Assembly: GCF_014250515.1 (NCBI RefSeq)
Contig: NZ_CP060202.1
Location: 1,299,001-1,363,000, forward strand
Direction of reading: 5' to 3'
Source: Hymenobacter sediminicola
Lineage (GTDB): Bacteria; Bacteroidota; Bacteroidia; Cytophagales; Hymenobacteraceae
DNA length: 64,000 nt
This document shows positions 1 to 64,000 of this stretch, one piece after another. How positions within the stretch are numbered: the first letter of the stretch is position 1; each line of letters begins with the position of its first letter. The notes beneath the pieces are model-generated. The model was not told the DNA's origin, ran no database searches, and saw only the letters and a list, made by a program, of their open reading frames with translations. The translations under genes and the position numbers were made by a program.

Positions 1-34
1 TTTGAACCACTAGTTTCGTCTTACCCCGCACTTT

Positions 35-811
35 ATGTCCACCATTTCCACGACGCAGCCTCTCACCTCTGTCGATGCCGCTGACCGGCCGCGTAGCGGC
101 AACTGGGACGGAGGCAATGAGCCCTTCAAGGCCAGCTACGGCAAGCTGATGATGTGGTTCTTCCTGTTGTCGGACGCCTTCACGTTCGCCGCCTTCCTGA
201 CCACGTACGGCCTGATCCGTCACCGTTATCCAGCTTTTGATGCTGCTGCCGGCAAAGTATTCGAGTTTTCGACGGCTTACTGGCCCGTTCCGGATAAAGT
301 GTTTGACGGTTTCCCGGGCTTGCACGGACAGAGCGTACCGCTGGGCTTTGTGGCCTTGATGACGATGATTCTCATCTTCAGCTCCGTGACGATGGTACTG
401 GCCGTAGAGGCTGGCCACCGCATGGACAAGAAGGATGTGCAGAAATGGCTGCTCTGGACGATTCTGTTCGGTGCTACTTTCCTTGGCTCGCAGGCTTGGG
501 AGTGGAGCCACTTTATCCATGGTACTCAGGAAGGAACCAAGATGTTGGACGGTACTACCGTTTATGGCGCCAATTTGGCTGTCAACCAGTACGGCCCGGT
601 TCTTTTCGCTGACCTGTTCTTCTTTATTACGGGTTTCCACGGCACACACGTATTCTCCGGCGTCTGCTTGCTGGTCTGGTCTTTCATTGCTACTACCAAC
701 GGCACGTTCGAGAAGCGCGGCCACTATGAGATGGTAGAGAAAATTGGCCTGTACTGGCACTTTGTAGACCTTGTATGGGTGTTCGTTTTCACCTTCTTCT
801 ACCTCGTATAA
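35..811 (+). CDS. Cytochrome c oxidase subunit III
   Basis: This is subunit III of a haem-copper (aa3/caa3-type) terminal oxidase, a multi-span inner-membrane protein that supports the catalytic subunit I. The 258-residue product has the family's run of hydrophobic segments. It also has a tryptophan/glutamate-rich helix (QAWEWSHF, about residue 153) and the typical C-terminal YWHFVDLVW block before a last helix. The next genes are subunit IV, SCO1 and DUF420, so the window opens inside a respiratory oxidase operon whose subunits I and II should lie upstream. The ATG at 35 follows a short spacer with no Shine-Dalgarno sequence, as is normal in Bacteroidota. The family call is firm. Whether a second subunit III paralogue lies upstream cannot be seen. 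Confidence 0.95.
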   Translation: MSTISTTQPLTSVDAADRPRSGNWDGGNEPFKASYGKLMMWFFLLSDAFTFAAFLTTYGLIRHRYPAFDAAAGKVFEFSTAYWPVPDKVFDGFPGLHGQSVPLGFVALMTMILIFSSVTMVLAVEAGHRMDKKDVQKWLLWTILFGATFLGSQAWEWSHFIHGTQEGTKMLDGTTVYGANLAVNQYGPVLFADLFFFITGFHGTHVFSGVCLLVWSFIATTNGTFEKRGHYEMVEKIGLYWHFVDLVWVFVFTFFYLV

Positions 812-889
812 TTCCACGGGTAGCGGACTAGGTAAGCGCGGCTGGCTAAGCCGTTGTTTTATCTCCGCTCCTCAGTTACTTCCTGCACC

Positions 890-1231
890 ATGGCTAATCA
901 CGTAGGCACCGAGCATACAACACATACCGGCGAGATTCCAAAACCGAATACCGGCTGGATCTGGAAAACCTTCTTTGTTCTGGTAGGTATTACGGCCCTC
1001 GAATTTGTGTTCGTATTCCTGATGGATCCGGGCACGCTTCGTAATTCTATCTTCATTGTTCTCACGATTTTCAAAGCCTTCTTTATCGTGGCTGAATTCA
1101 TGCACTTGAAGCATGAAGTGAAATCGTTGATCTGGACGATCCTCATTCCGATGGCACTGCTGGTGTGGCTGCTTATCGCCCTGATTACCGAGGGTTCTTA
1201 CCAGAACTCGTTCTGGAACGTATTCAACTAA
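890..1231 (+). CDS. Cytochrome c oxidase subunit IV (caa3-type)
   Basis: This small inner-membrane accessory subunit of a caa3-type oxidase has 113 residues. It has three hydrophobic stretches and the block FMHLKHE just before the second half, which is typical of prokaryotic subunit IV. An earlier TTG at 854 is possible, but the ATG at 890 gives the usual short soluble N-terminus (MANHVGTEHTTHTGEIPKPN). The gene sits about 80 bases after subunit III and 4 bases before the SCO1 gene, so co-transcription is likely. The N-terminus is rich in histidine and threonine, which is common in this family in Bacteroidota. Confidence 0.9.
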   Translation: MANHVGTEHTTHTGEIPKPNTGWIWKTFFVLVGITALEFVFVFLMDPGTLRNSIFIVLTIFKAFFIVAEFMHLKHEVKSLIWTILIPMALLVWLLIALITEGSYQNSFWNVFN

Positions 1232-1235
1232 CTGC

Positions 1236-1898
1236 ATGAGGCCCAAACACGTCCTGTTGTTGGGCCTCATTCTGTTGGTCCCGGTGCTGGCTTTCGTGTT
1301 TCTGTACACTTTCGGCACCAACCGTTACGCGCTGCCCACTTTCCTGCCCGACCGTGTCGATTCGACACTGGTGGAAGGAAAGTGGCGGCGCGATACTGTT
1401 TTTCACCAGTTGGCTGATTTTCGGTTTGCTTCACAGTCGGGCCGAGAGATTACGCAGCAGGATGTGGGCGGCGGTGTGTATGTCGCAAACTTCTTCTTCG
1501 CCACCTGCCCCGGTGCCTGCCCCCGCATGAATAGCCAGATGGCCCGGGTACAGGAAAAATTCCGGCACGAGCCGCGCGTGAAACTGGTATCCTATACCGT
1601 TGATCCGGCCCACGACTCCGTAGCGGTGTTGGAACGCTATGCCGAGCAATATGGCGCAATTGCCGGCAAATGGTTCTTCCTGACCGGTGACAAAACCGCA
1701 TTGTATCGGTTAGCTACGGAAGAGTTTCGACTCGATGCTCCCAGTGGGGCCGGACCAGGCATAGTGCATAGCCAGAATCTGTACCTCGTAGACCGGGAAC
1801 ATCGTGTGCGAGGCATCTATGACGGAATGAAACCCAAAGACGTTGAACGTCTGATGACGGAAATCAACGTGCTGTTGTACACCTATGAACACGAATAG
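1236..1898 (+). CDS. SCO1/SenC family copper chaperone
   Basis: SCO proteins are membrane-anchored thioredoxin-fold proteins that deliver copper to the CuA site of cytochrome oxidase subunit II. The 220-residue product has an N-terminal anchor (about residues 5-27). The metal-binding CPGAC motif (Cys91, Cys95) lies in a thioredoxin-like fold, and the third ligand histidine follows in IVHSQ (His178). All three copper ligands are present. The ATG lies 4 bases after subunit IV. The 3' end overlaps the DUF420 gene by 14 bases, which suggests translational coupling within the oxidase operon. Confidence 0.93.
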   Translation: MRPKHVLLLGLILLVPVLAFVFLYTFGTNRYALPTFLPDRVDSTLVEGKWRRDTVFHQLADFRFASQSGREITQQDVGGGVYVANFFFATCPGACPRMNSQMARVQEKFRHEPRVKLVSYTVDPAHDSVAVLERYAEQYGAIAGKWFFLTGDKTALYRLATEEFRLDAPSGAGPGIVHSQNLYLVDREHRVRGIYDGMKPKDVERLMTEINVLLYTYEHE

Positions 1899-2436
1899 TC
1901 CTGCCTCTATCCCTGGTAGCACCAAATACAAAGTACTGGCGGCTGTGCTGGGCGCAGTTATTCCCATTGCGGTAGCTGTTCTGTACTATTTCCCCAATGT
2001 GTTCCGGATTGAAGGAGCACAGGTGAAGGCTTTGCCGGCCGTAAATGCCGTGCTCAACTCGCTGACAGCTGTATTGCTGATGGCTGGCTACTACTTCATC
2101 CGGCGCAAAGATGTGGCCAAGCACCGCGCCATGATGGGCTCTGCTTTCCTGATGGGGTCTCTGTTTTTGGTATCCTATGTGGCCTACCACTCACAGGTTC
2201 CCAGTACGAAGTTTGGTGGCGAAGGTCTAATCAAGACGATTTACTACTTCATCCTGATTACGCACATTCTGCTGGCTGCCGTAACGGTGGCATTGGTGCT
2301 GTTTACGCTTTACTTCGCACTTACTGAGCAGTTTCAGAAGCACCGCCGTATTGCTCGCTGGACGTATCCTATCTGGCTTTACGTGTCAGTTACGGGCGTT
2401 ATCGTGTATTTCATGATTTCACCCTACTACACCTAA
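1885..2436 (+). CDS. DUF420 domain membrane protein
   Basis: The 183-residue protein has five predicted membrane helices and ends in a VTGVIVYFMISPYY block that matches the DUF420 (YozB-like) family. It keeps membrane-facing histidines (KHRAMM, AYHSQ, THILLA, KHRRIARWTYP), which suggests a haem- or copper-linked role. Members of this family are usually found beside SCO1 and oxidase subunits and are thought to help oxidase assembly or haem handling. Its exact activity is unproven. The start overlaps the end of the SCO1 gene in another frame, which supports operon membership. Confidence 0.88.
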   Translation: MNTNSPASIPGSTKYKVLAAVLGAVIPIAVAVLYYFPNVFRIEGAQVKALPAVNAVLNSLTAVLLMAGYYFIRRKDVAKHRAMMGSAFLMGSLFLVSYVAYHSQVPSTKFGGEGLIKTIYYFILITHILLAAVTVALVLFTLYFALTEQFQKHRRIARWTYPIWLYVSVTGVIVYFMISPYYT

Positions 2437-2532
2437 GCAGCTAAGTGGTGCAGGAAATAGGAGCGGGGTAGGAAGCCCCCGTTTATTGAGAGAATGCGCA
2501 AACCATTCGTGTTCAAACGGAGTTGAAGAAAT

Positions 2533-2790
2533 ATGAAAAAGGTTGTGTTGACTGCGCTGTTTGCCCTTGTTCTGGGTATTCTGTTTAGCCTGTCGCCTCG
2601 CACGGCGGCGGCGCAATGCACTATGTGCAAAACCCAGGTAGAATCGGCTCGCTCAGAGAAAGATGGCTACGATTTCTCGGGCCTGAATAAAGGTATTCTG
2701 TATATGGCTGCTATTCCCTACCTGCTGGTAGGAGCGGTAGGCTACTTCTGGTACCGCAACACCAAAGCGAAGAAGCTGGCGCGCAAGTAA
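2533..2790 (+). CDS. Small CxxC membrane protein in the oxidase cluster
   Basis: This 85-residue protein has no recognised function. It has a signal or anchor segment (residues 2-27, ending AAAQ), then a CTMC pair directly after it, a short polar stretch (VESARSEKDGYDFSGLN), a second membrane helix (about 55-76) and a lysine/arginine-rich tail. The CxxC would face the periplasm if the first segment is cleaved or inserted N-in. Its stop codon overlaps the start of the DUF983 gene (TAATG), so the two are probably translated together. The position after SCO1 and DUF420 suggests a metal or redox role in oxidase biogenesis, but this is inference from context. Confidence 0.8.
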   Translation: MKKVVLTALFALVLGILFSLSPRTAAAQCTMCKTQVESARSEKDGYDFSGLNKGILYMAAIPYLLVGAVGYFWYRNTKAKKLARK

Positions 2791-3209
2791 TGGCCGCCTC
2801 CCGGTCGGTGCTGGCTATGCTGGCTCAGAAGTGTCCCCGTTGCCATCGGGGCCCGCTGTTTCGGTATTCTGCCCTGCACCTCACCAAGTTCGATGCTATG
2901 TATGAAAGCTGTCCGGTGTGCGGGCAGCATTACGAGCCGGAAGTGGGTTTCTACTGGGGCGCCATGTACATCAGCTACGGCTTTTCCACGGCTATAGTCT
3001 TCCTGACAGGAATTCTGCTGTTCTACTTGGCCCACGATCCACCGGTCTGGGTGTATATCACGAGTGTGGCGGCTGTGGTAGTGGCTCTCACACCATTGTT
3101 ATTCCGTTACGCGCGGGTTGTGATGCTGTATTTATTCGGCGGAATCACCTACGACCCGCACTTGGCCGCTACGCTTCCTCACCACAGCATAGAGAAGTTC
3201 GATAACTAG
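2790..3209 (+). CDS. DUF983 domain protein (zinc-ribbon membrane protein)
   Basis: The 139-residue protein starts with a cytosolic zinc ribbon made of two CxxC pairs (KCPRC and SCPVC, about residues 11-14 and 35-38). A glutamate-containing block (YEPEVGFYWGAMYISYG) and two to three membrane helices follow. This is the layout of the DUF983 family, which is often encoded near cytochrome oxidase genes. Its ATG shares the A of the upstream TAA stop codon. A strong intrinsic terminator begins 2 bases after its stop, so it appears to be the last gene of the oxidase operon. Confidence 0.88.
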   Translation: MAASRSVLAMLAQKCPRCHRGPLFRYSALHLTKFDAMYESCPVCGQHYEPEVGFYWGAMYISYGFSTAIVFLTGILLFYLAHDPPVWVYITSVAAVVVALTPLLFRYARVVMLYLFGGITYDPHLAATLPHHSIEKFDN

Positions 3210-3210
3210 G

Positions 3211-3236
3211 AAATGCCGCCAATTGGCGGCATTTTT
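3211..3236 (+). terminator. Intrinsic terminator of the oxidase operon
   Basis: A perfect 10-bp stem (AAATGCCGCC pairing with GGCGGCATTT) around a 4-base AATT loop runs into a T-rich tail. It starts 2 bases after the DUF983 stop codon and should end the respiratory operon. It also covers the earliest possible start codon (TTG 3223) of the kinase gene that follows, which argues that the kinase starts further downstream. Confidence 0.9.
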
Positions 3237-3288
3237 GTTGGGTACTGGTTCCTACGGGGCCGCGTGGTGTCGTTCAAATTCATTCCTG

Positions 3289-6200
3289 TTGAAGTTAGCC
3301 CGCTTTCTACCACCAGTATTGCTGCTGGCTGCTCTTCTATGCTTTGCGGGAGCTTACCTGAGCAACCGTTATGGTCAGACGCCCGGCCTACTGTTGCGTA
3401 CCGACGCGAACCGGCTACAAAAGCTGCTAACTAATGCCGAACTGACTGCCGAGCAGGAAGCCACTGAAATAACAGCGGAGGCGCAGCGGGGTGAATTGAA
3501 TTTTGGCAGACTAGTCAGCCAAACGACATATCCCTGCTTTGTATACCGCAACGGGCAGCTACTCTATTGGTCAGACCACACTACCCGTCCCGAGCCGGAA
3601 CACGTTGGGCAGCCCTTCACGGAGAAGCTGGTGACCATGCAGTTTGGGCACTACATTGCTCTGCGGCATGCGGCTGGGCCTTATGTCGTGCTAACCTATG
3701 TGCCGTTGGAAAAAGGCTATGGTATCAGTAACCGTTACCTGCGCGACGGCTCAGAGAAGGCACTATTCCGGGGCCTGAATGTACGGCTGGTAACCAGCGG
3801 GCAACGTGCCGGGTTGCCTAAGCTATACTCTGACGAAGGCAATTACCTGTTTTCGCTGGAAAGCCTGCAACTCAATCCGGCTACCGGCAAGTATCTGCCA
3901 ATGGCCCTGATGCTGCTTGGGTTTGGCTTTTATCTAGGGTGCTGGCTGCTCTGGGCGCGGCAATTAGCCCGAGCCAACAGGGTGCTGGCAGGCGCAGCAA
4001 TACTTCTACTGCCGCTGGTGCTATTGCGGGCAGTGCTGCTGCACTTTGGCTTGCCGTTCTCTTTTATCGAATTGCCGCTTTTCGATCCGCGAGTGTATGC
4101 GGCCTCATGGCTTTCACCTTCTCTTGGTGACTTGCTCATCAACGCTCTGTTGCTGGCCGTGGGGGCCTACTACGTGCAGCGGTTGTTCCGGCGCTACAAT
4201 CCTACACGATGGGTGGAGCGGCTGCAGAACTCGGGGCAGCGCACTGGGGTAGCCACGGTGGCAGGCGTGCTGTTTTTTTGGCTGCTGGAGCTACTGTTTC
4301 AGTTCTACTCCAATAGCTTCAACAACTCCCAGATCATTCTCGATATCACCCAAGATATTTCGGTATCGGGGTTTAAGCTATTGTTGTGCCTCGCTATTGT
4401 GCTGCACACGGGCTCCTACCTGGTGGGGTTTTATATGCTGGCGCAGCTGTTCAGCGCGGCGGTGCGGCCGGAAACCAAGCGGGGTAGCATCTTTGGGCTG
4501 GGCCTGAGTGCCCTGCTTTTCCTGCCGATTGGTATTGCGCTGGGCCAGGTGCATGTGCTGCTGGTGGGTATTACACTGTGGTTTCTGCTGCTGCTGCGCC
4601 TGATGGGGCTGCGGCGCGTGGCAGCAGTGGTGCCGTATCAAGTATACTTGTTCATTTTCCTGATGCTGGGTATCAGCTCGGCGGTTGGGGCGCTGGCCTT
4701 GTTCGAGCACTTCGACCGGCAGCTGGTCATCAACAAGCAGACTCTTGCCGGAAACCTGCTCGTGGACAACGACCTGCAAGGAGAATTTCTGCTGACGGAA
4801 CGTACCCGTGAAATGGCGGCCGATCCGCTCATCCGGACGCTACTGGCCAGCCCGTTTGCCAGCTCGGAAGTGGTGCGCCAGAAGATAGTCAAGCACTACC
4901 TGCGCGACTATTTTGACAAGTATGAAATAACAGTTTCGCTTTTCGACCCGGCCGGTCGCCCTTTGGGCGCCGGGCTAGGGGCCGAATCGTTGTCGGAGGC
5001 GCGCAGCCGGCTGCTGAAGAATGCTACTCGCACCGATCAGCTCAACCTGTTTTTGGTGCGCGGCAGCAACTCGTTCAGCACCCGCCGCTACGTCGATTTT
5101 GTGGCCGTGCCGGCTCCAACCAATGGGTCTAGTACCGTGCTGCTGGAGCTCACACTAAAAAAGCTGACCACGTACAGCGTAGTGCCCGAGCTGCTCGTCG
5201 ACCAGAAGTTCTTTCAGCCTGGCCTGGGGGCTGAGTTGAGCTATGCGGGTTTCGAAAAGGACCGGCTGGTGTACAATGAAGGAGACTTCGACTACGTGAA
5301 CCGCCTGCTGCCGCACCAGTACAACGACCCGCGCCTCTACCGTACCGGGTTGGTGGCGGGCCGCTACCACCATCTGGCCGTGCGCGACGAAGCCCAGCAC
5401 CGCACGGTGGTCGTGACGACGGACAACTACAGCTTCACCGATTGGTTGGCCAATTTCTCGTTCCTGTTTCTGCTGCACACGTTTTTCTGGCTGCTCAGCA
5501 TTGGGCTGTACTTGCTGGTGCGCGGCGAGTATCTGGAGATATTCCGCACCAACTTCAGCACCAAAATTCAGCTCTTCCTCAACTTCGGCATTCTGGTGCC
5601 GCTGGTGATTGTGAGTATTGCGACGGCCAGCCAGGTTACGTCGTCGTACAAGCGCGACCTGCGCCGCACCTATGAGCGGCGCGGCCGGGCCGTGCAGGAA
5701 AACCTGCTGCAAAACCGCGCCCTGCTCACTGACTCCATGGGCCGCGCCGCGCTGTTCGACCTGGCCGATAACGTGTCCTCGCTCACCGAAACCGACCTCA
5801 ACCTCTACGATGCCAGCGGCGAACTGCTGGTCAGCAGCCAGCCTATCATTTTCGAGTCGGGGTTGCTGGGTACCCTGATGAACCCGCAGGCTGTAGCAGC
5901 GCTGAAGGAACGCACGCAGCCGCGCGTACTGCTAACTGAGCGGGCCGGCTCGCTCTCGTTCAATGCGCTGTACCTGCCGTTGCGCGCCCCGGAGGAAGAG
6001 GCCGGACAGGCGGGCCGGGTGCTGGGGTACGTGGGTATTCCGTTCTTCGATTCAGAGAAAGAGCTGGACAACAAGCTTATCGAGTTGATTTCGACCCTGG
6101 TGAACATCTTCACGGTGATGTTCATCTTCTTCCTGATTCTCACCTTCGTGGCCTCTCGGGTGCTGACCGATCCGCTGAAGCTGCTCACCGAAAAGCTCAA

Positions 6201-7014
6201 GCAAACTACCCTCACGGGCCAGAATGAAATGCTCGACTATCAGTCGAATGACGAAATCGGGCTGTTGGTGCGCGAGTACAATGCCATGCTGCTGAAGCTG
6301 GAGGAGAGCAAGCAGGAGCTGGCGGCGCAGGAGAAAGAAGCCGCTTGGCGCGAAATGGCCCGGCAGGTGGCCCACGAAATCAAGAACCCGCTGACACCGA
6401 TGAAGCTGAGCCTGCAGTTTCTGCAGCGCGCCATCCAGGACAACCGCCCCAACATTCAGGAGCTGATTGGCAAAGTATCGCAGACACTTATCACCCAGAT
6501 TGACGTGCTGACCGACATTGCCACCTCGTTCAGCAACTTCACCAACCTGCCCGCCATGCGCCCCGAGCGGCTGAACTTGGCTTCGGTACTACGCCGCTGT
6601 GTGGAGCTGCACCAGGGCAGCCGCCAAGACGCCCGCATTCAGCTGCAGCTGCCAGCGGAAGAAACGCCCGCTACCGTCTTTGCCGACGAAAGCCTGTTGG
6701 TGCGCACCTTCAATAACCTGCTCATCAATGCGCTGCAGTCGGTGCCGGACGGCCGTGGGCCGGAGATTGAGGCGCAGCTGGAAATCCGGCCCGAAGGGCG
6801 GGTGCGTATCAGCATCCAAGACAACGGGTCCGGCATTGCCGAGGAAGTGCGGGAGAAGGTGTTTGTGCCCAACTTCACCACCAAAGCTACCGGCTCTGGT
6901 ATTGGGCTGGCCGTGGCCCGGCGAGGCATCGAAAGTGCCGGCGGCAGCATTTGGTTTGAGACGCAGGAAGGCACTGGAACCACGTTCTACATCGAGTTGC
7001 CGCTGGCCGGATAA
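3289..7014 (+). CDS. Very large membrane sensor histidine kinase
   Basis: This is a transmembrane sensor histidine kinase of about 1240 residues. The N-terminal two thirds hold many hydrophobic helices and extracytoplasmic stretches, with a final membrane helix near residue 950. A HAMP domain follows, then the phosphoacceptor H-box (QVAHEIKNPLTP, histidine codon at 6373-6375). The ATPase N-box (NNLLINALQS), G1 box (DNGSGI) and G2 box (TGSGIGLAVARR) complete the NtrY-like core. The frame stays open back to 3223, but that TTG lies in the terminator loop. The TTG at 3289, giving MKLARFLPP before a membrane helix, is a better guess, and the true start is uncertain. No response regulator is adjacent, so it is an orphan kinase and its signal is unknown. 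Confidence 0.9.
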   Translation: MKLARFLPPVLLLAALLCFAGAYLSNRYGQTPGLLLRTDANRLQKLLTNAELTAEQEATEITAEAQRGELNFGRLVSQTTYPCFVYRNGQLLYWSDHTTRPEPEHVGQPFTEKLVTMQFGHYIALRHAAGPYVVLTYVPLEKGYGISNRYLRDGSEKALFRGLNVRLVTSGQRAGLPKLYSDEGNYLFSLESLQLNPATGKYLPMALMLLGFGFYLGCWLLWARQLARANRVLAGAAILLLPLVLLRAVLLHFGLPFSFIELPLFDPRVYAASWLSPSLGDLLINALLLAVGAYYVQRLFRRYNPTRWVERLQNSGQRTGVATVAGVLFFWLLELLFQFYSNSFNNSQIILDITQDISVSGFKLLLCLAIVLHTGSYLVGFYMLAQLFSAAVRPETKRGSIFGLGLSALLFLPIGIALGQVHVLLVGITLWFLLLLRLMGLRRVAAVVPYQVYLFIFLMLGISSAVGALALFEHFDRQLVINKQTLAGNLLVDNDLQGEFLLTERTREMAADPLIRTLLASPFASSEVVRQKIVKHYLRDYFDKYEITVSLFDPAGRPLGAGLGAESLSEARSRLLKNATRTDQLNLFLVRGSNSFSTRRYVDFVAVPAPTNGSSTVLLELTLKKLTTYSVVPELLVDQKFFQPGLGAELSYAGFEKDRLVYNEGDFDYVNRLLPHQYNDPRLYRTGLVAGRYHHLAVRDEAQHRTVVVTTDNYSFTDWLANFSFLFLLHTFFWLLSIGLYLLVRGEYLEIFRTNFSTKIQLFLNFGILVPLVIVSIATASQVTSSYKRDLRRTYERRGRAVQENLLQNRALLTDSMGRAALFDLADNVSSLTETDLNLYDASGELLVSSQPIIFESGLLGTLMNPQAVAALKERTQPRVLLTERAGSLSFNALYLPLRAPEEEAGQAGRVLGYVGIPFFDSEKELDNKLIELISTLVNIFTVMFIFFLILTFVASRVLTDPLKLLTEKLKQTTLTGQNEMLDYQSNDEIGLLVREYNAMLLKLEESKQELAAQEKEAAWREMARQVAHEIKNPLTPMKLSLQFLQRAIQDNRPNIQELIGKVSQTLITQIDVLTDIATSFSNFTNLPAMRPERLNLASVLRRCVELHQGSRQDARIQLQLPAEETPATVFADESLLVRTFNNLLINALQSVPDGRGPEIEAQLEIRPEGRVRISIQDNGSGIAEEVREKVFVPNFTTKATGSGIGLAVARRGIESAGGSIWFETQEGTGTTFYIELPLAG

Positions 7015-7042
7015 GGCGCGGGAACAAGCCGACGCAGAGCGG

Positions 7043-7050
7043 TACTTTTG
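7043..7050 (+). promoter_or_regulatory. Candidate -7 promoter element for the outer-membrane protein gene
   Basis: TACTTTTG matches the Bacteroidota -7 consensus TAnnTTTG at every fixed position. It lies in the spacer after the kinase gene, 66 bases before the ATG at 7117. No clear TTG -33 element is visible at the usual distance, so this is a moderate call. Confidence 0.45.
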
Positions 7051-7116
7051 GCGGCACGAATTGCGCCGCTTCTTACGTTGTGGAGCCGGGCAACCTTCCG
7101 GGTATAAAGACTTTCA

Positions 7117-10100
7117 ATGATCAGCAGCTTTCCGCACCGCTTCCTGCGCTTTGGCTTGCTGCTGGTGTGTGTGCTGGCGTGGGCCGGAGCGTGGGCGCAG
7201 CAGCGTGCAGAAACCCCGCCCAACACGCGCCGCTGCGTATGGGTGCGCCTCACGCCGGGCCGCGACACCACCGATTTTGCGCTGAACGATACGCTGACCG
7301 TAGTGCCTTCCTCGGTGAGTATACAGGGCCGCGCCGTCAGCTACGACAGCCGCACCGACCGGTACCGGCTGGTGCAGCCGGGCCGCCGCCTGCCCAGCCC
7401 CGAGCCCGGCCAGCCCGACATCATAGTGCCCGGCCTCGATTCGGTGCTGGTGTGCTACCGGGTGCTGCCGCTACGGCTGGCCGCGCCGGTGTTCCGCCGC
7501 CCGCGCCGTTTGCTCGACAGCACCGATTTTCCGCAGCGCCGCTTCGGGCAGGAAGATTTTGCGGTAAAGGAGCAGATTCTGAGCACGCCGGGCATCAACA
7601 AAACCGGCAATCTGGCCCGCGGCATCAGCTTCGGCAACGCGCAGAACGTGTTTGTCAACTCCTCGCTCAACCTGCAGCTCGAAGGCCGCCTTACCGACAA
7701 TATCAACCTGACGGCCGCCATCAGCGACCAAAGCGTGCCGTTCCAGCCCGAAGGCAACACCCAGCAGCTCCAGGAATTCGACCGGATTTACATCACGCTC
7801 ACCAGCCCGCGCTGGAACCTGACGGCCGGCGACGTGGTGCTGCGCAACAAGCCCGACTACTTTCTGCGCTTCTACAAAAACGTGCAGGGCGCGGCCCTGG
7901 AAGTGAACCTGGGCCAGACGCCGGGCGGGCTCAGCGGTTTCACGACCCCGCAGCTCACGCCGCTGCCCAGCTACCCCGGCGTCAATCCGGGCACCTACAC
8001 TACCACTACCATCACCAACGGCGGCCAGCCGCCCACGCAGTCTACCGCGCCGGGCAGCGTGTTGCCGCCCGCGGCGTCGGGCTCCCCGTTTCCGCCGGGT
8101 ACCTCCGGCACTATTTCCTCGGAGGAGAAGGGGCGCTTCGGACCCATCCGCTCATCTACGACGGTGGCGGGCGGCGTGGCCAAGGGCAAGTTTGCCAGCA
8201 TTGATGTGGCGCCCATTGAGAACGTGCAGGGGCCGTACCGGCTGCGCGGGCCTAACGGTGAGCAGTTTATCATCGTGCTGGCCAATTCCGAGCGGGTATA
8301 TCTGGATGGGCGGCTGCTGACGCGTGGCTTCGACAACGACTACGTTATCGACTACAACCAGGCCGAGGTGACGTTTTCGCCCCAGCACCTGATTACCCGC
8401 AACTCGCGCATCAAGATTGATTTCGAGTACTCCGATTTCAACTACGCCCGCTCGCTCTACCACCTGAGCCACTACCAGCAGGTGGGCCGGCTGGCGGTGC
8501 ACGGCAACTTCTACCGCGAAGCCGACAACCCCGACAACTCGCCCAACCTGCTCCTCGACAGCCTCGACCGGGTGGCCCTGCGCGACTTGCCCGGCAACGT
8601 GGCCCAGGCCGCTACGCCCGGCGGCCAGCGTGTGCAGTACACCCGCAACCAGGTGCTCTACAACCGTGAAAACCGCACCGTAAACGGCCTGCCCGTGGAC
8701 GTATTCACGTATCCGCCCGACTCGACGCGGGAGGTTTTCAACGTGCGGTTTACGGACGTGGGAGCCGGCAAAGGCGACTATAACCTGAGCACGACGTACC
8801 CCAGCGCCAATGGCCGGGTGTACGAGTACATTGAGCCCCTGAACGGCGTGCAGCGGGGGCGGTACGCGCCCATCCGGCTGCTGCCCGCGCCGCTGCAGAA
8901 GCAGATTGTGTCGGCCGGGGCCAGCTTTCAGGTGGATTCTACCACGTCGGTGTTCGTGGATCTGGCCGTGTCGGACCTGGATTTGAACCGGTTTTCTCCT
9001 TCTTCCGACAAAGGCCGGGCCATGCGTGTGGGCTACGTGGTGCAGGACCGCCGCCTGCTGGGCCTGGGGTTACTGAAAGACTACCGCTTCCGCAGCGCCC
9101 TTGATTACGAGTACACCAGCCGCGCCTTCGCGCCCGTCGACCGGTTCCGGGACATCGAGTTCGACCGCAACTGGAGCACCACCAGCACCGTGCAGGGCAA
9201 CGCCACCCGCCGCGAAGCCCACGCCGATAACATTCTCAACTTTGCGGTGGGCGCGGCCAAAGACGAAAACAACGCCGTAAACTACCGACTCAGCCGCCGT
9301 TTCCGGTCGGGGGAAGTGAGCGGGCTGCAGCACTGGCTGGACGCGGCCCGCCAGATTGGCGACGTGCAGCTGCGCGGCAGTTTATTTCTGCTCAACTCCA
9401 AGGCCGGCAACAAGGAATCCAGGTGGGCGAGGGGCGAGGCGGCGGCGCGCTACGTGGCCGGGTCCGTGGTGCCGGGCTACGCCTATCGCTTCGACAAAAA
9501 CCGCGTGGCGCTGCCTTCCGGCGACTCCCTCACCTCGGCCAACTACTTCGACGAGCACAACGTGTTCATCCAGAGCCAGGACTCGGCCCGCACCCGTTTC
9601 CGGGCCGACTACACTTACCGCCGCGACCAGACGCCCAACCCGGAGCAGACCGAAATCCGGCAGCGCAGCACCGCCCAGACCTGGCAGGGCACGCTGACTA
9701 CTCGCCTCGGCAAAAACCAGGACCTAGCCGTGCTGGCCACCTACCGCGACCTGGCCGCCCGCGACAGTGCCCGCCAGCGCACCGTGCTAACCAAGCTGGA
9801 CTGGAACGCCAGCTTCCTGCAAAACCAGATTCGGTCGGAGCTGAGCTACTCCGTGGCAACGGGCCGGGAGCTGAAGCGCGACTACTCGTTTATCACGGTG
9901 GCCAACGGGCAGGGCACGCACTACTACGGCGGCGACGCTCCGCCCTTCAACGGCATTCAGGACCGGGACGAGTTTTTCGAGGCGCCCACTTCGGATGCCG
10001 TGTACCGCACTCACATCAAGGTGTATCTGCCCACCGACGACTACCTGATTGCCTACAGCAACCGGTTCAGCTACCGCCTCACTACCAACGCCCCGCGCAC

Positions 10101-10905
10101 CTGGCGCGACGCCGGCGGCTGGCGCGCGGCGGCGGCCCGATTCTCGGCCATCAGCAGCATCACGCTCGATAGCCGCACCATCGACAACAGCCTTTCAGCC
10201 CGCCTGAACCCGTTTGCGTTCCAGACCGAAGACTCGCTGCTGCTCAGCCTCAATAAGCTGCTGCGCAATACGGTGTACTTCAACCGCTCCAACCCCATTT
10301 TCGGAGCCGAACTGACTGTGCAGCAGAGCCAGCAGAAGGTGCTGCTCACACAGGGCTCCGATATCCGCAACCTGGCGGCTCAGAGCCTGCTGCTGCGCCG
10401 CACGCTGGCCCATTCGTTTACGGGGCGCCTCACCACCTCGCGCAGCATCCGGCAGAACAACTCCGACTACCTCGCCAACCGCAACTACCGGGTGCTGGTG
10501 TATGAGGTGGCCCCCGAAATCAGCTACCAGCCCAGCGGCACGCTCCGCTTCACGGGCACCTACCTGCGCACCGACAAAAACAACGTGACGCCCATCAACG
10601 CCGAAAACGAGGCCCGCGGCATCTTCGATGAGCTGGGCATTGAAACCCGCATCAGCCAGGTCAGCAAGCGCACCATCACGGCCACCACGCGCTACGTGCG
10701 CATCGCCTTCGACGGCAACCAGGACTCGGTGGTGGGCCTGGAAATCCTGAATGCGCTGCGCCCCGGCTCCAACTTCACCTGGAACCTGAACGCCGAGCAG
10801 CGCCTCAGCAACGGCCTCAACCTCAGCCTCAGCTACGACGGCCGCAAAGCCAATGGCCTGAACGTAGTGCACACCGGCCGCATGCAGGTTTCGGTGCTGT
10901 TTTAA
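7117..10905 (+). CDS. Predicted outer-membrane beta-barrel protein (1262 aa)
   Basis: The product has a clear signal peptide (residues 1-28, ending AWAQ) and then long alternating polar/hydrophobic strands up to a C-terminal VSVLF, a phenylalanine-terminated last strand as in outer-membrane barrels. Residues about 170-235 (LARGISFGNAQNVFVNSSLN and SVPFQPEGNTQQLQEFD) resemble repeated blocks of SprA-like surface proteins of Bacteroidota. This resemblance was judged by eye. A P/G/T-rich low-complexity stretch lies at about residues 275-335. The gene stands alone between the kinase and an alpha/beta hydrolase. It is very GC-rich and has no frame disruption. The precise function is not known. Confidence 0.8.
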   Translation: MISSFPHRFLRFGLLLVCVLAWAGAWAQQRAETPPNTRRCVWVRLTPGRDTTDFALNDTLTVVPSSVSIQGRAVSYDSRTDRYRLVQPGRRLPSPEPGQPDIIVPGLDSVLVCYRVLPLRLAAPVFRRPRRLLDSTDFPQRRFGQEDFAVKEQILSTPGINKTGNLARGISFGNAQNVFVNSSLNLQLEGRLTDNINLTAAISDQSVPFQPEGNTQQLQEFDRIYITLTSPRWNLTAGDVVLRNKPDYFLRFYKNVQGAALEVNLGQTPGGLSGFTTPQLTPLPSYPGVNPGTYTTTTITNGGQPPTQSTAPGSVLPPAASGSPFPPGTSGTISSEEKGRFGPIRSSTTVAGGVAKGKFASIDVAPIENVQGPYRLRGPNGEQFIIVLANSERVYLDGRLLTRGFDNDYVIDYNQAEVTFSPQHLITRNSRIKIDFEYSDFNYARSLYHLSHYQQVGRLAVHGNFYREADNPDNSPNLLLDSLDRVALRDLPGNVAQAATPGGQRVQYTRNQVLYNRENRTVNGLPVDVFTYPPDSTREVFNVRFTDVGAGKGDYNLSTTYPSANGRVYEYIEPLNGVQRGRYAPIRLLPAPLQKQIVSAGASFQVDSTTSVFVDLAVSDLDLNRFSPSSDKGRAMRVGYVVQDRRLLGLGLLKDYRFRSALDYEYTSRAFAPVDRFRDIEFDRNWSTTSTVQGNATRREAHADNILNFAVGAAKDENNAVNYRLSRRFRSGEVSGLQHWLDAARQIGDVQLRGSLFLLNSKAGNKESRWARGEAAARYVAGSVVPGYAYRFDKNRVALPSGDSLTSANYFDEHNVFIQSQDSARTRFRADYTYRRDQTPNPEQTEIRQRSTAQTWQGTLTTRLGKNQDLAVLATYRDLAARDSARQRTVLTKLDWNASFLQNQIRSELSYSVATGRELKRDYSFITVANGQGTHYYGGDAPPFNGIQDRDEFFEAPTSDAVYRTHIKVYLPTDDYLIAYSNRFSYRLTTNAPRTWRDAGGWRAAAARFSAISSITLDSRTIDNSLSARLNPFAFQTEDSLLLSLNKLLRNTVYFNRSNPIFGAELTVQQSQQKVLLTQGSDIRNLAAQSLLLRRTLAHSFTGRLTTSRSIRQNNSDYLANRNYRVLVYEVAPEISYQPSGTLRFTGTYLRTDKNNVTPINAENEARGIFDELGIETRISQVSKRTITATTRYVRIAFDGNQDSVVGLEILNALRPGSNFTWNLNAEQRLSNGLNLSLSYDGRKANGLNVVHTGRMQVSVLF

Positions 10906-11175
10906 GCTGGCGAGGTGGTTGCTCTGGCAACTCAGGTAGCCCGGCTGCCTGTTTTGTGTACTCTGTATGCTGTAATCCAGTCAGGCTAACCAAGTAGACC
11001 CAAAATGGGAAAGCTGTGCTGTGTTGGGAAAAATTTTGGTGTAGTGTATAAACTCGTCAATTTTAGATTGCCTACCGCCTAACCGTACACACCGTGGGCT
11101 TTTAACCGCCTGACTTGCTGCTGGCCAAGCCTGCAGCTCAAAGGAGGAAAAAGGACTATTCAGCGCGCTACCACT

Positions 11176-11988
11176 ATGGATGTTATCCTTCGTCATCATG
11201 TATCTACCTACGGTGCTGGTACACAGCCACTAGTATTCGCTCATGGTTTTGGCACCGATCAACTGGCGTGGAACTATGTGGCGCCGGCCTTCGCCGCCGA
11301 CTACCGGGTGGTGCTCTTTGATCTGGTAGGAGCCGGCCGCTCCGACAAAGCCGCCTACGACTTCACGCGCTACCGCACCCTCGATGGCTACGTCACGGAT
11401 CTGCTGAACCTATTGCGGGAGCTGCAACTGCCCAAAGTGGTGTATGTCGGGCACTCGGTGAGCGGCATGATTGGGGTGCTGGCCGCCATCCGGGAGCCGG
11501 AGCTGTTCGAGCGGCTGGTGTTGCTAGCTGCTTCACCGTGCTACCTCAATGACGGCGACTACATCGGCGGGTTTGAACCCGAAGATTTAGAGGAACTACT
11601 CGGCTTTCTGGACCGCGACTACCTCAACTGGACCAGCGCCATGGTGCCGTCCATCGTGGGCAGCGATATGCGTCCCGAGCTGCTTGACGAGGTGCTGGCC
11701 AGCTTCTCGCAGGTAGATCCGGCCGTGGCCCGCCAGTTTGCTCGCGCCACGTTCCTGTCTGACTACCGGGGCGAGCTGGCCAAACTGCAGGTGCCCGCCC
11801 TAGTTGTGCAGTGCGCCCACGATTCGGTGGCGCCGTCGGTGGTGGGCCACTACCTGCACGCACACCTGCCCGGCAGCACCCTCAGCATCCTCGATACCAC
11901 CGGGCACTACCCTCACCTAAATGCCCCGGTAGCCACCATTGCGGCACTGGAGCGCTACCTCCAAGCCGAGCAGGTAGCTACACAATAA
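11176..11988 (+). CDS. RsbQ-like alpha/beta hydrolase
   Basis: This 270-residue single-domain alpha/beta hydrolase has the full triad: Ser94 in GHSVSG, Asp216 in CAHDSVAP and His244 in TTGHYPHL. The oxyanion region is AHGFGTD near residue 22. The GHSVSGMIG nucleophile elbow and the overall length are those of RsbQ, the Bacillus stress-signalling hydrolase related to plant KAI2/D14 receptors. No RsbP-type phosphatase or sigma-B partner is nearby, so the stress-signalling role cannot be transferred. The ligand or substrate is unknown. An AAAGGAGG run near 11139 is too far upstream to act as a normal ribosome site. Confidence 0.85.
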   Translation: MDVILRHHVSTYGAGTQPLVFAHGFGTDQLAWNYVAPAFAADYRVVLFDLVGAGRSDKAAYDFTRYRTLDGYVTDLLNLLRELQLPKVVYVGHSVSGMIGVLAAIREPELFERLVLLAASPCYLNDGDYIGGFEPEDLEELLGFLDRDYLNWTSAMVPSIVGSDMRPELLDEVLASFSQVDPAVARQFARATFLSDYRGELAKLQVPALVVQCAHDSVAPSVVGHYLHAHLPGSTLSILDTTGHYPHLNAPVATIAALERYLQAEQVATQ

Positions 11989-12037
11989 ACAGCCCGTCAG
12001 TAATGCGTGCCGCACTTATTGTGGTACCAGAGGCAGC

Positions 12038-14098
12038 CTACTGCAGCAGTTTCCCGAACCCGGCTACTACGGCCAGTTCCGTCTGCCCGGCGGGTGCTTT
12101 GGCGGCTTCCAGCTGCTTTTTGGCAGCAGCCAACCATGCGGCCGAAGGAGCCGTGCCGCGCTCCAGCTGCGTGAGGCGCTCCAGGCCCAGCGTAGCCAGC
12201 AGGCGCAATTGCGTGGAAAGCGGCGCGTATTCTGTAAGTGGAGCCGAAGTGGTAAGCAGCGGCTGCAGGCGGGTGTCGTTGGTTTGCCACAGGGTGAGCT
12301 GCTCGCGCAGGTCTTTGAGGCGGGCGCGGGTGGCGGCTGTGCGGGGCAGTGCCGCCGTTTTGGTGGGACGGGCCGCCAGCAGCGAATCTACGTGCCAGCC
12401 AAACTGCCGCGCCCCATCCGATTCTGCTGGGGCCGCATCCACGAGGCGGGTGAGCGGGGTCTGGGGCGTGTAAGTGAAGCCCTGGAAGTGGCGCTTATAC
12501 TCCTTAACGGGTTCCAGCACATCGGCCAGCGTGCGTAGGGGAGCTAGTGCGGCCGGGTCGGGGCCGGCCATCTGCTGGAGCAGCTTTGCCGGCGCTTTGC
12601 GGTGCTGCATACCCAGCCCTTCCAGCTGCCCAGAAACGGCGGCGAGGCGGCGGTACATATCGGGCACATCCGTAACTGTGCGCGCCGACCACAACCGCTC
12701 GGCCACGGCCGCGGCGCGGGGCCAGATGCGCGAATCTATGATGACGCTGTCGGCAAACTCGGCCCACATAGTGGCCTCGCCGCCCAGAATCAGCTTTTGC
12801 TGCTCTGGGGTGAGAGGCGCATCAGCGGGCAGCGGGTCGGTGGCGTAGCTGCTGGCGGCTGTCAGGTAGAGGTCGAGGTAGTAGCCGCTGGACAGGATAG
12901 CCGGGTTGCCGGCCTTGGCGGCATCGTAGAGGCCCTTTTTGCCGCGCCAGCTTTGAATAACGGCATTTTGCGGCAGGCCCGGCCCCAGAATTTCGTCCCA
13001 GCCTACCATCTTCTTGTTGTACTTCGTGACGATAGTGAGCACGCGGCGGTTGAAATACGTCTGTAGTGCATGCTTGTCGAGGGTTTTGCCATCGGCTTTC
13101 AGGTAGCCTTTTTCGCGGGCAAACTGCATGATGCGCGGGCTTTTGCGCCACTGCCGCCCGTCGTTCTCGTCGCCACCGATGTGGAAGTAAGGGTCGGGGA
13201 AAAGGGCCGTCATTTCCGCGAAAAGCGTGTCCAGCAATTCGTAGGTGCTTTCTTTGGTGGGGTCGATAGCCATGTTGGAGGTGCGCCAGCTCTGGTACAC
13301 ACCGTAGATAGAGTCATTGGAGGCCAGCTGCGGGTAGGCCGCCATCCAGGCAATAGTATGGCTGGGCACATCGAACTCAGGCAGCACCCGGATGCCGCGG
13401 GCGGCGGCGTAGCGCAGCACGTCGCGCACCTGTTGCTGCGTGTAGTGCTGGCCACTCACCTCGTGCAGGCGCGGCAGCGCCTTGCTTTCCACCCGAAAGC
13501 CCTGGTCGTCGGAGAGGTGCCAGTGAAATACGTTCAGTTTCACGGCGGCCATGGCATCCAGATTACGCTTAATCACGGATACCGGCATGAAGTGTCGGGA
13601 CGCATCAATCAGCAGCCCGCGCCACGCAAACCGCGGCTGGTCCTGAATATCAACTTCGGGCAGCACCGAGTGGCGCCCCTCGGGTTGTGGCAGCTGCTCC
13701 AGCGTTGCCAGTGCCCGCAGCACGCCCAGACTGGTGGGCGCATCAATCAGCACGCCCGTAGGGGTAACCCGCAGACTATACCGCTCCTCATCGTTGTTTT
13801 CGGGCTTCCCGATGCTGCCATACCGAATCTGGAGCGGCACGGCGCCGGCTGGGGCAATACCGCTGCCCGCGTTGCGGTGCAACCGGACGAGTGTGCGCAG
13901 CACGGCGGCCGTCAGGTCGGCATCGAGAGGGCCTTGCAGCTCCGGTTTCAGCAGTAGCTTCCAGCTCAGACTGCCCGAACCCCAGCGCACCGAAGTCGGC
14001 ACCGGCATCAGGTTGCGGGTGGAAGGGGCAGATTGAGCAACCGCCGAAACGGCGCAGAGCCACAGCAAAAACAAGGCAGCAGGAAAGCGAAATGGCAT
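12038..14098 (-). CDS. Beta-N-acetylhexosaminidase (GH20)
   Basis: This is a secreted family-20 glycoside hydrolase that removes terminal beta-linked N-acetylhexosamines from chitin- or glycan-type substrates by substrate-assisted catalysis. The 686-residue product has a signal peptide (MPFRFPAALF to AVAQ, about residue 22) and an N-terminal GH20b-like domain. The TIM barrel carries NVFHWHLSDDQGFR, PEFDVPSHT and the catalytic pair Asp310-Glu311 in HIGGDEND. The frame is open further upstream, but the ATG at 14098 gives the correct signal peptide. A near-consensus -7 box (TATCTTTC, minus strand) lies at 14123-14130. It converges with the RsbQ-like gene, and no terminator is obvious between them. 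Confidence 0.93.
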   Translation of the reverse strand: MPFRFPAALFLLWLCAVSAVAQSAPSTRNLMPVPTSVRWGSGSLSWKLLLKPELQGPLDADLTAAVLRTLVRLHRNAGSGIAPAGAVPLQIRYGSIGKPENNDEERYSLRVTPTGVLIDAPTSLGVLRALATLEQLPQPEGRHSVLPEVDIQDQPRFAWRGLLIDASRHFMPVSVIKRNLDAMAAVKLNVFHWHLSDDQGFRVESKALPRLHEVSGQHYTQQQVRDVLRYAAARGIRVLPEFDVPSHTIAWMAAYPQLASNDSIYGVYQSWRTSNMAIDPTKESTYELLDTLFAEMTALFPDPYFHIGGDENDGRQWRKSPRIMQFAREKGYLKADGKTLDKHALQTYFNRRVLTIVTKYNKKMVGWDEILGPGLPQNAVIQSWRGKKGLYDAAKAGNPAILSSGYYLDLYLTAASSYATDPLPADAPLTPEQQKLILGGEATMWAEFADSVIIDSRIWPRAAAVAERLWSARTVTDVPDMYRRLAAVSGQLEGLGMQHRKAPAKLLQQMAGPDPAALAPLRTLADVLEPVKEYKRHFQGFTYTPQTPLTRLVDAAPAESDGARQFGWHVDSLLAARPTKTAALPRTAATRARLKDLREQLTLWQTNDTRLQPLLTTSAPLTEYAPLSTQLRLLATLGLERLTQLERGTAPSAAWLAAAKKQLEAAKAPAGQTELAVVAGFGKLLQ

Positions 14099-14293
14099 AC
14101 GCGGGTAGGGTGGGGTGGGAGCGAAAGATACGGTACAACGCATCGGGGGTGGCATAAAGCAGCATTCGTGCCGGAGGCTGCGGCGTTGCCACGGGCCGGC
14201 AATTAACGGATGGTTGGTCTGGGCGCTACTTTTCCGCAATTTGCGGGCCGGTGCCAGTAAGTGCTGTTTTAGTACGGGCGCGCTTGTTTTTTT

Positions 14294-16108
14294 ATGTCTA
14301 TGACTTCTCCTTCCCGGATAGCCGCCTGGGGTGCTACCGTGCTGCTGCTGGTACTATCCTGGTGGTATTATCCGCCGCCCCAGGTGTGGCGCACGTCGCC
14401 GGTGCTCAACTGGGACGCTTCCGGCTACTACCTCTACCTGCCCGCCATTTTCGTGCACCACGACCTGCGTGAGCTGAACTTCCAGGACCAGCTGCTGAAA
14501 GATTACTCCCCTACGTCAGACTTTTACCAGGCCTATCGGCATCAGGGTAGCGGTAATTTCGTGATGAAGTATCCGGCTGGACTGGCCCTGCAGGAGCTGC
14601 CGTTTTTCTTGGCGGCCCACGCCGTAGCCGCGCCTCTGGGCTTTCCCGCCGATGGGTTTTCGCCGCCCTATCAGCTGGCCATTAAGCTGGCGAGCCTACT
14701 GATTTCGGTGCTGAGCTTCTGGCTGGTGCGGCGGGCATTGCTGCCCCGCTTCGGCGAGTGGCCCACGGCTCTCACGCTGCTGATTCTGCTGCTGGGTACC
14801 AACTATCTTACCTACAGCGGAGCCGGCCACGCCGGTATGACGCACTGCTGGCTGTTTTTCTGGTACGCTGTGCTGCTGCTGCTGACGCCTGCCTTCTACG
14901 CCCGCCCCAGCCTGGGCCGGGCCATAGGCATTGGGGCAATAGTGGGCCTGATGACCCTGACGCGCCCCACCGAAATTCTGGCGCTGCTGCTGGTGCTGTT
15001 GTGGGGGCTTACGTTCGACCGGGCTGTGCTGCGCAGCCGGCTGGCATTCTGGCAGCAACATTGGCCACTGCTGCTGGCGGCCGGACTGGCCGGCGCAGCG
15101 CTGCTCAGCATCCAGCTTTTCTACTGGCACTACGCCACCGGCGACTGGATAGTATACAGCTACCAGGAGCAGGGGTTTAGCTGGCTAAAGCCGCATCTGT
15201 GGGAAGGCATCTTTAGCTTCCGTAGCGGCTGGCTCACCTACTCGCCACTTCTGCTGACGGCGCTGGTAGGGTTTTGGCCGTTGCGCCGGCAGCATCCGGA
15301 TGTGTTTTGGGCGCTGCTCGTGTACACGGTGATGTTTACGTACGTGACGTTTGCCTGGGACGAATGGACCTACGGCGGCGGGCTGGGCATCCGGGCCATG
15401 ATACAGAGCTACGCGGTGCTGGCCTGGCCAATGGCTGCCGCGCTGCGCTGGCTGCTGGCCCGTCCGGTATGGGCTGCGGCTTATGGCGTGCTGGCCGTGC
15501 TGGGCTGCGCCTACGGCTTCTGGCTCACGCAGATGGCCATTCCCGGGGGCCACGGCCTGCTTGTAGCCGGCGATATGACCCGTGCCTACCTCGGGCGCAT
15601 CTTGTTCCGCTACGAGGTGCCGCCCGAAACCGCGCTGCTGCTTGATAGCAACTCCGAATTTACGGGCACGCCGCTCAACAGCCGCGTGCTGTGGCAGCAG
15701 GAGTTTGAGCAGCCCGCGCCCGGTCTGTGCGGGACGCCGGCGTTGCAGGGTAGCTGTTCCCTGGCGCTGGACGCCGCCCACCCACAAAGTACCGAATGGG
15801 TAGTTCCGGCCCGGCCCGGGCAGTTTGAGTGGGTGCGCGCCTCCGCCGAAGCCCGCGCCGACCAAGTAGAGCCAGACGTAAGCCGCATGACGCAATACGT
15901 GGTGCGGTTCCGGCGCGGCAGTGAGGTTGTGAAAGAGCGAACCGTGCGCCTGCAACGGGCCCTAGACGCCGCCTGGCCCCGCACGCTGCACTTCGACATG
16001 CGCCCGCCCCAAGCTGATTTCGATAACGTTTCCATCACATTCCTATACTACGGCACCACCGCCAACCTGCTGCTGGACAACGCCCGGCTGGAAGCTTTCG
16101 ACGACTAA
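14294..16108 (+). CDS. GT-C type membrane glycosyltransferase-like protein
   Basis: The 604-residue protein has about ten membrane helices in residues 8-430 and a soluble C-terminal domain of about 150 residues. The first periplasmic loop carries an acidic motif (NWDASGYYLYLPA, about residues 34-46), as in polyprenyl-phosphate-sugar dependent GT-C enzymes (PMT/GT39-like). The second loop has HQGSGNFVMKYPAG. The C-terminal domain is predicted to be beta-rich (SRVLWQQEFEQ to LLLDNARLEAF) and may bind carbohydrate. The donor and acceptor cannot be deduced and there are no neighbouring glycan genes. The start could be the ATG at 14294 or the ATG at 14300 (second methionine). Confidence 0.72.
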   Translation: MSMTSPSRIAAWGATVLLLVLSWWYYPPPQVWRTSPVLNWDASGYYLYLPAIFVHHDLRELNFQDQLLKDYSPTSDFYQAYRHQGSGNFVMKYPAGLALQELPFFLAAHAVAAPLGFPADGFSPPYQLAIKLASLLISVLSFWLVRRALLPRFGEWPTALTLLILLLGTNYLTYSGAGHAGMTHCWLFFWYAVLLLLTPAFYARPSLGRAIGIGAIVGLMTLTRPTEILALLLVLLWGLTFDRAVLRSRLAFWQQHWPLLLAAGLAGAALLSIQLFYWHYATGDWIVYSYQEQGFSWLKPHLWEGIFSFRSGWLTYSPLLLTALVGFWPLRRQHPDVFWALLVYTVMFTYVTFAWDEWTYGGGLGIRAMIQSYAVLAWPMAAALRWLLARPVWAAAYGVLAVLGCAYGFWLTQMAIPGGHGLLVAGDMTRAYLGRILFRYEVPPETALLLDSNSEFTGTPLNSRVLWQQEFEQPAPGLCGTPALQGSCSLALDAAHPQSTEWVVPARPGQFEWVRASAEARADQVEPDVSRMTQYVVRFRRGSEVVKERTVRLQRALDAAWPRTLHFDMRPPQADFDNVSITFLYYGTTANLLLDNARLEAFDD

Positions 16109-16141
16109 CACAGTCTGCAAGCAGGAAGCCGAAGCCAGTCC

Positions 16142-17497
16142 CTAGATCAAGCCTCTTGACTTGAACTCTAGGTACTTGTTGATGGTATTCACCGTCAGGT
16201 GCTGCGGAGCCGTGAGTAGCGCATGGATGCCGTAGCGGTTCAGCTCCCGCACAATCTGGCGCTTTTCCTGCGCAAATTTCTCGGCAATGGTCTGGTTGTA
16301 GACGTCTTGGGTAGTTTCGGCGGGGGCGTCCAGAAACTCGCGCAACTCGGTGTTTTCGAAGAAGACCACCAGTAGCAGGTGGTCTTTGGCCATGCGCCGT
16401 AGGTAGGGCAGTTGGCGCTGCATACCGCTAAGTGTCTCGAAATTGGTAAATAGAATCAGCAGGCTGCGCTGCCGGATGTTGTTCCGGACACTGATATAGA
16501 GCCGCTCATAGTCGGTTTCAAGGTACTTGGTGCGCTGGCGGTAGAGCACTTCCAGCAGCTTGCGCATGTGGCCGCCGCGTCGGTCGGCAGGCAGCACGGT
16601 GCCGGGTTGGTGCGAAAATGTAATCAGGCCGGCCTTGTCGTGCTTGATGATGGCAATGTTGCTCACTACCAGCGTGGCATTGATGGCGTAATCGAGCAGG
16701 CTGAGGCCCTCAAACGGCATCCGCATCACCCGGCCTTTATCAATGAGGCAGTATACCTGCTGGGCGCGCTCGTCCTGGTAGTGGTTGACGACCAGTGCAT
16801 CGGCGGCATAGCCGGTGGTAGCGCGGCGGGCCGTGGCTTTCCAGTTGATAGCGCGCGTGTCGTCGCCGGCTACATACGGCCGAATCTGCTCAAATTCCAG
16901 ACTGTGGCCTACCCGCCGGATACGTTTGACGCCCACTTCTGTCAGGCGGTTGCTGATGGCTAGCAACTCATACTGCCGCATCTGCAGAAACGACGGATAG
17001 ACGGGCACCGTACGAGCGGCATCAAACCGAAACCGCCGCCGCGCTAGTCCCAGCGGCGACGCCACGTATACGTTCACGGCCCCAAACTCATACTCGCCCC
17101 GCTTCACCGGCCGCAGCTGGTAACGAATTATTTGCGTCTCGCCAGCCGCAATAGACGACCGAAACAACACGTCTCGCCGCTGAAACTGATGTGGTATCTC
17201 ATCAATGGTTTCGGTATGGATAGGAAAGCGGTAGTGGTTTTCGAGGTAGATGCTGATGTCGTTGTCGGAGCCATTAGCAAGTTTATCGCCCAGTACGCGC
17301 CGTCCAAACACGTGCCCAGCCCCGTTTTTGGTCGGCGCATAGAGCAGCAGCACATCCAGCCCAGCCAGCGCTACCAACAGCCCCAGTGCCACCTGCACCG
17401 GCGCCAGCCAGCCCGGCAGAAAAAAGGCCACCACCAGCCCCAAAATCAGGATGGTGAGCAGCAGGAAGAAGCGGCGGGTAAGGAAAAAGGATTTCAT
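16142..17497 (-). CDS. DUF58 domain protein
   Basis: DUF58 proteins carry a von Willebrand A-like domain and are nearly always encoded next to a MoxR AAA ATPase. The product is about 451 residues. It has two close N-terminal membrane helices (residues 4-45), a beta-rich middle and the family block FEQIRPYVAGDDTRAINWKA, followed by a vWA-like YCLIDKGR strand. The ATG at 17497 gives MKSFFLTRRF directly before the first helix. An ATG at 17518 in the same frame would add seven residues. It follows the MoxR gene with a 45-base gap and is the last gene of the minus-strand operon. Confidence 0.9.
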   Translation of the reverse strand: MKSFFLTRRFFLLLTILILGLVVAFFLPGWLAPVQVALGLLVALAGLDVLLLYAPTKNGAGHVFGRRVLGDKLANGSDNDISIYLENHYRFPIHTETIDEIPHQFQRRDVLFRSSIAAGETQIIRYQLRPVKRGEYEFGAVNVYVASPLGLARRRFRFDAARTVPVYPSFLQMRQYELLAISNRLTEVGVKRIRRVGHSLEFEQIRPYVAGDDTRAINWKATARRATTGYAADALVVNHYQDERAQQVYCLIDKGRVMRMPFEGLSLLDYAINATLVVSNIAIIKHDKAGLITFSHQPGTVLPADRRGGHMRKLLEVLYRQRTKYLETDYERLYISVRNNIRQRSLLILFTNFETLSGMQRQLPYLRRMAKDHLLLVVFFENTELREFLDAPAETTQDVYNQTIAEKFAQEKRQIVRELNRYGIHALLTAPQHLTVNTINKYLEFKSRGLI

Positions 17498-17542
17498 GCT
17501 GTCTGCTAGTGTTGTCATTGCTTTGCTCGCAATGACAGCGCG

Positions 17543-18619
17543 CTACCTGGGAACCTCAATCTGCTGCAGAATCTGCTTGACAATATCATCGGCGGTGTGG
17601 CCCTCCATTTCGCGCTCCGGTGTGAGCTGAATGCGGTGGCGGAGCACCGGTGCGGCTAGGTACTGAATGTCTTCGGGGGTCACGAAGTCGCGGCCACGCA
17701 GGGCGGCCAGCGCCTTGGCACCGTTGAGCAGAGCCAAGGAGGCCCGGGGCGAAGCGCCTAAGTACAGGCCCTTGTGGGCACGCGTCTGGCCTACTACGCG
17801 GGCAATGTACTCAAGTAGCTTGGGCTCCACATGCTGGCGGCGCACCTGCTCGCGCAGGCCCCGCAGGTCGGCCGCCGTGAGTACGGCGCGCACTGCCTCC
17901 AGTGGTGTGCCACCAAAGCCAGCGTGGTGGCCCTGCAGAATGGCTATTTCCTCGTCCACGGTTGGGTAGCCTACATTCAGCTTGAACAGAAACCGGTCGA
18001 GCTGGGCTTCTGGAAGGCGGTAGGTGCCTTCCTGTTCAATGGGGTTTTGCGTGGCCAGCACCATAAACGGCTCCGGCACGGTGTAGCGGGTGCCATCCTG
18101 CGTTACTTGCCGCTCCTCCATCACCTCAAACAGCGCCGACTGCGTTTTGGCCGGGGCGCGGTTGATTTCGTCAATCAGCACAATACTGGCGAAAATAGGG
18201 CCGGGCCGGAACTCAAATTCTGCCTTGTTCGGTCGGAAAACTGAGGTGCCTAGCACGTCAGACGGCATCAGGTCGGGGGTGAATTGCAGGCGGCTGAAGG
18301 GTACTTCTAGGGTGCGAGCCAGCAGCTTAGCGGTAAGCGTTTTAGCAACGCCAGGAACGCCTTCCAAGAGCACATGCCCGTCGGCCAAAATGGCGGTGAG
18401 CAGCAGCTCGGCTAGGGCCTGCTGGCCCACTATCACCTTGCTCAGTTCCTGCCGGATGGCGTCGGCGTGGCGGCCAAGGTGGCTAAGGTCGGTGCGGGAA
18501 GTGAAGGGAGCGGGCACGGTTTGGGCGGCCGTGTCAGGAGTGCCGGTCGTGGTCGGACTCGTGGGGGCCGTCAGGTCTGGCTGTAGTTCCGGCGCGTCAG
18601 GATTTAGATTATTTTCCAT
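17543..18619 (-). CDS. MoxR family AAA+ ATPase
   Basis: MoxR ATPases act as chaperone-like motors, usually with a vWA/DUF58 partner encoded beside them. The 358-residue product has a low-complexity P/T-rich N-terminus (about residues 8-40). It then has the Walker A GVPGVAKT (87-94), Walker B IVLIDE (146-151), the sensor-1 stretch LATQNP and the arginine-finger region typical of the family. The TTG at 18637 would add six residues, but the ATG at 18619 (MENNLNPD) is preferred. An AT-rich spacer of about 170 bases separates it from the DUF4350 gene upstream, so it may have its own promoter. Confidence 0.94.
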   Translation of the reverse strand: MENNLNPDAPELQPDLTAPTSPTTTGTPDTAAQTVPAPFTSRTDLSHLGRHADAIRQELSKVIVGQQALAELLLTAILADGHVLLEGVPGVAKTLTAKLLARTLEVPFSRLQFTPDLMPSDVLGTSVFRPNKAEFEFRPGPIFASIVLIDEINRAPAKTQSALFEVMEERQVTQDGTRYTVPEPFMVLATQNPIEQEGTYRLPEAQLDRFLFKLNVGYPTVDEEIAILQGHHAGFGGTPLEAVRAVLTAADLRGLREQVRRQHVEPKLLEYIARVVGQTRAHKGLYLGASPRASLALLNGAKALAALRGRDFVTPEDIQYLAAPVLRHRIQLTPEREMEGHTADDIVKQILQQIEVPR

Positions 18620-18790
18620 CTTGAAATTCAAAAGCAAAAAGGACGAGCGTAGGGGGAAAGTCGACAGTAAATAATTTCATAGTTTTATTGAAATACTTTA
18701 GTTGATATGCTGTTTATGGTGTTCCTGTACATAAAATAGGAATAGTTATAAAACGGTAAAATTCAATTTTGCAGAATAATGCAATTCTGT
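18620..18790. other. AT-rich spacer inside the MoxR operon
   Basis: This spacer between the DUF4350 and MoxR genes is strikingly A/T-rich compared with the GC-rich genes on both sides. It contains several TTTA/TAAA runs and short inverted repeats (for example TTGCAGAA beside AATGCAAT near 18769). It has no reading frame worth calling. It may hold a second promoter for moxR-DUF58, but no exact TAnnTTTG box was found on the minus strand. Confidence 0.4.
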
Positions 18791-20176
18791 TTAAGACGCC
18801 GCTTTTCGGAATTCGTTAAGAGCCTTATTCAACGACAGAAGCTCAACGTCCGTCACCTGTGGAGCAGTAAGCAGATAGTTGATGCGACGCACTAGTGCAT
18901 CCACTTCAGCGCGAGGAATACCGGCTTTCTGAGCCAGTCGTTCACGGGCAGATTCATCGTTCAGGTCAAGGCCAGGCTCATGAAACCGAGTCCGTAAATG
19001 CTCCAGAAACAGACCGACCTTTTTCTCGGCAATTGGCAGGTGGCTGGTGCCCTGCCGGTAGAGGCTGGCAATGGTGCGCGTGAAAAGGAGAGTAGTATTA
19101 GGAAGCGGCCGTAATACCGGAATGACGCGTTGCCGCCGCCGGGCCTCAAACACCACGAACAGCAGCGCCCCAAGTACCACCAGATACAACGCCCAGCGCA
19201 GCGCATCGTGGGCCAGCACTACCCGCAACAGCGTCTGCTCTTCTTGCCGCCCCTGTTTCTGATATTCGTCCCACCATACTGTGCGGCCGGCCGGCAAATA
19301 CGAAAGCGCCGAAAAGGCGAAAGGAGAGGTGGCAGGCTGCAGCACAAAGTAGTTGGTGAAAGCCAGCGGCACGGTGCAGAGGTAGAAGTGTCCCCTCCCG
19401 TGCGGCATACGCACCAGCACAGCCCGCCCGGCTGTATCGGCGGCGAGCAGGGTGGCGGGCATCGCACTGTCAGGCAGGAGGCGGTAGGAAGTGCCCAGCG
19501 CGGGCAGACTGAAATTCCGGCGCTTGGTCTGCCGTGCTAGTGCTGCGTTGGTAAGCCGAAACACGGTAGAATCTTTCAGCAGCGTATTTGCGGAAGCCCC
19601 CTTCAGGCGTGGGCGATTCACGAAAGGGGCGGTGCGGAAGCCCAGCGTATCGGCGAAATGCGCGTCGAACTGCTCGGCGGCAATGAATACGTCGTTGCCG
19701 CGGGCCACGTGGCGCAGCAACGAGCGGCAATCGGACCCGCTCAGCTCAAACGCATCATCCACAAAAATGTAAGTCGATTTGGGGAAGCCGGACTCGGCCA
19801 GACCCGCCATGTAGTCGGCCTCTCCGGTGGCCACCTCTTCGGGGCTGGTGGTAGCTGGCTCAGGATCTATGGTATCGGGCTGGCTGCTCTGCGCCTCCGT
19901 GGTATCGGCGGCAGCGCTATCGGCAAGGGCCACCGTTGTCTCATCCTCCCCCTCAATCTGGCTATAGATAGGCACCCGTACCTGCTTTACATCGCGCTTC
20001 GCTACGCCCAGCACGTCGGGCAGCACGTCGTAGAGCACGTAGGTGCCGTAAGGAATTTTGTCTTTGTTCTGGAAGGTCGGTGTCCAGTCGAGCGGTTTGG
20101 GCCGGTAGTACTCTACGGCCACATAGGCCCCAAACAGCAGCGCCAACCCGAGCAGATACCAGCGAAAAGTGGTCAT
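18791..20176 (-). CDS. DUF4350 domain protein
   Basis: The 461-residue protein has an N-terminal membrane helix (residues 4-21), then a large periplasmic or extracellular region. That region contains the conserved IPYGTYVLYDVLPDV block (about residues 40-55) and an acidic, threonine-rich insertion at about 75-125. A second helix lies near residue 320 (ALYLVVLGALLFVVFEARRRQR), and a cytosolic C-terminal helical domain follows. This matches DUF4350 proteins of Bacteroidota MoxR clusters. The frame is open to 20296, but the ATG at 20176 (MTTFRWYLL) fits the membrane start. It lies 14 bases after the DUF4129 gene. Confidence 0.85.
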   Translation of the reverse strand: MTTFRWYLLGLALLFGAYVAVEYYRPKPLDWTPTFQNKDKIPYGTYVLYDVLPDVLGVAKRDVKQVRVPIYSQIEGEDETTVALADSAAADTTEAQSSQPDTIDPEPATTSPEEVATGEADYMAGLAESGFPKSTYIFVDDAFELSGSDCRSLLRHVARGNDVFIAAEQFDAHFADTLGFRTAPFVNRPRLKGASANTLLKDSTVFRLTNAALARQTKRRNFSLPALGTSYRLLPDSAMPATLLAADTAGRAVLVRMPHGRGHFYLCTVPLAFTNYFVLQPATSPFAFSALSYLPAGRTVWWDEYQKQGRQEEQTLLRVVLAHDALRWALYLVVLGALLFVVFEARRRQRVIPVLRPLPNTTLLFTRTIASLYRQGTSHLPIAEKKVGLFLEHLRTRFHEPGLDLNDESARERLAQKAGIPRAEVDALVRRINYLLTAPQVTDVELLSLNKALNEFRKAAS

Positions 20177-20190
20177 AGGTGCGAAGTGGA

Positions 20191-20973
20191 TCAGGCGGCG
20201 CGGCGGCCGGTGTGGAGCAGCTGCTGGAAGGCCAGCCGGGTGGCGCGGGCCTGGGCATAGTGCGCGGGCGTGAGGTCGTCGTGCTCCCCGTACCACACGT
20301 AGTCGAACTGCTGGGTCAGCTCCCGGAAGGCATCGGGCAGCGGGCCGGCGGGCAGTTCAAACAGGTAGTCGTGGTTGGTTTTGTCGGGCTGCCAGCGGAT
20401 GAGGCTCTGGTCAGCGAGCTGCTTGAGCACGTGCAAGTAGCCAAGGCGCACGGCCAGTCGGTAGTTGTTTTCTGCTTCGGCTGCGGCCAGCAAGGCCTCG
20501 AAGTCCTGCCCATGAATGTCCTCGGCCTGCACATCATAAGCCAGAGCCACCGGGCGCGGACTGCGGCCAAAGGCGCGGGTAAGATCTACCTGCATCAGCT
20601 TCAGCACCACATACACCAGCGCCACTACCAGCCCGACACAGATGCCGTATTTCCAAACCAGCTTGCCGGGGCGTGTTTCCAGCAAATCGGAAAGCCAATG
20701 CCAGAACCGAGCCCATAACAGGTCCCAGCTGCTTTGTTCGCTCTTCACTTCCACGTACTGAAACTCGCGCTGCTGCCGAAACTCCCGGAGCCGCTCGGGT
20801 GCTGGGCGCCGTAGCGTCACAGGCGTTGTGCGGTCGGGCGGCAGCGGGTAGGTGGCGGCTGCGTTGCGGGGGCGCTGCGCGGCGGCCGGCATGGCGGCCA
20901 GGGCCACCAACACCAGCAGCACCGCTACGCGGCATCGGCGAAAAAGCAGAACTAGAAACACAAGATGAGGCAA
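20191..20973 (-). CDS. DUF4129 domain protein
   Basis: The 260-residue protein has a signal-like N-terminus (residues 12-32, ending PAAAQ), a proline/arginine-rich linker and one membrane helix (about 107-126). Its cytosolic C-terminal domain has the family block NNYRLAVRLGYLHVLKQLADQ followed by a WQPDKTNHDYL motif. DUF4129 proteins are found next to MoxR and DUF58 genes and share a fold with transglutaminase-linked C-terminal domains. It follows the multi-span protein gene with a gap of about 50 bases and precedes DUF4350 by 14 bases. Confidence 0.88.
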   Translation of the reverse strand: MPHLVFLVLLFRRCRVAVLLVLVALAAMPAAAQRPRNAAATYPLPPDRTTPVTLRRPAPERLREFRQQREFQYVEVKSEQSSWDLLWARFWHWLSDLLETRPGKLVWKYGICVGLVVALVYVVLKLMQVDLTRAFGRSPRPVALAYDVQAEDIHGQDFEALLAAAEAENNYRLAVRLGYLHVLKQLADQSLIRWQPDKTNHDYLFELPAGPLPDAFRELTQQFDYVWYGEHDDLTPAHYAQARATRLAFQQLLHTGRRAA

Positions 20974-21025
20974 TGGCTACAGGCCAGCAGAAAGCAAGGT
21001 CAAAATAAGAGACAGAGCGCAGAAA

Positions 21026-22006
21026 CTAGTATTCGCCTTCTTCATCGGGGCGGTAGGCTTGGTTGTAGGCCACGGGCGCAGGGCCGCTGCCCAGGCTGTT
21101 CACGAGGCTGCGCAGGCCCAGTCCTTCTTTGCGCTCTACTAGGTTGAAATACTGGAATATCAGCGCTATCAGTGAAATAGGATAGGTGAGTAGAATGCCG
21201 GAAGTGTAAAAGCACTGTGCCATCATGCCCATGGCGTCGGACCCAAGCACTGGCACCTTGAGCATTTTGCCGAACATAACGGCGTATTGTGGCAGGATAA
21301 ACACGATGGTGAGCATCCCCTGAATCATACCGGCGACGAGCAGCAACCCGAAAGTAGACCACCATTTACCCTGCACCAGATAAAAACTGCGGCGCAGCGC
21401 CGGTAGCAGGCCGCCGTCCTCGAGCAGCAGCACCGGGAAATACAGCGTTATCGGCACAGACAGGTAGAACAGGGCCGGTACCACCACCAGCATGAGCAGG
21501 AACGCCATGGCATCCAGCAACGCGACCAGGCCCGCAAACAGGCTTATAGCCACCATATACACCAGTACCAGCACCCCAAAGGCGGCGAAAATCCGGCCTA
21601 GTCGGGCTTTGATTTCCAGCCAGACCTGCGCGGGCGTCGGGGCAGCGGCTGCTTCAGAATTGAGCAGCAGGCGCACGTAGGCATACACTGTGCTCATCAG
21701 CATGATAAATGCCAGCAGGCCGCCCAGCATAGCCAGACCCAGCCCGGAGAAGTAAGAAGGCCCGAACATGGACGCCGGATCAACAGCCTTCGGATTGCTC
21801 TGCGCGGCTCCCATCAGGTCGAACATGTTGTTCATGACCAGGCCCAGACCGATGCCCATCAGCAGCGAAACGGGCAGCACAAAATAGAGCAGGCACTTGC
21901 CCAGCGGCCGCCAGTGCGCCCCCAGAAACTCGAACGTAGCCCCGATTTTGGCACCAAAATCTCGTTCTTGGCGAAAATCGGCTTCGTGGGTAAATTTTGC
22001 GGGCAT
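21026..22006 (-). CDS. Multi-span membrane protein of the MoxR cluster
   Basis: This 326-residue protein has a soluble N-terminus (HEADFRQERDFGAKIGATFEF) and about six membrane helices between residues 35 and 290. It ends in a charged tail with an acidic end (RPDEEGEY). Its helices resemble membrane proteins of unknown function that often sit between SpoIIM and DUF4129 genes in Bacteroidota. No catalytic motif is visible. It is placed in the operon by strand and spacing (50 bases after SpoIIM). It may form part of a membrane complex with its neighbours, which is inference. Confidence 0.75.
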   Translation of the reverse strand: MPAKFTHEADFRQERDFGAKIGATFEFLGAHWRPLGKCLLYFVLPVSLLMGIGLGLVMNNMFDLMGAAQSNPKAVDPASMFGPSYFSGLGLAMLGGLLAFIMLMSTVYAYVRLLLNSEAAAAPTPAQVWLEIKARLGRIFAAFGVLVLVYMVAISLFAGLVALLDAMAFLLMLVVVPALFYLSVPITLYFPVLLLEDGGLLPALRRSFYLVQGKWWSTFGLLLVAGMIQGMLTIVFILPQYAVMFGKMLKVPVLGSDAMGMMAQCFYTSGILLTYPISLIALIFQYFNLVERKEGLGLRSLVNSLGSGPAPVAYNQAYRPDEEGEY

Positions 22007-22055
22007 AGCGTATTGCGCTGATTAGGTGATGAGCTGCCGGGCTGCTGCCGGCCGC

Positions 22056-23033
22056 TCAGAAAGATGCAGGTGAAGGGTTGGCCGAATGAGCACGCAGCCG
22101 GGCCATGAGCTGCCGGGGATACAGAATGAAATACCAGACAATAAATGCTGCGGAAGAACCAATAATGGCCACACTCAGCCACACGGGCATGCCCGTATGG
22201 CGCGTCACGAAGCCTTCCAGAAAGCCAGCTACCATGAAGATAGGCACCAGCCCAATAGCCAGCTTCAGACCGTCGCGGGCAGCTTGGCGGAAGGCAACAG
22301 CGCGAGAGTAGGTGCCCGGAAACAAGATGCCGCGCGCCATTACGAAGCCCGCACCGCCGGCCAGCACAATGGCCGATATTTCCAGCGTGCCATGTATCCA
22401 GATGGTAAGCAGCGAGGGCAGCAGCACGCCCTTCTGGTAGAAGAAGTATTGAAATGAGCCCAGCATCACGCCGTTCCGAAACAGGGCCCATACGGTACCC
22501 AGTCCCAGCGTGGCGCCCAGCGCATAGGCTACCAGCGCCACATAGATGTTATTGACCGTGATGGCCAGAAACATCGGCGTTTCGCTCATGCCTTTATACA
22601 CGGCCATCGGGTCGCCGCGCTCAATATTTTCCAGCGTTTTATTCACATACGCGTCGCCCAGCACCACACGCACAAACGTGTCGTCGTAGGCGGCCGAAAG
22701 CGCGCCCAGCAGCGTGAATACCGTGAACAGCACCAGCGACACGGCCAGCGTACGGTGGTGGCACGCTACCAGCAGCGGCAGCTCCTGCCGCCAGAAGTGC
22801 CGAAAGCGTCCCGTGCTTTCTGTTTTGTTTTTGTAGATGGCCTGGTGCTGGCGGGCTGTCAGGTCGTTGAGGTAGCGGGTAGTAGGCGAGGCGGGATAGA
22901 AAGTCTGGGCGTAGGCCAGGTCGTCGGTCAGCTCTACAAAGCGGGCCGCCAGCTCGTCGGGGCCGGCGGGTGGCTGGCTTTCGTACTGCTTCCATTTGGC
23001 CTCGTTGAGCCGCAGAAATACCGCTTCGCGCAT
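22056..23033 (-). CDS. SpoIIM (stage II sporulation protein M) family protein
   Basis: The 325-residue membrane protein has a cytosolic helical N-terminus with the family features KWKQYE, DDLAYAQTFYP and RYLND. A membrane domain follows with NNIYVALVAYALGATLG and a conserved IWIHGTLEISAIVLAG block near residue 215. In non-sporulating Bacteroidota such proteins are found with RDD, MoxR and DUF58 genes. They do not imply sporulation. It is the first gene of the minus-strand operon and is divergent from the RDD gene, with about 190 bases between the two starts. Confidence 0.9.
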   Translation of the reverse strand: MREAVFLRLNEAKWKQYESQPPAGPDELAARFVELTDDLAYAQTFYPASPTTRYLNDLTARQHQAIYKNKTESTGRFRHFWRQELPLLVACHHRTLAVSLVLFTVFTLLGALSAAYDDTFVRVVLGDAYVNKTLENIERGDPMAVYKGMSETPMFLAITVNNIYVALVAYALGATLGLGTVWALFRNGVMLGSFQYFFYQKGVLLPSLLTIWIHGTLEISAIVLAGGAGFVMARGILFPGTYSRAVAFRQAARDGLKLAIGLVPIFMVAGFLEGFVTRHTGMPVWLSVAIIGSSAAFIVWYFILYPRQLMARLRAHSANPSPASF

Positions 23034-23222
23034 ATAGAACTGGCCGGGTAGAAAAAGCGGCGGGAAATAACGGATAAGATGCGCCGGCGAAGTAACTGAA
23101 ATGCGGGCAGAACCCGTAATTTGCGGCCTTGCCGAACACGGCGAAGATGGGTATTTTTTCCGGCCCCGCCTCTTTTTTTGCTACCTAAATTCCGGCCGGC
23201 CTGCCCGCCGCGCCGCCTGCTC

Positions 23223-23945
23223 ATGAGCACTATCCGCGTTCAGACTGCCCAAAACGTAACCCTTGAATACGAAGTCGCCAGCCTGGGCGAACGAATTCTG
23301 GCGGCCATCATCGACTACCTGATTCTGGGTGCCTGGGCAATCATCTGGGTGCTACTCATAGCGGCGCTGGGAATTAAAAACATGACGCTCTATGTGCTCG
23401 TTGGCGTAGTAGTGGGGGCAACGTACGTGTTCTACGACCTGCTGTGCGAGCTGTACTTCAATGGCCAGAGCTTGGGGAAGAAAGCGCGCGACATTAGAGT
23501 CATGCGGCTGGACGGCACCAAACCTACCCTTGGCGACTACCTGTTACGCTGGATTCTGCGCATCGTGGACATTAGCACCATGAACGGTTTGGTAGCGGTG
23601 GTCGTGATTTTGGTTAACGGCCGGGGCCAGCGCCTCGGTGACTTAGCGGCGGGTACCACGGTTATCAGCACGCGCCAGCGCCAGAGCGGCGGCCCGCTGG
23701 CGCCAGCCTTCACGTCCCCCGACTACGTGGTGGTATTTCCGCAGGCCGCCCAGCTACAAGACCATGATGTTGCAACTATCCGGCAGCTGCTGTTTAAAGG
23801 GCTGGAGCGCGAAAACTACATGCTGCTGAACGAGGTGGCCGCAAAAGTAAAATCCCTCACAGGCATTCAGACGCAGCTACCCGACGAGGCCTTTCTGCGC
23901 ACGGTCATACGTGACCATGCCCACTTGGCAGCGCTGCAAGGCTAA
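23223..23945 (+). CDS. RDD family membrane protein
   Basis: The 240-residue product begins MSTIRVQTAQNVTLEYE. It continues with the RDD signature (LGERILAAIIDYLILG) and two to three membrane helices, including the block FNGQSLGKKARDIRVMR. A soluble C-terminal region of about 80 residues follows. The frame is open from 23121, but that extension is arginine/proline-rich noise and the ATG at 23223 is the natural start. RDD proteins may be transporters, though most are uncharacterised. It is divergent from the SpoIIM operon, a common arrangement that suggests shared function or regulation. Confidence 0.9.
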   Translation: MSTIRVQTAQNVTLEYEVASLGERILAAIIDYLILGAWAIIWVLLIAALGIKNMTLYVLVGVVVGATYVFYDLLCELYFNGQSLGKKARDIRVMRLDGTKPTLGDYLLRWILRIVDISTMNGLVAVVVILVNGRGQRLGDLAAGTTVISTRQRQSGGPLAPAFTSPDYVVVFPQAAQLQDHDVATIRQLLFKGLERENYMLLNEVAAKVKSLTGIQTQLPDEAFLRTVIRDHAHLAALQG

Positions 23946-23994
23946 GCTCTGCCGGCATATAGCCCCCGAACCGGGCATTTATTCAAGAGTTACA

Positions 23995-24046
23995 TCCATA
24001 AAGAAGGGGCCTGCTACTGTGCTGTAGCAGGCCCCTTCTTTATGGA
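23995..24046. terminator. Bidirectional terminator between RDD and SDR genes
   Basis: Perfect 23-bp inverted arms (23995-24017 and 24024-24046) flank a 6-base loop. The GC core GGGGCCTGCTAC is flanked by A-rich and T-rich outer ends, so it can end transcription of both the RDD gene (+) and the SDR gene (-). The arms are longer than a typical terminator. Confidence 0.88.
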
Positions 24047-24074
24047 CGTGAAAAGCAAAGTGCCTGGCGCAAGG

Positions 24075-24794
24075 CTACCACGGCACATGTTGGTTCTGCC
24101 ACGTCACAAAGCTGCCGTTTTCCTCGGCGTGCAGCTGGTCGGCGAGACGCAGGATGCCTTTGGCAGCTACGGCAGGGTCTTGGGCGGCGGCGCTACCACC
24201 CATGCCCGTACGTACCCAGCCCGGATCCACCAGAATAGACAATACGCCGTACTGCCCGATTTCAGCGGCCAGGGCGCGCATATACATGTTTAGGGTGGCT
24301 TTGCTGGCGCTGTAGTGATATGGGTCGCCGGAGGCTTTCCACTCCAACGAGCCCTGCCCCGAGGAAAGGCTCAGAATGCGAGCTTTGCTGCCGGCACGCA
24401 GTAAATCCAGAAAAGCTTGGGCTACCAACAGCGGGCCCACAGCATTTACGCGCAATACCTGCAGTGCGCCGTCGGCTGTGAACTGGCCCAGCCGCTGGTT
24501 TTCGGGGTCTTCCGGCCCCATGCCCGGATAAATACCGGCATTGTTGATGAGCAGGTCGAGACTGGAGGTTACTACTTTCACGGCCTCGTGCGCGGCCCGG
24601 ATACTGGCTTCATCCGTCACATCGAGTTGCACGAGGGTGAGGTGGCCGGGGTACTGGGTGGCCAGGTGTTGTAGGTCGGTGGCGGCTTCGGGACGACGGC
24701 TGGTGGCAAATACCATGTCGCCACGCTCCAACGACTGACGGGTGAGTTCGAGACCCAGGCCCCGGTTGGCCCCGGTAATTAGGACGCGTTTCAT
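24075..24794 (-). CDS. Short-chain dehydrogenase/reductase (SDR)
   Basis: This is a classical SDR oxidoreductase using NAD(P)H. The 239-residue product has the Rossmann motif TGANRGLG (residues 7-14), NNAG (84-87), a catalytic serine in LSLSSGQG and the YSASK active-site motif (Tyr161, Lys165). An arginine at position 11 and TSRRPE after strand 2 suggest NADP preference. The ATG at 24794 is chosen because the Rossmann strand starts straight after it, while the frame runs open to 24872. It appears monocistronic. The substrate is unknown, although it resembles carbonyl reductases of the C-factor type. Confidence 0.9.
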   Translation of the reverse strand: MKRVLITGANRGLGLELTRQSLERGDMVFATSRRPEAATDLQHLATQYPGHLTLVQLDVTDEASIRAAHEAVKVVTSSLDLLINNAGIYPGMGPEDPENQRLGQFTADGALQVLRVNAVGPLLVAQAFLDLLRAGSKARILSLSSGQGSLEWKASGDPYHYSASKATLNMYMRALAAEIGQYGVLSILVDPGWVRTGMGGSAAAQDPAVAAKGILRLADQLHAEENGSFVTWQNQHVPW

Positions 24795-24887
24795 AAAAGA
24801 GAGTAAGATGAAAGGTGGCGTTAGGGGGGCGCAGTTTAAGCAAAAACCGGCGAGCAGGGCCGTAAGTCCCAAATTCTACACAAAACG

Positions 24888-24919
24888 AAACCGGCCCGTC
24901 GTTTCTGACGGGCCGGTTT
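24888..24919 (-). terminator. Terminator after the GNAT-nitrilase gene
   Basis: A perfect 13-bp stem (AAACCGGCCCGTC with GACGGGCCGGTTT) surrounds a 6-base loop. It lies 24 bases beyond the stop of the nitrilase fusion gene on the minus strand and between it and the SDR gene. Confidence 0.85.
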
Positions 24920-24943
24920 GGTAAGAATCAGTAAGACTACGTG

Positions 24944-26650
24944 CTAGCTGGCAGGCAGTGCCTTGCGGCGGCTGGGAGTTTTAATAACGCGTTCCTCGCC
25001 CTGGGCCAGCAACTCGTCGTCGCGCTCCGTTTTCTTCACCCAACTCACCGAGTACAGGTCTTTGCGCCGGTCGCGGAGGTTGCGCACGGCGCCGCTGGTA
25101 TTAAGGTCCTTCAGCAGGTCCAGGTCCAGGTCGGCAATCAGGGTCATTTCGGTGTTTGGCGTGGCTTCGGCCACAATAGCATCGTGCGGGAATGCAAAGT
25201 CTGATGGGCTGAACACGGCGCTCTGCGAATACTGAATGTCCATGTTCTCGACGCGCGGCAGATTGCCTACCGAGCCGGTGATGGCCACATAGCACTCGTT
25301 TTCAATGGCCCGCGCCTGCGCGCAAAGCCGCACGCGCTGGTACGAGTTTTTGGTATCGGTCCAGAAAGGCACGAACAGGATTTTCATGCCCTCATCACTC
25401 AGCATGCGGGAAAGCTCCGGAAACTCAACGTCGTAGCAGATCAGGATACCGATTTTGCCGAAATCTGTGTCGAAGCAGCGTAGTTTGTCGCCGCCGCGCA
25501 TACCCCAGTAGCTGGCCTCGTCGGGTGTAACGTGCAGCTTGTACTGCTCGTCCACGGTACCGTCGCGGCGGCAGAGGTAGCTCACGTTGTAGAGTTTGCC
25601 ATCGTCGTAGAGCGGCATCGAGCCGGCAATGACGTTGATGTTGTAGCTCACGGCCAGCTCCATCATTTTGGTTTTGATGGGCTCCGTGAAGGCCGCCATC
25701 GAGCGGATAGCCACCGAGGCGGACTCCTCATTGGTGAGGGCCATCATGGGCGCGTTGAAAAACTCCGGGAACAACACGCAGTCGGCCTTATAGCCCGAAA
25801 CGGTGTCCACGAAGAATTCCATCTGCTGGAAAAAGTCTTCCAGGTTTTTGGTAGCACGCATCTGCCACTGCACAATGCCAATGCGCACGTTCGATTTCTG
25901 GTTGCCAATCAGCTTGTCGGTTTCCTCATCGTAGTACACGTTAATCCATTCCAGCAGCGTGGCATAGGCCTTCGACTCCGAATCGTAGGGCAAATACCCA
26001 CGAATAAGCTTGCGGACGTAGAAGTCGTTGGAGAGCTGGAAGGTGAGAATGGGGTCGGTGAGTTCCTTGTTGCGCACCATTTCCACGTACTTGGCCGGCG
26101 TCATTTCGTTGGCGTAAGCCGCATAGCCCGGAATCCGGCCCCCAGCCACCATAGCGCGCAGGTTCAGGTTTTCGCACAGCTCTTTGCGGGCATCGTAGAG
26201 GCGGCGGCCCAGGCGCAGGCTGCGGTATTCCGGGTCTACAAACACGTCCACACCATAGAGCGTGTCGCCGTCGGGGTTGTGCGTGTTGAACTTGCCGCCC
26301 CCCGTGATTTTGGAGTAGGTGTGTCGGTCACCGAAGTCGGAATACTGCACGATGATGGCCAGCGCCGCGGCTACCACCTGCCCGTTGTCTTCAATGCAAA
26401 TCTGGCCTTCCGGAAATTTCTTCAGCAGTGCGTTGTATTCGTCCTGGGCCCAGGCGCCCTCCATGTTGGAGTATACCTTGTCCATGATTTCCTTCACGGC
26501 CTTGAAATCAACTCTTTTCAGGGTGCGCAGTACCAGCTTATGCGCCGGAATAGCGGTAGGGGTCAGCAATTCGGGTGTCTGGGGCATGCCTGGCAGCGTA
26601 TTTTTCTTGCCATGTGCGCCGCCCGCCTTACCGTTGGAACTCGTTGCCAT
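24944..26650 (-). CDS. GNAT acetyltransferase-nitrilase fusion protein
   Basis: This 568-residue protein has a GNAT-like N-terminal domain (about residues 40-225, with GVDVFVDPEYRSLRLGRRLYD as the acetyl-CoA-binding type block) fused to a carbon-nitrogen hydrolase domain (about 252-535). The hydrolase triad is visible: Glu in LFPEFF, Lys in QYKLHVTPDE and Cys in LICYDVEFPE. Such fusions are known in Bacteroidota and other phyla and probably hydrolyse or transfer amide groups of an unidentified small metabolite. Both domains look intact. A TATCTTTG box on the minus strand lies 35 bases upstream, and a terminator follows, so it is likely monocistronic. Confidence 0.92.
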   Translation of the reverse strand: MATSSNGKAGGAHGKKNTLPGMPQTPELLTPTAIPAHKLVLRTLKRVDFKAVKEIMDKVYSNMEGAWAQDEYNALLKKFPEGQICIEDNGQVVAAALAIIVQYSDFGDRHTYSKITGGGKFNTHNPDGDTLYGVDVFVDPEYRSLRLGRRLYDARKELCENLNLRAMVAGGRIPGYAAYANEMTPAKYVEMVRNKELTDPILTFQLSNDFYVRKLIRGYLPYDSESKAYATLLEWINVYYDEETDKLIGNQKSNVRIGIVQWQMRATKNLEDFFQQMEFFVDTVSGYKADCVLFPEFFNAPMMALTNEESASVAIRSMAAFTEPIKTKMMELAVSYNINVIAGSMPLYDDGKLYNVSYLCRRDGTVDEQYKLHVTPDEASYWGMRGGDKLRCFDTDFGKIGILICYDVEFPELSRMLSDEGMKILFVPFWTDTKNSYQRVRLCAQARAIENECYVAITGSVGNLPRVENMDIQYSQSAVFSPSDFAFPHDAIVAEATPNTEMTLIADLDLDLLKDLNTSGAVRNLRDRRKDLYSVSWVKKTERDDELLAQGEERVIKTPSRRKALPAS

Positions 26651-26684
26651 ATGAATCAGAAAGGAAGTTTCGTGAGGAGAAGCG

Positions 26685-26692
26685 CAAAGATA
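26685..26692 (-). promoter_or_regulatory. -7 promoter element of the GNAT-nitrilase gene
   Basis: On the minus strand the sequence reads TATCTTTG, a full match to TAnnTTTG. It is 35 bases upstream of the ATG at 26650 and leaves room for a short leader. Confidence 0.55.
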
Positions 26693-26775
26693 GGGCCCTT
26701 AACGGGCCTGCCTGCTTTACGGCTGCACAACAACTTCGATGGTAAAAAGGCTCAGTGGAAAAGACTGGCACAGAA

Positions 26776-26810
26776 AAAGCCCGCTTCGCAGATAACACGA
26801 AGCGGGCTTT
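26776..26810 (-). terminator. Terminator after the T9SS cargo gene
   Basis: The 13-bp arms AAAGCCCGCTTCG and CGAAGCGGGCTTT (26776-26788 and 26798-26810) surround a 9-base loop. It lies 23 bases beyond the stop codon of the minus-strand gene at 26833. Confidence 0.85.
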
Positions 26811-26832
26811 CGGTAGCTTGCTTCCGGCTGCG

Positions 26833-27954
26833 CTACTCGCGCACCACGCGCCGCACGGCCACGCCGGCTTCGGTCTGCACACGGAGCAGGGCCACACCCC
26901 GGAACGCTCCGAACAGTGTAGCGGGCAACTCCGTTTCGCGGGAAGCATGCGGCAGCGTGTGGCAGAACAAAAGGCGGCCGGTCAGGTCGGTGGCGGTGAT
27001 AGTAGTAGCACCAGCTGCGGGCAGTAGCAGGTGTAGCGGAGCCGTGCCCCCCGACGGATTGGGATAGAAGCGAAGCGCCGATTCGGGCAATTGACTGCTG
27101 GTGCCAAGCACACCCAGACGGCGGTATATGTCGCGGTATTCTATTGCCGAAATAACTTCCTGCGCTGCTACCTGCGTGGTCGTAATGGTAAGCAGCGGCA
27201 CATGCTGGCCTACCGCCAGCCACTTGTATTCGCGCACGATAGGCAACTCAAAACCCTGGCTGATGCCGCCCGCCGAAATACTGTCGCGGTCCTCAATGCG
27301 GCTCACTACACGCACCGTCTGGTACGTGCCGAACGGCGTGGTGAGGCGGCCCCAGGCATCTGCTTTGTTCACCCGCTTGCGCTCCTGGCTCAGGTAGCCG
27401 GTGCCCGGCACGTTGATGCTGAAAAACGAGTTGCTGGAGTCCGGGGCGCTGGCAAAGCTGAGCGGGAACCGGTAGATAACGTCCTGCTGAGCAGCGCTGG
27501 CATACGTGACAGGTACCGCCGTGCCCGCCAGCGTGCCACCATAGCCCACAGAGCGAAAGTCCGCATTCGAGGCGTTGAAAAACTGGTAGGGGTCGGTGAT
27601 GGGCAGCGAGAAGCCCGGCGGCAGCGGCACACTCTGCGGCGCCGCTACGGTGGCGCGGTTGCTGCCGCTGAAGAGCGAATTGAAGGTAAGCGTGTACAGC
27701 GGTTGGCTGGGAACAGTAGTGAAGCGAGCCACATTTTGGGCGGTAGCTACCAACGTGCTGTAGTTCCAAGTTTGGTTGGCGCCGCGCTGAGTCAGGGGCG
27801 GCGCACCGGCCGGCAGCACCAGCGCCGCCGTGCTTTGACGGAGCGTATCGGTAGCTACCGGCATATCGGCGCGGGTAATATTCGGCGACTGAGCCCGGGC
27901 CGTGACGGCACCGGCTAGCAGCAGGAACAGGAAAAGCGGGTAGCGTTGCAGCAT
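26833..27954 (-). CDS. Secreted protein with T9SS type A sorting domain
   Basis: The 373-residue product has a signal peptide (MLQRYPLFLF to ARAQ, about residue 22), a beta-rich middle without a recognised catalytic motif, and a C-terminal domain of about 80 residues. This domain begins LRFYPNPSGGTAPLHLLL and ends GVALLRVQTEAGVAVRRVV, the pattern of the type IX secretion sorting domain (TIGR04183-like). It should therefore cross the outer membrane through the T9SS and be attached or released. An upstream in-frame start at 28023 would spoil the signal peptide. The function of the mature protein is unknown. Confidence 0.85.
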   Translation of the reverse strand: MLQRYPLFLFLLLAGAVTARAQSPNITRADMPVATDTLRQSTAALVLPAGAPPLTQRGANQTWNYSTLVATAQNVARFTTVPSQPLYTLTFNSLFSGSNRATVAAPQSVPLPPGFSLPITDPYQFFNASNADFRSVGYGGTLAGTAVPVTYASAAQQDVIYRFPLSFASAPDSSNSFFSINVPGTGYLSQERKRVNKADAWGRLTTPFGTYQTVRVVSRIEDRDSISAGGISQGFELPIVREYKWLAVGQHVPLLTITTTQVAAQEVISAIEYRDIYRRLGVLGTSSQLPESALRFYPNPSGGTAPLHLLLPAAGATTITATDLTGRLLFCHTLPHASRETELPATLFGAFRGVALLRVQTEAGVAVRRVVRE

Positions 27955-28049
27955 AACAGAAGGAATTGCGCCGGAAAATATCAGGAACCCGAATATAGCA
28001 CCTGGGCCCACTAGTCGCCGCATCCGGCCTCTGCGTCGTACCTTGCAGT

Positions 28050-28526
28050 ATGCTTCCTCCTGAAGAACGCCGCCTTCAGACCCTGGGCCGGCTGCTCAAT
28101 CAGCCGGAGGGGTTTCCGCCCACGGCCTGGCTCTGTGCCCCGCCCGATGTTAGCCGCTGGCACCCCGATATGCCGGCGGCCGTGCTGCTTGTTGCGGCTG
28201 CCGGACAGGCCGTGCCTACGCCGCCCGGTCTGGTGCGCACGCTGTTCATGGACGAAGTGCAATTGGTGATGGAGCGGCTGCTGGCCCAGATTCCGGGGGC
28301 TCCGGCCACGCTCCGCGTCGATATTCTGGCCCGCTACAAAACCCGCCACGAGTTTCCAGCTCTCACTAGCCACCCCGATACGCTGGCTGACCACTTGGCT
28401 GAGGCCGTACAGGCCGGCGGCCTCAGCGCGCCTGCCGCGCTGGCGCACCTGCGCAAGTATTTCTCCCACTTCACGCCCGAAGCCGCCGAGCGTATTCTGG
28501 CCCAGGCATTCCGGCGGCTGAAGTGA
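28050..28526 (+). CDS. Conserved-looking hypothetical protein
   Basis: This 158-residue soluble protein has no family I recognise. It is mostly alpha-helical, with LPPEERRLQTLGRLLNQPEG at the start, a DEVQLVMERLLAQI helix near residue 70 and LRKYFSHFTPEAAERILAQA near the end. The gene is divergent from the T9SS cargo gene with a 95-base spacer, and it is followed by a 36-bp palindrome. The coding frame is clean and composition matches its neighbours, so it is probably a real gene of unknown function. Confidence 0.7.
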   Translation: MLPPEERRLQTLGRLLNQPEGFPPTAWLCAPPDVSRWHPDMPAAVLLVAAAGQAVPTPPGLVRTLFMDEVQLVMERLLAQIPGAPATLRVDILARYKTRHEFPALTSHPDTLADHLAEAVQAGGLSAPAALAHLRKYFSHFTPEAAERILAQAFRRLK

Positions 28527-28541
28527 GGCACAAAAAACTGT

Positions 28542-28630
28542 CTGTCATCCTGAGCAACGCGAAGGACCTTGTCACGCTGAACAGAATCGTTCTGGCGTGA
28601 CAAGGTCCTTCGCGTTGCTCAGGATGACAG
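28542..28630. repeat. Long intergenic palindrome with 36-bp perfect arms
   Basis: Perfect 36-bp arms (28542-28577 and 28595-28630) flank a 17-base spacer that itself can fold (CAGAA-TCG-TTCTG). The arm contains GTCATCCTGAGC and CGCGAAGGACCTT, which look like a mobile intergenic repeat (REP/MITE-like) rather than a plain terminator. It lies between the hypothetical gene and the CoA-transferase B gene, where both genes converge. Confidence 0.85.
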
Positions 28631-28654
28631 GTGAGTGAATCACCATTTACTGAT

Positions 28655-29314
28655 TTACACCCCCGTCATTTCCGGAATTTCGCCGCGCACGACCAGCTTG
28701 CCGGCAGTAGCCGCCTGAATCTGCTCTACCGTGACGCCAGGTGCCCGCTCGCGCAACACAAATCCGTCGGGCGTCACGTCAATGACGGCCAGCTCCGTGA
28801 CAATCTTTTTCACGCAACGCAGACCAGTGATGGGCAGGGTGCAGGCTGGCAGCAGCTTGCTGCTGCCGTCGCGGGCTACGTGCTGCATGGCCACGATGAT
28901 GTTTTTGGCGGAAGCTACCAGGTCCATGGCGCCGCCCATGCCTTTCACCATCTTGCCCGGAATCTTCCAGTTGGCAATGTCGCCGTTTTCGGAAACCTCC
29001 ATGGCGCCCAGAATGGTCAGGTCCACATGCTCGCCCCGAATCATGCCGAACGAGTCGGCGGAGGAGAAGAGGCTGGAGCCCGGCAGCGTGGTTACGGTCT
29101 GCTTGCCGGCGTTGATCAGGTCGGGGTCTACCTCGGCGTCGGTGGGGAAAGGGCCCATGCCCAGCAGCCCGTTTTCGCTCTGCAGCTCCACGTTAATGCC
29201 TTCGGGAATATAGTTGGCCACCAGCGTCGGGATGCCGATGCCCAGGTTGACGTAAGAGTTGTTCTGTACTTCCTGCGCAATGCGCCGGGCAATGCCGTGT
29301 TTGTCGAGTGCCAT
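28655..29314 (-). CDS. scoB: 3-oxoacid CoA-transferase subunit B
   Basis: This is the beta subunit of a 3-oxoacid (succinyl-CoA:acetoacetate type) CoA-transferase, used in ketone-body and acetoacetate metabolism. The 219-residue product has [13 protein letters not shown] near the N-terminus and the catalytic glutamate in QSENG (Glu47), with a [14 protein letters not shown] block further on. Subunit A is encoded about 130 bases upstream on the same strand, so the two should form one enzyme. The intergenic space contains a long inverted repeat. Confidence 0.94.
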
Positions 29315-29334
29315 AGTGGGTTTTTATGAGGTCG

Positions 29335-29429
29335 TCATGCAGAGCGGAGCGAAGCATCTCGCGTGCTGACACAGGATTACTATTGCAACGTCAGCACGCG
29401 AGATGCTTCGGCTGCGCCTCTGCATGACG
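29335..29429. repeat. Intergenic inverted repeat between scoA and scoB
   Basis: Arms of 37 and 39 bases (29335-29371 and 29391-29429) match except for a small mismatch near GCGGAG/GGCGCAGC. The core is GAAGCATCTCGCGTGCTGAC, and the spacer is 19 bases. It sits inside the scoA-scoB pair and so would lie in their shared transcript. Confidence 0.8.
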
Positions 29430-29442
29430 TTCTGATTTATTG

Positions 29443-30138
29443 CTAGGCGCGCACCGTGCGCTGCTCGATGCGCTTCTCGTAGTGCTGGCCCTGATAAATG
29501 CGCTGCACGAAAATGCCGGGCGTATGAATGTGGTTGGGGTCCAGCTCGCCGGCAGGCACCAGCTCTTCTACTTCCGCCACCGTGATTTTGCCGGCCGTCG
29601 CCATCATGGGGTTGAAGTTGCGCGCCGTGCCTTTGAACACCAAGTTGCCGGCCGTATCGCCTTTCCAGGCCTTCACGAAGGCATAATCAGCGTGCAGGGC
29701 GGATTCCAGTAGGTACATCTTGCCGTTGAACTCACGGCTTTCCTTGCCTTCGCCCACCTCCGTACCGTAGCCGGCCGGCGTGTAGAATGCCGGAATACCT
29801 GCGCCACCGGCCCGGCACCGCTCGGCCAGCGTGCCCTGCGGAATCAGCTCTACTTCCAGCTCGCCAGAGAGCAGCTGCCGCTCAAACTCGGCATTCTCGC
29901 CCACGTAGCTGGAAATCATCTTCTTCACCTGCCGGGTCTGCAGCAGCAGCCCGATGCCGAAATCATCGACGCCGGCGTTGTTGCTGATGCAGGTCAGGTT
30001 TTTCACGCCGAGGCGCAGAATTTCCCGGATGCTGTTCTCGGGAATGCCGCATAGGCCGAAGCCGCCCAGCATGAGGGTCATGCCGTCGGTGAGGCCGCGC
30101 AGGGCTTCTTCCGGGCCGGCTACTACTTTATTGATCAT
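29443..30138 (-). CDS. scoA: 3-oxoacid CoA-transferase subunit A
   Basis: This is the alpha subunit partner of the downstream scoB product, and together they move CoA between succinyl-CoA and acetoacetate or similar acids. The 231-residue product has the family's MLMLGGFGLCGIPE block near residue 20, followed by NLTCISNNAGVDDFG. The ATG at 30138 (MINKVVAGPEEAL) gives the usual start. The frame is open to 30219, but the extension is not conserved in type. A near-consensus box (TACCTTTC on the minus strand, near 30165) may be its promoter. Confidence 0.93.
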   Translation of the reverse strand: MINKVVAGPEEALRGLTDGMTLMLGGFGLCGIPENSIREILRLGVKNLTCISNNAGVDDFGIGLLLQTRQVKKMISSYVGENAEFERQLLSGELEVELIPQGTLAERCRAGGAGIPAFYTPAGYGTEVGEGKESREFNGKMYLLESALHADYAFVKAWKGDTAGNLVFKGTARNFNPMMATAGKITVAEVEELVPAGELDPNHIHTPGIFVQRIYQGQHYEKRIEQRTVRA

Positions 30139-30193
30139 AGGAAGGGTGGGATGTTTGGGAGCGGAAAGGTAGAGAGAACTACGAAAACCGCCC

Positions 30194-30298
30194 GCCATCC
30201 GAAGACTTCCGCGAATCAAGCGGCAACGCAGGACCTTCTCCCACGACTGAACGAGTTGCTTCAGCGGAAGAAAGTCCTGCGTCGTCGCTCCGGATGGC
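30194..30298. repeat. Imperfect intergenic palindrome upstream of scoA
   Basis: The outer arms GCCATCCG and CGGATGGC and inner arms around GCAGGACCTTCT and AGAAAGTCCTGC can fold into an interrupted hairpin of about 105 bases. The GGACCTT core is shared with the 28542-28630 palindrome. It separates ribF from scoA. Confidence 0.7.
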
Positions 30299-30313
30299 AG
30301 GTGTAGTGGCTGC

Positions 30314-31267
30314 TTAGCCGCCTATCAGGTGGCGGCGGGCATCAGCGGCATCCAGCGCCAGTTGGGCTTTCAGCTCATCGAGGCCGTTGAATTTCTGCTC
30401 GTCGCGGAGGCGGGCCACAAACTCCACCGTCAGCGGCTGGTCGTACAGGTCGCCGTCGAAGTCGAGCAGGTGCGCCTCTACGGTCTGGGCCAAGTCGCCG
30501 CCGATGGTGGGGCGCACGCCAATATTGAGCATGGCCGGGTGGTGCGTACCCGCGGCCGTAGTGGCCATCACGGCATACACGCCGCGGGCCGGCGTCAACT
30601 TCAGTGGTTCCTCACACACAATGTTGGCCGTGGGCCAGCCAATAGTGCGGCCCAGCTGCCGGCCTTTCACCACCATGCCCGTGAGCGGGTAGGAGTAGCC
30701 GAGGTAGCGGTTGGCCGTGAGAATGTCGCCGCTTTCGATGGCGCGCCGGATGCGGGTGCTGCTCACGCCCACGGCGTCCACGTCTTCGCGCGGAATTTCC
30801 TCCACGCTCATGCCGTAGCGGTCCGCGTTCTGGCGCAGGTAGTCGAAGCCTCCCTCCCGGTTTTTGCCGAAGCGGTGGTCGTAGCCGATGACCAGTTTGC
30901 TGGTGCCCACCGTGCGCAGCAGAATGTTCTGAATGTACTCCTCCGAGGTCCAGGCCGCAAATTCCCGGGTGAAAGGCACGACCAGCAGATAATCAACGCC
31001 AAATTCCGCCAGCTTGGCCGCGCGCTCGTCCAGGGTATTAAGCAGCCGCAGCGCCAGCATTTCGGGGTGGGAAGGCGGCGGCCCCAGCACCAGCCGCGGG
31101 TGCGGCCAGTAGGTAATCACCACGGCCGGCCCGCCGCTGTGCGTTGCCACCTCACACAGGCGCCGCAGAATCTGCTGGTGTCCTACATGCACGCCATCAA
31201 ACGTGCCGCTGGTTACTACGGCATTCGATAAATACGGAAATTCGGCAGGATCGTGAACAATGAGCAT
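30314..31267 (-). CDS. ribF: Bifunctional riboflavin kinase/FAD synthetase
   Basis: This enzyme turns riboflavin into FMN and then FAD. The 317-residue protein has the N-terminal adenylyltransferase motif GTFDGVHVGHQQIL (about residues 21-34), the SSTRIR motif near 168 and the C-terminal flavokinase domain with GWPTANI (about 208-214) and a catalytic Glu in VEAHLLDFDGDLY. The length is normal for RibF. It is part of the minus-strand run that also holds truB and uppP, a common order in Bacteroidota. Confidence 0.95.
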   Translation of the reverse strand: MLIVHDPAEFPYLSNAVVTSGTFDGVHVGHQQILRRLCEVATHSGGPAVVITYWPHPRLVLGPPPSHPEMLALRLLNTLDERAAKLAEFGVDYLLVVPFTREFAAWTSEEYIQNILLRTVGTSKLVIGYDHRFGKNREGGFDYLRQNADRYGMSVEEIPREDVDAVGVSSTRIRRAIESGDILTANRYLGYSYPLTGMVVKGRQLGRTIGWPTANIVCEEPLKLTPARGVYAVMATTAAGTHHPAMLNIGVRPTIGGDLAQTVEAHLLDFDGDLYDQPLTVEFVARLRDEQKFNGLDELKAQLALDAADARRHLIGG

Positions 31268-31285
31268 ACGGAAAGGCGAAGGCCG

Positions 31286-32242
31286 CTACCGAAACTGGCC
31301 GGCGTAGTGGCTTTGTTGCAGGAATTGCCGGCAATCGGCAATGTTGAGAATATCGTGTACGGCTTGGCGCTTGTCGGTGGCGCGGCTGTAGTAGGCCTTA
31401 CAAATCTGGTAGCCGATGTAGTAACCCAAATCGGAGGGCCGGCCGGCCGGTCGGTCACCTCCGTAAAGCCAATTCGCGAAGCTGTCATTTTCGCCCAGGT
31501 TCTGGTCGCGGGCAAACTCCTGCCACAGCTGCTTTTCGCGGCCAACGGCGTACTCATATGGCTCCGTTTTTACGATGCGACCTGAGGCCAGCTCTGCCAC
31601 AAAATCGGCCCCGCCCTCAATCAGGCACTGCTCTAGCAGGATGCGGTATTTGTACGGAATGTTCTGCTGCAGATGCACGGCCTCGTGTGCGGCCAGTGCG
31701 GGCATGTCGGCGGGGGCATTCATTTCGGCGCTTAGCAGCAACCCTACGGCTTGGGCATTGCCTCCCACGCCGAATATTCCTATGCCGAAAATGACGGGCG
31801 GAAAAGTGGCTGCCGGATACAGGTTTTTCAGTGCCAGATAGGTGGCTCGGCAAGCGGGCACGGCCGAAGCCATCCGCTCAGAGCTGGCCCGAATACGGAG
31901 GTAGTCGGCGCGGCGGCGGCGCACCACGGCCCGCAGCGAATCGGCGTTGGCCAGCCCGTTTTTCTCCAGTAGAATGCGGGTGCCCGGCGTGGCAGGCTGC
32001 CAGTAAAGCGTAGCAAACAGATTGCCGGGCATACCTGCCGCATCCGCATCAAACGCCCGCCAGAAATTGGTCACGTCCTGCGTTTCGAAGCGGACCTTCA
32101 ATGGAGCTGCCTCCCGGGCTGGGATAGTTGGAACTGGCTGAATAGGGGCCTTTTTGGTAGCAGGCGTTGTGTTCTGCGCCCAAGTGCGAGGGCCGCACAG
32201 TAGCAGAGCAAGCAGCAATGGGTACAAACGGGACGTAACCAT
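31286..32242 (-). CDS. DUF2268-like putative zinc metalloprotease
   Basis: The 318-residue product has a signal peptide (residues 1-22, ending TWAQ), a proline-rich linker and a zincin-type HEAVH motif (His186, Glu187, His190). An IEGGADFVAEL segment follows that can supply the third ligand. This fits DUF2268-like putative Zn-dependent proteases of Bacteroidota. A relation to GldB-type proteins is also possible. It would act in the periplasm or be exported. It lies 18 bases before ribF on the same strand. The substrate is unknown. Confidence 0.75.
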   Translation of the reverse strand: MVTSRLYPLLLALLLCGPRTWAQNTTPATKKAPIQPVPTIPAREAAPLKVRFETQDVTNFWRAFDADAAGMPGNLFATLYWQPATPGTRILLEKNGLANADSLRAVVRRRRADYLRIRASSERMASAVPACRATYLALKNLYPAATFPPVIFGIGIFGVGGNAQAVGLLLSAEMNAPADMPALAAHEAVHLQQNIPYKYRILLEQCLIEGGADFVAELASGRIVKTEPYEYAVGREKQLWQEFARDQNLGENDSFANWLYGGDRPAGRPSDLGYYIGYQICKAYYSRATDKRQAVHDILNIADCRQFLQQSHYAGQFR

Positions 32243-32344
32243 AGTAAAACGTGGAAGCAGGTTCAGGCAGTGGGCGCAGGGCTGGCAGCAAGTCCCCAGA
32301 TCAGTCTAAACAAACCGCATTTTCCGTAAATCCCAACCACTTGC

Positions 32345-33157
32345 TTACTGAGAAGGCGTCGGTTGATCAGACGGAGCAGAGGCGTCGGCTTGGTTGGCGT
32401 TGAAAAACTCCAGCCCGGCCCGCCGCTCGGGGCGCTGTGGCCGCTGCCGGCGGGGCCGCTCCGCTTCGCCTTCCGGGCGCGGCGGGCGCATGGCCTCCAC
32501 GGCTTCCATCGTTAGGGCGTCTTCTACACGGTACTCGCCGATACGGGTGCGGACCAGCTTAGTGAGGTGGGCGCCACAGCCCAGCGCGGTACCAAAGTCG
32601 CGGGCGAGGCTGCGGATATAGGTGCCTTTGGAGCAGGTGACACGGAAATCCACGTCGGGCAGTGCAATGCGCGTGATTTCAAACTCCCGGATGGTAACCA
32701 GCTTGCTTTTGATTTCGGCTTCGTCGCCGCGGCGGGCCACCTCGTAGGCTCGCTCGCCGTTCACTTTCACGGCCGAAAACAGCGGCGGCGTCTGCGCAAT
32801 CTGGCCCACGAATGGTGCGGTGGCCGCCCGGATTTCGTCTTCGGTGAGGTGCTCCCACGGCAGCTCAGCATCTACGGCCGTTTCCAGATCGAAGCTGGGC
32901 GTCGTCTGGCCGAGGCGGAAGGTGCCGGTGTATTCCTTTTCCTGGGCCTGAATCTGGTCGATTTCCTTGGTTTTCTTGCCGGTGCACAGAATCAGCAGGC
33001 CGGTAGCCAAGGGGTCGAGGGTGCCGGCATGGCCGATTTTCTTTATGCGCAGCGTGTTCTTCACCTTGCGCACCACGTCAAACGAAGTCCAGGTAAGTGG
33101 CTTATCGAGGAGCAGCACTTCGCCGGCTTCGAAATCAAATGAGCGGGGAGTATCCAT
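32345..33157 (-). CDS. truB: tRNA pseudouridine-55 synthase
   Basis: TruB makes the universal pseudouridine 55 in the T-loop of tRNAs. The 270-residue product has the catalytic aspartate in [12 protein letters not shown] (Asp48), then [10 protein letters not shown], a [15 protein letters not shown] block and the PUA-like end. Its C-terminal tail of about 40 residues is arginine- and proline-rich ([17 protein letters not shown]) and is not part of the core enzyme. It lies 5 bases after the uppP stop codon, and the ATG at 33157 is chosen for the typical start. Confidence 0.95.
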
Positions 33158-33161
33158 GGTA

Positions 33162-33950
33162 TTAGATGAGCTGCATAGGAATGCCCAGCGCAATCATAAC
33201 CAGAATGACCACGCCCACGATGATGCGGTAGAAACCGAAAGCGCGGAAACCAAAGCGCGATACAAAATTCACGAACGACTTCACCGCCAGCAGGCCCACG
33301 ATGAACGCCACAACGTTGCCGAACAGCAGCAGCTTAATATCATCGGCGCCGGGAGCCGCTATTTTGTAGGTCTTGTAGAGTTGGTAAGCGGTGATGACAA
33401 ACATGGTCGGCACAGCCAGCAGAAATGAAAAGTCAGCGGCCGAGCGACGGTCGAAGCCCTGAGCCAGGCCGCCGACGATGGTGGCCGCCGAGCGGCTCAC
33501 GCCGGGCACCAGCGCCAGACACTGAAACAGCCCGATGCGCAACGCCTGCGGCAGGCTGGGTGTGGTTACCTCCTTGCGCGGACTCGAAAACCACCTATCC
33601 ACGAACAGCAGCACCACGCCACCTACCACCAATGAAACGGCCACTACAGTCACGCTTTTCAGCAGCTCCTCAATGACATCTTTTAATAGGAAACCCAGAA
33701 TGCCAAACGGCAAAAACGCCACAAACAGCTTCACATAGAAGTCGAAGCTCTGCAGAAAGCGCCGCCAGTACAGCGCCACGACCGATAGGATGGCCCCCAG
33801 CTGAATAGAGGTGATGAAGGTTTCGGTGAAGGGCAATTGCCCGATGCCGAGCAGGTTGGCTACAATAATCATGTGGCCGGTGCTGCTCACGGGCAGAAAC
33901 TCCGTCAGGCCTTCGACGATGGCCAGGATCAGGGCGTACCAGTAGTTCAT
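33162..33950 (-). CDS. uppP: Undecaprenyl-diphosphatase
   Basis: UppP (BacA) recycles the undecaprenyl-diphosphate carrier used for peptidoglycan and other envelope glycans. The 262-residue protein has the N-terminal motif [16 protein letters not shown] (about residues 12-27) and the second motif [10 protein letters not shown] in a hydrophobic protein with about eight helices. Both motifs are intact. It follows DUF3098 and precedes truB on the same strand in the conserved order. Confidence 0.94.
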
Positions 33951-34058
33951 GGGTAAAAAGTAGCGCAAAGCGCCTGCTTCGCACGTAGTTGCACGAGGTG
34001 GATAGAACCAGCCTAGTTGCGGCTGTTCAGTGGAGCATGAAGCATAGGCTTCGCGCTT

Positions 34059-34379
34059 TTAACGCTTGTATGTAGGGGCAGTAGGGGCAACAGGAGCCGC
34101 CGGCGCAGGCTGTTGGGCCAGCGTGTCGCGGGTAGTCGCATCCTGCGCCACCGGCGCGGTGGCCTGCGGCTTGGCCATAATAGCCCAGAACTCAATCAGA
34201 AAACCAACTATCAGCAGGATAGGGCCTAGCGTGATGCCCAAAAACCCTTCACCGTAGTCAGCAGAATCCAGGGTCATGGTGATGAAGCCGGCCGCTAGTA
34301 CGGCAATGCCCAGGAACATCAGGCGGTAGTTGCGCGGCCCGAAGGCGAAGCGGGGTGTTTGGGAGGAAGTAGGTTCCAT
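34059..34379 (-). CDS. DUF3098 domain membrane protein
   Basis: This small 106-residue protein has two membrane helices (about residues 20-38 and 50-68) and a proline/alanine-rich tail of about 35 residues (QPAPAAPVAPTAP). The FGPRNYRLMFLGIAVLAAGF start and the LGPILLIVGFLIEFWAIM end are typical of DUF3098, which in Bacteroidota is almost always found between ftsX and uppP. Its function is unknown, but a link to the divisome or envelope is suggested by that position. Confidence 0.87.
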   Translation of the reverse strand: MEPTSSQTPRFAFGPRNYRLMFLGIAVLAAGFITMTLDSADYGEGFLGITLGPILLIVGFLIEFWAIMAKPQATAPVAQDATTRDTLAQQPAPAAPVAPTAPTYKR

Positions 34380-34451
34380 AAGTAGCAAAGCAAGGAGCAT
34401 CAGTCTGAGCAGCGCGGCGCCTGATGCGTGGAGAAGTATGTTCGAAATCAG

Positions 34452-35345
34452 TTAATACAGATCATCCAAGGACATGCCCAGATATTTGCGCACGGCACGG
34501 TAGGAACTCAGGAAGCCGATTCCGCACCCCAGTACCACCATTAGCAGCAGCAGTGCGCCTATGAGCCGGTCGTCGCGGAGCACACGCAGGTCGGCTACCT
34601 GCAGGTAGGCATATTGAAGCAGTGCCAGCAGCAGCAGGCCCGCCAGAATGCCACTCGCCAGGCCCTGCCACGTGGCGCGGTTCAGGAACGGGCGCTGAAT
34701 GAAAAACGGAGTAGCTCCTACCAACTGCATGCTTCGGATGAGGAAACGCTGCGAGAACAGGGCCAGCTTAATTGTATTGTTGATAAGCACCGTCACGACA
34801 AATGTCAGCACTACTGCAAACCCCAGCAGCACCAGACTCAGCTTGCGCACGTTCTGGTTGATGGAACTGATGAGGCTCTGCACGTACTGGACTTCATGCA
34901 CGCCCGGCTCGGCTTTCAGTTCCCGCTCAATACGGCCCATCTGCAGCGAATCGGAGTATTCGGCGTTGATTTTCAGGATGTATGCGTCGCGCAGCGGGTT
35001 GTCGCCGAGAAAATGCTGAAAATCCTCGCCAGTCTGCTCGATGAACTGCTTCGCACCTTCCTCCTTGGACAGAAACCGCACCTGTGCCTTGCCGTCGCGC
35101 TGGGCAATGTAGGGCTTGCGGGCGAAGTCCTGCTGCAGGCGCAGCAGCTCCGTGGCGGGCAGGTTACGTTCCAGATAAACCTGCATTTCAATGTTCTCCT
35201 TCACTAAGTTGGAGAGCTTGTGTGCATGAATCAGGAGCAGCCCAAACAGCCCAATAACCAGCAACGCCAGCGTGATGCTGAACACCACCATTGTGTGGGG
35301 GTAGCTACCTAGCTTTTTCTTGCGGGTCGGGCGGGGTTGGGCCAT
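34452..35345 (-). CDS. ftsX: Cell division protein FtsX
   Basis: FtsX is the membrane part of the FtsEX ABC-type complex, which activates peptidoglycan hydrolases during division. The 297-residue product has a basic N-terminus (RPTRKKKLGSYPH), a first helix near residues 20-42, a periplasmic loop containing a SKEEGAKQFIEQTGEDF stretch, and three further helices. It ends YRAVRKYLGMSLDDLY. FtsE is not adjacent, as is usual in Bacteroidota. A TACCTTTG box sits only 8 bases upstream on the minus strand. Confidence 0.93.
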   Translation of the reverse strand: MAQPRPTRKKKLGSYPHTMVVFSITLALLVIGLFGLLLIHAHKLSNLVKENIEMQVYLERNLPATELLRLQQDFARKPYIAQRDGKAQVRFLSKEEGAKQFIEQTGEDFQHFLGDNPLRDAYILKINAEYSDSLQMGRIERELKAEPGVHEVQYVQSLISSINQNVRKLSLVLLGFAVVLTFVVTVLINNTIKLALFSQRFLIRSMQLVGATPFFIQRPFLNRATWQGLASGILAGLLLLALLQYAYLQVADLRVLRDDRLIGALLLLMVVLGCGIGFLSSYRAVRKYLGMSLDDLY

Positions 35346-35352
35346 AGAAGGG

Positions 35353-35360
35353 CAAAGGTA
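35353..35360 (-). promoter_or_regulatory. -7 promoter element abutting ftsX
   Basis: On the minus strand TACCTTTG matches the -7 consensus. It ends 8 bases before the ATG, so transcription would start at or next to the start codon and the message would be leaderless or nearly so. Confidence 0.45.
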
Positions 35361-35443
35361 ACAAAGGAGTGAAGGTAAATGAGAGAAAGAACGCCGTGCA
35401 GCATTTGGTCTGCGTATTAGGTGCTTTCTCGTCTCATCCCACC

Positions 35444-38400
35444 TCACATATTCGTCCGGGGGTCATCATCTACGTTCAGGACTTCGCGGGCTTTGCGGGC
35501 GTTCAGCTCGCGGCGGCGCAGGTGCTTGCGGGCGAATAGCTCGCCCAACGAGTCGAACTGCTCCGTGTGTACCAGCGAAACGCCGGCACGGGCCTGGTTT
35601 TGGCCGTTGCTCAACCCAATCAGGTCGCGCGGAGTCGTTTCGTAGCGCAGCTTTGCCCGGAACTTGCCGTCGGCTCGCAGGTAGTACTCTAGGCTTAGGT
35701 CGCCGATGATGGACGCGTTGTTGTTCACAGACGTCGTGACGCCCGTGGTGGCATCCGTCACGACCCCGTTATTGAAGCCGCCATCCCGCGTTACGCGCAG
35801 CCGGCCATTCAGAAAGGAGTAGCTCAGGCGCACCTGCAGCGCCTGGAGCTGCTCGGCCGAGATACCGTTGAAATTGAAGCTGATTTCCAGATTGGGGTCG
35901 AGCTGCGAAGTAAGAGCGCCGAGCTGGGTGCTGATAATCTGGCCCAGGCTGTTGCCAAACGCGTTGTTCTGACCCTGAAACGAGGTAATCGATGACAATG
36001 AAGCGGCAGGAGCCAACTGCTTAAATACCACGAGGCTGAACACCTGCCGGCTCAGTTCCTGCTCATCGTTCCGCAACGACGACAGAAACGGTACCAAGTC
36101 GCCTTCCAGCGACGATGGAATGTCGTTGAACTCCAGATTCAGCTTGATAACCGGTAGTAGCAGCGGACCGGTTAGGTTCATAACGGCCGTGACGGGTACA
36201 ACGGCGCTGTTGCTGGCCAGGATAGGGGAGAGGGACGTGCGCTGGGTGTAGGCTGCCGTCACGTTCATTTCGCCGGCCAGCGGGTCGCCGTTCCAGGAAA
36301 TAGTACCGCCCGGTCGCACCACAAATTCCTTGTTGACGAGGCCCTGCAGCGTGAAATTATAGGCGCCCCGCACAATCTCAATCTGCCCGAACATGTTGAA
36401 GTCGCCGCGGGTGTCGATGTTGAGACGGAGCCGGCCCGCCGCCGTACCCCGGATAACGTCGCCGGTGCTTTCATCGAGCAGAATCTCCACATAGGCATCG
36501 GGCGTCACTTCCAGGTTCATATTCAGCCGGATGCCCGAGAGGTCTACTTTTTCCTGCACCCCTACCGGAATAGGCGTGCGCGCAGTGTCGGTGAGGTTGC
36601 GGTTGACGAAACGGATGTAGCTGGCTTTCTCGGCGCGGGCGGCATTATCGAGTGGCAGCGAAAGGCGTGTGCCGGGCTCCGATTTAGCCTGCACATTCAC
36701 TACCAAGTTGTCAGAGGGGCCATTCACACGGGCTGTGCCGGTAGCATAGGCCGTACCGAAGTACAGCTCGTTGTCTTTGCGGGTGGTATTGAGAACCAGG
36801 AGTTTGCGAAACGAGGCCTCCAGTGCCAGCCGCATGTTCTTGAACCCGTCGTGGAAAATGTCACCGTTGACGGTACCAGAATTGCCCAGCGGGTCCTTCA
36901 CCTTGATGTCGCGCAGCGCAATCCGGTCGTCCGTAAACCGGATCCGGTCGGCAAAGGTGTAGGTGGTACCCAGATAGATAAACGTGAGCTGTCCGTCACT
37001 CACATCAATGGTGCCCGTGAGGTGCGGCTGACTGAAGCGCCCTGCCAGCCGCAACGTCCCGACGGCCGTGCCGCCCAAGTCGCGAAACAGGGTTTTGAGG
37101 AACGGTTCAGCCAGTTTCACCGGAGCCTGATCGAGCACGGCCGTCAGGTTGAGTTGGTCGTCCTTGCGGTTGGGGGCCAGCGTGCCTGCCACCCGCACCA
37201 CGCGGCTGCCGTCGCGCAGCACATCCAAGTCTACCAGTGCCTGGCTGGCCCGGTTGTCCCAGCTGCTTTTGCCCTGCACGTTGCCAATCAGGACATTATC
37301 AAAGTGTAGCGAATCGACGGTGAGTGTGGAGTTGATGGCCAGCGGCCCGTACACGCCACTCACGGTGCCTTCGGCATTCACGCGGCCCGTCATGTTCTGG
37401 GTAGTGAGCGAAGTAAGGGTCGCTAGCTCCAGGTCTTTCACCGTCAGCTTTAGCTGCTTGGCAGAATTTTGGGAGATAAATCCTTGTGCACTTACACTTT
37501 GCGCTCCATTGCTTAGGCTCAGGTTCTGAATGTCGAATTCCTTGCCTTTGCCCGAAATAATGACGGAATTGTCCTGTGCAATCGTCCAGTCCTTGCCCAG
37601 CAGGTTCACACCCGATTGCCGGAATACCACCTGCACCGCATCGGGCAGGAAGGAAAGCGCGCCGTTAATCTGGGCTTTATTAGTAGTATTAGTCTGGGCC
37701 AGCGCCGTTGAGAAGTTGATGCGCTCCTGGTCCCACACGCCTTCCACGTAGAAACCTTCGGTGCGGCCCAGCCCCGGCAGCACCTGCCGCTCCGACGTAA
37801 TGTTGGCCTGCGCCAGCACTTCGGGCCGGTAGGGCAGTTTCGACGTGTTGAATTCGAAGGCCGTGCGGTAGGTACGCACGCTGTCTACTACCAGCGTATC
37901 GAAGCTGCCGCCGAGCTGTAGAATGGACGTTTGCCCGTTTCGGAACGAGCCGTCGATGCGCGAGTAGTTCGCTACCCGCAGCCCTGGCATAAAGAGCTGC
38001 AGCATCGGATTAGGCTTTTTCAGATACAGGTCCAGGTCGATGGCGTACTCCGGAATAGTCCGCTGCCGCTTGCGGCGGTAATAGTCGGCAATAGCCGCGT
38101 CGTTGCTCTCGAAGTTGAGTTGGTACTCGGTCAGCAGCACCTGCGTGCTCCGGATTACCTCCGTGAAATCGAAGTTGCCGGTGGCCGTCAGGTTGAGTAC
38201 CTCCGAGCGTACGGCCAGTCGGCGCTGAGCTGCTGTCCGCTCACTCACCACGTCCAGCGTATCCACCAGCACAGTGCGGCCGGCATAGCCTACGCGCGAG
38301 TTGCGCAGCTTGATGCGGCCAATCAGCGCGTCCAGGGTCAGGCCCTGAAACTTCACATCGGCGGTGGTGGCTACTACCACGCTCTGTTTCGTTAGGCCCA

Positions 38401-40021
38401 GCGCCCGTAGGTCGGCGCGGCGGATGCGGGCCCGCACGTCAAACGCCTGGCGCTTTTTGTTCAGGTCGATGGTACCATCCGCATCGAACTGCAGGCTAGG
38501 GTCGTTGGCGGCAATTTTGCCCGTAAATGACTCCCGGCTGAAGCGGCCGTTGGTCGTGATGTTGCGGTAGCGGTAGCCGTTCAGCCAGATACTCTGTATG
38601 GTGGCATTGGCTGTTAGGCGGGCGCCTTCCGGCGTGAATCCTACGCCCTGTATCCGGCCATTAAACGTCACGTCGCGCACCACATTCTCCTGGCCCAGCA
38701 GCTTGCCCAGCTGAAAGCCGGTGGTGCGCACGTCGCCTTCATAGGACGAGTAGCGCGGGTCGTTCTTGAATTTCAGGTTGACGTCGGATACCACCGAACC
38801 CAGCGCGGTCTGGAACGAGCCATTGGCTACAAAGTCGTTGTAGAAGCCCAGAAACTGCCCTTTCAGCTTCACGATGCCCAGCCGCTGCACGTAGGGCCAG
38901 CCCGATGCCGGAATGTATTTGCGGATGTCGCGGCCATCAATCACGGAGGGCTGCAGGCGCATTTCTACGAAGCTTTCCTTCAGGTTGGGCAACCCTTCCA
39001 CGTTGATGTTGCCCACGACGCGCGTGTTTTTGCCGTAGGTAATGTCGAGGTTTTTGGTCGTGAAGTTCTTCACATAGCCCTTGGCCTCGCCCGAAAGCAG
39101 CACGGTCTCCTTTAGGTCGCGCATGAATGGCTGCGGTGCGAAATGCGCAATATCGTCGGAATAGATGCGCGACGGATCCAGCCGCGCCACTACTCGCACC
39201 GAGTCGTTGAAGTCGGCGAAATTGAGGAAGTGCTGATACTCGAAGCGCAGATAGTTGCGCAACTGGCTGTTGCCGATTCGCAGGTTCAGGCCCGCAAATT
39301 CCCAGAACTTGCCCGCATAGGTCATGTTGGCCGTCAGCTCGCGCAGGCGGGTATTGGATGGTGTGTCCACAGCCCGCAGCCCGTCAATTTGGGAGTGAAT
39401 GGTGTCGCCGCGCAGCCAGATTTGTGAGAAATCGGCATAGATGCTGTCAATCTGCATGTGGGCGTAATCCATCGAGCGGCCGTAGTACGGCTCCCGCGGC
39501 TTGTGCCGGTCGTCGAGGATGAAGCGCCCATTGCGCAGGCCAATAGCGTTGATTTTGAAGTCGAAGGGCTTGCTGACCTTCGTGGTGTCAGAAGGCCCCA
39601 CCAGCCGGCGGATGGCGCTCAGAAACTCCGACAGGTTCGTGGAATCGGGCTGGTCCTTGTATGTCACCAGTGCAAAGCGCGGCTCTTCCAGCGTGAGCTT
39701 GCCTACGTGCAGGTGGCTGGGGTCGAAGATGCTGAACAGGCTGATATCGGCATCAGCCCGGCCTACGCTGAACAGTTCCTCGCCGCGCCGGTCTAGCACC
39801 CGGATGCCTTCTAGCAGTACCCGCGAGAAAGGCCGCACATCTACCCGGCCCACTATCACCTTCTGGCCCAGCTTATCGGTCAGGATTTCGGCGGCTTCCT
39901 GGGCCAGGCGCGTTTGTACGCTGGGCACGCGCAAGGCCACCAGTGCGCCCACCACCGCCAGGGCCACTACCAGCACCAGGGCCAGCAGCACTTTCAGCAG
40001 AATGGAAACGAAACGTGGCAC
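35444..40021 (-). CDS. tamB: TamB/AsmA-like translocation and assembly protein
   Basis: TamB-type proteins bridge the inner and outer membrane and help outer-membrane protein or phospholipid transport. The product is about 1525 residues. It has an N-terminal anchor (residues 5-30), an AsmA-like start (LGQKVIVGRVDVRPFSRVLLEGI) and a very long beta-helical middle. The C-terminal DUF490 block has LGQIISTQLGALTSQLDP. No ATG is suitable near the anchor. A GTG at 40021 (MPRFVSILLK) with a near-consensus -7 box 29 bases upstream is the best start. It is divergent from tsaD, with ftsX immediately downstream. Confidence 0.92.
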   Translation of the reverse strand: MPRFVSILLKVLLALVLVVALAVVGALVALRVPSVQTRLAQEAAEILTDKLGQKVIVGRVDVRPFSRVLLEGIRVLDRRGEELFSVGRADADISLFSIFDPSHLHVGKLTLEEPRFALVTYKDQPDSTNLSEFLSAIRRLVGPSDTTKVSKPFDFKINAIGLRNGRFILDDRHKPREPYYGRSMDYAHMQIDSIYADFSQIWLRGDTIHSQIDGLRAVDTPSNTRLRELTANMTYAGKFWEFAGLNLRIGNSQLRNYLRFEYQHFLNFADFNDSVRVVARLDPSRIYSDDIAHFAPQPFMRDLKETVLLSGEAKGYVKNFTTKNLDITYGKNTRVVGNINVEGLPNLKESFVEMRLQPSVIDGRDIRKYIPASGWPYVQRLGIVKLKGQFLGFYNDFVANGSFQTALGSVVSDVNLKFKNDPRYSSYEGDVRTTGFQLGKLLGQENVVRDVTFNGRIQGVGFTPEGARLTANATIQSIWLNGYRYRNITTNGRFSRESFTGKIAANDPSLQFDADGTIDLNKKRQAFDVRARIRRADLRALGLTKQSVVVATTADVKFQGLTLDALIGRIKLRNSRVGYAGRTVLVDTLDVVSERTAAQRRLAVRSEVLNLTATGNFDFTEVIRSTQVLLTEYQLNFESNDAAIADYYRRKRQRTIPEYAIDLDLYLKKPNPMLQLFMPGLRVANYSRIDGSFRNGQTSILQLGGSFDTLVVDSVRTYRTAFEFNTSKLPYRPEVLAQANITSERQVLPGLGRTEGFYVEGVWDQERINFSTALAQTNTTNKAQINGALSFLPDAVQVVFRQSGVNLLGKDWTIAQDNSVIISGKGKEFDIQNLSLSNGAQSVSAQGFISQNSAKQLKLTVKDLELATLTSLTTQNMTGRVNAEGTVSGVYGPLAINSTLTVDSLHFDNVLIGNVQGKSSWDNRASQALVDLDVLRDGSRVVRVAGTLAPNRKDDQLNLTAVLDQAPVKLAEPFLKTLFRDLGGTAVGTLRLAGRFSQPHLTGTIDVSDGQLTFIYLGTTYTFADRIRFTDDRIALRDIKVKDPLGNSGTVNGDIFHDGFKNMRLALEASFRKLLVLNTTRKDNELYFGTAYATGTARVNGPSDNLVVNVQAKSEPGTRLSLPLDNAARAEKASYIRFVNRNLTDTARTPIPVGVQEKVDLSGIRLNMNLEVTPDAYVEILLDESTGDVIRGTAAGRLRLNIDTRGDFNMFGQIEIVRGAYNFTLQGLVNKEFVVRPGGTISWNGDPLAGEMNVTAAYTQRTSLSPILASNSAVVPVTAVMNLTGPLLLPVIKLNLEFNDIPSSLEGDLVPFLSSLRNDEQELSRQVFSLVVFKQLAPAASLSSITSFQGQNNAFGNSLGQIISTQLGALTSQLDPNLEISFNFNGISAEQLQALQVRLSYSFLNGRLRVTRDGGFNNGVVTDATTGVTTSVNNNASIIGDLSLEYYLRADGKFRAKLRYETTPRDLIGLSNGQNQARAGVSLVHTEQFDSLGELFARKHLRRRELNARKAREVLNVDDDPRTNM

Positions 40022-40049
40022 GGCAGCAGAAAAAAAGAAGATATGGGAG

Positions 40050-40057
40050 CGAAGATA
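40050..40057 (-). promoter_or_regulatory. Candidate -7 element of tamB
   Basis: The minus strand reads TATCTTCG, seven of eight matches to a typical TATCTTTG box, 29 bases before the GTG at 40021. It supports that start over the in-frame candidates further upstream. Confidence 0.35.
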
Positions 40058-40233
40058 CGGGTTGGCAGTTGCCTGCACAGATGCAAACGACCGGGCTGCG
40101 GTTGCCGCAAGAACGAAGCCATGGGCCTGCGGGTTGACTACAACACAGCGTCTTTCGCAAACCAACCTACCCAGGTTGTTGGTTTTAAACGAACTTTGCA
40201 GCTGTTTCTGCTGCCGCTTTCCAACTAAGTACC

Positions 40234-41244
40234 ATGCATCATCCCACTATTCTGGCAATTGAATCTTCCTGCGACGACACGTCGGCCGCCGTGCTAGTAA
40301 ACGGCGAAATTCGCGCCAACGTGGTGGCCACGCAGCAGGTGCACGAGCAATATGGCGGTGTGGTGCCCGAGTTGGCCTCGCGCGCCCACCAGCAGCACCT
40401 GATTCCGGTCGTGAATGCCGCCCTGCAAAAAGCCGGCGTTGCCCGCCACGACCTCGACGCCATAGCCTTCACCCAGGGCCCCGGCCTGCTGGGCTCGTTG
40501 CTGGTGGGCGGCATGTTCGCCAAAACGCTGGCGCTGGCGCTGGGCAAGCCGCTGATTGCCGTAAACCACATGCGGGCCCATATTCTGGCACATTTTATTG
40601 AAGAGCCCCGGCCAATATTTCCGTTTCTGTGCCTGACCGTAAGCGGCGGGCACACGCAGCTGGTCGTCGTGAAGTCGGCGCTGGAGATGGAAATCATTGG
40701 CCAGACCATTGACGACGCGGCCGGCGAGGCCTTCGACAAAACGGCCAAGCTACTCGGCCTGCCGTATCCGGGCGGCCCCCACCTCGATAAGCTGGCCCGC
40801 GAAGGCAACCCCACCCGTTTCCCGTTCCCGGTAGGGGCCATGCCCGGCTACGATTTCAGCTTCAGCGGCCTGAAAACCGCCGTGCTCTACTTCCTGAAAA
40901 AGGAAACCACACAGAACCCGGATTTCGTGCAGCAGAATCTCGCCGACCTCTGCGCCAGCATCCAGCACACCATCATCCAGACGCTGCTGCGCCAGTTGCG
41001 CCGCGCCGCCGCCGACAACGGCCTGACCCAGATTGCGCTGGCGGGCGGGGTTGCGGCCAACTCTGGTCTGCGCCAAGCGCTGCAGGACGAGGCCGCCGTG
41101 CAGGGCTGGCAAGTATTTATTCCGGCCTTCCAGTATTGCACCGACAATGCCGGCATGGTGGCCAAAACCGCCGAGTTTCAGTACCAGGCCGGCGACTTTG
41201 CCACTCAGCTCGTTAGTTCCGACCCGCGCCTGAAGCTGGTGTAG
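40234..41244 (+). CDS. tsaD: tRNA threonylcarbamoyladenosine synthase subunit TsaD
   Basis: TsaD transfers the threonylcarbamoyl group to adenosine 37 of ANN-decoding tRNAs. The 336-residue product has the N-terminal ESSCDDTSAAV block, the metal-binding NHMRAHI motif (His112, His116), the GPGLLGSLLVG loop and a C-terminal AGGVAANSGLR nucleotide-binding region. All expected motifs are intact. The ATG at 40234 follows a box like GAACTTTG at 40191-40198. It is divergent from tamB, an arrangement frequent in Bacteroidota. Confidence 0.97.
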   Translation: MHHPTILAIESSCDDTSAAVLVNGEIRANVVATQQVHEQYGGVVPELASRAHQQHLIPVVNAALQKAGVARHDLDAIAFTQGPGLLGSLLVGGMFAKTLALALGKPLIAVNHMRAHILAHFIEEPRPIFPFLCLTVSGGHTQLVVVKSALEMEIIGQTIDDAAGEAFDKTAKLLGLPYPGGPHLDKLAREGNPTRFPFPVGAMPGYDFSFSGLKTAVLYFLKKETTQNPDFVQQNLADLCASIQHTIIQTLLRQLRRAAADNGLTQIALAGGVAANSGLRQALQDEAAVQGWQVFIPAFQYCTDNAGMVAKTAEFQYQAGDFATQLVSSDPRLKLV

Positions 41245-41353
41245 ATGGAGAACTGATGATGCGTAGCGCTATTCTTACGTAGATTAATTCGCAACCTTGC
41301 CGGCCGCATTTGCGAATCCTGCTCACGCCGCCGGTCAGGCGGCTCCTTTTCTT

Positions 41354-41827
41354 ATGGCTTCCAAAAAAGACGACGCGCCCAAGCGCATCAATATTCAGAA
41401 CCGCCGCGCCAGCCACGAATATGTGTTCTTGGCCAAGTATGACGCGGGCATCATGCTGCAGGGCACCGAAATCAAGAGCATCCGGGAAGGCAGCGTGCAG
41501 CTGCAGGATGGCTTCTGCACCTTCCATTCCGACGGCAGCCTGTGGCTCAATCAGGTAACCATTGCCAAATACACCGAAGGGACATACAACAACCACGAAC
41601 CCATGCGGGCCCGCAAGCTGCTGCTCAACAAGCGGGAACTAAAGCAATTGGCCAACAAAAACCAGGAGCAGGGCCTCACCATCATCCCGATCCGCATGTT
41701 CGTCAGTGACCGGGGCTTCGCCAAGGTGGAAATTGCGCTGGGCAAAGGCAAAAAGCTATTCGACAAGCGCGACGACCTGAAAGCCAAAGACCAGAAGCGC
41801 GAAATGGACCGTGCCCGCGACTATTAG
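41354..41827 (+). CDS. smpB: SsrA-binding protein SmpB
   Basis: SmpB carries tmRNA to stalled ribosomes for trans-translation. The 157-residue protein has NRRASHEYVFLAKYDAGIMLQGTEIKSIREG at the N-terminal half (the first methionine chosen at 41354 matches the family length). The basic C-terminal tail KGKKLFDKRDDLKAKDQKREMDRA is the helix that enters the decoding site. The frame is open from 41297 but that extension is not family-like. tmRNA itself was not seen in this window. Confidence 0.96.
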   Translation: MASKKDDAPKRINIQNRRASHEYVFLAKYDAGIMLQGTEIKSIREGSVQLQDGFCTFHSDGSLWLNQVTIAKYTEGTYNNHEPMRARKLLLNKRELKQLANKNQEQGLTIIPIRMFVSDRGFAKVEIALGKGKKLFDKRDDLKAKDQKREMDRARDY

Positions 41828-41926
41828 GCACCATTCTCGGCCGGTTACAACTGTTGCCAGAAGTGGTAGTTTCGTTCCTGCCCCCGAATTGCCACCTTTG
41901 TCGTCTCACTATCATTAAGTATTCCT

Positions 41927-42733
41927 TTGGAACACGGAATCTGCGCCCTGAGTGTTGTGCCGGTGCGCGCTGAGCCTACTGATAAGGCTGAAATTATTAC
42001 GCAGCTCATTTTTGGTGAGTGCTACTCCATTTTGCTTGTGCAGGGCCAGTGGATTCAGGTAAAAACCGCTGCCGACCAGTACGTGGGCTGGATGGATGTG
42101 AAGCAGCACACGCCTGTGAGCAGCGAGTACATGGCGGCGTGGCAGGCGCAGGACCACCCGCGCACCCTCGATGTGGTGCAGATAGTGAGCTGCCCCAACA
42201 CGCGTATTCCGGTGCAGCTGGGCTCCCGGCTGCCGTTTTTTGATGGCATGACGCTGCGCCTGGGTGAACAGCAATTATTTTACAACGGCGCCGCTACCAA
42301 CCCCCAGAACGGCCACGGCCCGCACGGCCCCGTAGACCAGCGGCTGCGGCTGTTGCAGAAAATGGCCCTGACGTACCTGAAAGCACCCTACCTGTGGGGT
42401 GGCAAAAGCCTGTTTGGTATTGATTGCTCGGGGCTGATGCAGCAGCTATACGGGCTGATTGGGGTGCAGCTGCCGCGCGATGCCCGCCAGCAGATTGATC
42501 TGGGTCAGCCAGTACATTTCGTGGCCCAGACGCTGCCCGGCGACTTGGCTTTCTTCGACAATGCAGATGGCAACATCGTGCACGTAGGGCTACTACTCGA
42601 GGACCAGCAGATTCTGCACGCCAGCGGCGAAGTCCGGATTGATCCGCTCGACCACAACGGCATTTTCAACCGCGACCGGCAGAAGTACACCCACAAGCTG
42701 CGGCTCATCAAGCGGATTCTGGCCGAGGACTAA
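41927..42733 (+). CDS. NlpC/P60 cysteine peptidase with SH3-like domain
   Basis: This cell-wall hydrolase-type protein has an N-terminal SH3-like region (VPVRAEPTDKAEIITQLIFGE, about residues 10-60) and a C-terminal NlpC/P60 (C40) domain. Its catalytic cysteine lies in GIDCSGLM (Cys167) and its histidine in IVHVGLLL (His219). P60 enzymes usually cleave D-glutamyl-meso-diaminopimelate bonds. No signal peptide is seen, so it may act in the cytosol on recycled muropeptides. The best start is a TTG at 41927, because no ATG fits. The box CACCTTTG at 41893-41900 may be its promoter. Confidence 0.88.
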   Translation: MEHGICALSVVPVRAEPTDKAEIITQLIFGECYSILLVQGQWIQVKTAADQYVGWMDVKQHTPVSSEYMAAWQAQDHPRTLDVVQIVSCPNTRIPVQLGSRLPFFDGMTLRLGEQQLFYNGAATNPQNGHGPHGPVDQRLRLLQKMALTYLKAPYLWGGKSLFGIDCSGLMQQLYGLIGVQLPRDARQQIDLGQPVHFVAQTLPGDLAFFDNADGNIVHVGLLLEDQQILHASGEVRIDPLDHNGIFNRDRQKYTHKLRLIKRILAED

Positions 42734-42802
42734 GTCGGCCGCCAAAACGTGCCGGATACAACAGCTAACAGCCAGAAACTAAACTCCTGAGCTGTTGTTA
42801 AT

Positions 42803-42854
42803 GCGCTTAGAATCATCTAGCTTTCGCTGAACCCGATGATTCCTTCCTAAGCGC
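42803..42854 (+). other. Hairpin directly before the HNH start codon
   Basis: The arms GCGCTTAG and CTAAGCGC (42803-42810 and 42847-42854), with inner arms ATCATC and GATGAT, form a hairpin whose base ends 2 bases before the ATG at 42857. It could act on translation initiation or as a transcript 5' end structure. A terminator function is unlikely because no T-tract follows. Confidence 0.6.
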
Positions 42855-42856
42855 GT

Positions 42857-43354
42857 ATGGATCAAAAAGTCTTAGTCCTTAATGGCGACTATACCGCCAT
42901 TACGTTGTGCAGTGTACAGAAAGCTTTCGTGCTGCTGTTTCTCGACAAAGCCGAGATGATAGCCCGCTCAGAAAACGGCGTTTTGCGCACCGTTAGCACA
43001 ACGTATCCTAAGCCCAGCATCATCCGGCTGCAGCGCTACGTGCGCGTGCCCTACAAAGGCATTGCCCTGAGCCGCCACAACATTATGAAGCGGGACCATT
43101 TTGAGTGCCAGTATTGCGGCTCCACCAAAAACCTGACCCTGGACCACGTGCTACCCCGCTCCCGTGGCGGCGACAGTAGCTGGGGCAACCTGCTGACGGC
43201 TTGTGCCCGCTGCAACCATGCCAAAGGGCACCGCACCCCGCAGGAGGCCGGCCTCACGATAAGGCAACACCCCAAAAAGCCCACCTTATCGGGCTTTCTG
43301 AAGCTGAGTGCTGGCACTATAGACCAAAACTGGCACGCCTATCTTAACCACTGA
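42857..43354 (+). CDS. HNH endonuclease family protein
   Basis: The 165-residue protein has an HNH fold with two zinc-type CxxC pairs. FECQYCG (Cys84, Cys87), the LDHVLPRSRGG core (His97), the asparagine in WGNLLTAC and CARCNHAKG (Cys116, Cys119) are all present. Such stand-alone proteins are widespread in Bacteroidota and are not linked to a phage here. The N-terminal 70 residues (VLVLNGDYTAITLCSVQKAF) are typical of the family. No partner gene is visible, and the DNA or RNA target is unknown. The start codon is directly preceded by a strong hairpin. Confidence 0.9.
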   Translation: MDQKVLVLNGDYTAITLCSVQKAFVLLFLDKAEMIARSENGVLRTVSTTYPKPSIIRLQRYVRVPYKGIALSRHNIMKRDHFECQYCGSTKNLTLDHVLPRSRGGDSSWGNLLTACARCNHAKGHRTPQEAGLTIRQHPKKPTLSGFLKLSAGTIDQNWHAYLNH

Positions 43355-43355
43355 C

Positions 43356-43385
43356 GCCGGGAGCTATAGATTGCCGGCTTTTTTG
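43356..43385 (+). terminator. Weak terminator after the HNH gene
   Basis: A 5-bp stem (GCCGG and CCGGC) with a 13-base loop is followed by TTTTTTG. It starts next to the HNH stop codon, so it probably ends that transcript, but the stem is short. Confidence 0.5.
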
Positions 43386-43481
43386 TGGGGTGCCTGAGCC
43401 CAATTTTGGCTCTGCAAAACAGCAGCCGTGCAACCGTAAGTGCAGAACTAGCCTCCTAGAGCAGAATCATTCGTTACCTCC

Positions 43482-43865
43482 ATGAAAAACAGCCTGCTAG
43501 TTCTCCTTATCTGCCTGATTTGTCTTGGCTTTGCTTCCTGCAAGAAAAACTCCGATGCAGATCCTGCAGTGAGCATTCGGGTAAAGAATACCAGCCAGTA
43601 TCGGTATGATAGTGTCTATGTCTCAACTCTGGGAGGCACCAGAGCTTACGGCCCGCTAGAGGCCGGCAAAAGCTCCGACTATAAAACCTTTACCTCCGCT
43701 TACAGCACGGCGGCTATTCGGGTGGTGCTGGATGGCACTAGTTGGCAGCTGACTCCAATTGATTACGTGGGCATGTCGCCTCTATCAGCCGGGGAATACA
43801 CCTACGCCATCAGCGTAGTTGACTATGGTCAGCGCCGACTTGGCCTAACGTTTGAGCAGCCCTGA
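43482..43865 (+). CDS. Small hypothetical lipoprotein
   Basis: The 127-residue product has a lipoprotein signal (MKNSLLVLLICLICLGFASC, lipobox cysteine at residue 20), so it should be anchored in a membrane. The rest is beta-rich (SIRVKNTSQYRYDSVYVST and YTYAISVVDY), with no recognised domain. It is followed by a perfect 23-bp palindromic terminator. It resembles many small lipoproteins of Bacteroidota with no known role. Confidence 0.75.
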   Translation: MKNSLLVLLICLICLGFASCKKNSDADPAVSIRVKNTSQYRYDSVYVSTLGGTRAYGPLEAGKSSDYKTFTSAYSTAAIRVVLDGTSWQLTPIDYVGMSPLSAGEYTYAISVVDYGQRRLGLTFEQP

Positions 43866-43875
43866 TAGGTGTTTT

Positions 43876-43928
43876 TTCACAAGAAAAGCCCGGCCTCTGA
43901 AAGTAAGAGGCCGGGCTTTTCTTGTGAA
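43876..43928. terminator. Bidirectional terminator with 23-bp arms
   Basis: Perfect arms (43876-43898 and 43906-43928) flank a 7-base loop, with a GC core AAAAGCCCGGCCTCT and A/T-rich outer bases. It serves the lipoprotein gene (+) and the alpha/beta hydrolase gene (-). Confidence 0.88.
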
Positions 43929-43944
43929 GGCGGAACGCAATCCG

Positions 43945-44808
43945 CTAGCTATTCTCGCCGCTCCTGACGGTGCCACTGGTTGCAAAGTCAATCAGGTCGC
44001 GGTTGAGCTTGTCTTTTTCGGTGATGAACAGGCCATGTGGCGCACCATCATAAGTGATATAGGTGGCGTGCTTCAGGTGCTGGTTCATTCGGTCGCCACT
44101 GTTCTTGATGGGCACTGTTTTGTCGTCTTCACCATGAATAACGAGGGCGGGCACGCTGATACCTTCCAGGTCGCGGCGGAAGTCGGTTTCGGCAAACGCA
44201 TGGCCGCAGGCTACTGTTGCTTGGTGCGAGCCGAGTGAAGCCATACCAAACGACCAATCCAGGACACCCTTGCTGACGGGGTTGCTCAGGGGGCCTTCGC
44301 CATAAAACTGCTTGCCGAAGGTTTGCAGGAAATCGAACCGGTCCTTGGCTATGTTTTTCTGGATGTCATCGAAAACCGACTTATCTACACCGTCGGGGTT
44401 GTTATCGGTTTTGAGTAGATAAGGCGTCACGGCTGATACAAATACCACTTTGGCCACGCGGGCTCCGCCGTGGCGGCTCATATAGCGGGCTACTTCGCCG
44501 CCACCCATCGAGAAGCCCACCAGCGTCACGTTCTGCAGGTCCAGCGTATCGAGCACGGCTTTCAGGTCGTCGGCCAGCGTGTCGTAGTCATAGCCTTCAA
44601 ACGGCTTCGACGAGTTGCCGAATCCGCGCCGGGTGTATGCTACCACACGCAGACCATGTTTCGGTAGCTCACCGAGTTGGTAGGTCCAGGCTTCGTGGCT
44701 CTGGGGCCAGCCATGGATCAGGACTACAGGCGCGCCTTTGCCTTGGTCAGTGTAGTGTAGTTTGATTTCTTGGCCATTAGCGTCTTGGCCTGCCTTGATG
44801 TAGCTCAT
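43945..44808 (-). CDS. Alpha/beta hydrolase (haloperoxidase/esterase-like)
   Basis: The 287-residue protein has the canonical triad: Ser in GFSMGGGEVARY (about residue 99), Asp in IHGEDDKTVPI and His in DGAPHGLF. The oxyanion motif HGWPQSHEAW lies near residue 33. This matches the non-haem chloroperoxidase/arylesterase group, although peroxidase activity in these proteins is usually a side reaction. It appears monocistronic and shares its terminator with the convergent lipoprotein. The physiological substrate is unknown. Confidence 0.9.
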   Translation of the reverse strand: MSYIKAGQDANGQEIKLHYTDQGKGAPVVLIHGWPQSHEAWTYQLGELPKHGLRVVAYTRRGFGNSSKPFEGYDYDTLADDLKAVLDTLDLQNVTLVGFSMGGGEVARYMSRHGGARVAKVVFVSAVTPYLLKTDNNPDGVDKSVFDDIQKNIAKDRFDFLQTFGKQFYGEGPLSNPVSKGVLDWSFGMASLGSHQATVACGHAFAETDFRRDLEGISVPALVIHGEDDKTVPIKNSGDRMNQHLKHATYITYDGAPHGLFITEKDKLNRDLIDFATSGTVRSGENS

Positions 44809-44890
44809 AGGTAAGTGAATGTTAGCTGTGTGCGTTTAGATGTCTGTACATACGCCACAGAACGGCTACGGATAGCTAATGCACAATATT

Positions 44891-44921
44891 TTGTACCCAA
44901 CGTCCAAATTCCTTTCCTTTG
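44891..44921 (+). promoter_or_regulatory. Candidate promoter of the DUF3298 lipoprotein gene
   Basis: TTG at 44891-44893 and TTCCTTTG at 44914-44921 (seven of eight consensus positions) are separated by 20 bases, the usual spacing for the Bacteroidota -33 and -7 elements. The ATG chosen for the gene is only 5 bases further, so the message would begin near the start codon. Confidence 0.4.
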
Positions 44922-44926
44922 ACCAG

Positions 44927-46198
44927 ATGAGTTTCATTTCTGCCTTCCCCAGAGCTTCGGCCCGAGTTTCGGCGCTACTGCTGAGTAGTTGGCTGGTAGC
45001 TTGCCAGTCCAACTCCGATTCCCAATCTGGCGCTGCCACTACACCAGCGGACAAACCGGACAGTCAGTCTGCAGCAAGTGTGGCCCGTGACTCGCCGGGT
45101 GCGTGGTATCGGCAGTACCGGGGCGTGCTGCCCGGCAGTCCCGACAGTATCACATTGCAGCTGCAGGCGTGGCCTCGGACCAGCAGCGGAGACTCAGAAT
45201 CGACGGGCCTGGCCGCCAACTACGCCGGCCCCGATGGCCATACGTTTGAGCTTTACGGCGGAACCAGTACAGCTTCTGATAGTATCAAGCTCACCGACAG
45301 CACCCCTGAACACGCCGGCCCTGACTATGCCACTAGTATTGCGTGGCGGCTCAAGCTGCAGGGCACTGAATTGCTGGGAACGGTAGGCGGCCGGCCCGTA
45401 CGGCTGCGCCAGGTACAGCCAGCTGGCAGCATGCAGCTGAATTCGCGCTATTTCATCGATTCGGTAGCGGCCTTCCCCGAGCTACCAGGCACACCCTATG
45501 CACACCAGCGTATGCTGGCCGTGTTGCCTGTAGGTGGCACGTCGGCCACGGCTCAGGCTACGTTGCGCGACAACCTGTTGCGTGGCCTCCGCGACGATAC
45601 CGTAGACACCAAGGCAGTACCGCAACTGGAGGAGCTATGGAGCCAGCAGAAGCAGCGCTACACCACCGATTACCGCCAAGATGCTGCCGCCAGTAAACCC
45701 GCGCCCGGCGACACGACTTCGCCAGAATTTGGTATCGGGCTTCGTTATGATGAGCAGCAGCTCATGCATGTCCTCTGGAACCAGGCTCCGTTGCTTAGCA
45801 TTGGCTATTACAACTACAGCTATACCGGCGGTGCGCACGGCCTGTACGGTACCACAGTCGCCACCTTTGATACCCGCACGGGCCGCCGCCTTCGCTACGA
45901 CGACATTTTCCGGGCTGGCACCAAAGCACAGCTCACTACGCTGCTCGATAATGCCGCCCGTCGCACTTTCCGGTTGGCCCCCAATGCCCCGCTGGATAAG
46001 ACATTGTTCGTGAAGCAAATGCCTGTTACTCGCAACGTGTTCCTGACCAGCGGCGGCGCTACGTTCATCTATACTCCCTACGAAGTAGCCTCCTACGCGC
46101 AGGGCGAAATCCGTTTGTTCGTGCCGCTGTCGGAACTGCAGCCACTGTTAAAGTCTGGCCTGCCCGTGCCCAGTGGGGGAGAGGTGACGCGGCCGTAG
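44927..46198 (+). CDS. DUF3298/DUF4163-type lipoprotein
   Basis: The 423-residue product starts with a signal sequence containing a lipobox (LLLSSWLVAC, Cys about 25), followed by a serine/alanine-rich linker. The C-terminal half carries the family block YYNYSYTGGAHGLYGTTVATFDTRTGRRL, which matches RsiV/PdaC-type DUF3298 domains, some of which bind lysozyme. The frame is open from 44879, but the ATG at 44927 gives the proper signal. It is alone between an alpha/beta hydrolase and the desaturases, and no sigma factor is nearby. Confidence 0.85.
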   Translation: MSFISAFPRASARVSALLLSSWLVACQSNSDSQSGAATTPADKPDSQSAASVARDSPGAWYRQYRGVLPGSPDSITLQLQAWPRTSSGDSESTGLAANYAGPDGHTFELYGGTSTASDSIKLTDSTPEHAGPDYATSIAWRLKLQGTELLGTVGGRPVRLRQVQPAGSMQLNSRYFIDSVAAFPELPGTPYAHQRMLAVLPVGGTSATAQATLRDNLLRGLRDDTVDTKAVPQLEELWSQQKQRYTTDYRQDAAASKPAPGDTTSPEFGIGLRYDEQQLMHVLWNQAPLLSIGYYNYSYTGGAHGLYGTTVATFDTRTGRRLRYDDIFRAGTKAQLTTLLDNAARRTFRLAPNAPLDKTLFVKQMPVTRNVFLTSGGATFIYTPYEVASYAQGEIRLFVPLSELQPLLKSGLPVPSGGEVTRP

Positions 46199-46296
46199 AC
46201 TGCCATTGTGCGGGAGTATAGTTTCCTGTAGTCATTGCGGTTGTACATAATCAAGGCGTATGGCACTAATTGCGGGTGAACCGGCTTTAGAAGCGG

Positions 46297-46304
46297 TATA
46301 TTTA
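46297..46304 (+). promoter_or_regulatory. Candidate -7 element of the first desaturase gene
   Basis: TATATTTA, seven of eight consensus positions, lies 26 bases before the ATG at 46331. A TTG 24 bases upstream of it is slightly farther than usual. Confidence 0.35.
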
Positions 46305-46330
46305 CCGGAAGTTTCCATTTACTGTTTTTC

Positions 46331-47395
46331 ATGCACGCACCCAAATTCGCGGCCTCCCGCTCATTCCACCAAGAGTTGAAGCGCCGTACCAACGCTTACT
46401 TTCAGGAAGCCGGCAAGGCTACCACCGGTGATACCCGCCTGTTCGCGAAAGCCATAATCCTGACGGTTGCCTTTGTGGCCGTATATGTGCACCTCGTGTT
46501 CCTGACGCCGCCTACCTGGCTGGCCCTGGCCGAGTGCGCACTGCTGGGCCTGATTGGCTCGGCCATTGGTTTCAATGTGATGCACGACGGGGCTCACGGC
46601 TCATTCAGCAAAAAGCGCTGGGTGAATCAGTTTGCCTCGTTCACGCTGAACGTGCTGGGTGGTAATAGCTTCATGTGGAACGTGAAGCACAACCTCATCC
46701 ACCACATGTACACCAACGTGGACGGTATCGACGACGACCTGGACGCGCAGCCTTGGCTCCGGTTGAGCTCTACGCAGCCGCGCCACCGCTTCCACCGGTT
46801 TCAGCATCTGTACTTCTGGTTTTTCTACGCGCTGCTGTTCATTGCCTGGGTTTTCTTCATGGACTACCAGAAGTATTTCAAAGGCAAAGTAGGGGAGATG
46901 CCGCTCAAGAAAATGACGGCTACCGACCAGGGCGTGTTCTGGGGATTCAAGGCGCTGCACCTGTTCCTGTTTGTCGCGTTGCCCATTTATACCACTGGTT
47001 TTGTGGCTTGGCTGCTTGGCTTTATGGTATTCACAACGGTAGTAGGCTTCACGATGAGCATTGTGTTTCAGCTGGCGCATACCGTAGAGCACACGGCCTT
47101 CCCGATGCCCGATGAAATTACCAACAAGCTCGAAGACGAGTGGGCAATTCACCAGATCAAGACGACGGCCAACTTCGCTACCGATAGCAAAGTCATCAGC
47201 TGGCTGGTAGGTGGCCTCAATTTCCAGGTCGAGCATCACCTGTTCCCGACCATCTCGCACGTACACTATCCAGCCCTGAACAAAATCATTCGGCAGGCCT
47301 GCCAGGAGTTCGGTGTCGAGTACAACGAGTACCCCAAGATGCGCTATGCGGTGGCTTCGCATGTAGCGCACCTGCGGGAGCTGGGCCGGAAATAA
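46331..47395 (+). CDS. Fatty acid desaturase, copy 1
   Basis: This is a membrane di-iron fatty acyl desaturase of the front-end/linoleoyl-CoA type. The 354-residue protein has the three histidine boxes: HDGAHG (about residue 86), HNLIHHMYTN (about 119-128) and QVEHH (about 299-303), between pairs of membrane helices. It also has AHTVEHTAF near residue 256, with a second histidine that copy 2 lacks. A second 354-residue paralogue follows directly. A lipid-unsaturation role is firm, but the regiospecificity is not known. Confidence 0.93.
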   Translation: MHAPKFAASRSFHQELKRRTNAYFQEAGKATTGDTRLFAKAIILTVAFVAVYVHLVFLTPPTWLALAECALLGLIGSAIGFNVMHDGAHGSFSKKRWVNQFASFTLNVLGGNSFMWNVKHNLIHHMYTNVDGIDDDLDAQPWLRLSSTQPRHRFHRFQHLYFWFFYALLFIAWVFFMDYQKYFKGKVGEMPLKKMTATDQGVFWGFKALHLFLFVALPIYTTGFVAWLLGFMVFTTVVGFTMSIVFQLAHTVEHTAFPMPDEITNKLEDEWAIHQIKTTANFATDSKVISWLVGGLNFQVEHHLFPTISHVHYPALNKIIRQACQEFGVEYNEYPKMRYAVASHVAHLRELGRK

Positions 47396-47450
47396 AAGCC
47401 GGAAGCTGCACTTTATAGCCGCCGCTCCCGTTTAACCAAGTGACTCCTGT

Positions 47451-47512
47451 AAGGCGTCGCTGACGGATAAACCCATTCGTTTGGGTTTCCGGCAGCGGCG
47501 CCTTCCTTTTTT
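47451..47512 (+). terminator. Terminator between the two desaturase genes
   Basis: A long imperfect stem (AAGGCGTCGCTGACGG and AAACCC on the 5' side, with the matching GGGTTTCCGGCAGCGGCGCCTT) is followed by CCTTTTTT. It should end most transcripts of the first desaturase before the second gene, so the two may be separately regulated. Confidence 0.75.
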
Positions 47513-47627
47513 AGTAGCGTACGGTTCCGGCAAGGTGCAGGAGCCGGCTGTGTCTGCCGAAAGGTGAGCTACGGCACTCTTTGGGCCACTTTGGCGGCCC
47601 AGAGCCACTAGTGTACTCCCTTCCTGT

Positions 47628-48692
47628 ATGGCACTGCCCAAATTTGCCGCCCCGCGGTCCTTCCACGCTGACCTGAAGCGTCGTATCAACGAGTATTTCG
47701 AACAGGCCGGCACGGCCTCCACTGGCAACTTTAGCCTGCTCAGCAAAGCTGTGCTGCTGGCTCTGGCTTTCGTGGGCTTGTATGTGCACCTCGTGTTCTT
47801 CACGCCGCCCACAGCCTGGGCCTTGCTGGAATGCGTGCTGTTTGGCGGTACCATTGCCGCCATCGGCTTCAATGTGATGCACGACGGGGCCCACGGCTCG
47901 TTCAGCCAGTATAAGTGGCTGAACAATTTCGCTGCTTTCACGCTGAACGTGCTGGGCGGCAGCAGCTACATGTGGAACGCTAAGCACAACCTCGTGCACC
48001 ACACCTACACCAACATTGAAGGCCACGACGACGACATCGATATCCGGCCCTTCATGCGCATGACCCCCGACCAGCCGCGCCACGCGCTGCACCGGTTTCA
48101 GCACCTGTACTTCTGGTTGCTGTACTGCATGCTCTACATCTCTTGGATTTTCGTGATGGACTACCAGAAGTACTTCTCGCGCAAAATCGGGAACATGCCG
48201 CTCAAGAAAATGGCCCTTTCCGACCATCTGGTGTTCTGGGGCTTCAAGGTGTTCAATCTACTGCTATATGTGGTGGTGCCCATCTATATGGTCGGGTTCC
48301 TGGGCTGGCTGGCCGGTTTCGCCGTTACCACCTGCTTCGCCGGACTGGTGCTGAGCCTTGTATTCCAGTTGGCCCACACCGTAGAAGCCACGGCTTTCCC
48401 AATGCCCCACGAAACCACCAACAAGCTCGAAGATGAGTGGGCCATCCACCAGATCAAGACCACGGCCAATTTCGCTACCGAAAACCGCCTGATTAGCTGG
48501 CTGGTGGGCGGGCTCAACTTCCAGGTCGAGCATCATCTGTTCCCCAAAATCTCCCACGTCCATTACCCCGCCATCAGCAAAATCCTCAAGCAGGTATGCG
48601 GCGAGTACGGCGTGGCCTACAACGAGTACCCGAAGATGCGCTACGCCGTGGCCTCGCACGTGGCGTTTCTGCGCCAGATGGGGCGGGCTTAG
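47628..48692 (+). CDS. Fatty acid desaturase, copy 2
   Basis: This paralogue of the preceding gene has the same length (354 residues) and the same histidine boxes: HDGAHGSF, KHNLVHHTYTN and QVEHHLFP. It differs at AHTVEATAF, where copy 1 has AHTVEHTAF, and has a distinct polar segment after the second box (IEGHDDDIDIRPF). The two proteins align with no obvious gaps, so a tandem duplication is likely. It may act on a different chain or be used at a different temperature, which is inference. Confidence 0.93.
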   Translation: MALPKFAAPRSFHADLKRRINEYFEQAGTASTGNFSLLSKAVLLALAFVGLYVHLVFFTPPTAWALLECVLFGGTIAAIGFNVMHDGAHGSFSQYKWLNNFAAFTLNVLGGSSYMWNAKHNLVHHTYTNIEGHDDDIDIRPFMRMTPDQPRHALHRFQHLYFWLLYCMLYISWIFVMDYQKYFSRKIGNMPLKKMALSDHLVFWGFKVFNLLLYVVVPIYMVGFLGWLAGFAVTTCFAGLVLSLVFQLAHTVEATAFPMPHETTNKLEDEWAIHQIKTTANFATENRLISWLVGGLNFQVEHHLFPKISHVHYPAISKILKQVCGEYGVAYNEYPKMRYAVASHVAFLRQMGRA

Positions 48693-48716
48693 AGTAGCTA
48701 ACAGAACTATATTTAG

Positions 48717-48743
48717 GAGTCATGGCAATATGACTCTTTTTTT
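48717..48743 (+). terminator. Terminator after desaturase copy 2
   Basis: A 7-bp stem (GAGTCAT and ATGACTC) with a 6-base loop is followed by a run of seven Ts and an A. The T-run touches the ATG at 48744, so the element could also lie in the 5' leader of the next gene. Confidence 0.75.
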
Positions 48744-49319
48744 ATGGTAAACGTGCGAACACACCTAAGGGTGATTTTGGGATGGGGTAGCTTAATGGTC
48801 ACAACTAGTTGTGACCATAATTTGGAGCCCAAAAAAGCAGTCGAAATAGCTTCTGGACAAGTAAAGCTGTCATTGCCACAAAGCTGGTCGTCACATGAAG
48901 TATTATCGGTTTTTCCGCCTGATTGTGAAATATGCTCTGGAAGTGAATATGAGGAGATATTTAGAATTAAGAACGGTGCTGGCGTTAGGATTACAGTGAT
49001 GATCTTCCCAGGAGGAGTAGTAAGCGTTCCTTCCAGTAAGGATGAAGTTTTTGGGATAAAAGAGAAGAACCCTGGTTGCATTATAGGGGATACTATTTCT
49101 GAAAATAGGCAGGGGTACAAGTACACCAGCATATCTTACAGGCAGGTAGATAGTACAATGCCTTACTATTACCACGTATCAACTAAGTGGTCGGGGCCTT
49201 ATAGAACAGTGGTGGCTCATTTCGGTGGGAAAGACACAAAAGACTTCTGGGAAACGGTAGCAGAGATTCAGAAGTCAGTGCGTATTAATCCGGCGTTTTT
49301 GAATACCGCGAAATTGTAG
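48744..49319 (+). CDS. AT-rich hypothetical lipoprotein
   Basis: The 191-residue product has a basic N-terminus, a hydrophobic stretch (VILGWGSLMVTTSC) and a lipobox cysteine near residue 22. The mature part has a PDCEICSGSEYEEIF block with two cysteines and beta-like strands (GYKYTSISYRQVD). No domain is recognised. The gene is clearly more A/T-rich than the genes around it, which suggests recent acquisition. Its ATG lies at the edge of a terminator T-tract. A 24-bp perfect palindrome at 48795-48818 encodes the lipobox. Confidence 0.65.
   Translation: MVNVRTHLRVILGWGSLMVTTSCDHNLEPKKAVEIASGQVKLSLPQSWSSHEVLSVFPPDCEICSGSEYEEIFRIKNGAGVRITVMIFPGGVVSVPSSKDEVFGIKEKNPGCIIGDTISENRQGYKYTSISYRQVDSTMPYYYHVSTKWSGPYRTVVAHFGGKDTKDFWETVAEIQKSVRINPAFLNTAKL
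48795..48818. repeat. 24-bp perfect palindrome inside a lipoprotein gene
   Basis: The half-site ATGGTCACAACT is followed immediately by its exact reverse complement, giving a 24-bp dyad with no spacer. It codes for Met-Val-Thr-Thr-Ser-Cys-Asp-His, which covers the lipobox. It could be a protein-binding site or a chance hairpin. Confidence 0.75.
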
Positions 49320-49354
49320 CACATAAGCTTCTCGCAATCCTGCCCCAAACTCCG

Positions 49355-49362
49355 TATCTTTG
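49355..49362 (+). promoter_or_regulatory. -7 promoter element of rpsA
   Basis: TATCTTTG matches the Bacteroidota -7 consensus at all fixed positions. It lies 110 bases before the rpsA ATG, so the transcript would carry a leader of about 105 bases. A TTG -33 element is not clear. Confidence 0.6.
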
Positions 49363-49472
49363 CGCCCCCGCCAGGGTGGCGGGCCGGCGCGTTTGCGCTG
49401 TGTATCAAACAAAAACGCGTTCCGGAGGCGGGCCCTGCGCCGGACGTGTACACGAGGGCCAATGCTAATATC
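49363..49472 (+). promoter_or_regulatory. Structured 5' leader of rpsA
   Basis: The leader has a short hairpin CCCGCC-AGGGT-GGCGGG (49367-49383) and a wider stem pairing CCGGCGC (49384-49390) with GCGCCGG (49437-49443). An overlapping alternative pairs CGCGTTT (49388-49394) with AAACGCG (49413-49419). The overlapping stems could switch. S1 represses its own synthesis in Escherichia coli, so an autoregulatory leader is plausible here, but this is inference. Confidence 0.5.
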
Positions 49473-51563
49473 ATGGCAGAAGTAGTAGACAACTTCGACT
49501 GGGACAATATCGGAGCCAACAGCTTCGGCGGTAACTATACCGCTGAGCAGCGCGCCGAGATGGAGCAGATGTACAGCGAAACGCTGACCACTGTCCAGGA
49601 GGAAGAAGTAATCAAAGGCACCGTAGTTGGTATCACCGACCGCGACGTAATTCTGAACATAGGCTTCAAATCCGATGGTCTGGTGCCTCTCTCCGAATTC
49701 CGCGACCTGACCGACCTCAAAATCGGTGACGAGGTAGAGGTATTCATCGAGGACCAGGAAGATGCCAACGGCCAGCTCATCCTGAGCCGCAAGAAGGCGA
49801 AAATCAAGCAGGCTTGGAAAGCTATTTACGACGCTTTGGAGAACGATACCGTTCTCGAAGGTGTAGTAAAGCGCCGCACCAAAGGCGGTCTGATCATGGA
49901 CTTGGACGGCGTAGAAGCCTTCCTGCCCGGCTCGCAGATCGACGTGAAGCCTATCCGTGACTTCGATATCTATGTAGGTCGTCGCATGGAAGTGAAAGTG
50001 GTGAAAATCAACGCCGCTTTCGACAACGTGGTAGTTTCGCACAAAGTGCTCATCGAGAAAGACCTCGAGAAGCAGCGCGAAGCCATCCTCAACAACCTGG
50101 AAAAAGGCCAGATCCTCGAGGGTGTTATCAAGAACATGACCAACTTCGGTGTGTTCATCGACCTTGGTGGCGTAGACGGTCTGTTGCACATCACGGACAT
50201 TTCGTGGGGCCGCATCGCTCACCCGAGCGAAGTACTGCAGCTCGACCAGAAGCTGAACATCGTAGTTCTGGACTTCGACGAAGCCAAGAAGCGTATCAGC
50301 CTCGGTCTGAAGCAACTGACTCCTCACCCATGGGATTCGCTCGGCGCCGACATGGGCGTTGGCTCGAAGGTGAAAGGCCGTATCGTGAATGTTGCCGATT
50401 ATGGTGCGTTCATGGAAATCATCCCTGGCGTAGAAGGTCTGATCCACGTTTCGGAAATGTCCTGGAGCCAGCACCTGCGTAACCCGCAGGACTTCATCAA
50501 GCAGGGCGACGTAGTAGAGGCTCAGATCCTGACCCTCGACCGCGAAGACCGCAAGATGAGCCTCGGCATCAAGCAACTGAGCGAAGATCCATGGACCCGT
50601 GGCGACTTCGGCACGAAGTACGCCGTAGGTACTAACCACAACGGTCTGGTGCGCAACCTGACCAACTTCGGCCTGTTCGTTGAACTGGAAGAGGGTGTGG
50701 ACGGCCTCGTGCACGTTTCGGACCTGTCGTGGACCAAGAAGATCAAGCATCCTTCGGAAGTAGTGAAGGTGGGTGACCGTCTGGACGTAGTAGTTCTCGA
50801 ACTCGACGTGGCTAACCGTCGTCTGGCCCTGGGCCATAAGCAGTTGGAAGAAAACCCTTGGGATACGTTCCAGACGGTATTCACTCCCGGCTCGGTGCAC
50901 AAGGCTACCATCACGGAGAAAACCGACCGTGGCGCTGTTCTCGAGCTACCCTACGGTATCGAAGGCTTCGCATATCCTAAGTCGCTGGCCAAAGAAGATG
51001 GCTCGCAGGCTGAGAACGGCGAATCGCTGGACTTCCGCGTTATCGAATTCTCCAAGGATGACCGTCGCATCGTGCTGTCGCACAATGCCGTGTACAACCA
51101 GCAGGCAGAAGAAGATAGCCGCGCTTCGAAGTTCACGAAGAAGAAGCCGGCCGGTGGTGCCGCTGCTGCACAAGGCGAAGGCAAACTGAGCGACCTGAAG
51201 AAGCCCACAACGGCTGAAAAGTCGACCCTCGGTGACCTGGATGCTCTGTCGGCACTGCGCGACAAGATGATGGGCAATGAGCGCCAGGCTGGCGAGCAGA
51301 AGCTGTCGACGAAAGCGGCTCCGGCTGCTGAGGCTCCGGCCACGGAAGAAGCTCCTGCCGAAGGTGGTATCGTAGCCGCTGTAACCAGCGCTGCTTCGGC
51401 CGCTATCGACAAGGTGAAGGAAGTTGCTGGCGACGCTGTAGAAGCCGCTTCGCACTCCGGCATCGTGGAGAAAGCTAAAGAAGTTGCCGGTGACGTAGTT
51501 GACAGCGTGAAAAACGCCCTGTCGAGCGACGACACCAACAAAAAAGACGAGGAGAAAGCCTAA
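49473..51563 (+). CDS. rpsA: 30S ribosomal protein S1
   Basis: S1 helps the ribosome bind and unfold mRNA. The 696-residue product has about six S1 RNA-binding domains (about residues 45-560), with repeated blocks such as FGVFIDLGGVDGLLHITD and SLGLKQL. The C-terminal 130 residues are alanine/glutamate-rich and hold two related segments (IDKVKEVAGDAVEAASHS and EKAKEVAGDVVDSVKN) that look amphipathic. The ATG at 49473 (MAEVVDNFDWDNIG) is the family-like start. A strong terminator follows. The C-terminal tail is longer than in E. coli S1 and may be specific to this group. Confidence 0.95.
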   Translation: MAEVVDNFDWDNIGANSFGGNYTAEQRAEMEQMYSETLTTVQEEEVIKGTVVGITDRDVILNIGFKSDGLVPLSEFRDLTDLKIGDEVEVFIEDQEDANGQLILSRKKAKIKQAWKAIYDALENDTVLEGVVKRRTKGGLIMDLDGVEAFLPGSQIDVKPIRDFDIYVGRRMEVKVVKINAAFDNVVVSHKVLIEKDLEKQREAILNNLEKGQILEGVIKNMTNFGVFIDLGGVDGLLHITDISWGRIAHPSEVLQLDQKLNIVVLDFDEAKKRISLGLKQLTPHPWDSLGADMGVGSKVKGRIVNVADYGAFMEIIPGVEGLIHVSEMSWSQHLRNPQDFIKQGDVVEAQILTLDREDRKMSLGIKQLSEDPWTRGDFGTKYAVGTNHNGLVRNLTNFGLFVELEEGVDGLVHVSDLSWTKKIKHPSEVVKVGDRLDVVVLELDVANRRLALGHKQLEENPWDTFQTVFTPGSVHKATITEKTDRGAVLELPYGIEGFAYPKSLAKEDGSQAENGESLDFRVIEFSKDDRRIVLSHNAVYNQQAEEDSRASKFTKKKPAGGAAAAQGEGKLSDLKKPTTAEKSTLGDLDALSALRDKMMGNERQAGEQKLSTKAAPAAEAPATEEAPAEGGIVAAVTSAASAAIDKVKEVAGDAVEAASHSGIVEKAKEVAGDVVDSVKNALSSDDTNKKDEEKA

Positions 51564-51584
51564 GCTTTGTCAATCGTTAGCGTA

Positions 51585-51618
51585 AAAGAAGGCCCCGGCG
51601 CAAGTCGGGGCCTTCTTT
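51585..51618 (+). terminator. Terminator of rpsA
   Basis: The arms AAAGAAGGCCCCG and CGGGGCCTTCTTT (51585-51597 and 51606-51618) surround an 8-base loop, 21 bases after the stop codon. Confidence 0.88.
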
Positions 51619-51773
51619 GTGCGTATGCAGCGCGCCAATGGGCCAAACCATATACAGTGGGTGCAGAAATTTTTCCGCACTATCCCAGTAACTTACCGGC
51701 CATAGCATGAAAAGCTGGCCGGTGGCATTGGCAGAACTCAGATTAAGCCGTATGTTTGCATCCCCAAACCACT

Positions 51774-51844
51774 GGTGACGTGACCGAGTGGCTAGGTAGA
51801 GGTCTGCAAAACCTCCTACAGCGGTTCGAATCCGCTCGTCACCT
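51774..51844 (+). tRNA. tRNA-Cys (GCA anticodon)
   Basis: The 71-base gene has a 7-bp acceptor stem (GGTGACG with CGTCACC), a U discriminator base, an anticodon loop containing GCA and a GGTTCGAATCC T-loop. The U73 discriminator and GCA anticodon fit tRNA-Cys. It lies between rpsA and a PAP2 gene. No CCA is encoded, so it is added afterwards. Confidence 0.95.
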
Positions 51845-51855
51845 CTTCGTTTCAA

Positions 51856-51892
51856 GGCCCGCTGCAAGACAAGTGCTTGTAGCGGGTCTTTT
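51856..51892 (+). terminator. Terminator after tRNA-Cys
   Basis: The arms GGCCCGCTGCAAG and CTTGTAGCGGGTC (51856-51868 and 51876-51888), with one G-T pairing at each of two places, surround a 7-base loop and are followed by TTTTG. It ends the tRNA transcript. Confidence 0.75.
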
Positions 51893-52065
51893 GATTTACG
51901 GCTGTTTTTTCGGGCATTCACTGGCGGAGTAGGAGGGAAGTGAAGCGCTTTTACACTGCTCCTTTAGATACTCCGCCCGGATTCTGCGTACATGACTTTC
52001 CTGGCTGAGTAATCAGGGCCCCCGATAGGAGGTGTTTTGCGGAAATAATTCAGGACTAGCGGCTA

Positions 52066-52881
52066 ATGAAATTTACGCTGTATGGGTATCTGGTGGCGCT
52101 GACCATGGCGGTTACTCCACTAACGTATTGCCAGGCACAGGACACCCCGACGCCGACAGACACTCTGCGAAAGTTTGAGAATCCAGCGGGTGTTTCGGCG
52201 CCCGTGAAGCAGCCGTGGTACAAAAGCAAAGTGGTGAAAGCTACCATAGTGCCGGCAGTGCTTATTGGCTACGGGGCATACACTTTCAACGGGGGCGGAT
52301 TCTATACCAACCAGCAAGCCAACCGCGACATTCATAAGCTGTTCCCAACCTACCGGACCCGGCTGGATGACATCTTAATTATCGCGCCCTACCTAGAGCT
52401 GGGCGCGGTGGCGCTGGCCGGAGTAGAGACGCGTAACGACCGAATCAACGTGGGCTTGGTTGTGCTGAAGAGCGAGATATTCATGCTCACCACTGTGTTT
52501 GCGATAAAGAATCTCACACGGGAAACCCGCCCCGACGGCTCCGATAACCTTTCGTTCCCATCGGGCCATACGGCTCAGGCGTTTCTGGCAGCCAGTATAG
52601 TACACAATGAGTTCCGCGACAAAAGCCAGTGGTATGGAGTGGGAGCATACACTATTGCGACCAGCGTAGCAGCCCTACGCATGATTAATAACAAGCACTG
52701 GCAAAGCGACGTGGTAGCAGGAGCCGGGATGGGCATTCTGTCGGCGCACGTCGGCTACCTTACGCACCGCAACCGGTGGGGCCGCAAGCCGCGTCTGCCG
52801 GAGGGCATGAGTTTTAACCCTACGTGGGTGCCGGGCCCCGGCGGCGGAATGGCAATGGGCATGGTCTGGCAGCTACGCTAG
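52066..52881 (+). CDS. PAP2 family phosphatase
   Basis: The 271-residue protein has a signal-like N-terminus (residues 1-25, CQAQ), then the PAP2 catalytic motifs: KNLTRETRPDG (about 147-157), SFPSGHTAQ (about 162-170) and a C-terminal RMINNKHWQSDVVAGAG with His and Asp. Type 2 phosphatases hydrolyse lipid phosphates such as phosphatidate or undecaprenyl pyrophosphate. The motifs are intact. The periplasmic location and the lack of a predicted partner do not settle the substrate. Confidence 0.88.
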   Translation: MKFTLYGYLVALTMAVTPLTYCQAQDTPTPTDTLRKFENPAGVSAPVKQPWYKSKVVKATIVPAVLIGYGAYTFNGGGFYTNQQANRDIHKLFPTYRTRLDDILIIAPYLELGAVALAGVETRNDRINVGLVVLKSEIFMLTTVFAIKNLTRETRPDGSDNLSFPSGHTAQAFLAASIVHNEFRDKSQWYGVGAYTIATSVAALRMINNKHWQSDVVAGAGMGILSAHVGYLTHRNRWGRKPRLPEGMSFNPTWVPGPGGGMAMGMVWQLR

Positions 52882-52929
52882 TCCACGCCTACAGGGCCTC
52901 TTACACTGTTCCTCCTTTCCAGCGACGCT

Positions 52930-53346
52930 ATGTGGTGGCTGTACGCATTACTTTCTGCCTTCTTCGCCGCCCTGACGGCCATATTGGCTAAAGTCGGCGT
53001 TAAGGGAGTCGATTCAAATCTGGCCACGGCTGTCCGTACCGTTGTGATTCTGATACTCGCTTGGAGCATCGTTTGTTTCCGAGGTGGTTTGTCAGAGGTG
53101 CACACACTCACGCGGAACAACCTGCTTTTCCTGGGCCTTTCAGGACTGGCTACGGGGCTTTCGTGGGTCTTCTACTTCCGGGCGCTGCAACTCGGGCGGG
53201 TTTCGCAGGTGGCCCCGGTTGATAAGCTGAGCGTGGCGCTGGCCATTGTACTGTCGGTAGTATTTCTGGGAGAGAAACTCACGTGGCAGACCGCGCTGGG
53301 AGCTGGGCTCATCATAGCAGGGTCGCTGGTACTGATTAGGACGTAA
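52930..53346 (+). CDS. EamA family (DMT) half-size transporter
   Basis: This 138-residue hydrophobic protein has about five membrane helices and ends in the EamA pattern SVALAIVLSVVFLGEKLTWQTALGAGLIIAGSLV. It holds only one EamA repeat, so it likely works as a dimer, like SMR-type members of the drug/metabolite transporter superfamily. It begins 48 bases after the PAP2 gene. The transported compound is unknown. Confidence 0.88.
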   Translation: MWWLYALLSAFFAALTAILAKVGVKGVDSNLATAVRTVVILILAWSIVCFRGGLSEVHTLTRNNLLFLGLSGLATGLSWVFYFRALQLGRVSQVAPVDKLSVALAIVLSVVFLGEKLTWQTALGAGLIIAGSLVLIRT

Positions 53347-53675
53347 TGCGCACAGCGTACTTCGGTAATGTCTCACTTTTGCTAAGTGCTCCTAGGGGCC
53401 ATGCTGGCAGGGTAACTAGGGTATCGGGCGACTACCTCCACGGCTGCACAGACCGGGCATTGACCAGAAAGCTTGCTGCGTAAGCGCGCTGCCGCATTTT
53501 TTTATCTGACCGCCCATCATCGACAGCAGAATATAAATGGTTGAGCGTGTGAGCGAAGAGCAGAACTGGGGCGTCAAAACGCAAAATGACAGGCGTGCTG
53601 GCTTTACAGGCTCAAATCCCTACATTTAACTCCGGCGTACAATCCGCTCGACTTAGTTTCCACTTCCTCCTCCAT
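53347..53675. other. Gap between EamA and cphA genes
   Basis: This 329-base stretch holds no convincing coding frame. Near its end is a possible -7 box TACATTTA (53621-53628), 47 bases before the cphA ATG. A T-run after a weak stem near 53485-53510 (GCGTAAGCGCGCTGCCGCATTTTTTT) may end the EamA transcript. Apart from these, I see nothing in it. Confidence 0.5.
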
Positions 53676-56306
53676 ATGAAGATTATTGACCTCCGCACAA
53701 TGCGCGGGCCCAGCTACTGGTCCGTCAAACACTACAAGTTGATTGTACTGAAAGTGGATATGCAGGATATGGCCGAAACGTGGTCAAATGGGGTGTCAAC
53801 GCTAGCCGAACAACTGCCGAAACTATTGCCGGAACTGGGACGCCCGGCACCTGCCGAATCTGAAAAGTCGGTGCTGAAAAACCCTCCTCTCACCCAAGAC
53901 CAACTAGCCGATGGAGAGCCACTGGGCCATGTCATTCAGCACGTAGCGCTGGCCCTGCAGCGTATGGCCGGTATGCCCGTGTATTGGGGTAAGTCGTACC
54001 CTGCCCACCAGGAAGGCGTGGAGTTTGTGGTATTCAGCTACCAGGAAGAGCGCGCGGGCCGTATGGCTGCCGAAGCCGCTGTGCAGCTTGTGGACGACCT
54101 GTGCCATGGCCGGTCCGTGAACGTGAAGCCCATTGTAGATGAACTGCATGAAATCCGGGAAGATGAGTTCTTCGGCCCCAGCACCTGGAGCATTGTTTCG
54201 GAGGCTGCCTCGCGCAATATTCCGTACATCCAGCTCAAGAACAGCAACATCATTCAGCTGGGCTACGGCGTCAACCAGAAGCGCATCTGGGCCACGACTA
54301 CCAGCAATACTTCGCACGCCGGAGTAGAGGTAGCTGGCAATAAGAACCGCACCAAAGCCATGCTCAAGGATGCCGGGGTGCCCGTGCCCAATGGCACGAC
54401 CGTGTATTCGGAGGATGGCTTGCGTGATGCCGTGGAAGAATTGGGCTTTCCCATCGTGACCAAGCCGCTCGACGGCAACCACGGTAAGGGCGCCACGATT
54501 CGCATTATGAACTGGGATGATGCGGTGGAAGGACTGAAAGCAGCCCAGAAATATTCCCGTGCCGTTATTGTAGAGCAGTTTGTAGAAGGCCACGACTACC
54601 GGATGCTGGTAGTGAACGGCAAGCTCATTGCCGCCGCCAAGCGTACTCCAGCTGCCGTTATCGGCAACGGCAGCAGCACTATTCAGCAGCTAATTGATAA
54701 GGTAAACGAGGACCCGCGCCGGGGTGTAGGCCACGAGAAGGTACTCACCAGCATCAAAGCCGACCAACACACCCAGGACTTGCTTAAAAACCAGGACCTG
54801 ACGCTAGAAAGTGTGCTGCCAGCCGGTCAGGAACTGTATCTGAAAAGCACAGCCAATATCAGCACCGGTGGTACCGCCACCGACGTAACGGACTTGGTGC
54901 ATCCTTACAACGTGCTGCTGGCAGAGCGAGTGGCCGGCATTGTGGGCCTTGATATCTGTGGGATTGATCTGCTGACTTCAGACATTGCTATTCCGCTGAA
55001 CGAGACGCGTGGCGCCGTTATTGAGGTGAATGCTGCCCCCGGTTTCCGGATGCATATCTCACCAACTGAAGGTCTGCCCCGCAACGTGGCGGCTCCGGTA
55101 GTTGATATGCTGTTCCCGCCCGGTGCCACGGCCCGTATTCCTATTTTCGCTGTAACGGGCACCAACGGCAAAACCACTACCTCGCAGCTGCTGGCGCACA
55201 TTGTGGCTTCCAAAGGCTACAAAGTCGGCTTCACGACGACCAACGGTATCTACATACAAGGCGTGCAGCTGCAAAGCGGCGACTGTACCGGCGGCCAGAG
55301 CGCCGAGTTCGTACTGAAAGACCCAACAGTAAACTTTGCGGTATTGGAAACGGCACGCGGCGGTATGCTCCGCTCGGGCTTAGGGTTCCACACCTGCGAC
55401 GTGGCTATTGTGACGAACGTGGCGGCCGACCACCTTGGCATGCGCGACATCTATACCGTGGAGGAAATGGCCGCCGTGAAAGGCGTACTGCCCCGCACGG
55501 TGCGCAAGAACGGCTGGGCGGTGCTCAACGCCGATGATGACCTGGTATACGCCATGCGCGAGAAGCTGGACTGCCGCGTGGCGCTGTTCAGCATGAACGA
55601 GCACAGCCCTAGAATCCGGGAACACGCCGAAAATGGCGGGCTGGCGGCTGTGTATGAGGAAGGCTACATTTCCATCTACAAAAACAGCTACAAGCTGCGC
55701 GTAGACCGGGCCGCCGAATTCCCGATTACGTTTGGCGGGCGGGCCACCTTCAACATCGAAAACTCGCTGGCGGCGGCGCTGGCCTGTTATTGCTACGGCT
55801 TCGATAAGGACGACATCAAGCAGGCATTGCGCACGTTTGTGCCTTCGGCCGCAAAAACGCCCGGCCGCATGAACCTCTATAAGTTTCCGCAGTTTGAGGT
55901 GATTGTGGACTATGCGCACAACACGCACGGCATCAGCAAATTTGCCGAGTTTCTGAATGCTACCGAAGCCACACACAAAGTCGGCGTCGTGTCGGGCCTC
56001 GGCGACCGTCGGGACGAGGATACGCTGAGCTTTGCCCGAATTGCCGGCCAGATTTTCGATGAAGTAGTGCTTCGCCAGGACCGCGACCTGCGTGGAAAAA
56101 CGAAGGAGCAGCTCAAGGAAATCATGGAAAAAGGCCTGCGGCTTGATGTGCCTGACTTGCCCATCACCTACATCGAAAACGAGATGGAGGCCATCGACCA
56201 TGTATTGGCTACCGCCAAACCTGGCTCTATTGTAGTGCTCTTTACCGAAGACATCAAAAACACCATCAGGAAGCTCGATGAGTTTGAAGCATCCTTAGGA
56301 GCCTAA
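53676..56306 (+). CDS. cphA: Cyanophycin synthetase
   Basis: CphA polymerises aspartate and arginine into the storage polymer cyanophycin, using ATP. The 876-residue product has an N-terminal domain (about 1-160). An ATP-grasp domain (about 215-480, with a GNHGKGATIRI loop) adds one amino acid, and a Mur ligase-like domain with P-loop VTGTNGKTTT (about 490-500) and DYAHNTHG near 750 adds the other. Length and layout match CphA. The ATG at 53676 (MKIIDLRTMRG) is chosen over the upstream open frame. No cyanophycinase or isoaspartyl dipeptidase is encoded within this window. Confidence 0.95.
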   Translation: MKIIDLRTMRGPSYWSVKHYKLIVLKVDMQDMAETWSNGVSTLAEQLPKLLPELGRPAPAESEKSVLKNPPLTQDQLADGEPLGHVIQHVALALQRMAGMPVYWGKSYPAHQEGVEFVVFSYQEERAGRMAAEAAVQLVDDLCHGRSVNVKPIVDELHEIREDEFFGPSTWSIVSEAASRNIPYIQLKNSNIIQLGYGVNQKRIWATTTSNTSHAGVEVAGNKNRTKAMLKDAGVPVPNGTTVYSEDGLRDAVEELGFPIVTKPLDGNHGKGATIRIMNWDDAVEGLKAAQKYSRAVIVEQFVEGHDYRMLVVNGKLIAAAKRTPAAVIGNGSSTIQQLIDKVNEDPRRGVGHEKVLTSIKADQHTQDLLKNQDLTLESVLPAGQELYLKSTANISTGGTATDVTDLVHPYNVLLAERVAGIVGLDICGIDLLTSDIAIPLNETRGAVIEVNAAPGFRMHISPTEGLPRNVAAPVVDMLFPPGATARIPIFAVTGTNGKTTTSQLLAHIVASKGYKVGFTTTNGIYIQGVQLQSGDCTGGQSAEFVLKDPTVNFAVLETARGGMLRSGLGFHTCDVAIVTNVAADHLGMRDIYTVEEMAAVKGVLPRTVRKNGWAVLNADDDLVYAMREKLDCRVALFSMNEHSPRIREHAENGGLAAVYEEGYISIYKNSYKLRVDRAAEFPITFGGRATFNIENSLAAALACYCYGFDKDDIKQALRTFVPSAAKTPGRMNLYKFPQFEVIVDYAHNTHGISKFAEFLNATEATHKVGVVSGLGDRRDEDTLSFARIAGQIFDEVVLRQDRDLRGKTKEQLKEIMEKGLRLDVPDLPITYIENEMEAIDHVLATAKPGSIVVLFTEDIKNTIRKLDEFEASLGA

Positions 56307-56328
56307 CCAGGCGGACATCCCGCCTGAA

Positions 56329-56384
56329 CTACTACCAAACAACAAGGCCCGGTTACATAGCCGGGCCTTGTTGTTTGGTAGTAG
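56329..56384. terminator. Bidirectional terminator with 24-bp arms
   Basis: Perfect 24-base arms (56329-56352 and 56361-56384) flank an 8-base loop, with a GC core AAGGCCCGG. It lies between cphA (+) and the coiled-coil membrane protein gene (-), which converge. Confidence 0.88.
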
Positions 56385-56419
56385 GTACGAAGCAGAACTT
56401 GTGTTTCGCAACCAGTTGG

Positions 56420-57367
56420 TTATTTCAACGTGAATGTTGTTTTGCCAATCATTACGCCGCCTTCGTACAGCTCTACGGTGTGCAGGCCGGTTTTGTAGGG
56501 CGCGCCTTTGGCGTAGAGAAACTGCACCGGCTGGCGACTGTTGTCATACACAATATCCTGCTTGGCAGTATAGAACGCCTCGGAGCCATCAATCATGAAG
56601 GTGCCACCGCCAGTGCTCAGGTTATACAGAGCAGCGCCATCAGGCTCAATCAGGCGCAACATAATCTGCTTGGTTTCCTTCGGCGATACGTCGTTGCGGG
56701 CCAGGTTGAAGGTGATTTTGACCTTCTCGACACGCTTGGCTTTGAACTCGTTGTCGTCGTCGTCTTTCTCCTTGTTGCGCGAGTTCACCACGCCTACCCG
56801 AATGTTTTCGGCCTGCAGGCGCGACGCTACTGCCACTTTTTCACTCAGTTCCTGATTGGAACGAGCAATTGTTGTGATGGTATCAGCAAGTTTATTCTGA
56901 CGCTCCTTCAGCGTGGTCGTTTCTGTGTACAGTGCTTCGTTATCAGCCTTGAGCTGCGCAATTTCATCGTCTTTCTTGCGCAGTTGGGCTTCAAAGTTCT
57001 GCGCGCGCTGCTTGAAACGTTGCTGCTCTTTAATCGAGAAGCTACCAGCCTTAAACGAGCGTAGCTTCAGCAAATCAGCGTTGATGGAAGCAATTTTGGC
57101 CTCCAACGAGTCGTTGGACAGGCCCATTGCCTGCACTTCCTGGCTTTGCCGCTCGAAATCTGCCTTCAGTTTTTCGAACTCAGTAATTTGGGTTTTCAGC
57201 TGATCATCCTTTTCCTGTACCTGCGTCGTGAGCTGTTGATTTTCCGCATTCTTCTGCCGGTTCATCCAGTACAGTACGCCATTGATACCGAGCAGCACCA
57301 GAAAAAGTGCGACAATGAGAAGGATACGGCTGTTGTTCCGGGGTTCTGGGCTAGGATTTTGTTCCAT
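56420..57367 (-). CDS. Coiled-coil membrane protein
   Basis: The 315-residue protein has one N-terminal membrane helix (about residues 15-36), a long coiled coil (about 37-190, with many K/E/Q and heptad-like leucines) and a C-terminal domain of about 100 residues (VKITFNLARNDVSPKETKQIM to GGVMIGKTTFTLK). No enzymatic motif is seen. The C-terminus is beta-rich and may bind another envelope component. Proteins like this are common in Cytophagales but uncharacterised. It lies convergent with cphA and divergent from the methyltransferase gene. Confidence 0.75.
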   Translation of the reverse strand: MEQNPSPEPRNNSRILLIVALFLVLLGINGVLYWMNRQKNAENQQLTTQVQEKDDQLKTQITEFEKLKADFERQSQEVQAMGLSNDSLEAKIASINADLLKLRSFKAGSFSIKEQQRFKQRAQNFEAQLRKKDDEIAQLKADNEALYTETTTLKERQNKLADTITTIARSNQELSEKVAVASRLQAENIRVGVVNSRNKEKDDDDNEFKAKRVEKVKITFNLARNDVSPKETKQIMLRLIEPDGAALYNLSTGGGTFMIDGSEAFYTAKQDIVYDNSRQPVQFLYAKGAPYKTGLHTVELYEGGVMIGKTTFTLK

Positions 57368-57410
57368 TACGAGCGGGGTTAGATGAAGACCGGCGGGCCG
57401 GTGCGTGCGT

Positions 57411-57418
57411 TACCTTTG
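57411..57418 (+). promoter_or_regulatory. -7 promoter element of the TPMT-family gene
   Basis: TACCTTTG, a full match to TAnnTTTG, lies 63 bases before the ATG at 57482. The -33 region has no clear TTG. Confidence 0.5.
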
Positions 57419-57481
57419 CACACAAACAAACGAAAATTTAAAACAAAACTGGTTTTGGTAGCTGCCTGCTGACCGAAAGAA

Positions 57482-58105
57482 ATGTACGAGAAGCGTATGA
57501 AACCCGATGCTTTGTTTGATGAAAACTACTGGCGCAGCCGCTACAGCACTGGCCGTACCGGCTGGGATACTGGCAGCATAACGCCACCTCTGCGCGATTA
57601 TTTTGATCAGATGGGTTCCGCCGATGCGCGACGTATCCTGATTCCCGGGGCCGGGCGAGCCTATGAAGCTGAATACCTGCACAAATTGGGTTTTTCTGAG
57701 GTGCATGTTGCCGACCTAGCTCCTGAGGCGCTGGCTGCCCTACAGCAGCAGGTGCCCGGGTTTCCCGCTGCCCATCTGCTCCACCAGGATTTCTTTACGC
57801 TGCCGGCCCTGCCACCTTACGATCTGCTGGTGGAACAGACTTTTTTCTGTGCCCTCGACCCCCACCTTCGTGCTGCCTATGCCCAGCAGTGTGCTGCTCT
57901 GTTGCGGCCCGGTGGAACCTTGATGGGGCTTTTGTTCGAAACGGATTTTGGACCCGTAGCGGAGCCACCATTTGGTGGCACACGTGAGGAATACCGTGCC
58001 TATTTCGAGCCGTATTTTGATTTCAAGCATTTCGACACGGCTTATAATTCGCTTAGCCCACGCCAAGACAGGGAGTTATTTATCTGTTTGAAGCGGAAAG
58101 CGTAA
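57482..58105 (+). CDS. TPMT-family SAM-dependent methyltransferase
   Basis: The 207-residue protein has the thiopurine-methyltransferase-like start (WRSRYSTGRTGWDTGSITPPLRDYF), the SAM-binding block ILIPGAGRAYEAEYL (about residues 50-64), an acidic loop VADLAPEAL and the HLLHQDFF strand. The ATG at 57482 is used, although an internal ATG at 57497 is also possible. TPMT-like bacterial enzymes often methylate chalcogens, thiols or selenium compounds. The substrate cannot be named. It is expressed from its own predicted box. Confidence 0.9.
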   Translation: MYEKRMKPDALFDENYWRSRYSTGRTGWDTGSITPPLRDYFDQMGSADARRILIPGAGRAYEAEYLHKLGFSEVHVADLAPEALAALQQQVPGFPAAHLLHQDFFTLPALPPYDLLVEQTFFCALDPHLRAAYAQQCAALLRPGGTLMGLLFETDFGPVAEPPFGGTREEYRAYFEPYFDFKHFDTAYNSLSPRQDRELFICLKRKA

Positions 58106-58153
58106 CTATTGCCGCCACTAGAGTAGTCTAATGCAGCGGCGGTATCCGTTCGT

Positions 58154-58161
58154 TACCTTTG
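58154..58161 (+). promoter_or_regulatory. -7 promoter element of kdsA
   Basis: TACCTTTG, an exact consensus match, lies 55 bases upstream of the kdsA ATG. No obvious TTG -33 element is seen. Confidence 0.5.
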
Positions 58162-58216
58162 CCATATCACCGGCGCAGGCGTTTCCGGCGCCTGCTCCTC
58201 CATTAGCACCACCTCC

Positions 58217-59041
58217 ATGCTCGAACTCCTCGCCAATACCCTGCCTCATTTTCGCAATACCAACTCCGGCCAGTTTTTCCTGATGGCGGGCCCCTGCGTG
58301 ATTGAAGGCGAAGATATGGCCCTGCGTATCGCCGAAAAGGTGCGCCATATGACCGATAAGCTCCAGATTCCATACATCTTCAAGGGTTCATACCGCAAAG
58401 CCAACCGCAGCCGCCTCGATTCTTTCACCGGCATCGGCGACGAAAAGGCACTGCGTATCCTGCAGAAAGTAGGCCGCGAAATGGGGGTTCCTACCGTCAC
58501 CGATATTCACGAGTCGGACGAGGCGGCGCTGGCGGCTGAATACGTAGACGTGCTGCAGATTCCGGCCTTCCTATGCCGACAGACAGATCTGTTGATTGCG
58601 GCGGCCAAAACGGGTAAGGTGGTAAACGTTAAGAAAGGCCAGTTCCTCAACGGCGAGGCTATGCAGTTTGCTGTGGATAAAGTGCGCCAGTCTGGCAACA
58701 ACAACGTTATCCTGACGGACCGCGGCAATTCCTTTGGTTATTCTGATCTGGTAGTTGACTTCCGCAACCTGCCCGCTATGCGCGACTTCGGCGTACCCGT
58801 CGTAATGGATGTGACCCACTCACTACAGCGCCCCAACCAGAGCAGCGGCGTAACAGGTGGCCAGCCGGCCCTTATCGAGACCATTGCCAAAGCCGCTATT
58901 GCCGTAGGTGCCGACGGCTTATTCATAGAAACCCACCCGACGCCTGCTACCGCTAAATCAGATGGCGCTAATATGCTTTCTCTTGACAAGTTAGAGGACC
59001 TGCTCGTGAAGCTTACTCGGGTACGGGAAGCGGTGCGTTAG
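58217..59041 (+). CDS. kdsA: 3-deoxy-8-phosphooctulonate synthase
   Basis: KdsA joins phosphoenolpyruvate and arabinose 5-phosphate to make the Kdo precursor for lipopolysaccharide. The 274-residue product has the family blocks GPCVIEGEDMAL (about residue 26), FKGSYRKANRSR, LQIPAFLCRQTDLL (about 116-129) and VMDVTHSLQRPNQ. The presence of a Cys in AFLCRQ suggests the metal-dependent class. The gene is complete with a normal length. It is followed by a promoter-like box and a candidate small RNA. Confidence 0.96.
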   Translation: MLELLANTLPHFRNTNSGQFFLMAGPCVIEGEDMALRIAEKVRHMTDKLQIPYIFKGSYRKANRSRLDSFTGIGDEKALRILQKVGREMGVPTVTDIHESDEAALAAEYVDVLQIPAFLCRQTDLLIAAAKTGKVVNVKKGQFLNGEAMQFAVDKVRQSGNNNVILTDRGNSFGYSDLVVDFRNLPAMRDFGVPVVMDVTHSLQRPNQSSGVTGGQPALIETIAKAAIAVGADGLFIETHPTPATAKSDGANMLSLDKLEDLLVKLTRVREAVR

Positions 59042-59090
59042 GCCTTGCGGCACGGTTGCAAGTGGTTGCAATTCGTTCCAAAACAAAGCC

Positions 59091-59098
59091 TATATTTG
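59091..59098 (+). promoter_or_regulatory. -7 promoter element of the candidate ncRNA
   Basis: TATATTTG is an exact match to TAnnTTTG. It lies about 50 bases after the kdsA stop codon, and a TTG 22 bases upstream (59066-59068) may serve as the -33 element. It predicts a transcript start near 59105. Confidence 0.6.
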
Positions 59099-59104
59099 TT
59101 ACGT

Positions 59105-59360
59105 TGGAAACAAAAGTAGCAGAGAGCACGCGCCCCCTGCTACCGTTTCCGCTAAGGGCCAAATAGGAGGAAAATTCCTCCCACACCGCCCAAAGCAGCT
59201 ACAACTTTCATTGCAAAAGCTGTAGTTATTTGGATGGAGCATTCAAAACGAAGCCCGTCCAAATCAGCACGTCTCGTACCCATGACCAATGGATTTGAGG
59301 GTGGCCAAAACACCCTTCTTATCCTGAAGCCCGTGTTACAGCACGGGCTTCGCTGTTTTT
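59105..59360 (+). ncRNA. Candidate structured non-coding RNA, class unknown
   Basis: Between the convergent kdsA and O-methyltransferase genes lies about 450 bases with no plausible gene. A full -7 promoter box stands before, and an intrinsic terminator ends, a run of about 256 bases. Within it are several hairpins: a 5' one with GGAAAC/GTTTCC and GTAGCAG/CTGCTAC arms; GGAGGAA/TTCCTCC at 59166-59181; a CTACAACTTT/AAAAGCTGTAG stem at 59200-59225; and TTTGGATGG/CCGTCCAAA at 59230-59263. I did not recognise tmRNA, RNase P, SRP or 6S signatures. An embedded 42-codon frame from 59234 runs into the terminator and looks accidental. Confidence 0.55.
59326..59360 (+). terminator. Terminator of the candidate ncRNA
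   Basis: A perfect 10-bp stem GAAGCCCGTG with CACGGGCTTC (59326-59335 and 59342-59351) encloses a 6-base loop and ends in GCTGTTTTT. Confidence 0.85.
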
Positions 59361-59492
59361 AAGCAGCCGTGTTGGCGGGGTGACAACCGTACGTATTGCC
59401 AAAGATACTAGCAATATGGTATTTAGGTTTGTTCTGTGGCCTTGTTTTGCTAAAAAAAATAGTAAAACAAGATTGGTTTATTGTTCGGCCGC

Positions 59493-60323
59493 TTACGCCG
59501 ATAAGCGGCGGGTACGCTCCAAAACTTTGTCCAGCGCATTGTTGAAGCGGAGTCGGAAGTGCTGCTTGGGCTGGTTACGACGGAAAAACACGAGGCCCAC
59601 AAAGAACAAGTCTACAGTCAGGCGTACCTCCGGGTGCTGCCGAATAACGTTCCAGGCGCGCTCCATATCCTGGGACCAATGAATATCGTCCAGCACGAAC
59701 ACGCTCCGTTCAGTGCGGTGGGCGAGGCACAGTTCGAAATAGCGTAGCGTGGGCTCATAGCGGTGGTTGCCGTCGAAGAAGGCAAAGTCGAGCGGAACGC
59801 CTAGAGCGGCTAGGGTAGGAGCAAGTGTTTCGTCGAGGTTGCCCTCAATCAACTCAACATTGTGCAGATCTAATTCCGTGAAAGTTTCGCGGGCCACGGT
59901 TGCTGTGGCGGGGCAGCCCTCAAACGTGAGTACGCGGCTACGTGTGTCGGCGGAGGCTAGATAGGAGGTAGTGAGACCCAGCGAAGTACCCAGTTCCAGT
60001 ACAGTGCGCGGCTGGAAATGATTAACAAGCCGGAACAGCAGCTGCGCCAGTTTTGGGGGCTTGGCAGCGGTGCGGGCTATATCCTGAATGCGGCGCTTGT
60101 GGCCTGCGCCCGTATGAGAGCCAGCCCCAAAGTCACGCACCTGAATGGTTTGGCTGCTGCGCTGCAACTGCTGCCGCCGTTGCTCAATGCTTGCAAAGGC
60201 CGAAAATTGCCCGTCGTGGTTGATGACGTGCGCGTACAGCCCAAAGACAAATGGGGAGTGCAGGCCGTGTGCATTCCCCGAACGAAGCAAAAACCGAACG
60301 TAGCTGAGAGCCTGAAAAAGCAA
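59493..60323 (-). CDS. Class I SAM-dependent methyltransferase
   Basis: The 276-residue protein has the SAM-binding motif VLELGTSLGLTTSYLA (about residues 113-128), an acidic strand VLTFEGCPATA and the FAFFDGNHRYE block followed by VLDDIHWSQDM near the metal-binding region of O-methyltransferases. The N-terminus (FLLRSGNAHGLHSPFVF) is shared with Bacteroidota proteins annotated as O-methyltransferases. The most upstream start is a TTG at 60323. The substrate is unknown. It converges with the candidate ncRNA. Confidence 0.85.
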   Translation of the reverse strand: MLFQALSYVRFLLRSGNAHGLHSPFVFGLYAHVINHDGQFSAFASIEQRRQQLQRSSQTIQVRDFGAGSHTGAGHKRRIQDIARTAAKPPKLAQLLFRLVNHFQPRTVLELGTSLGLTTSYLASADTRSRVLTFEGCPATATVARETFTELDLHNVELIEGNLDETLAPTLAALGVPLDFAFFDGNHRYEPTLRYFELCLAHRTERSVFVLDDIHWSQDMERAWNVIRQHPEVRLTVDLFFVGLVFFRRNQPKQHFRLRFNNALDKVLERTRRLSA

Positions 60324-60346
60324 GGGAACAGAATTAGGTAGCTACA

Positions 60347-60403
60347 AAGAACGTCATCCTGCGGATTCTACACACAGTGCAGGACCCGCAGGATGACGTT
60401 CTT
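60347..60403. repeat. Intergenic palindrome between apaG and the methyltransferase gene
   Basis: Perfect 18-bp arms (60347-60364 and 60386-60403) with AACGTCATCCTGCGG and a 21-base spacer. The GTCATCCTG core recalls the 28542-28630 palindrome. It lies after the apaG stop codon on the minus strand and could serve as its terminator, but there is no T-tract. Confidence 0.75.
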
Positions 60404-60421
60404 GACAAGAAAAGCAGGATG

Positions 60422-60808
60422 CTAGTTGAGGCGGTAGGGAACCACCAGCGTAAACTCAGGTATTTCGACCGTGAAAACAGTACCATCGACAACACGCTCC
60501 ATTTCGTAGGTGCCGCGCATTTTGCCCATGCCCGATTTCAGGTTGCAGCCCGATACGTACTGGTGCGACTCGCTGGGCTCCAGTACTGGCTGCTGGCCTA
60601 CCACCCCTTCGCCTTCTACTTCGCGCACCACACCGTTGGCATCGTAGATGTACCAGTGGCGACGGAGCAGCTTCACGGTGTACTCCCCGTTGTTGCGGAT
60701 ATCAATTTTGTACGCGAAAACGTAATGCTCCTGGCCGGGGCTGGAATAGTCGGGCAGATAGTTCGTGGTGACGCTCACGGTGACGCCCTGCGTAGTGGTC
60801 GTATTCAT
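60422..60808 (-). CDS. apaG: ApaG (DUF525) protein
   Basis: This 128-residue ApaG protein has the beta-rich DUF525 fold with the blocks YVFAYKIDIRNNGEYTVKLLRRHW (about residues 28-51), EGEGVVGQQPVLEPSESHQYVSGC and a final FTLVVPYRL. ApaG is linked to cobalt/magnesium resistance in enterobacteria, but its biochemical role is uncertain. It is probably transcribed alone. Confidence 0.95.
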   Translation of the reverse strand: MNTTTTQGVTVSVTTNYLPDYSSPGQEHYVFAYKIDIRNNGEYTVKLLRRHWYIYDANGVVREVEGEGVVGQQPVLEPSESHQYVSGCNLKSGMGKMRGTYEMERVVDGTVFTVEIPEFTLVVPYRLN

Positions 60809-60918
60809 GGCTACTGTGCGGTGTGGGTGGGACTAACAGGCGAGGGCAGAAATTGGTTTATTTACGCAACCGGCACCAGTTATGGTCTGCCAAATCCGCA
60901 AAATAATTTTCCCGCAGG

Positions 60919-61584
60919 ATGAATGTAAAGATAGAAGAAAGCTGGCGCAAGGTTTTGCAACCCGAATTTGAGAAATCATACTTTCAGCACCTTATTGCTT
61001 TTGTAAAAGGTGAATACGCCACCGCCACGGTTTATCCACCCGGCCCGAATATCTTCCATGCTTTCGAAGCCTGCCCATTTGATCAGGTGAAAGTGGTGAT
61101 ACTGGGCCAAGACCCTTACCATGGTAAAGGACAGGCACATGGCCTGAGCTTTTCGGTAGCGGAGGGAATCCGTACGCCACCTTCGCTCCAGAATATTTTC
61201 AAGGAACTGCAGGCCGATATTCCCGAAACTCCGCCCGCTCCCAATGGTAACCTCGACCGGTGGGCCCAGCAAGGGGTTCTGCTCCTGAATGCTACTCTCA
61301 CGGTGCGCGCCGGCGAACCGGCCAGCCACCAGAAAAGAGGCTGGGAACAATTCACGGATGCCGTTATTCAGAAAATTTCGGAACAGAAAGACCACGTTGT
61401 CTTTATTCTCTGGGGAGCCTATGCCCAGAAAAAGTCGGAGTTGATTGATGCCAAAAAGCACCTCATCCTAAAAGCGGCGCATCCTTCCCCCTATGCCGCC
61501 GACCGGGGCTTCTTCGGCTCCCGACCCTTCAGCAAAACCAACGCATACCTTCAGCAGAAAGGGTTGCAACCCATACAATGGTAG
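60919..61584 (+). CDS. ung: Uracil-DNA glycosylase (family 1)
   Basis: Ung removes uracil from DNA at the start of base-excision repair. The 221-residue product has the catalytic water-activating motif GQDPYHGKGQAHGLSFSV (Asp65), a LLLNATLTV strand and the DNA-intercalating AHPSPYAADRGFFGSRPFSKTN loop with its histidine (about residue 188). All motifs are intact and the length is typical. The next element is a long palindromic terminator shared with lepB. Confidence 0.97.
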   Translation: MNVKIEESWRKVLQPEFEKSYFQHLIAFVKGEYATATVYPPGPNIFHAFEACPFDQVKVVILGQDPYHGKGQAHGLSFSVAEGIRTPPSLQNIFKELQADIPETPPAPNGNLDRWAQQGVLLLNATLTVRAGEPASHQKRGWEQFTDAVIQKISEQKDHVVFILWGAYAQKKSELIDAKKHLILKAAHPSPYAADRGFFGSRPFSKTNAYLQQKGLQPIQW

Positions 61585-61639
61585 CCCACAAGGCTGCCAG
61601 TCTTTGGCAGAGGGAAAGAGGCACTATAGCTTCTTAGAT

Positions 61640-61695
61640 TAAGCTAGAAACACAACAGGCTTGCCGAGTGGCAAGCCTGTTGTGTTTCTAGCTTA
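61640..61695. terminator. Bidirectional terminator with 26-bp arms
   Basis: Perfect 26-base arms (61640-61665 and 61670-61695) surround a 4-base GAGT loop. The GC-rich tip CAGGCTTGCC is bounded by A/T-rich bases on both sides. It lies between ung (+) and lepB (-). Confidence 0.88.
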
Positions 61696-61713
61696 GGTAC
61701 GGAATCCGTAAGC

Positions 61714-62895
61714 CTAGTCGATGGTGTTGAAAATGCGGTTCCAGCGGATTTTGTGGAAGGCATCGGCATACGGGTCTACCGACATCCAAATCATGACGGC
61801 TTTGCCCACAATATGGTCTTCGGGCACGAAACCCCAGTAGCGGGAGTCGAGCGAGTCGTGGCGGTTGTCGCCCATCATGAAGTAGTAGTCCTGCTTGAAG
61901 GTGTAGCGTTGAAGCGGCTGACCGTTCTGCAGCAGTACGCCGTTCTGTATTGTCACGCCCTCATTATGCTCGTAGCGCATGATGATTTTTTGGTAGATGG
62001 GCGTATTCTGAGGCGTAATTTGTACCGTTTGCCCCTTTTTGGGTAGCTGCAGCGGCCCAAAGTTGTCCTTGTTCCAGTTGTTGATGGGGGCCGGAGTGCT
62101 CTGCGGATAATCAGGATTGTTCGGGAATACATCCGGTTCAGCCTGGCCCGGTACAGCTTTGTCCTGCACTACGGCCTTCACGTAAGGCTGCTTGCGGAAG
62201 AAGTCAGCCGTGGTAGCCGTAGCATCAATCATAAATGTAGGTTCCTGCGTACCGAAGAGCGGCTCCGGCTTGCCATCAGGCCGGTTGAAGTTGGTGACGT
62301 GCTGCTCCTGAAACGCCTTGTACAGGTCGTCGTTCGGCTGAGGTACCTGTAGGAAGTAGCGGTTCTGGCTCTGTGGCGGGTTCGTCATGGGCTTGCCATT
62401 GATGAACACCTGTGTGTCTTTGATTTCCAGGACGTCGCCGGCTGTGGCCACGCACCGCTTGATGTAGTTGGTACGCAGGTCGGCGGGGTGCTGGCTCTCG
62501 AAGGGCACATTGAACACTACCACGTCGCCACGCTTTACTTCCGAAAAGCCCGGCAGACGGTAGCTCGGCAGCTGAATCAGGTCGGAGTAGCTCTTGAGGC
62601 CCGTGCCCCAAAGCGTCTGGTGCGTGAGCGGAATCTGCAGCGGCGTCTGAGGCGTGCGGGGACCGTAGTGCAGCTTGCTCACAAACAGATAGTCGCCTAC
62701 CAGCAGGGAGTCCTCCATCGACGGTGTTGGGATGGTATAGGCCTCGAAAGTGGCCCAGCGGATGAGCGTGGCCGCTACGACAGCAAACAGAATAGCGTCG
62801 CCCCACTCCCGGAAGAAGCCTTTCTTCTTTTCAAGGGGCTTAGTAGAGGCGGAAGCCGCTTTCATGCGTTCTTCCCAGGACTGTTGTACGGCCAT
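61714..62895 (-). CDS. lepB: Signal peptidase I
   Basis: Signal peptidase I removes the signal peptides of exported proteins. The 393-residue protein has a single clear N-terminal membrane helix (about residues 33-50), the nucleophilic Ser59 in PTPSMEDSLLVGDYL, the general-base Lys146 in TNYIKRCVA, and the GDNRHDSLDSRYWGFVP box near the end. A long insertion of about 130 residues after the lysine makes it longer than E. coli LepB (324), as often in Bacteroidota. It follows dapB on the minus strand. Confidence 0.95.
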   Translation of the reverse strand: MAVQQSWEERMKAASASTKPLEKKKGFFREWGDAILFAVVAATLIRWATFEAYTIPTPSMEDSLLVGDYLFVSKLHYGPRTPQTPLQIPLTHQTLWGTGLKSYSDLIQLPSYRLPGFSEVKRGDVVVFNVPFESQHPADLRTNYIKRCVATAGDVLEIKDTQVFINGKPMTNPPQSQNRYFLQVPQPNDDLYKAFQEQHVTNFNRPDGKPEPLFGTQEPTFMIDATATTADFFRKQPYVKAVVQDKAVPGQAEPDVFPNNPDYPQSTPAPINNWNKDNFGPLQLPKKGQTVQITPQNTPIYQKIIMRYEHNEGVTIQNGVLLQNGQPLQRYTFKQDYYFMMGDNRHDSLDSRYWGFVPEDHIVGKAVMIWMSVDPYADAFHKIRWNRIFNTID

Positions 62896-63018
62896 AATGA
62901 TGGAGGCAAAAATTGTAGCAGAAGCGTCTGCTCGTGCCGGAGTGTAAATATAGTGGCTTAACGCTGCTACGCAGTCAGCCCGTATTTCTGGGAGCAGAAG
63001 AATCTGGGCGAGTCGGTA

Positions 63019-63738
63019 CTAGAGCCCCAGCAGGTCTTTCATCCCGAACACGCCTTGGTGGCCAGGAAGCCACTCGGCTGCCAGCAGGGCTCCGTCCACA
63101 AATCCGTCGCGGGTGTGGGCCTCGTGCTTTAGTTCCAGCGAATCGGCATCCGAGGAGTACGTCACGATATGAGTGCCGACAACCTGACCAGTTCGCTCAC
63201 TTAGTACAGCCAGTTCATTGGGCTGCTGGGCCTCTTCGTTGCGCCAGATGGTTTTGGCAGGGAAGTGGCGCAGAATAGCCTCGGCCGCCGTAAGGGCAGT
63301 ACCGCTGGGCTGGTCGACTTTCTGCGTATGGTGGATTTCGCGCACCTGCACATCATAGCCACCAAACTGATGCATTTTGGCCGCTATGTACTCGTTGAAG
63401 TGGAAAAACAGGTTTACCCCCACACTGTAGTTGGAGGCATAGAACAGCGACCCATCAGTCTGCTGGCACAACTCTACGGCCTCCGGAAAGTGGTGTAGCC
63501 AGCCCGTAGAGCCGCACACCACTGGCAGCCCTTGGCGCAGGCACGCTTGCACATTAGCAAAGGCCGCATCAGGATGCGTAAACTCGATGGCTGCATCCAC
63601 CGTGGCAGGGCTAAAGTCTGCAATAGTGACTTCGGGGTGGGCGGGGTCGATGATGCCGACAATCTGGTGGCCACGTGCTATGGCACGGGCCTCAATAGCA
63701 CGGCCCATTTTGCCGTAGCCAATCAGCAAAAGCTTCAT
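63019..63738 (-). CDS. dapB: 4-hydroxy-tetrahydrodipicolinate reductase
   Basis: DapB makes tetrahydrodipicolinate in lysine and diaminopimelate synthesis, so it supplies peptidoglycan. The 239-residue product has the nucleotide-binding start LLIGYGKMGRAIEA (residues 3-16), a FTHPDAAFANV block and the catalytic region EIHHTQKVDQPSGTAL with histidines and lysine (about 135-150). The length is slightly short but complete. Its position between DUF5683 and lepB is a conserved order in Bacteroidota. Confidence 0.96.
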   Translation of the reverse strand: MKLLLIGYGKMGRAIEARAIARGHQIVGIIDPAHPEVTIADFSPATVDAAIEFTHPDAAFANVQACLRQGLPVVCGSTGWLHHFPEAVELCQQTDGSLFYASNYSVGVNLFFHFNEYIAAKMHQFGGYDVQVREIHHTQKVDQPSGTALTAAEAILRHFPAKTIWRNEEAQQPNELAVLSERTGQVVGTHIVTYSSDADSLELKHEAHTRDGFVDGALLAAEWLPGHQGVFGMKDLLGL

Positions 63739-63830
63739 GTTAAGTTGTTAGTTACAGGACAGGTTGTTGAGGTAGTGGCTGTCAGTCATGTACTGGCTGC
63801 ATCCTGACAACTAACAGCCTACAACTCATT

Positions 63831-64000
63831 TCAGCGTGAGAGTAAGGCCAACTCCTGGGGTAGCGGCGGCAGTGGGCATGCGAAGCAGGGTCGGGTCCCA
63901 GTGCAGACTCAGGTCGTCGCTGATGTCAAAGTCGCGCAGATGAGCGTCTACCACGGCATCCAGGATCTGCATGGTATAGGCCAGCGCCGTCCAGGCTACA
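63831..64000 (-). CDS. DUF5683 domain protein, 3' end only
   Basis: On the minus strand an open frame enters from the window edge and ends at a TGA at 63831-63833. The visible 56 residues include AWTALAYTMQILDAVVDAHL and RDFDISDDLSLHWDP, then a final VGLTLTLK strand. This resembles the C-terminus of DUF5683 proteins, which in Bacteroidota sit upstream of dapB. The start is outside the window, so only the 3' end is annotated. Confidence 0.7.

What the first reader, a model, noticed from the sequence alone, without database searches (positions are those of the whole stretch)
59105..59360. Probable independent small RNA between kdsA and a methyltransferase gene
Two convergent genes leave a 450-base gap that holds a perfect -7 promoter box (TATATTTG), four or more stable hairpins and a strong intrinsic terminator in the right order on the plus strand. 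There is no convincing protein. I could not match it to tmRNA, RNase P RNA, SRP RNA or 6S RNA by eye. It may be a known class that I did not recognise, or a lineage-specific regulator.
Basis: partly seen in the sequence, partly recalled or inferred. Interest (0 to 1): 0.62.

Follow-up and report, generated by a model that had tools for sequence, protein, structure and literature searches.

The report
Tiny toxin-like gene with antisense RNA
The supposed small RNA lies opposite a tiny gene for a membrane-type peptide, and together they look like a toxin gene and its RNA silencer, of a family found on Hymenobacter chromosomes, plasmids and in a prophage.

Summary
The kdsA–methyltransferase gap does hold a plus-strand promoter box, hairpins and a terminator, with no Rfam match. 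But a conserved gene lies on the other strand: a −7 box (59407..59400), a 111-nt structured leader (from 59394), a 43-codon ORF (59283..59152) and a terminator (59144..59115). The plus-strand RNA (about 59105–59360) is antisense to all of the ORF.

The leader model hits 91 of 120 genomes of the genus; copies were found in the kdsA gap, on small mob/rep plasmids and in a prophage. In 60 dereplicated copies the plus-strand box follows the ORF in 46 (next 150 nt: 2). Terminators occur on both strands (58 and 55 of 60; controls 6 and 3). The ORF is under purifying selection (omega 0.19–0.37). The leader covaries. The mRNA 5' end tends to be complementary to codons 4–6, which encode the R-A/R-T shared by otherwise unlike peptides.

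Best reading: a new type I toxin–antitoxin-like family with a self-locking mRNA. Toxicity and transcription are untested. Seven putative type I pairs were reported earlier in Bacteroides thetaiotaomicron, so this is not the first claim in the phylum.

The parts
59400..59407 (-). -7 promoter box TATCTTTG of the small-protein mRNA, 5 nt before the conserved leader start
   Evidence: Sequence. Exact TANNTTTG stands at the leader start in 31 of 60 dereplicated copies, against 1 of 60 in an upstream control window; TANNTT[TC]G in 43 of 60, 4-6 nt before the leader in 41 of those 43.
59107..59394 (-). predicted mRNA of the small protein (about 288 nt)
   Evidence: Conserved leader start and terminator; fold z -9.0. 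Transcription not shown.
59284..59394 (-). structured 5' leader
   Evidence: Model R1 hits this place at E 4.7e-31 (this copy helped to build the model); covariation on 98 distinct leaders.
59388..59392 (-). 5'-end segment GTACG, predicted to pair with ORF nt 13-17 (59271..59267, CGTGC, one G-U pair)
   Evidence: MFE pairs in the window copy; class covariation over 60 copies.
59378..59382 (-). leader segment CACCC, partner 1 of GGGTG
   Evidence: Consensus helix 1. In the MFE fold of this copy four of these five bases pair with ORF nt 3-6 instead.
59311..59315 (-). leader segment GGGTG, shared by two mutually exclusive partners
   Evidence: Changes together with both the 5' and the 3' CACCC.
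59299..59303 (-). leader segment CACCC, partner 2 of GGGTG, before the start codon
   Evidence: used in the MFE fold of this copy.
59326..59351 (.). hairpin GAAGCCC...GGGCTTC: leader helix 4 on the minus strand, terminator stem on the plus strand
   Evidence: 99.8% of cells paired; at one pair 43 of 98 leaders have both sides changed; plus-strand terminator-like site over the leader in 55 of 60 copies.
59152..59283 (-). ORF of 43 aa (MGTRRADLDGLRFECSIQITTAFAMKVVAALGGVGGIFLLFGP), putative membrane peptide / toxin
   Evidence: Codon-position bias and omega 0.19 in 14 copies of its subfamily; all 14 have kdsA and methyltransferase genes on their two sides.
59107..59144 (-). intrinsic terminator of the mRNA (stem 59144..59115, then TTTGTTT)
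   Evidence: terminator-like site after the ORF in 58 of 60 copies, control 6 of 60.
59091..59098 (+). -7 promoter box TATATTTG of the antisense RNA
   Evidence: box in the 150 nt after the ORF in 46 of 60 copies, 2 of 60 in the next 150 nt, letter shuffles mean 1.9, maximum 7; 14 of 14 in the kdsA-gap copies.
59105..59360 (+). predicted antisense RNA, complementary to the whole ORF, its terminator and about two thirds of the leader; ends at stem 59325-59352 and a T run
   Evidence: Promoter box and terminator. Transcription not shown; start inferred from the box.

Best explanation
This is a two-gene module of the type I toxin-antitoxin kind. The minus strand makes a short, strongly folded mRNA for a 43-aa peptide with a hydrophobic C-terminal half. 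The plus strand makes an antisense RNA from a convergent promoter beside the mRNA terminator; it covers the whole ORF and about two thirds of the leader. Shown by sequence comparison: the coding ORF, both -7 boxes, both terminator-like sites, the leader structure and its covariation. Inferred: the mRNA is made in a closed form in which its 5' end pairs with codons 4-6, and the GGGTG segment switches between an upstream partner and one near the start codon, so that ribosomes are kept off. Also inferred: the antisense RNA removes or blocks mRNA that opens; when the antisense RNA is lost (plasmid or prophage loss, stress) the peptide is made and damages the membrane. Which of the two leader folds is the active one is not known.
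For: Family: leader model hits 91 of 120 genus genomes at E <= 0.01, up to 14 matches per genome. ORF: of 100 distinct leaders, 81 are followed by a 37-52 aa ORF from an ATG 100-125 nt after the leader start; omega 0.19, 0.21, 0.37, 0.22 in four subfamilies with third-position excess. Peptides: 60 of 60 have a 17-aa window of Kyte-Doolittle mean above 1.0 (median 1.54) and 58 of 60 have net charge of at least +1. Plus promoter box 46 of 60 against 2 of 60. Terminators 58 and 55 of 60 against 6 and 3. In the 14 kdsA-gap copies both boxes occur in 14 of 14, and identity is 0.71-0.97 in the 20-nt bins from 59414 to 59075 but 0.30-0.54 in the intergenic flanks. Leader covariation: 113 cells with both sides changed against 32.5 +- 5.3 in shuffles. 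Three-way change: 15 of 16 AGGTG leaders carry the 3' partner CACCT, against 10 of 75 GGGTG leaders. 5' lock: complementarity of at least 6 nt to the first 36 nt of the ORF in 34 of 60, dealt-anew mean 17.3, maximum 28 in 1000; control stretch 1 of 60; predicted pairing in 52 of 60 against 0 of 60 for ORF nt 40-57. Context: small plasmids, between mob and Rep3 genes, and a prophage for the second copy in this genome.
Against: No expression data and no toxicity test. The -33 promoter element is not enriched on either strand. Exact TANNTTTG at the leader is present in only 31 of 60. Removing the first 30 nt in silico does not free the AUG (mean pairing 0.42 whole, 0.47 trimmed), so the lock would have to act on codons 2-6 rather than on the AUG. 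The 5'-end/ORF class match is partly inherited within subfamilies, as the high dealt-anew mean shows. Letter-shuffled 3' segments already offer GGGTG a partner (G-U allowed) in a mean of 62 of 98 leaders, against 93 observed. Only 25 of 60 peptides reach a 17-aa hydropathy of 1.6, and the window peptide has net charge +1 and none in its first 15 residues. The structure model is weak (mean pLDDT 61, two helices). No match to known toxin families in Pfam. 19 of 100 copies fail the ORF test, which fits decay but also a leader with a use of its own.
Confidence: 0.68

Rival explanations
1. A non-toxic small membrane protein whose synthesis is tuned by a cis-antisense RNA and a folded leader (a stress or envelope protein rather than a toxin).
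For: The kdsA-gap subfamily is kept at one chromosomal site in 14 of 14 copies with omega 0.19, as for a useful resident gene. Antisense RNAs over non-toxin genes are known in Bacteroidota (DonS; PMC7366714, passages).
Against: Patchy presence: 3 of 30 kdsA neighbourhoods examined hold it. Relatives on plasmids next to mob/rep genes and in a prophage. Varied peptides share little but the start and a hydrophobic end.
Confidence: 0.17
2. An independent, trans-acting small RNA on the plus strand; the minus-strand ORF being incidental.
For: Plus-strand promoter box and terminator-like site are conserved.
Against: Purifying selection is strongest in the minus ORF frame. The leader start sits 4-6 nt after a minus -7 box in 41 of 43 copies with such a box. 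The longest plus-strand ATG ORF in the 14 kdsA-gap copies varies from 12 to 43 aa. G-U outnumbers A-C at the leader pairs when read as minus RNA (76 to 42, but 39 of the 76 at one pair).
Confidence: 0.05
3. A plasmid copy-number or rep-control device (leader peptide plus antisense RNA) that has been scattered to chromosomes.
For: On several small plasmids the element lies between mobilisation genes and a Rep gene.
Against: It has its own terminator and is about 1 kb from rep on L175. It is kept at kdsA, and in a prophage between structural genes.
Confidence: 0.04
4. A leaderless cationic bacteriocin gene with antisense control.
For: Median net charge +5 and 38-49 aa.
Against: The neighbours of the window copy are a DAHP-synthetase-family and a methyltransferase-domain gene, no immunity or export gene; the window peptide has net charge +1 only. 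The antisense layout and plasmid/prophage spread suit a toxin-antitoxin module better.
Confidence: 0.04

Closest known systems
aapA/IsoA type I toxin-antitoxin family (Helicobacter pylori; PMC6733600, passages)
   Same: Small toxic protein, cis-overlapping antisense RNA, several copies on the chromosome, folded primary transcript with a long-distance interaction and metastable hairpins.
   Different: No sequence comparison made beyond Pfam (no match). There the Shine-Dalgarno is masked; here the 5' end is complementary to codons 4-6, and members of this phylum are said to lack Shine-Dalgarno sequences (PMC6847099, start of abstract in the listing). The antisense promoter here lies beyond the mRNA terminator.
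hok/Sok (mentioned in PMC6733600, passages; further detail recalled)
   Same: Plasmid context, metastable 5' hairpin, inert primary mRNA.
   Different: The antisense RNA here would cover the whole ORF; no Hok-like match in Pfam.
Putative type I TA pairs of Bacteroides thetaiotaomicron (PMC7366714, passages)
   Same: Same phylum; seven cis-antisense pairs with candidate small ORFs.
   Different: Reported from architecture and expression pattern; no sequence comparison was made here. The Hymenobacter leader model gave no full-length hit outside its genus.
msoT1/msoA1 of Microcystis (PMC12390103, abstract and passages)
   Same: Type I-like locus outside the classical phyla.
   Different: Growth effect tested in E. 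coli there; no sequence comparison made here.

Membership tests
type I toxin-antitoxin system | small (<60 aa) peptide with a hydrophobic stretch | tested here: met
   38-49 aa in 60 dereplicated copies (these were selected as 37-52 aa; 19 of 100 leaders failed that selection); 17-aa hydropathy maximum median 1.54, 25 of 60 at 1.6 or more, window copy 2.0.
type I toxin-antitoxin system | real coding gene | tested here: met
   omega 0.19-0.37 in four subfamilies, third-position excess.
type I toxin-antitoxin system | antisense RNA from its own promoter on the opposite strand | tested here: inconclusive
   Promoter box 46 of 60 and terminator-like site 55 of 60 conserved; -33 element not enriched; transcript not observed.
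type I toxin-antitoxin system | toxin mRNA folded so as to limit translation | tested here: inconclusive
   Covarying leader and 5'-end/ORF pairing; effect on translation not tested; AUG not more exposed after trimming.
type I toxin-antitoxin system | peptide is toxic when overproduced | not testable with these tools
   Needs an expression assay.
type I toxin-antitoxin system | antisense RNA neutralises the toxin | not testable with these tools
   Needs a promoter mutant or co-expression.
known type I toxin families (Hok, Ldr/Fst, Ibs and others; names recalled) | sequence match to a family model | tested here: not met
   7 representative peptides at E up to 10: Pfam 2 weak matches (0.057 TrbI, 0.14 SelB-wing_2), NCBIfam 0, PHROGs 2 weak (0.083, 0.1, unknown function); none a toxin family.
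Rfam families (6S, tmRNA, RNase P, SRP and all others) | covariance-model match at gathering score | tested here: not met
   None in the gap; the only match in the window is a tRNA at 51774-51844.

The most novel reading that the evidence does not exclude
A genus-wide type I toxin-antitoxin superfamily in which one conserved RNA leader is joined to several unlike peptides. Translation in a phylum without Shine-Dalgarno sequences would be locked by the mRNA 5' end pairing with codons 4-6, which would hold the R-A/R-T motif (52 of 60 peptides) in place, and a GGGTG segment with two covarying, mutually exclusive partners would serve as the switch.
Probability: 0.4. Interest if true: 0.74.

Novelty: new member of a known kind. 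Interest (0 to 1): 0.6.

Why it matters
Type I systems are described as identified in few phyla, partly because they are hard to predict (PMC12390103, passages); for Bacteroidota, the papers searched gave seven untested putative pairs in B. thetaiotaomicron (searches; passages). Here is a large family, with no gene listed under the match in three named Hymenobacter plasmids (that gene table is incomplete), and with enough copies to read its RNA mechanics by covariation. It would let one ask how an mRNA is kept silent where ribosomes do not use Shine–Dalgarno pairing. That it could serve as a plasmid-stability tool in this genus is my judgement.

Tried and rejected
Known RNA classes: cmscan at gathering and at E up to 10, rejected. 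An RNA tied to kdsA: rejected, since 86 of 100 copies show no KdsA match in their flanks of about 1–1.5 kb and 27 of 30 kdsA neighbourhoods show no leader (in one of the 27, L028, the contig ends 83 nt after kdsA). A plus-strand protein: rejected. A −33 promoter element: looked for, not enriched; [quoted passage not shown] Relatives outside the genus: leader model on 291 order genomes gave 25 genomes of the genus and 4 genomes of two other genera of the family with partial weak hits; 295 class genomes gave only the own genome, and at least two other genomes of the genus in that draw had none; the protein alignment on 200 family genomes gave 60 genomes of the genus and one weak hit inside a 698-aa frame. 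Exact leader pattern in genome contigs: 34 stretches, 31 titled Hymenobacter and 3 others that match only 25–30 leader positions, taken as chance. Viral contigs: 0 for that exact pattern. Structure prediction: mean pLDDT 61, no fold search made. One search printed the wrong side for kdsA loci on the minus strand; I counted instead.

Sampling limits: copies fetched were the best-scoring of the list, not a random draw. Of 123 loci scanned, 100 distinct leaders (matches shorter than 71 model positions and identical copies dropped), 81 with an intact ORF, 60 after dereplication by shared 12-mers. Fourteen of the copies built the model. Alignment A2 (101 matches, 98 distinct) is fitted to that model, so pair counts lean towards it. 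In the identity profile the bins inside kdsA (0.06–0.67) are cut by the ends of the segments and were not used.

Full report
What is at the place. Rfam has nothing there at its cut-offs. The minus strand folds as strongly (z −9.5) and has a terminator-like site at 59144..59115.

A dispersed family. DNA search of 59 genomes gave matches in 13, the own genome included; apart from one of them (L002) and the window copy itself, those places show no KdsA match beside them. Reading the copies in minus orientation showed a common plan: −7 box, leader beginning ACGTACGG or similar, about 111 nt later an ATG, a short ORF, a GC-rich hairpin with T's, then CAAANNTA, which is TANNTTTG on the plus strand. 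A covariance model of the leader (14 copies) hit 91 of 120 genomes of the genus at E ≤ 0.01, up to 14 matches per genome. In the own genome it gave two strong rows and six weak ones at E ≤ 1, one of the weak ones inside the strongest copy. In the order draw the only hits outside the genus are partial and weak, in four genomes of two genera of the family; a class draw gave only the own genome. The genus is Hymenobacter by record titles (for instance the contig of G018 with the kdsA-gap copy has the length of the H. fodinae contig). Other titles in that list include H. psychrotolerans, H. citatus and H. cavernae.

The protein. From 123 loci I took 100 distinct leaders; 81 have a 37–52 aa ORF from an ATG 100–125 nt after the leader start and 19 do not. 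In four subfamilies the ORF frame shows third-position excess with omega 0.19 (14 copies), 0.21 (17), 0.37 (11) and 0.22 (13 copies, of which those of the commonest length were used); the same-strand shifted frames give 0.71–1.93. On the opposite strand one register gives 0.26–0.55, higher than the ORF frame in each subfamily; I read it as the mirror of codon degeneracy. The other two registers give 0.65–2.02. The consensus start is M-x-K-x-R-A and the end is hydrophobic, often HW; R-A or R-T stands in the first eight residues in 52 of 60. The window peptide itself has net charge +1, the median over 60 is +5. Seven representatives match no toxin family in Pfam, NCBIfam or PHROGs at E up to 10. 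AlphaFold gives helices 4–30 and 34–41 at mean pLDDT 61, which I treat as weak.

Two convergent promoters, two terminators. In 60 dereplicated copies with intact ORFs, TANNTTTG lies at the leader start in 31 (upstream control window 1), and its plus-strand counterpart within 150 nt after the stop in 46 (next 150 nt: 2; the box in the other orientation in the same window: 8; letter shuffles mean 1.9, maximum 7 of 200). With TANNTT[TC]G the minus box is found in 43 of 60, 4–6 nt before the leader in 41 of those. No −33 element is enriched on either strand. Terminator-like sites follow the ORF in 58 of 60 (control 6) and stand at the end of the plus-strand RNA over the leader in 55 of 60 (control inside the ORF 3). 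In the 14 copies of the window's subfamily, all in the same gap, both boxes are present 14 of 14, and identity is 0.71–0.97 in 20-nt bins from 59414 down to 59075 but 0.30–0.54 in the intergenic flanks. The conserved block therefore runs from one promoter box to the other and about 16 nt beyond the plus-strand one.

The leader as a switch. On 98 distinct leaders the 17 consensus pairs are 94.1% paired (shuffled 88.1), with 113 cells changed on both sides (shuffled 32.5 ± 5.3); sliding partners by one column drops pairing to 55% or less. The alignment was fitted to the model and the copies are related, so these are not probabilities. The segment GGGTG has two possible partners, a 5' CACCC and a 3' CACCC shortly before the ATG. 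Of 16 leaders with AGGTG, 15 carry CACCT on the 3' side and 15 have T at the matching place on the 5' side; of 75 GGGTG leaders 61 carry CACCC and 10 CACCT on the 3' side. A looser test is less telling: a 3' partner with G-U allowed is present in 93 of 98, but in 62 on average when the letters are shuffled. Covariation with both partners suggests two alternative folds; relatedness was not corrected for. G-U pairs outnumber A-C (76 to 42) when read as minus RNA, a mild lean to the mRNA as the selected strand, with 39 of the 76 at a single pair.

The 5' end reads onto the coding region. The first bases of the mRNA tend to be complementary to codons 4–6. Leaders with GTACG go with ORFs holding CGTAC in 16 and CGTGC in 5 (still paired through G-U), 4 neither; leaders with GCACG go with CGTGC in 24, CGTAC in 1, 3 neither; seven copies have other leader starts. 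A match of at least 6 nt in the first 36 nt of the ORF occurs in 34 of 60; dealing the ORFs anew gives mean 17.3, maximum 28 in 1000; ORF nt 37–72 gives 1 and reversed letters 2. Partition-function folding predicts this pairing (at least 2.5 expected pairs) in 52 of 60 copies and in 0 of 60 for ORF nt 40–57. In the window copy leader nt 3–7 pair with ORF nt 13–17 in the MFE fold, and leader nt 14–17 with ORF nt 3–6. This would explain why unlike peptides share R-A or R-T at this point. Against a simple lock: trimming 30 nt does not free the AUG itself (mean pairing 0.42 whole, 0.47 trimmed).

Where copies live. The window's subfamily sits in the kdsA gap. Among the 30 best KdsA neighbourhoods 3 hold a leader; in one of the other 27 the contig ends 83 nt after kdsA. 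The closest relative (KdsA 99% identical) has 57 bp between the two gene ends instead of 458. The second strong copy of this genome lies in a prophage: neighbours match PHROG head and tape-measure families. Nine small contigs were taken: three have terminal overlaps of 77–123 bp; all ten proteins tested, from six of the nine, match Rep3, relaxase or MobC/NikA models, and in those six the leader lies between the mobilisation-type and the Rep ORF (the relaxase ORFs of L178 and L181 judged by eye). One of the other three (L183) shows no such ORFs by eye. On the named plasmid NZ_CP095059.1 a copy lies between mobC and the replication gene; its ORF is frameshifted. Three of 72,556 plasmid records hold the peptide queried, all Hymenobacter, with no gene listed at the place in a gene table that is incomplete.

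Judgement. The anatomy (small coding gene, structured leader, convergent antisense promoter, two terminators, mobile-element context) is that of a type I toxin–antitoxin module. Function is inferred. A 2025 paper states that type I systems were known only from Proteobacteria, Firmicutes and Tenericutes before its cyanobacterial case (PMC12390103, abstract and passages), but the B. thetaiotaomicron transcriptome paper had reported seven putative pairs (PMC7366714, passages), so I do not claim a first for the phylum. My paper searches showed no report of this family in their listings, which is all I saw of most of those papers.

Noticed in passing
L228:6749-6863 (G000:C1:2611748-2611862, -): The second strong copy in this genome, with a different peptide (ending LYLLISHWP), lies inside a prophage between head and tape-measure genes.
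   Followed up: yes
L173 (NZ_CP095059.1) about 5886-6130: Copy on a 27-kb Hymenobacter plasmid between mobC and the replication gene, not in the listed genes and with a frameshifted ORF; the same plasmid also has VapC-family and PemK/MazF-family toxin genes.
   Followed up: partly
L174 (NZ_CP007144.1, H. swuensis pHsw1) 4876-5114: Copy with an intact ORF among KAP NTPase, TIGR02391, ThiF-family and integrase genes, possibly a defence island.
   Followed up: no
100 distinct leaders: 19 of 100 copies keep the leader but fail the ORF test; whether leader and antisense RNA still do something there is open.
   Followed up: no
L079:861-986 and 1501-1616 (-): Two leaders in close tandem, about 640 bp apart.
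   Followed up: no
upstream of the plus-strand -7 boxes (46 copies): T-rich at -16 to -14 and A-rich at -8 to -6 before the box, not seen before the minus-strand boxes.
   Followed up: no
L017 (G007): A genome with 99% identical KdsA lacks the element in the same gap, a natural empty site.
   Followed up: partly
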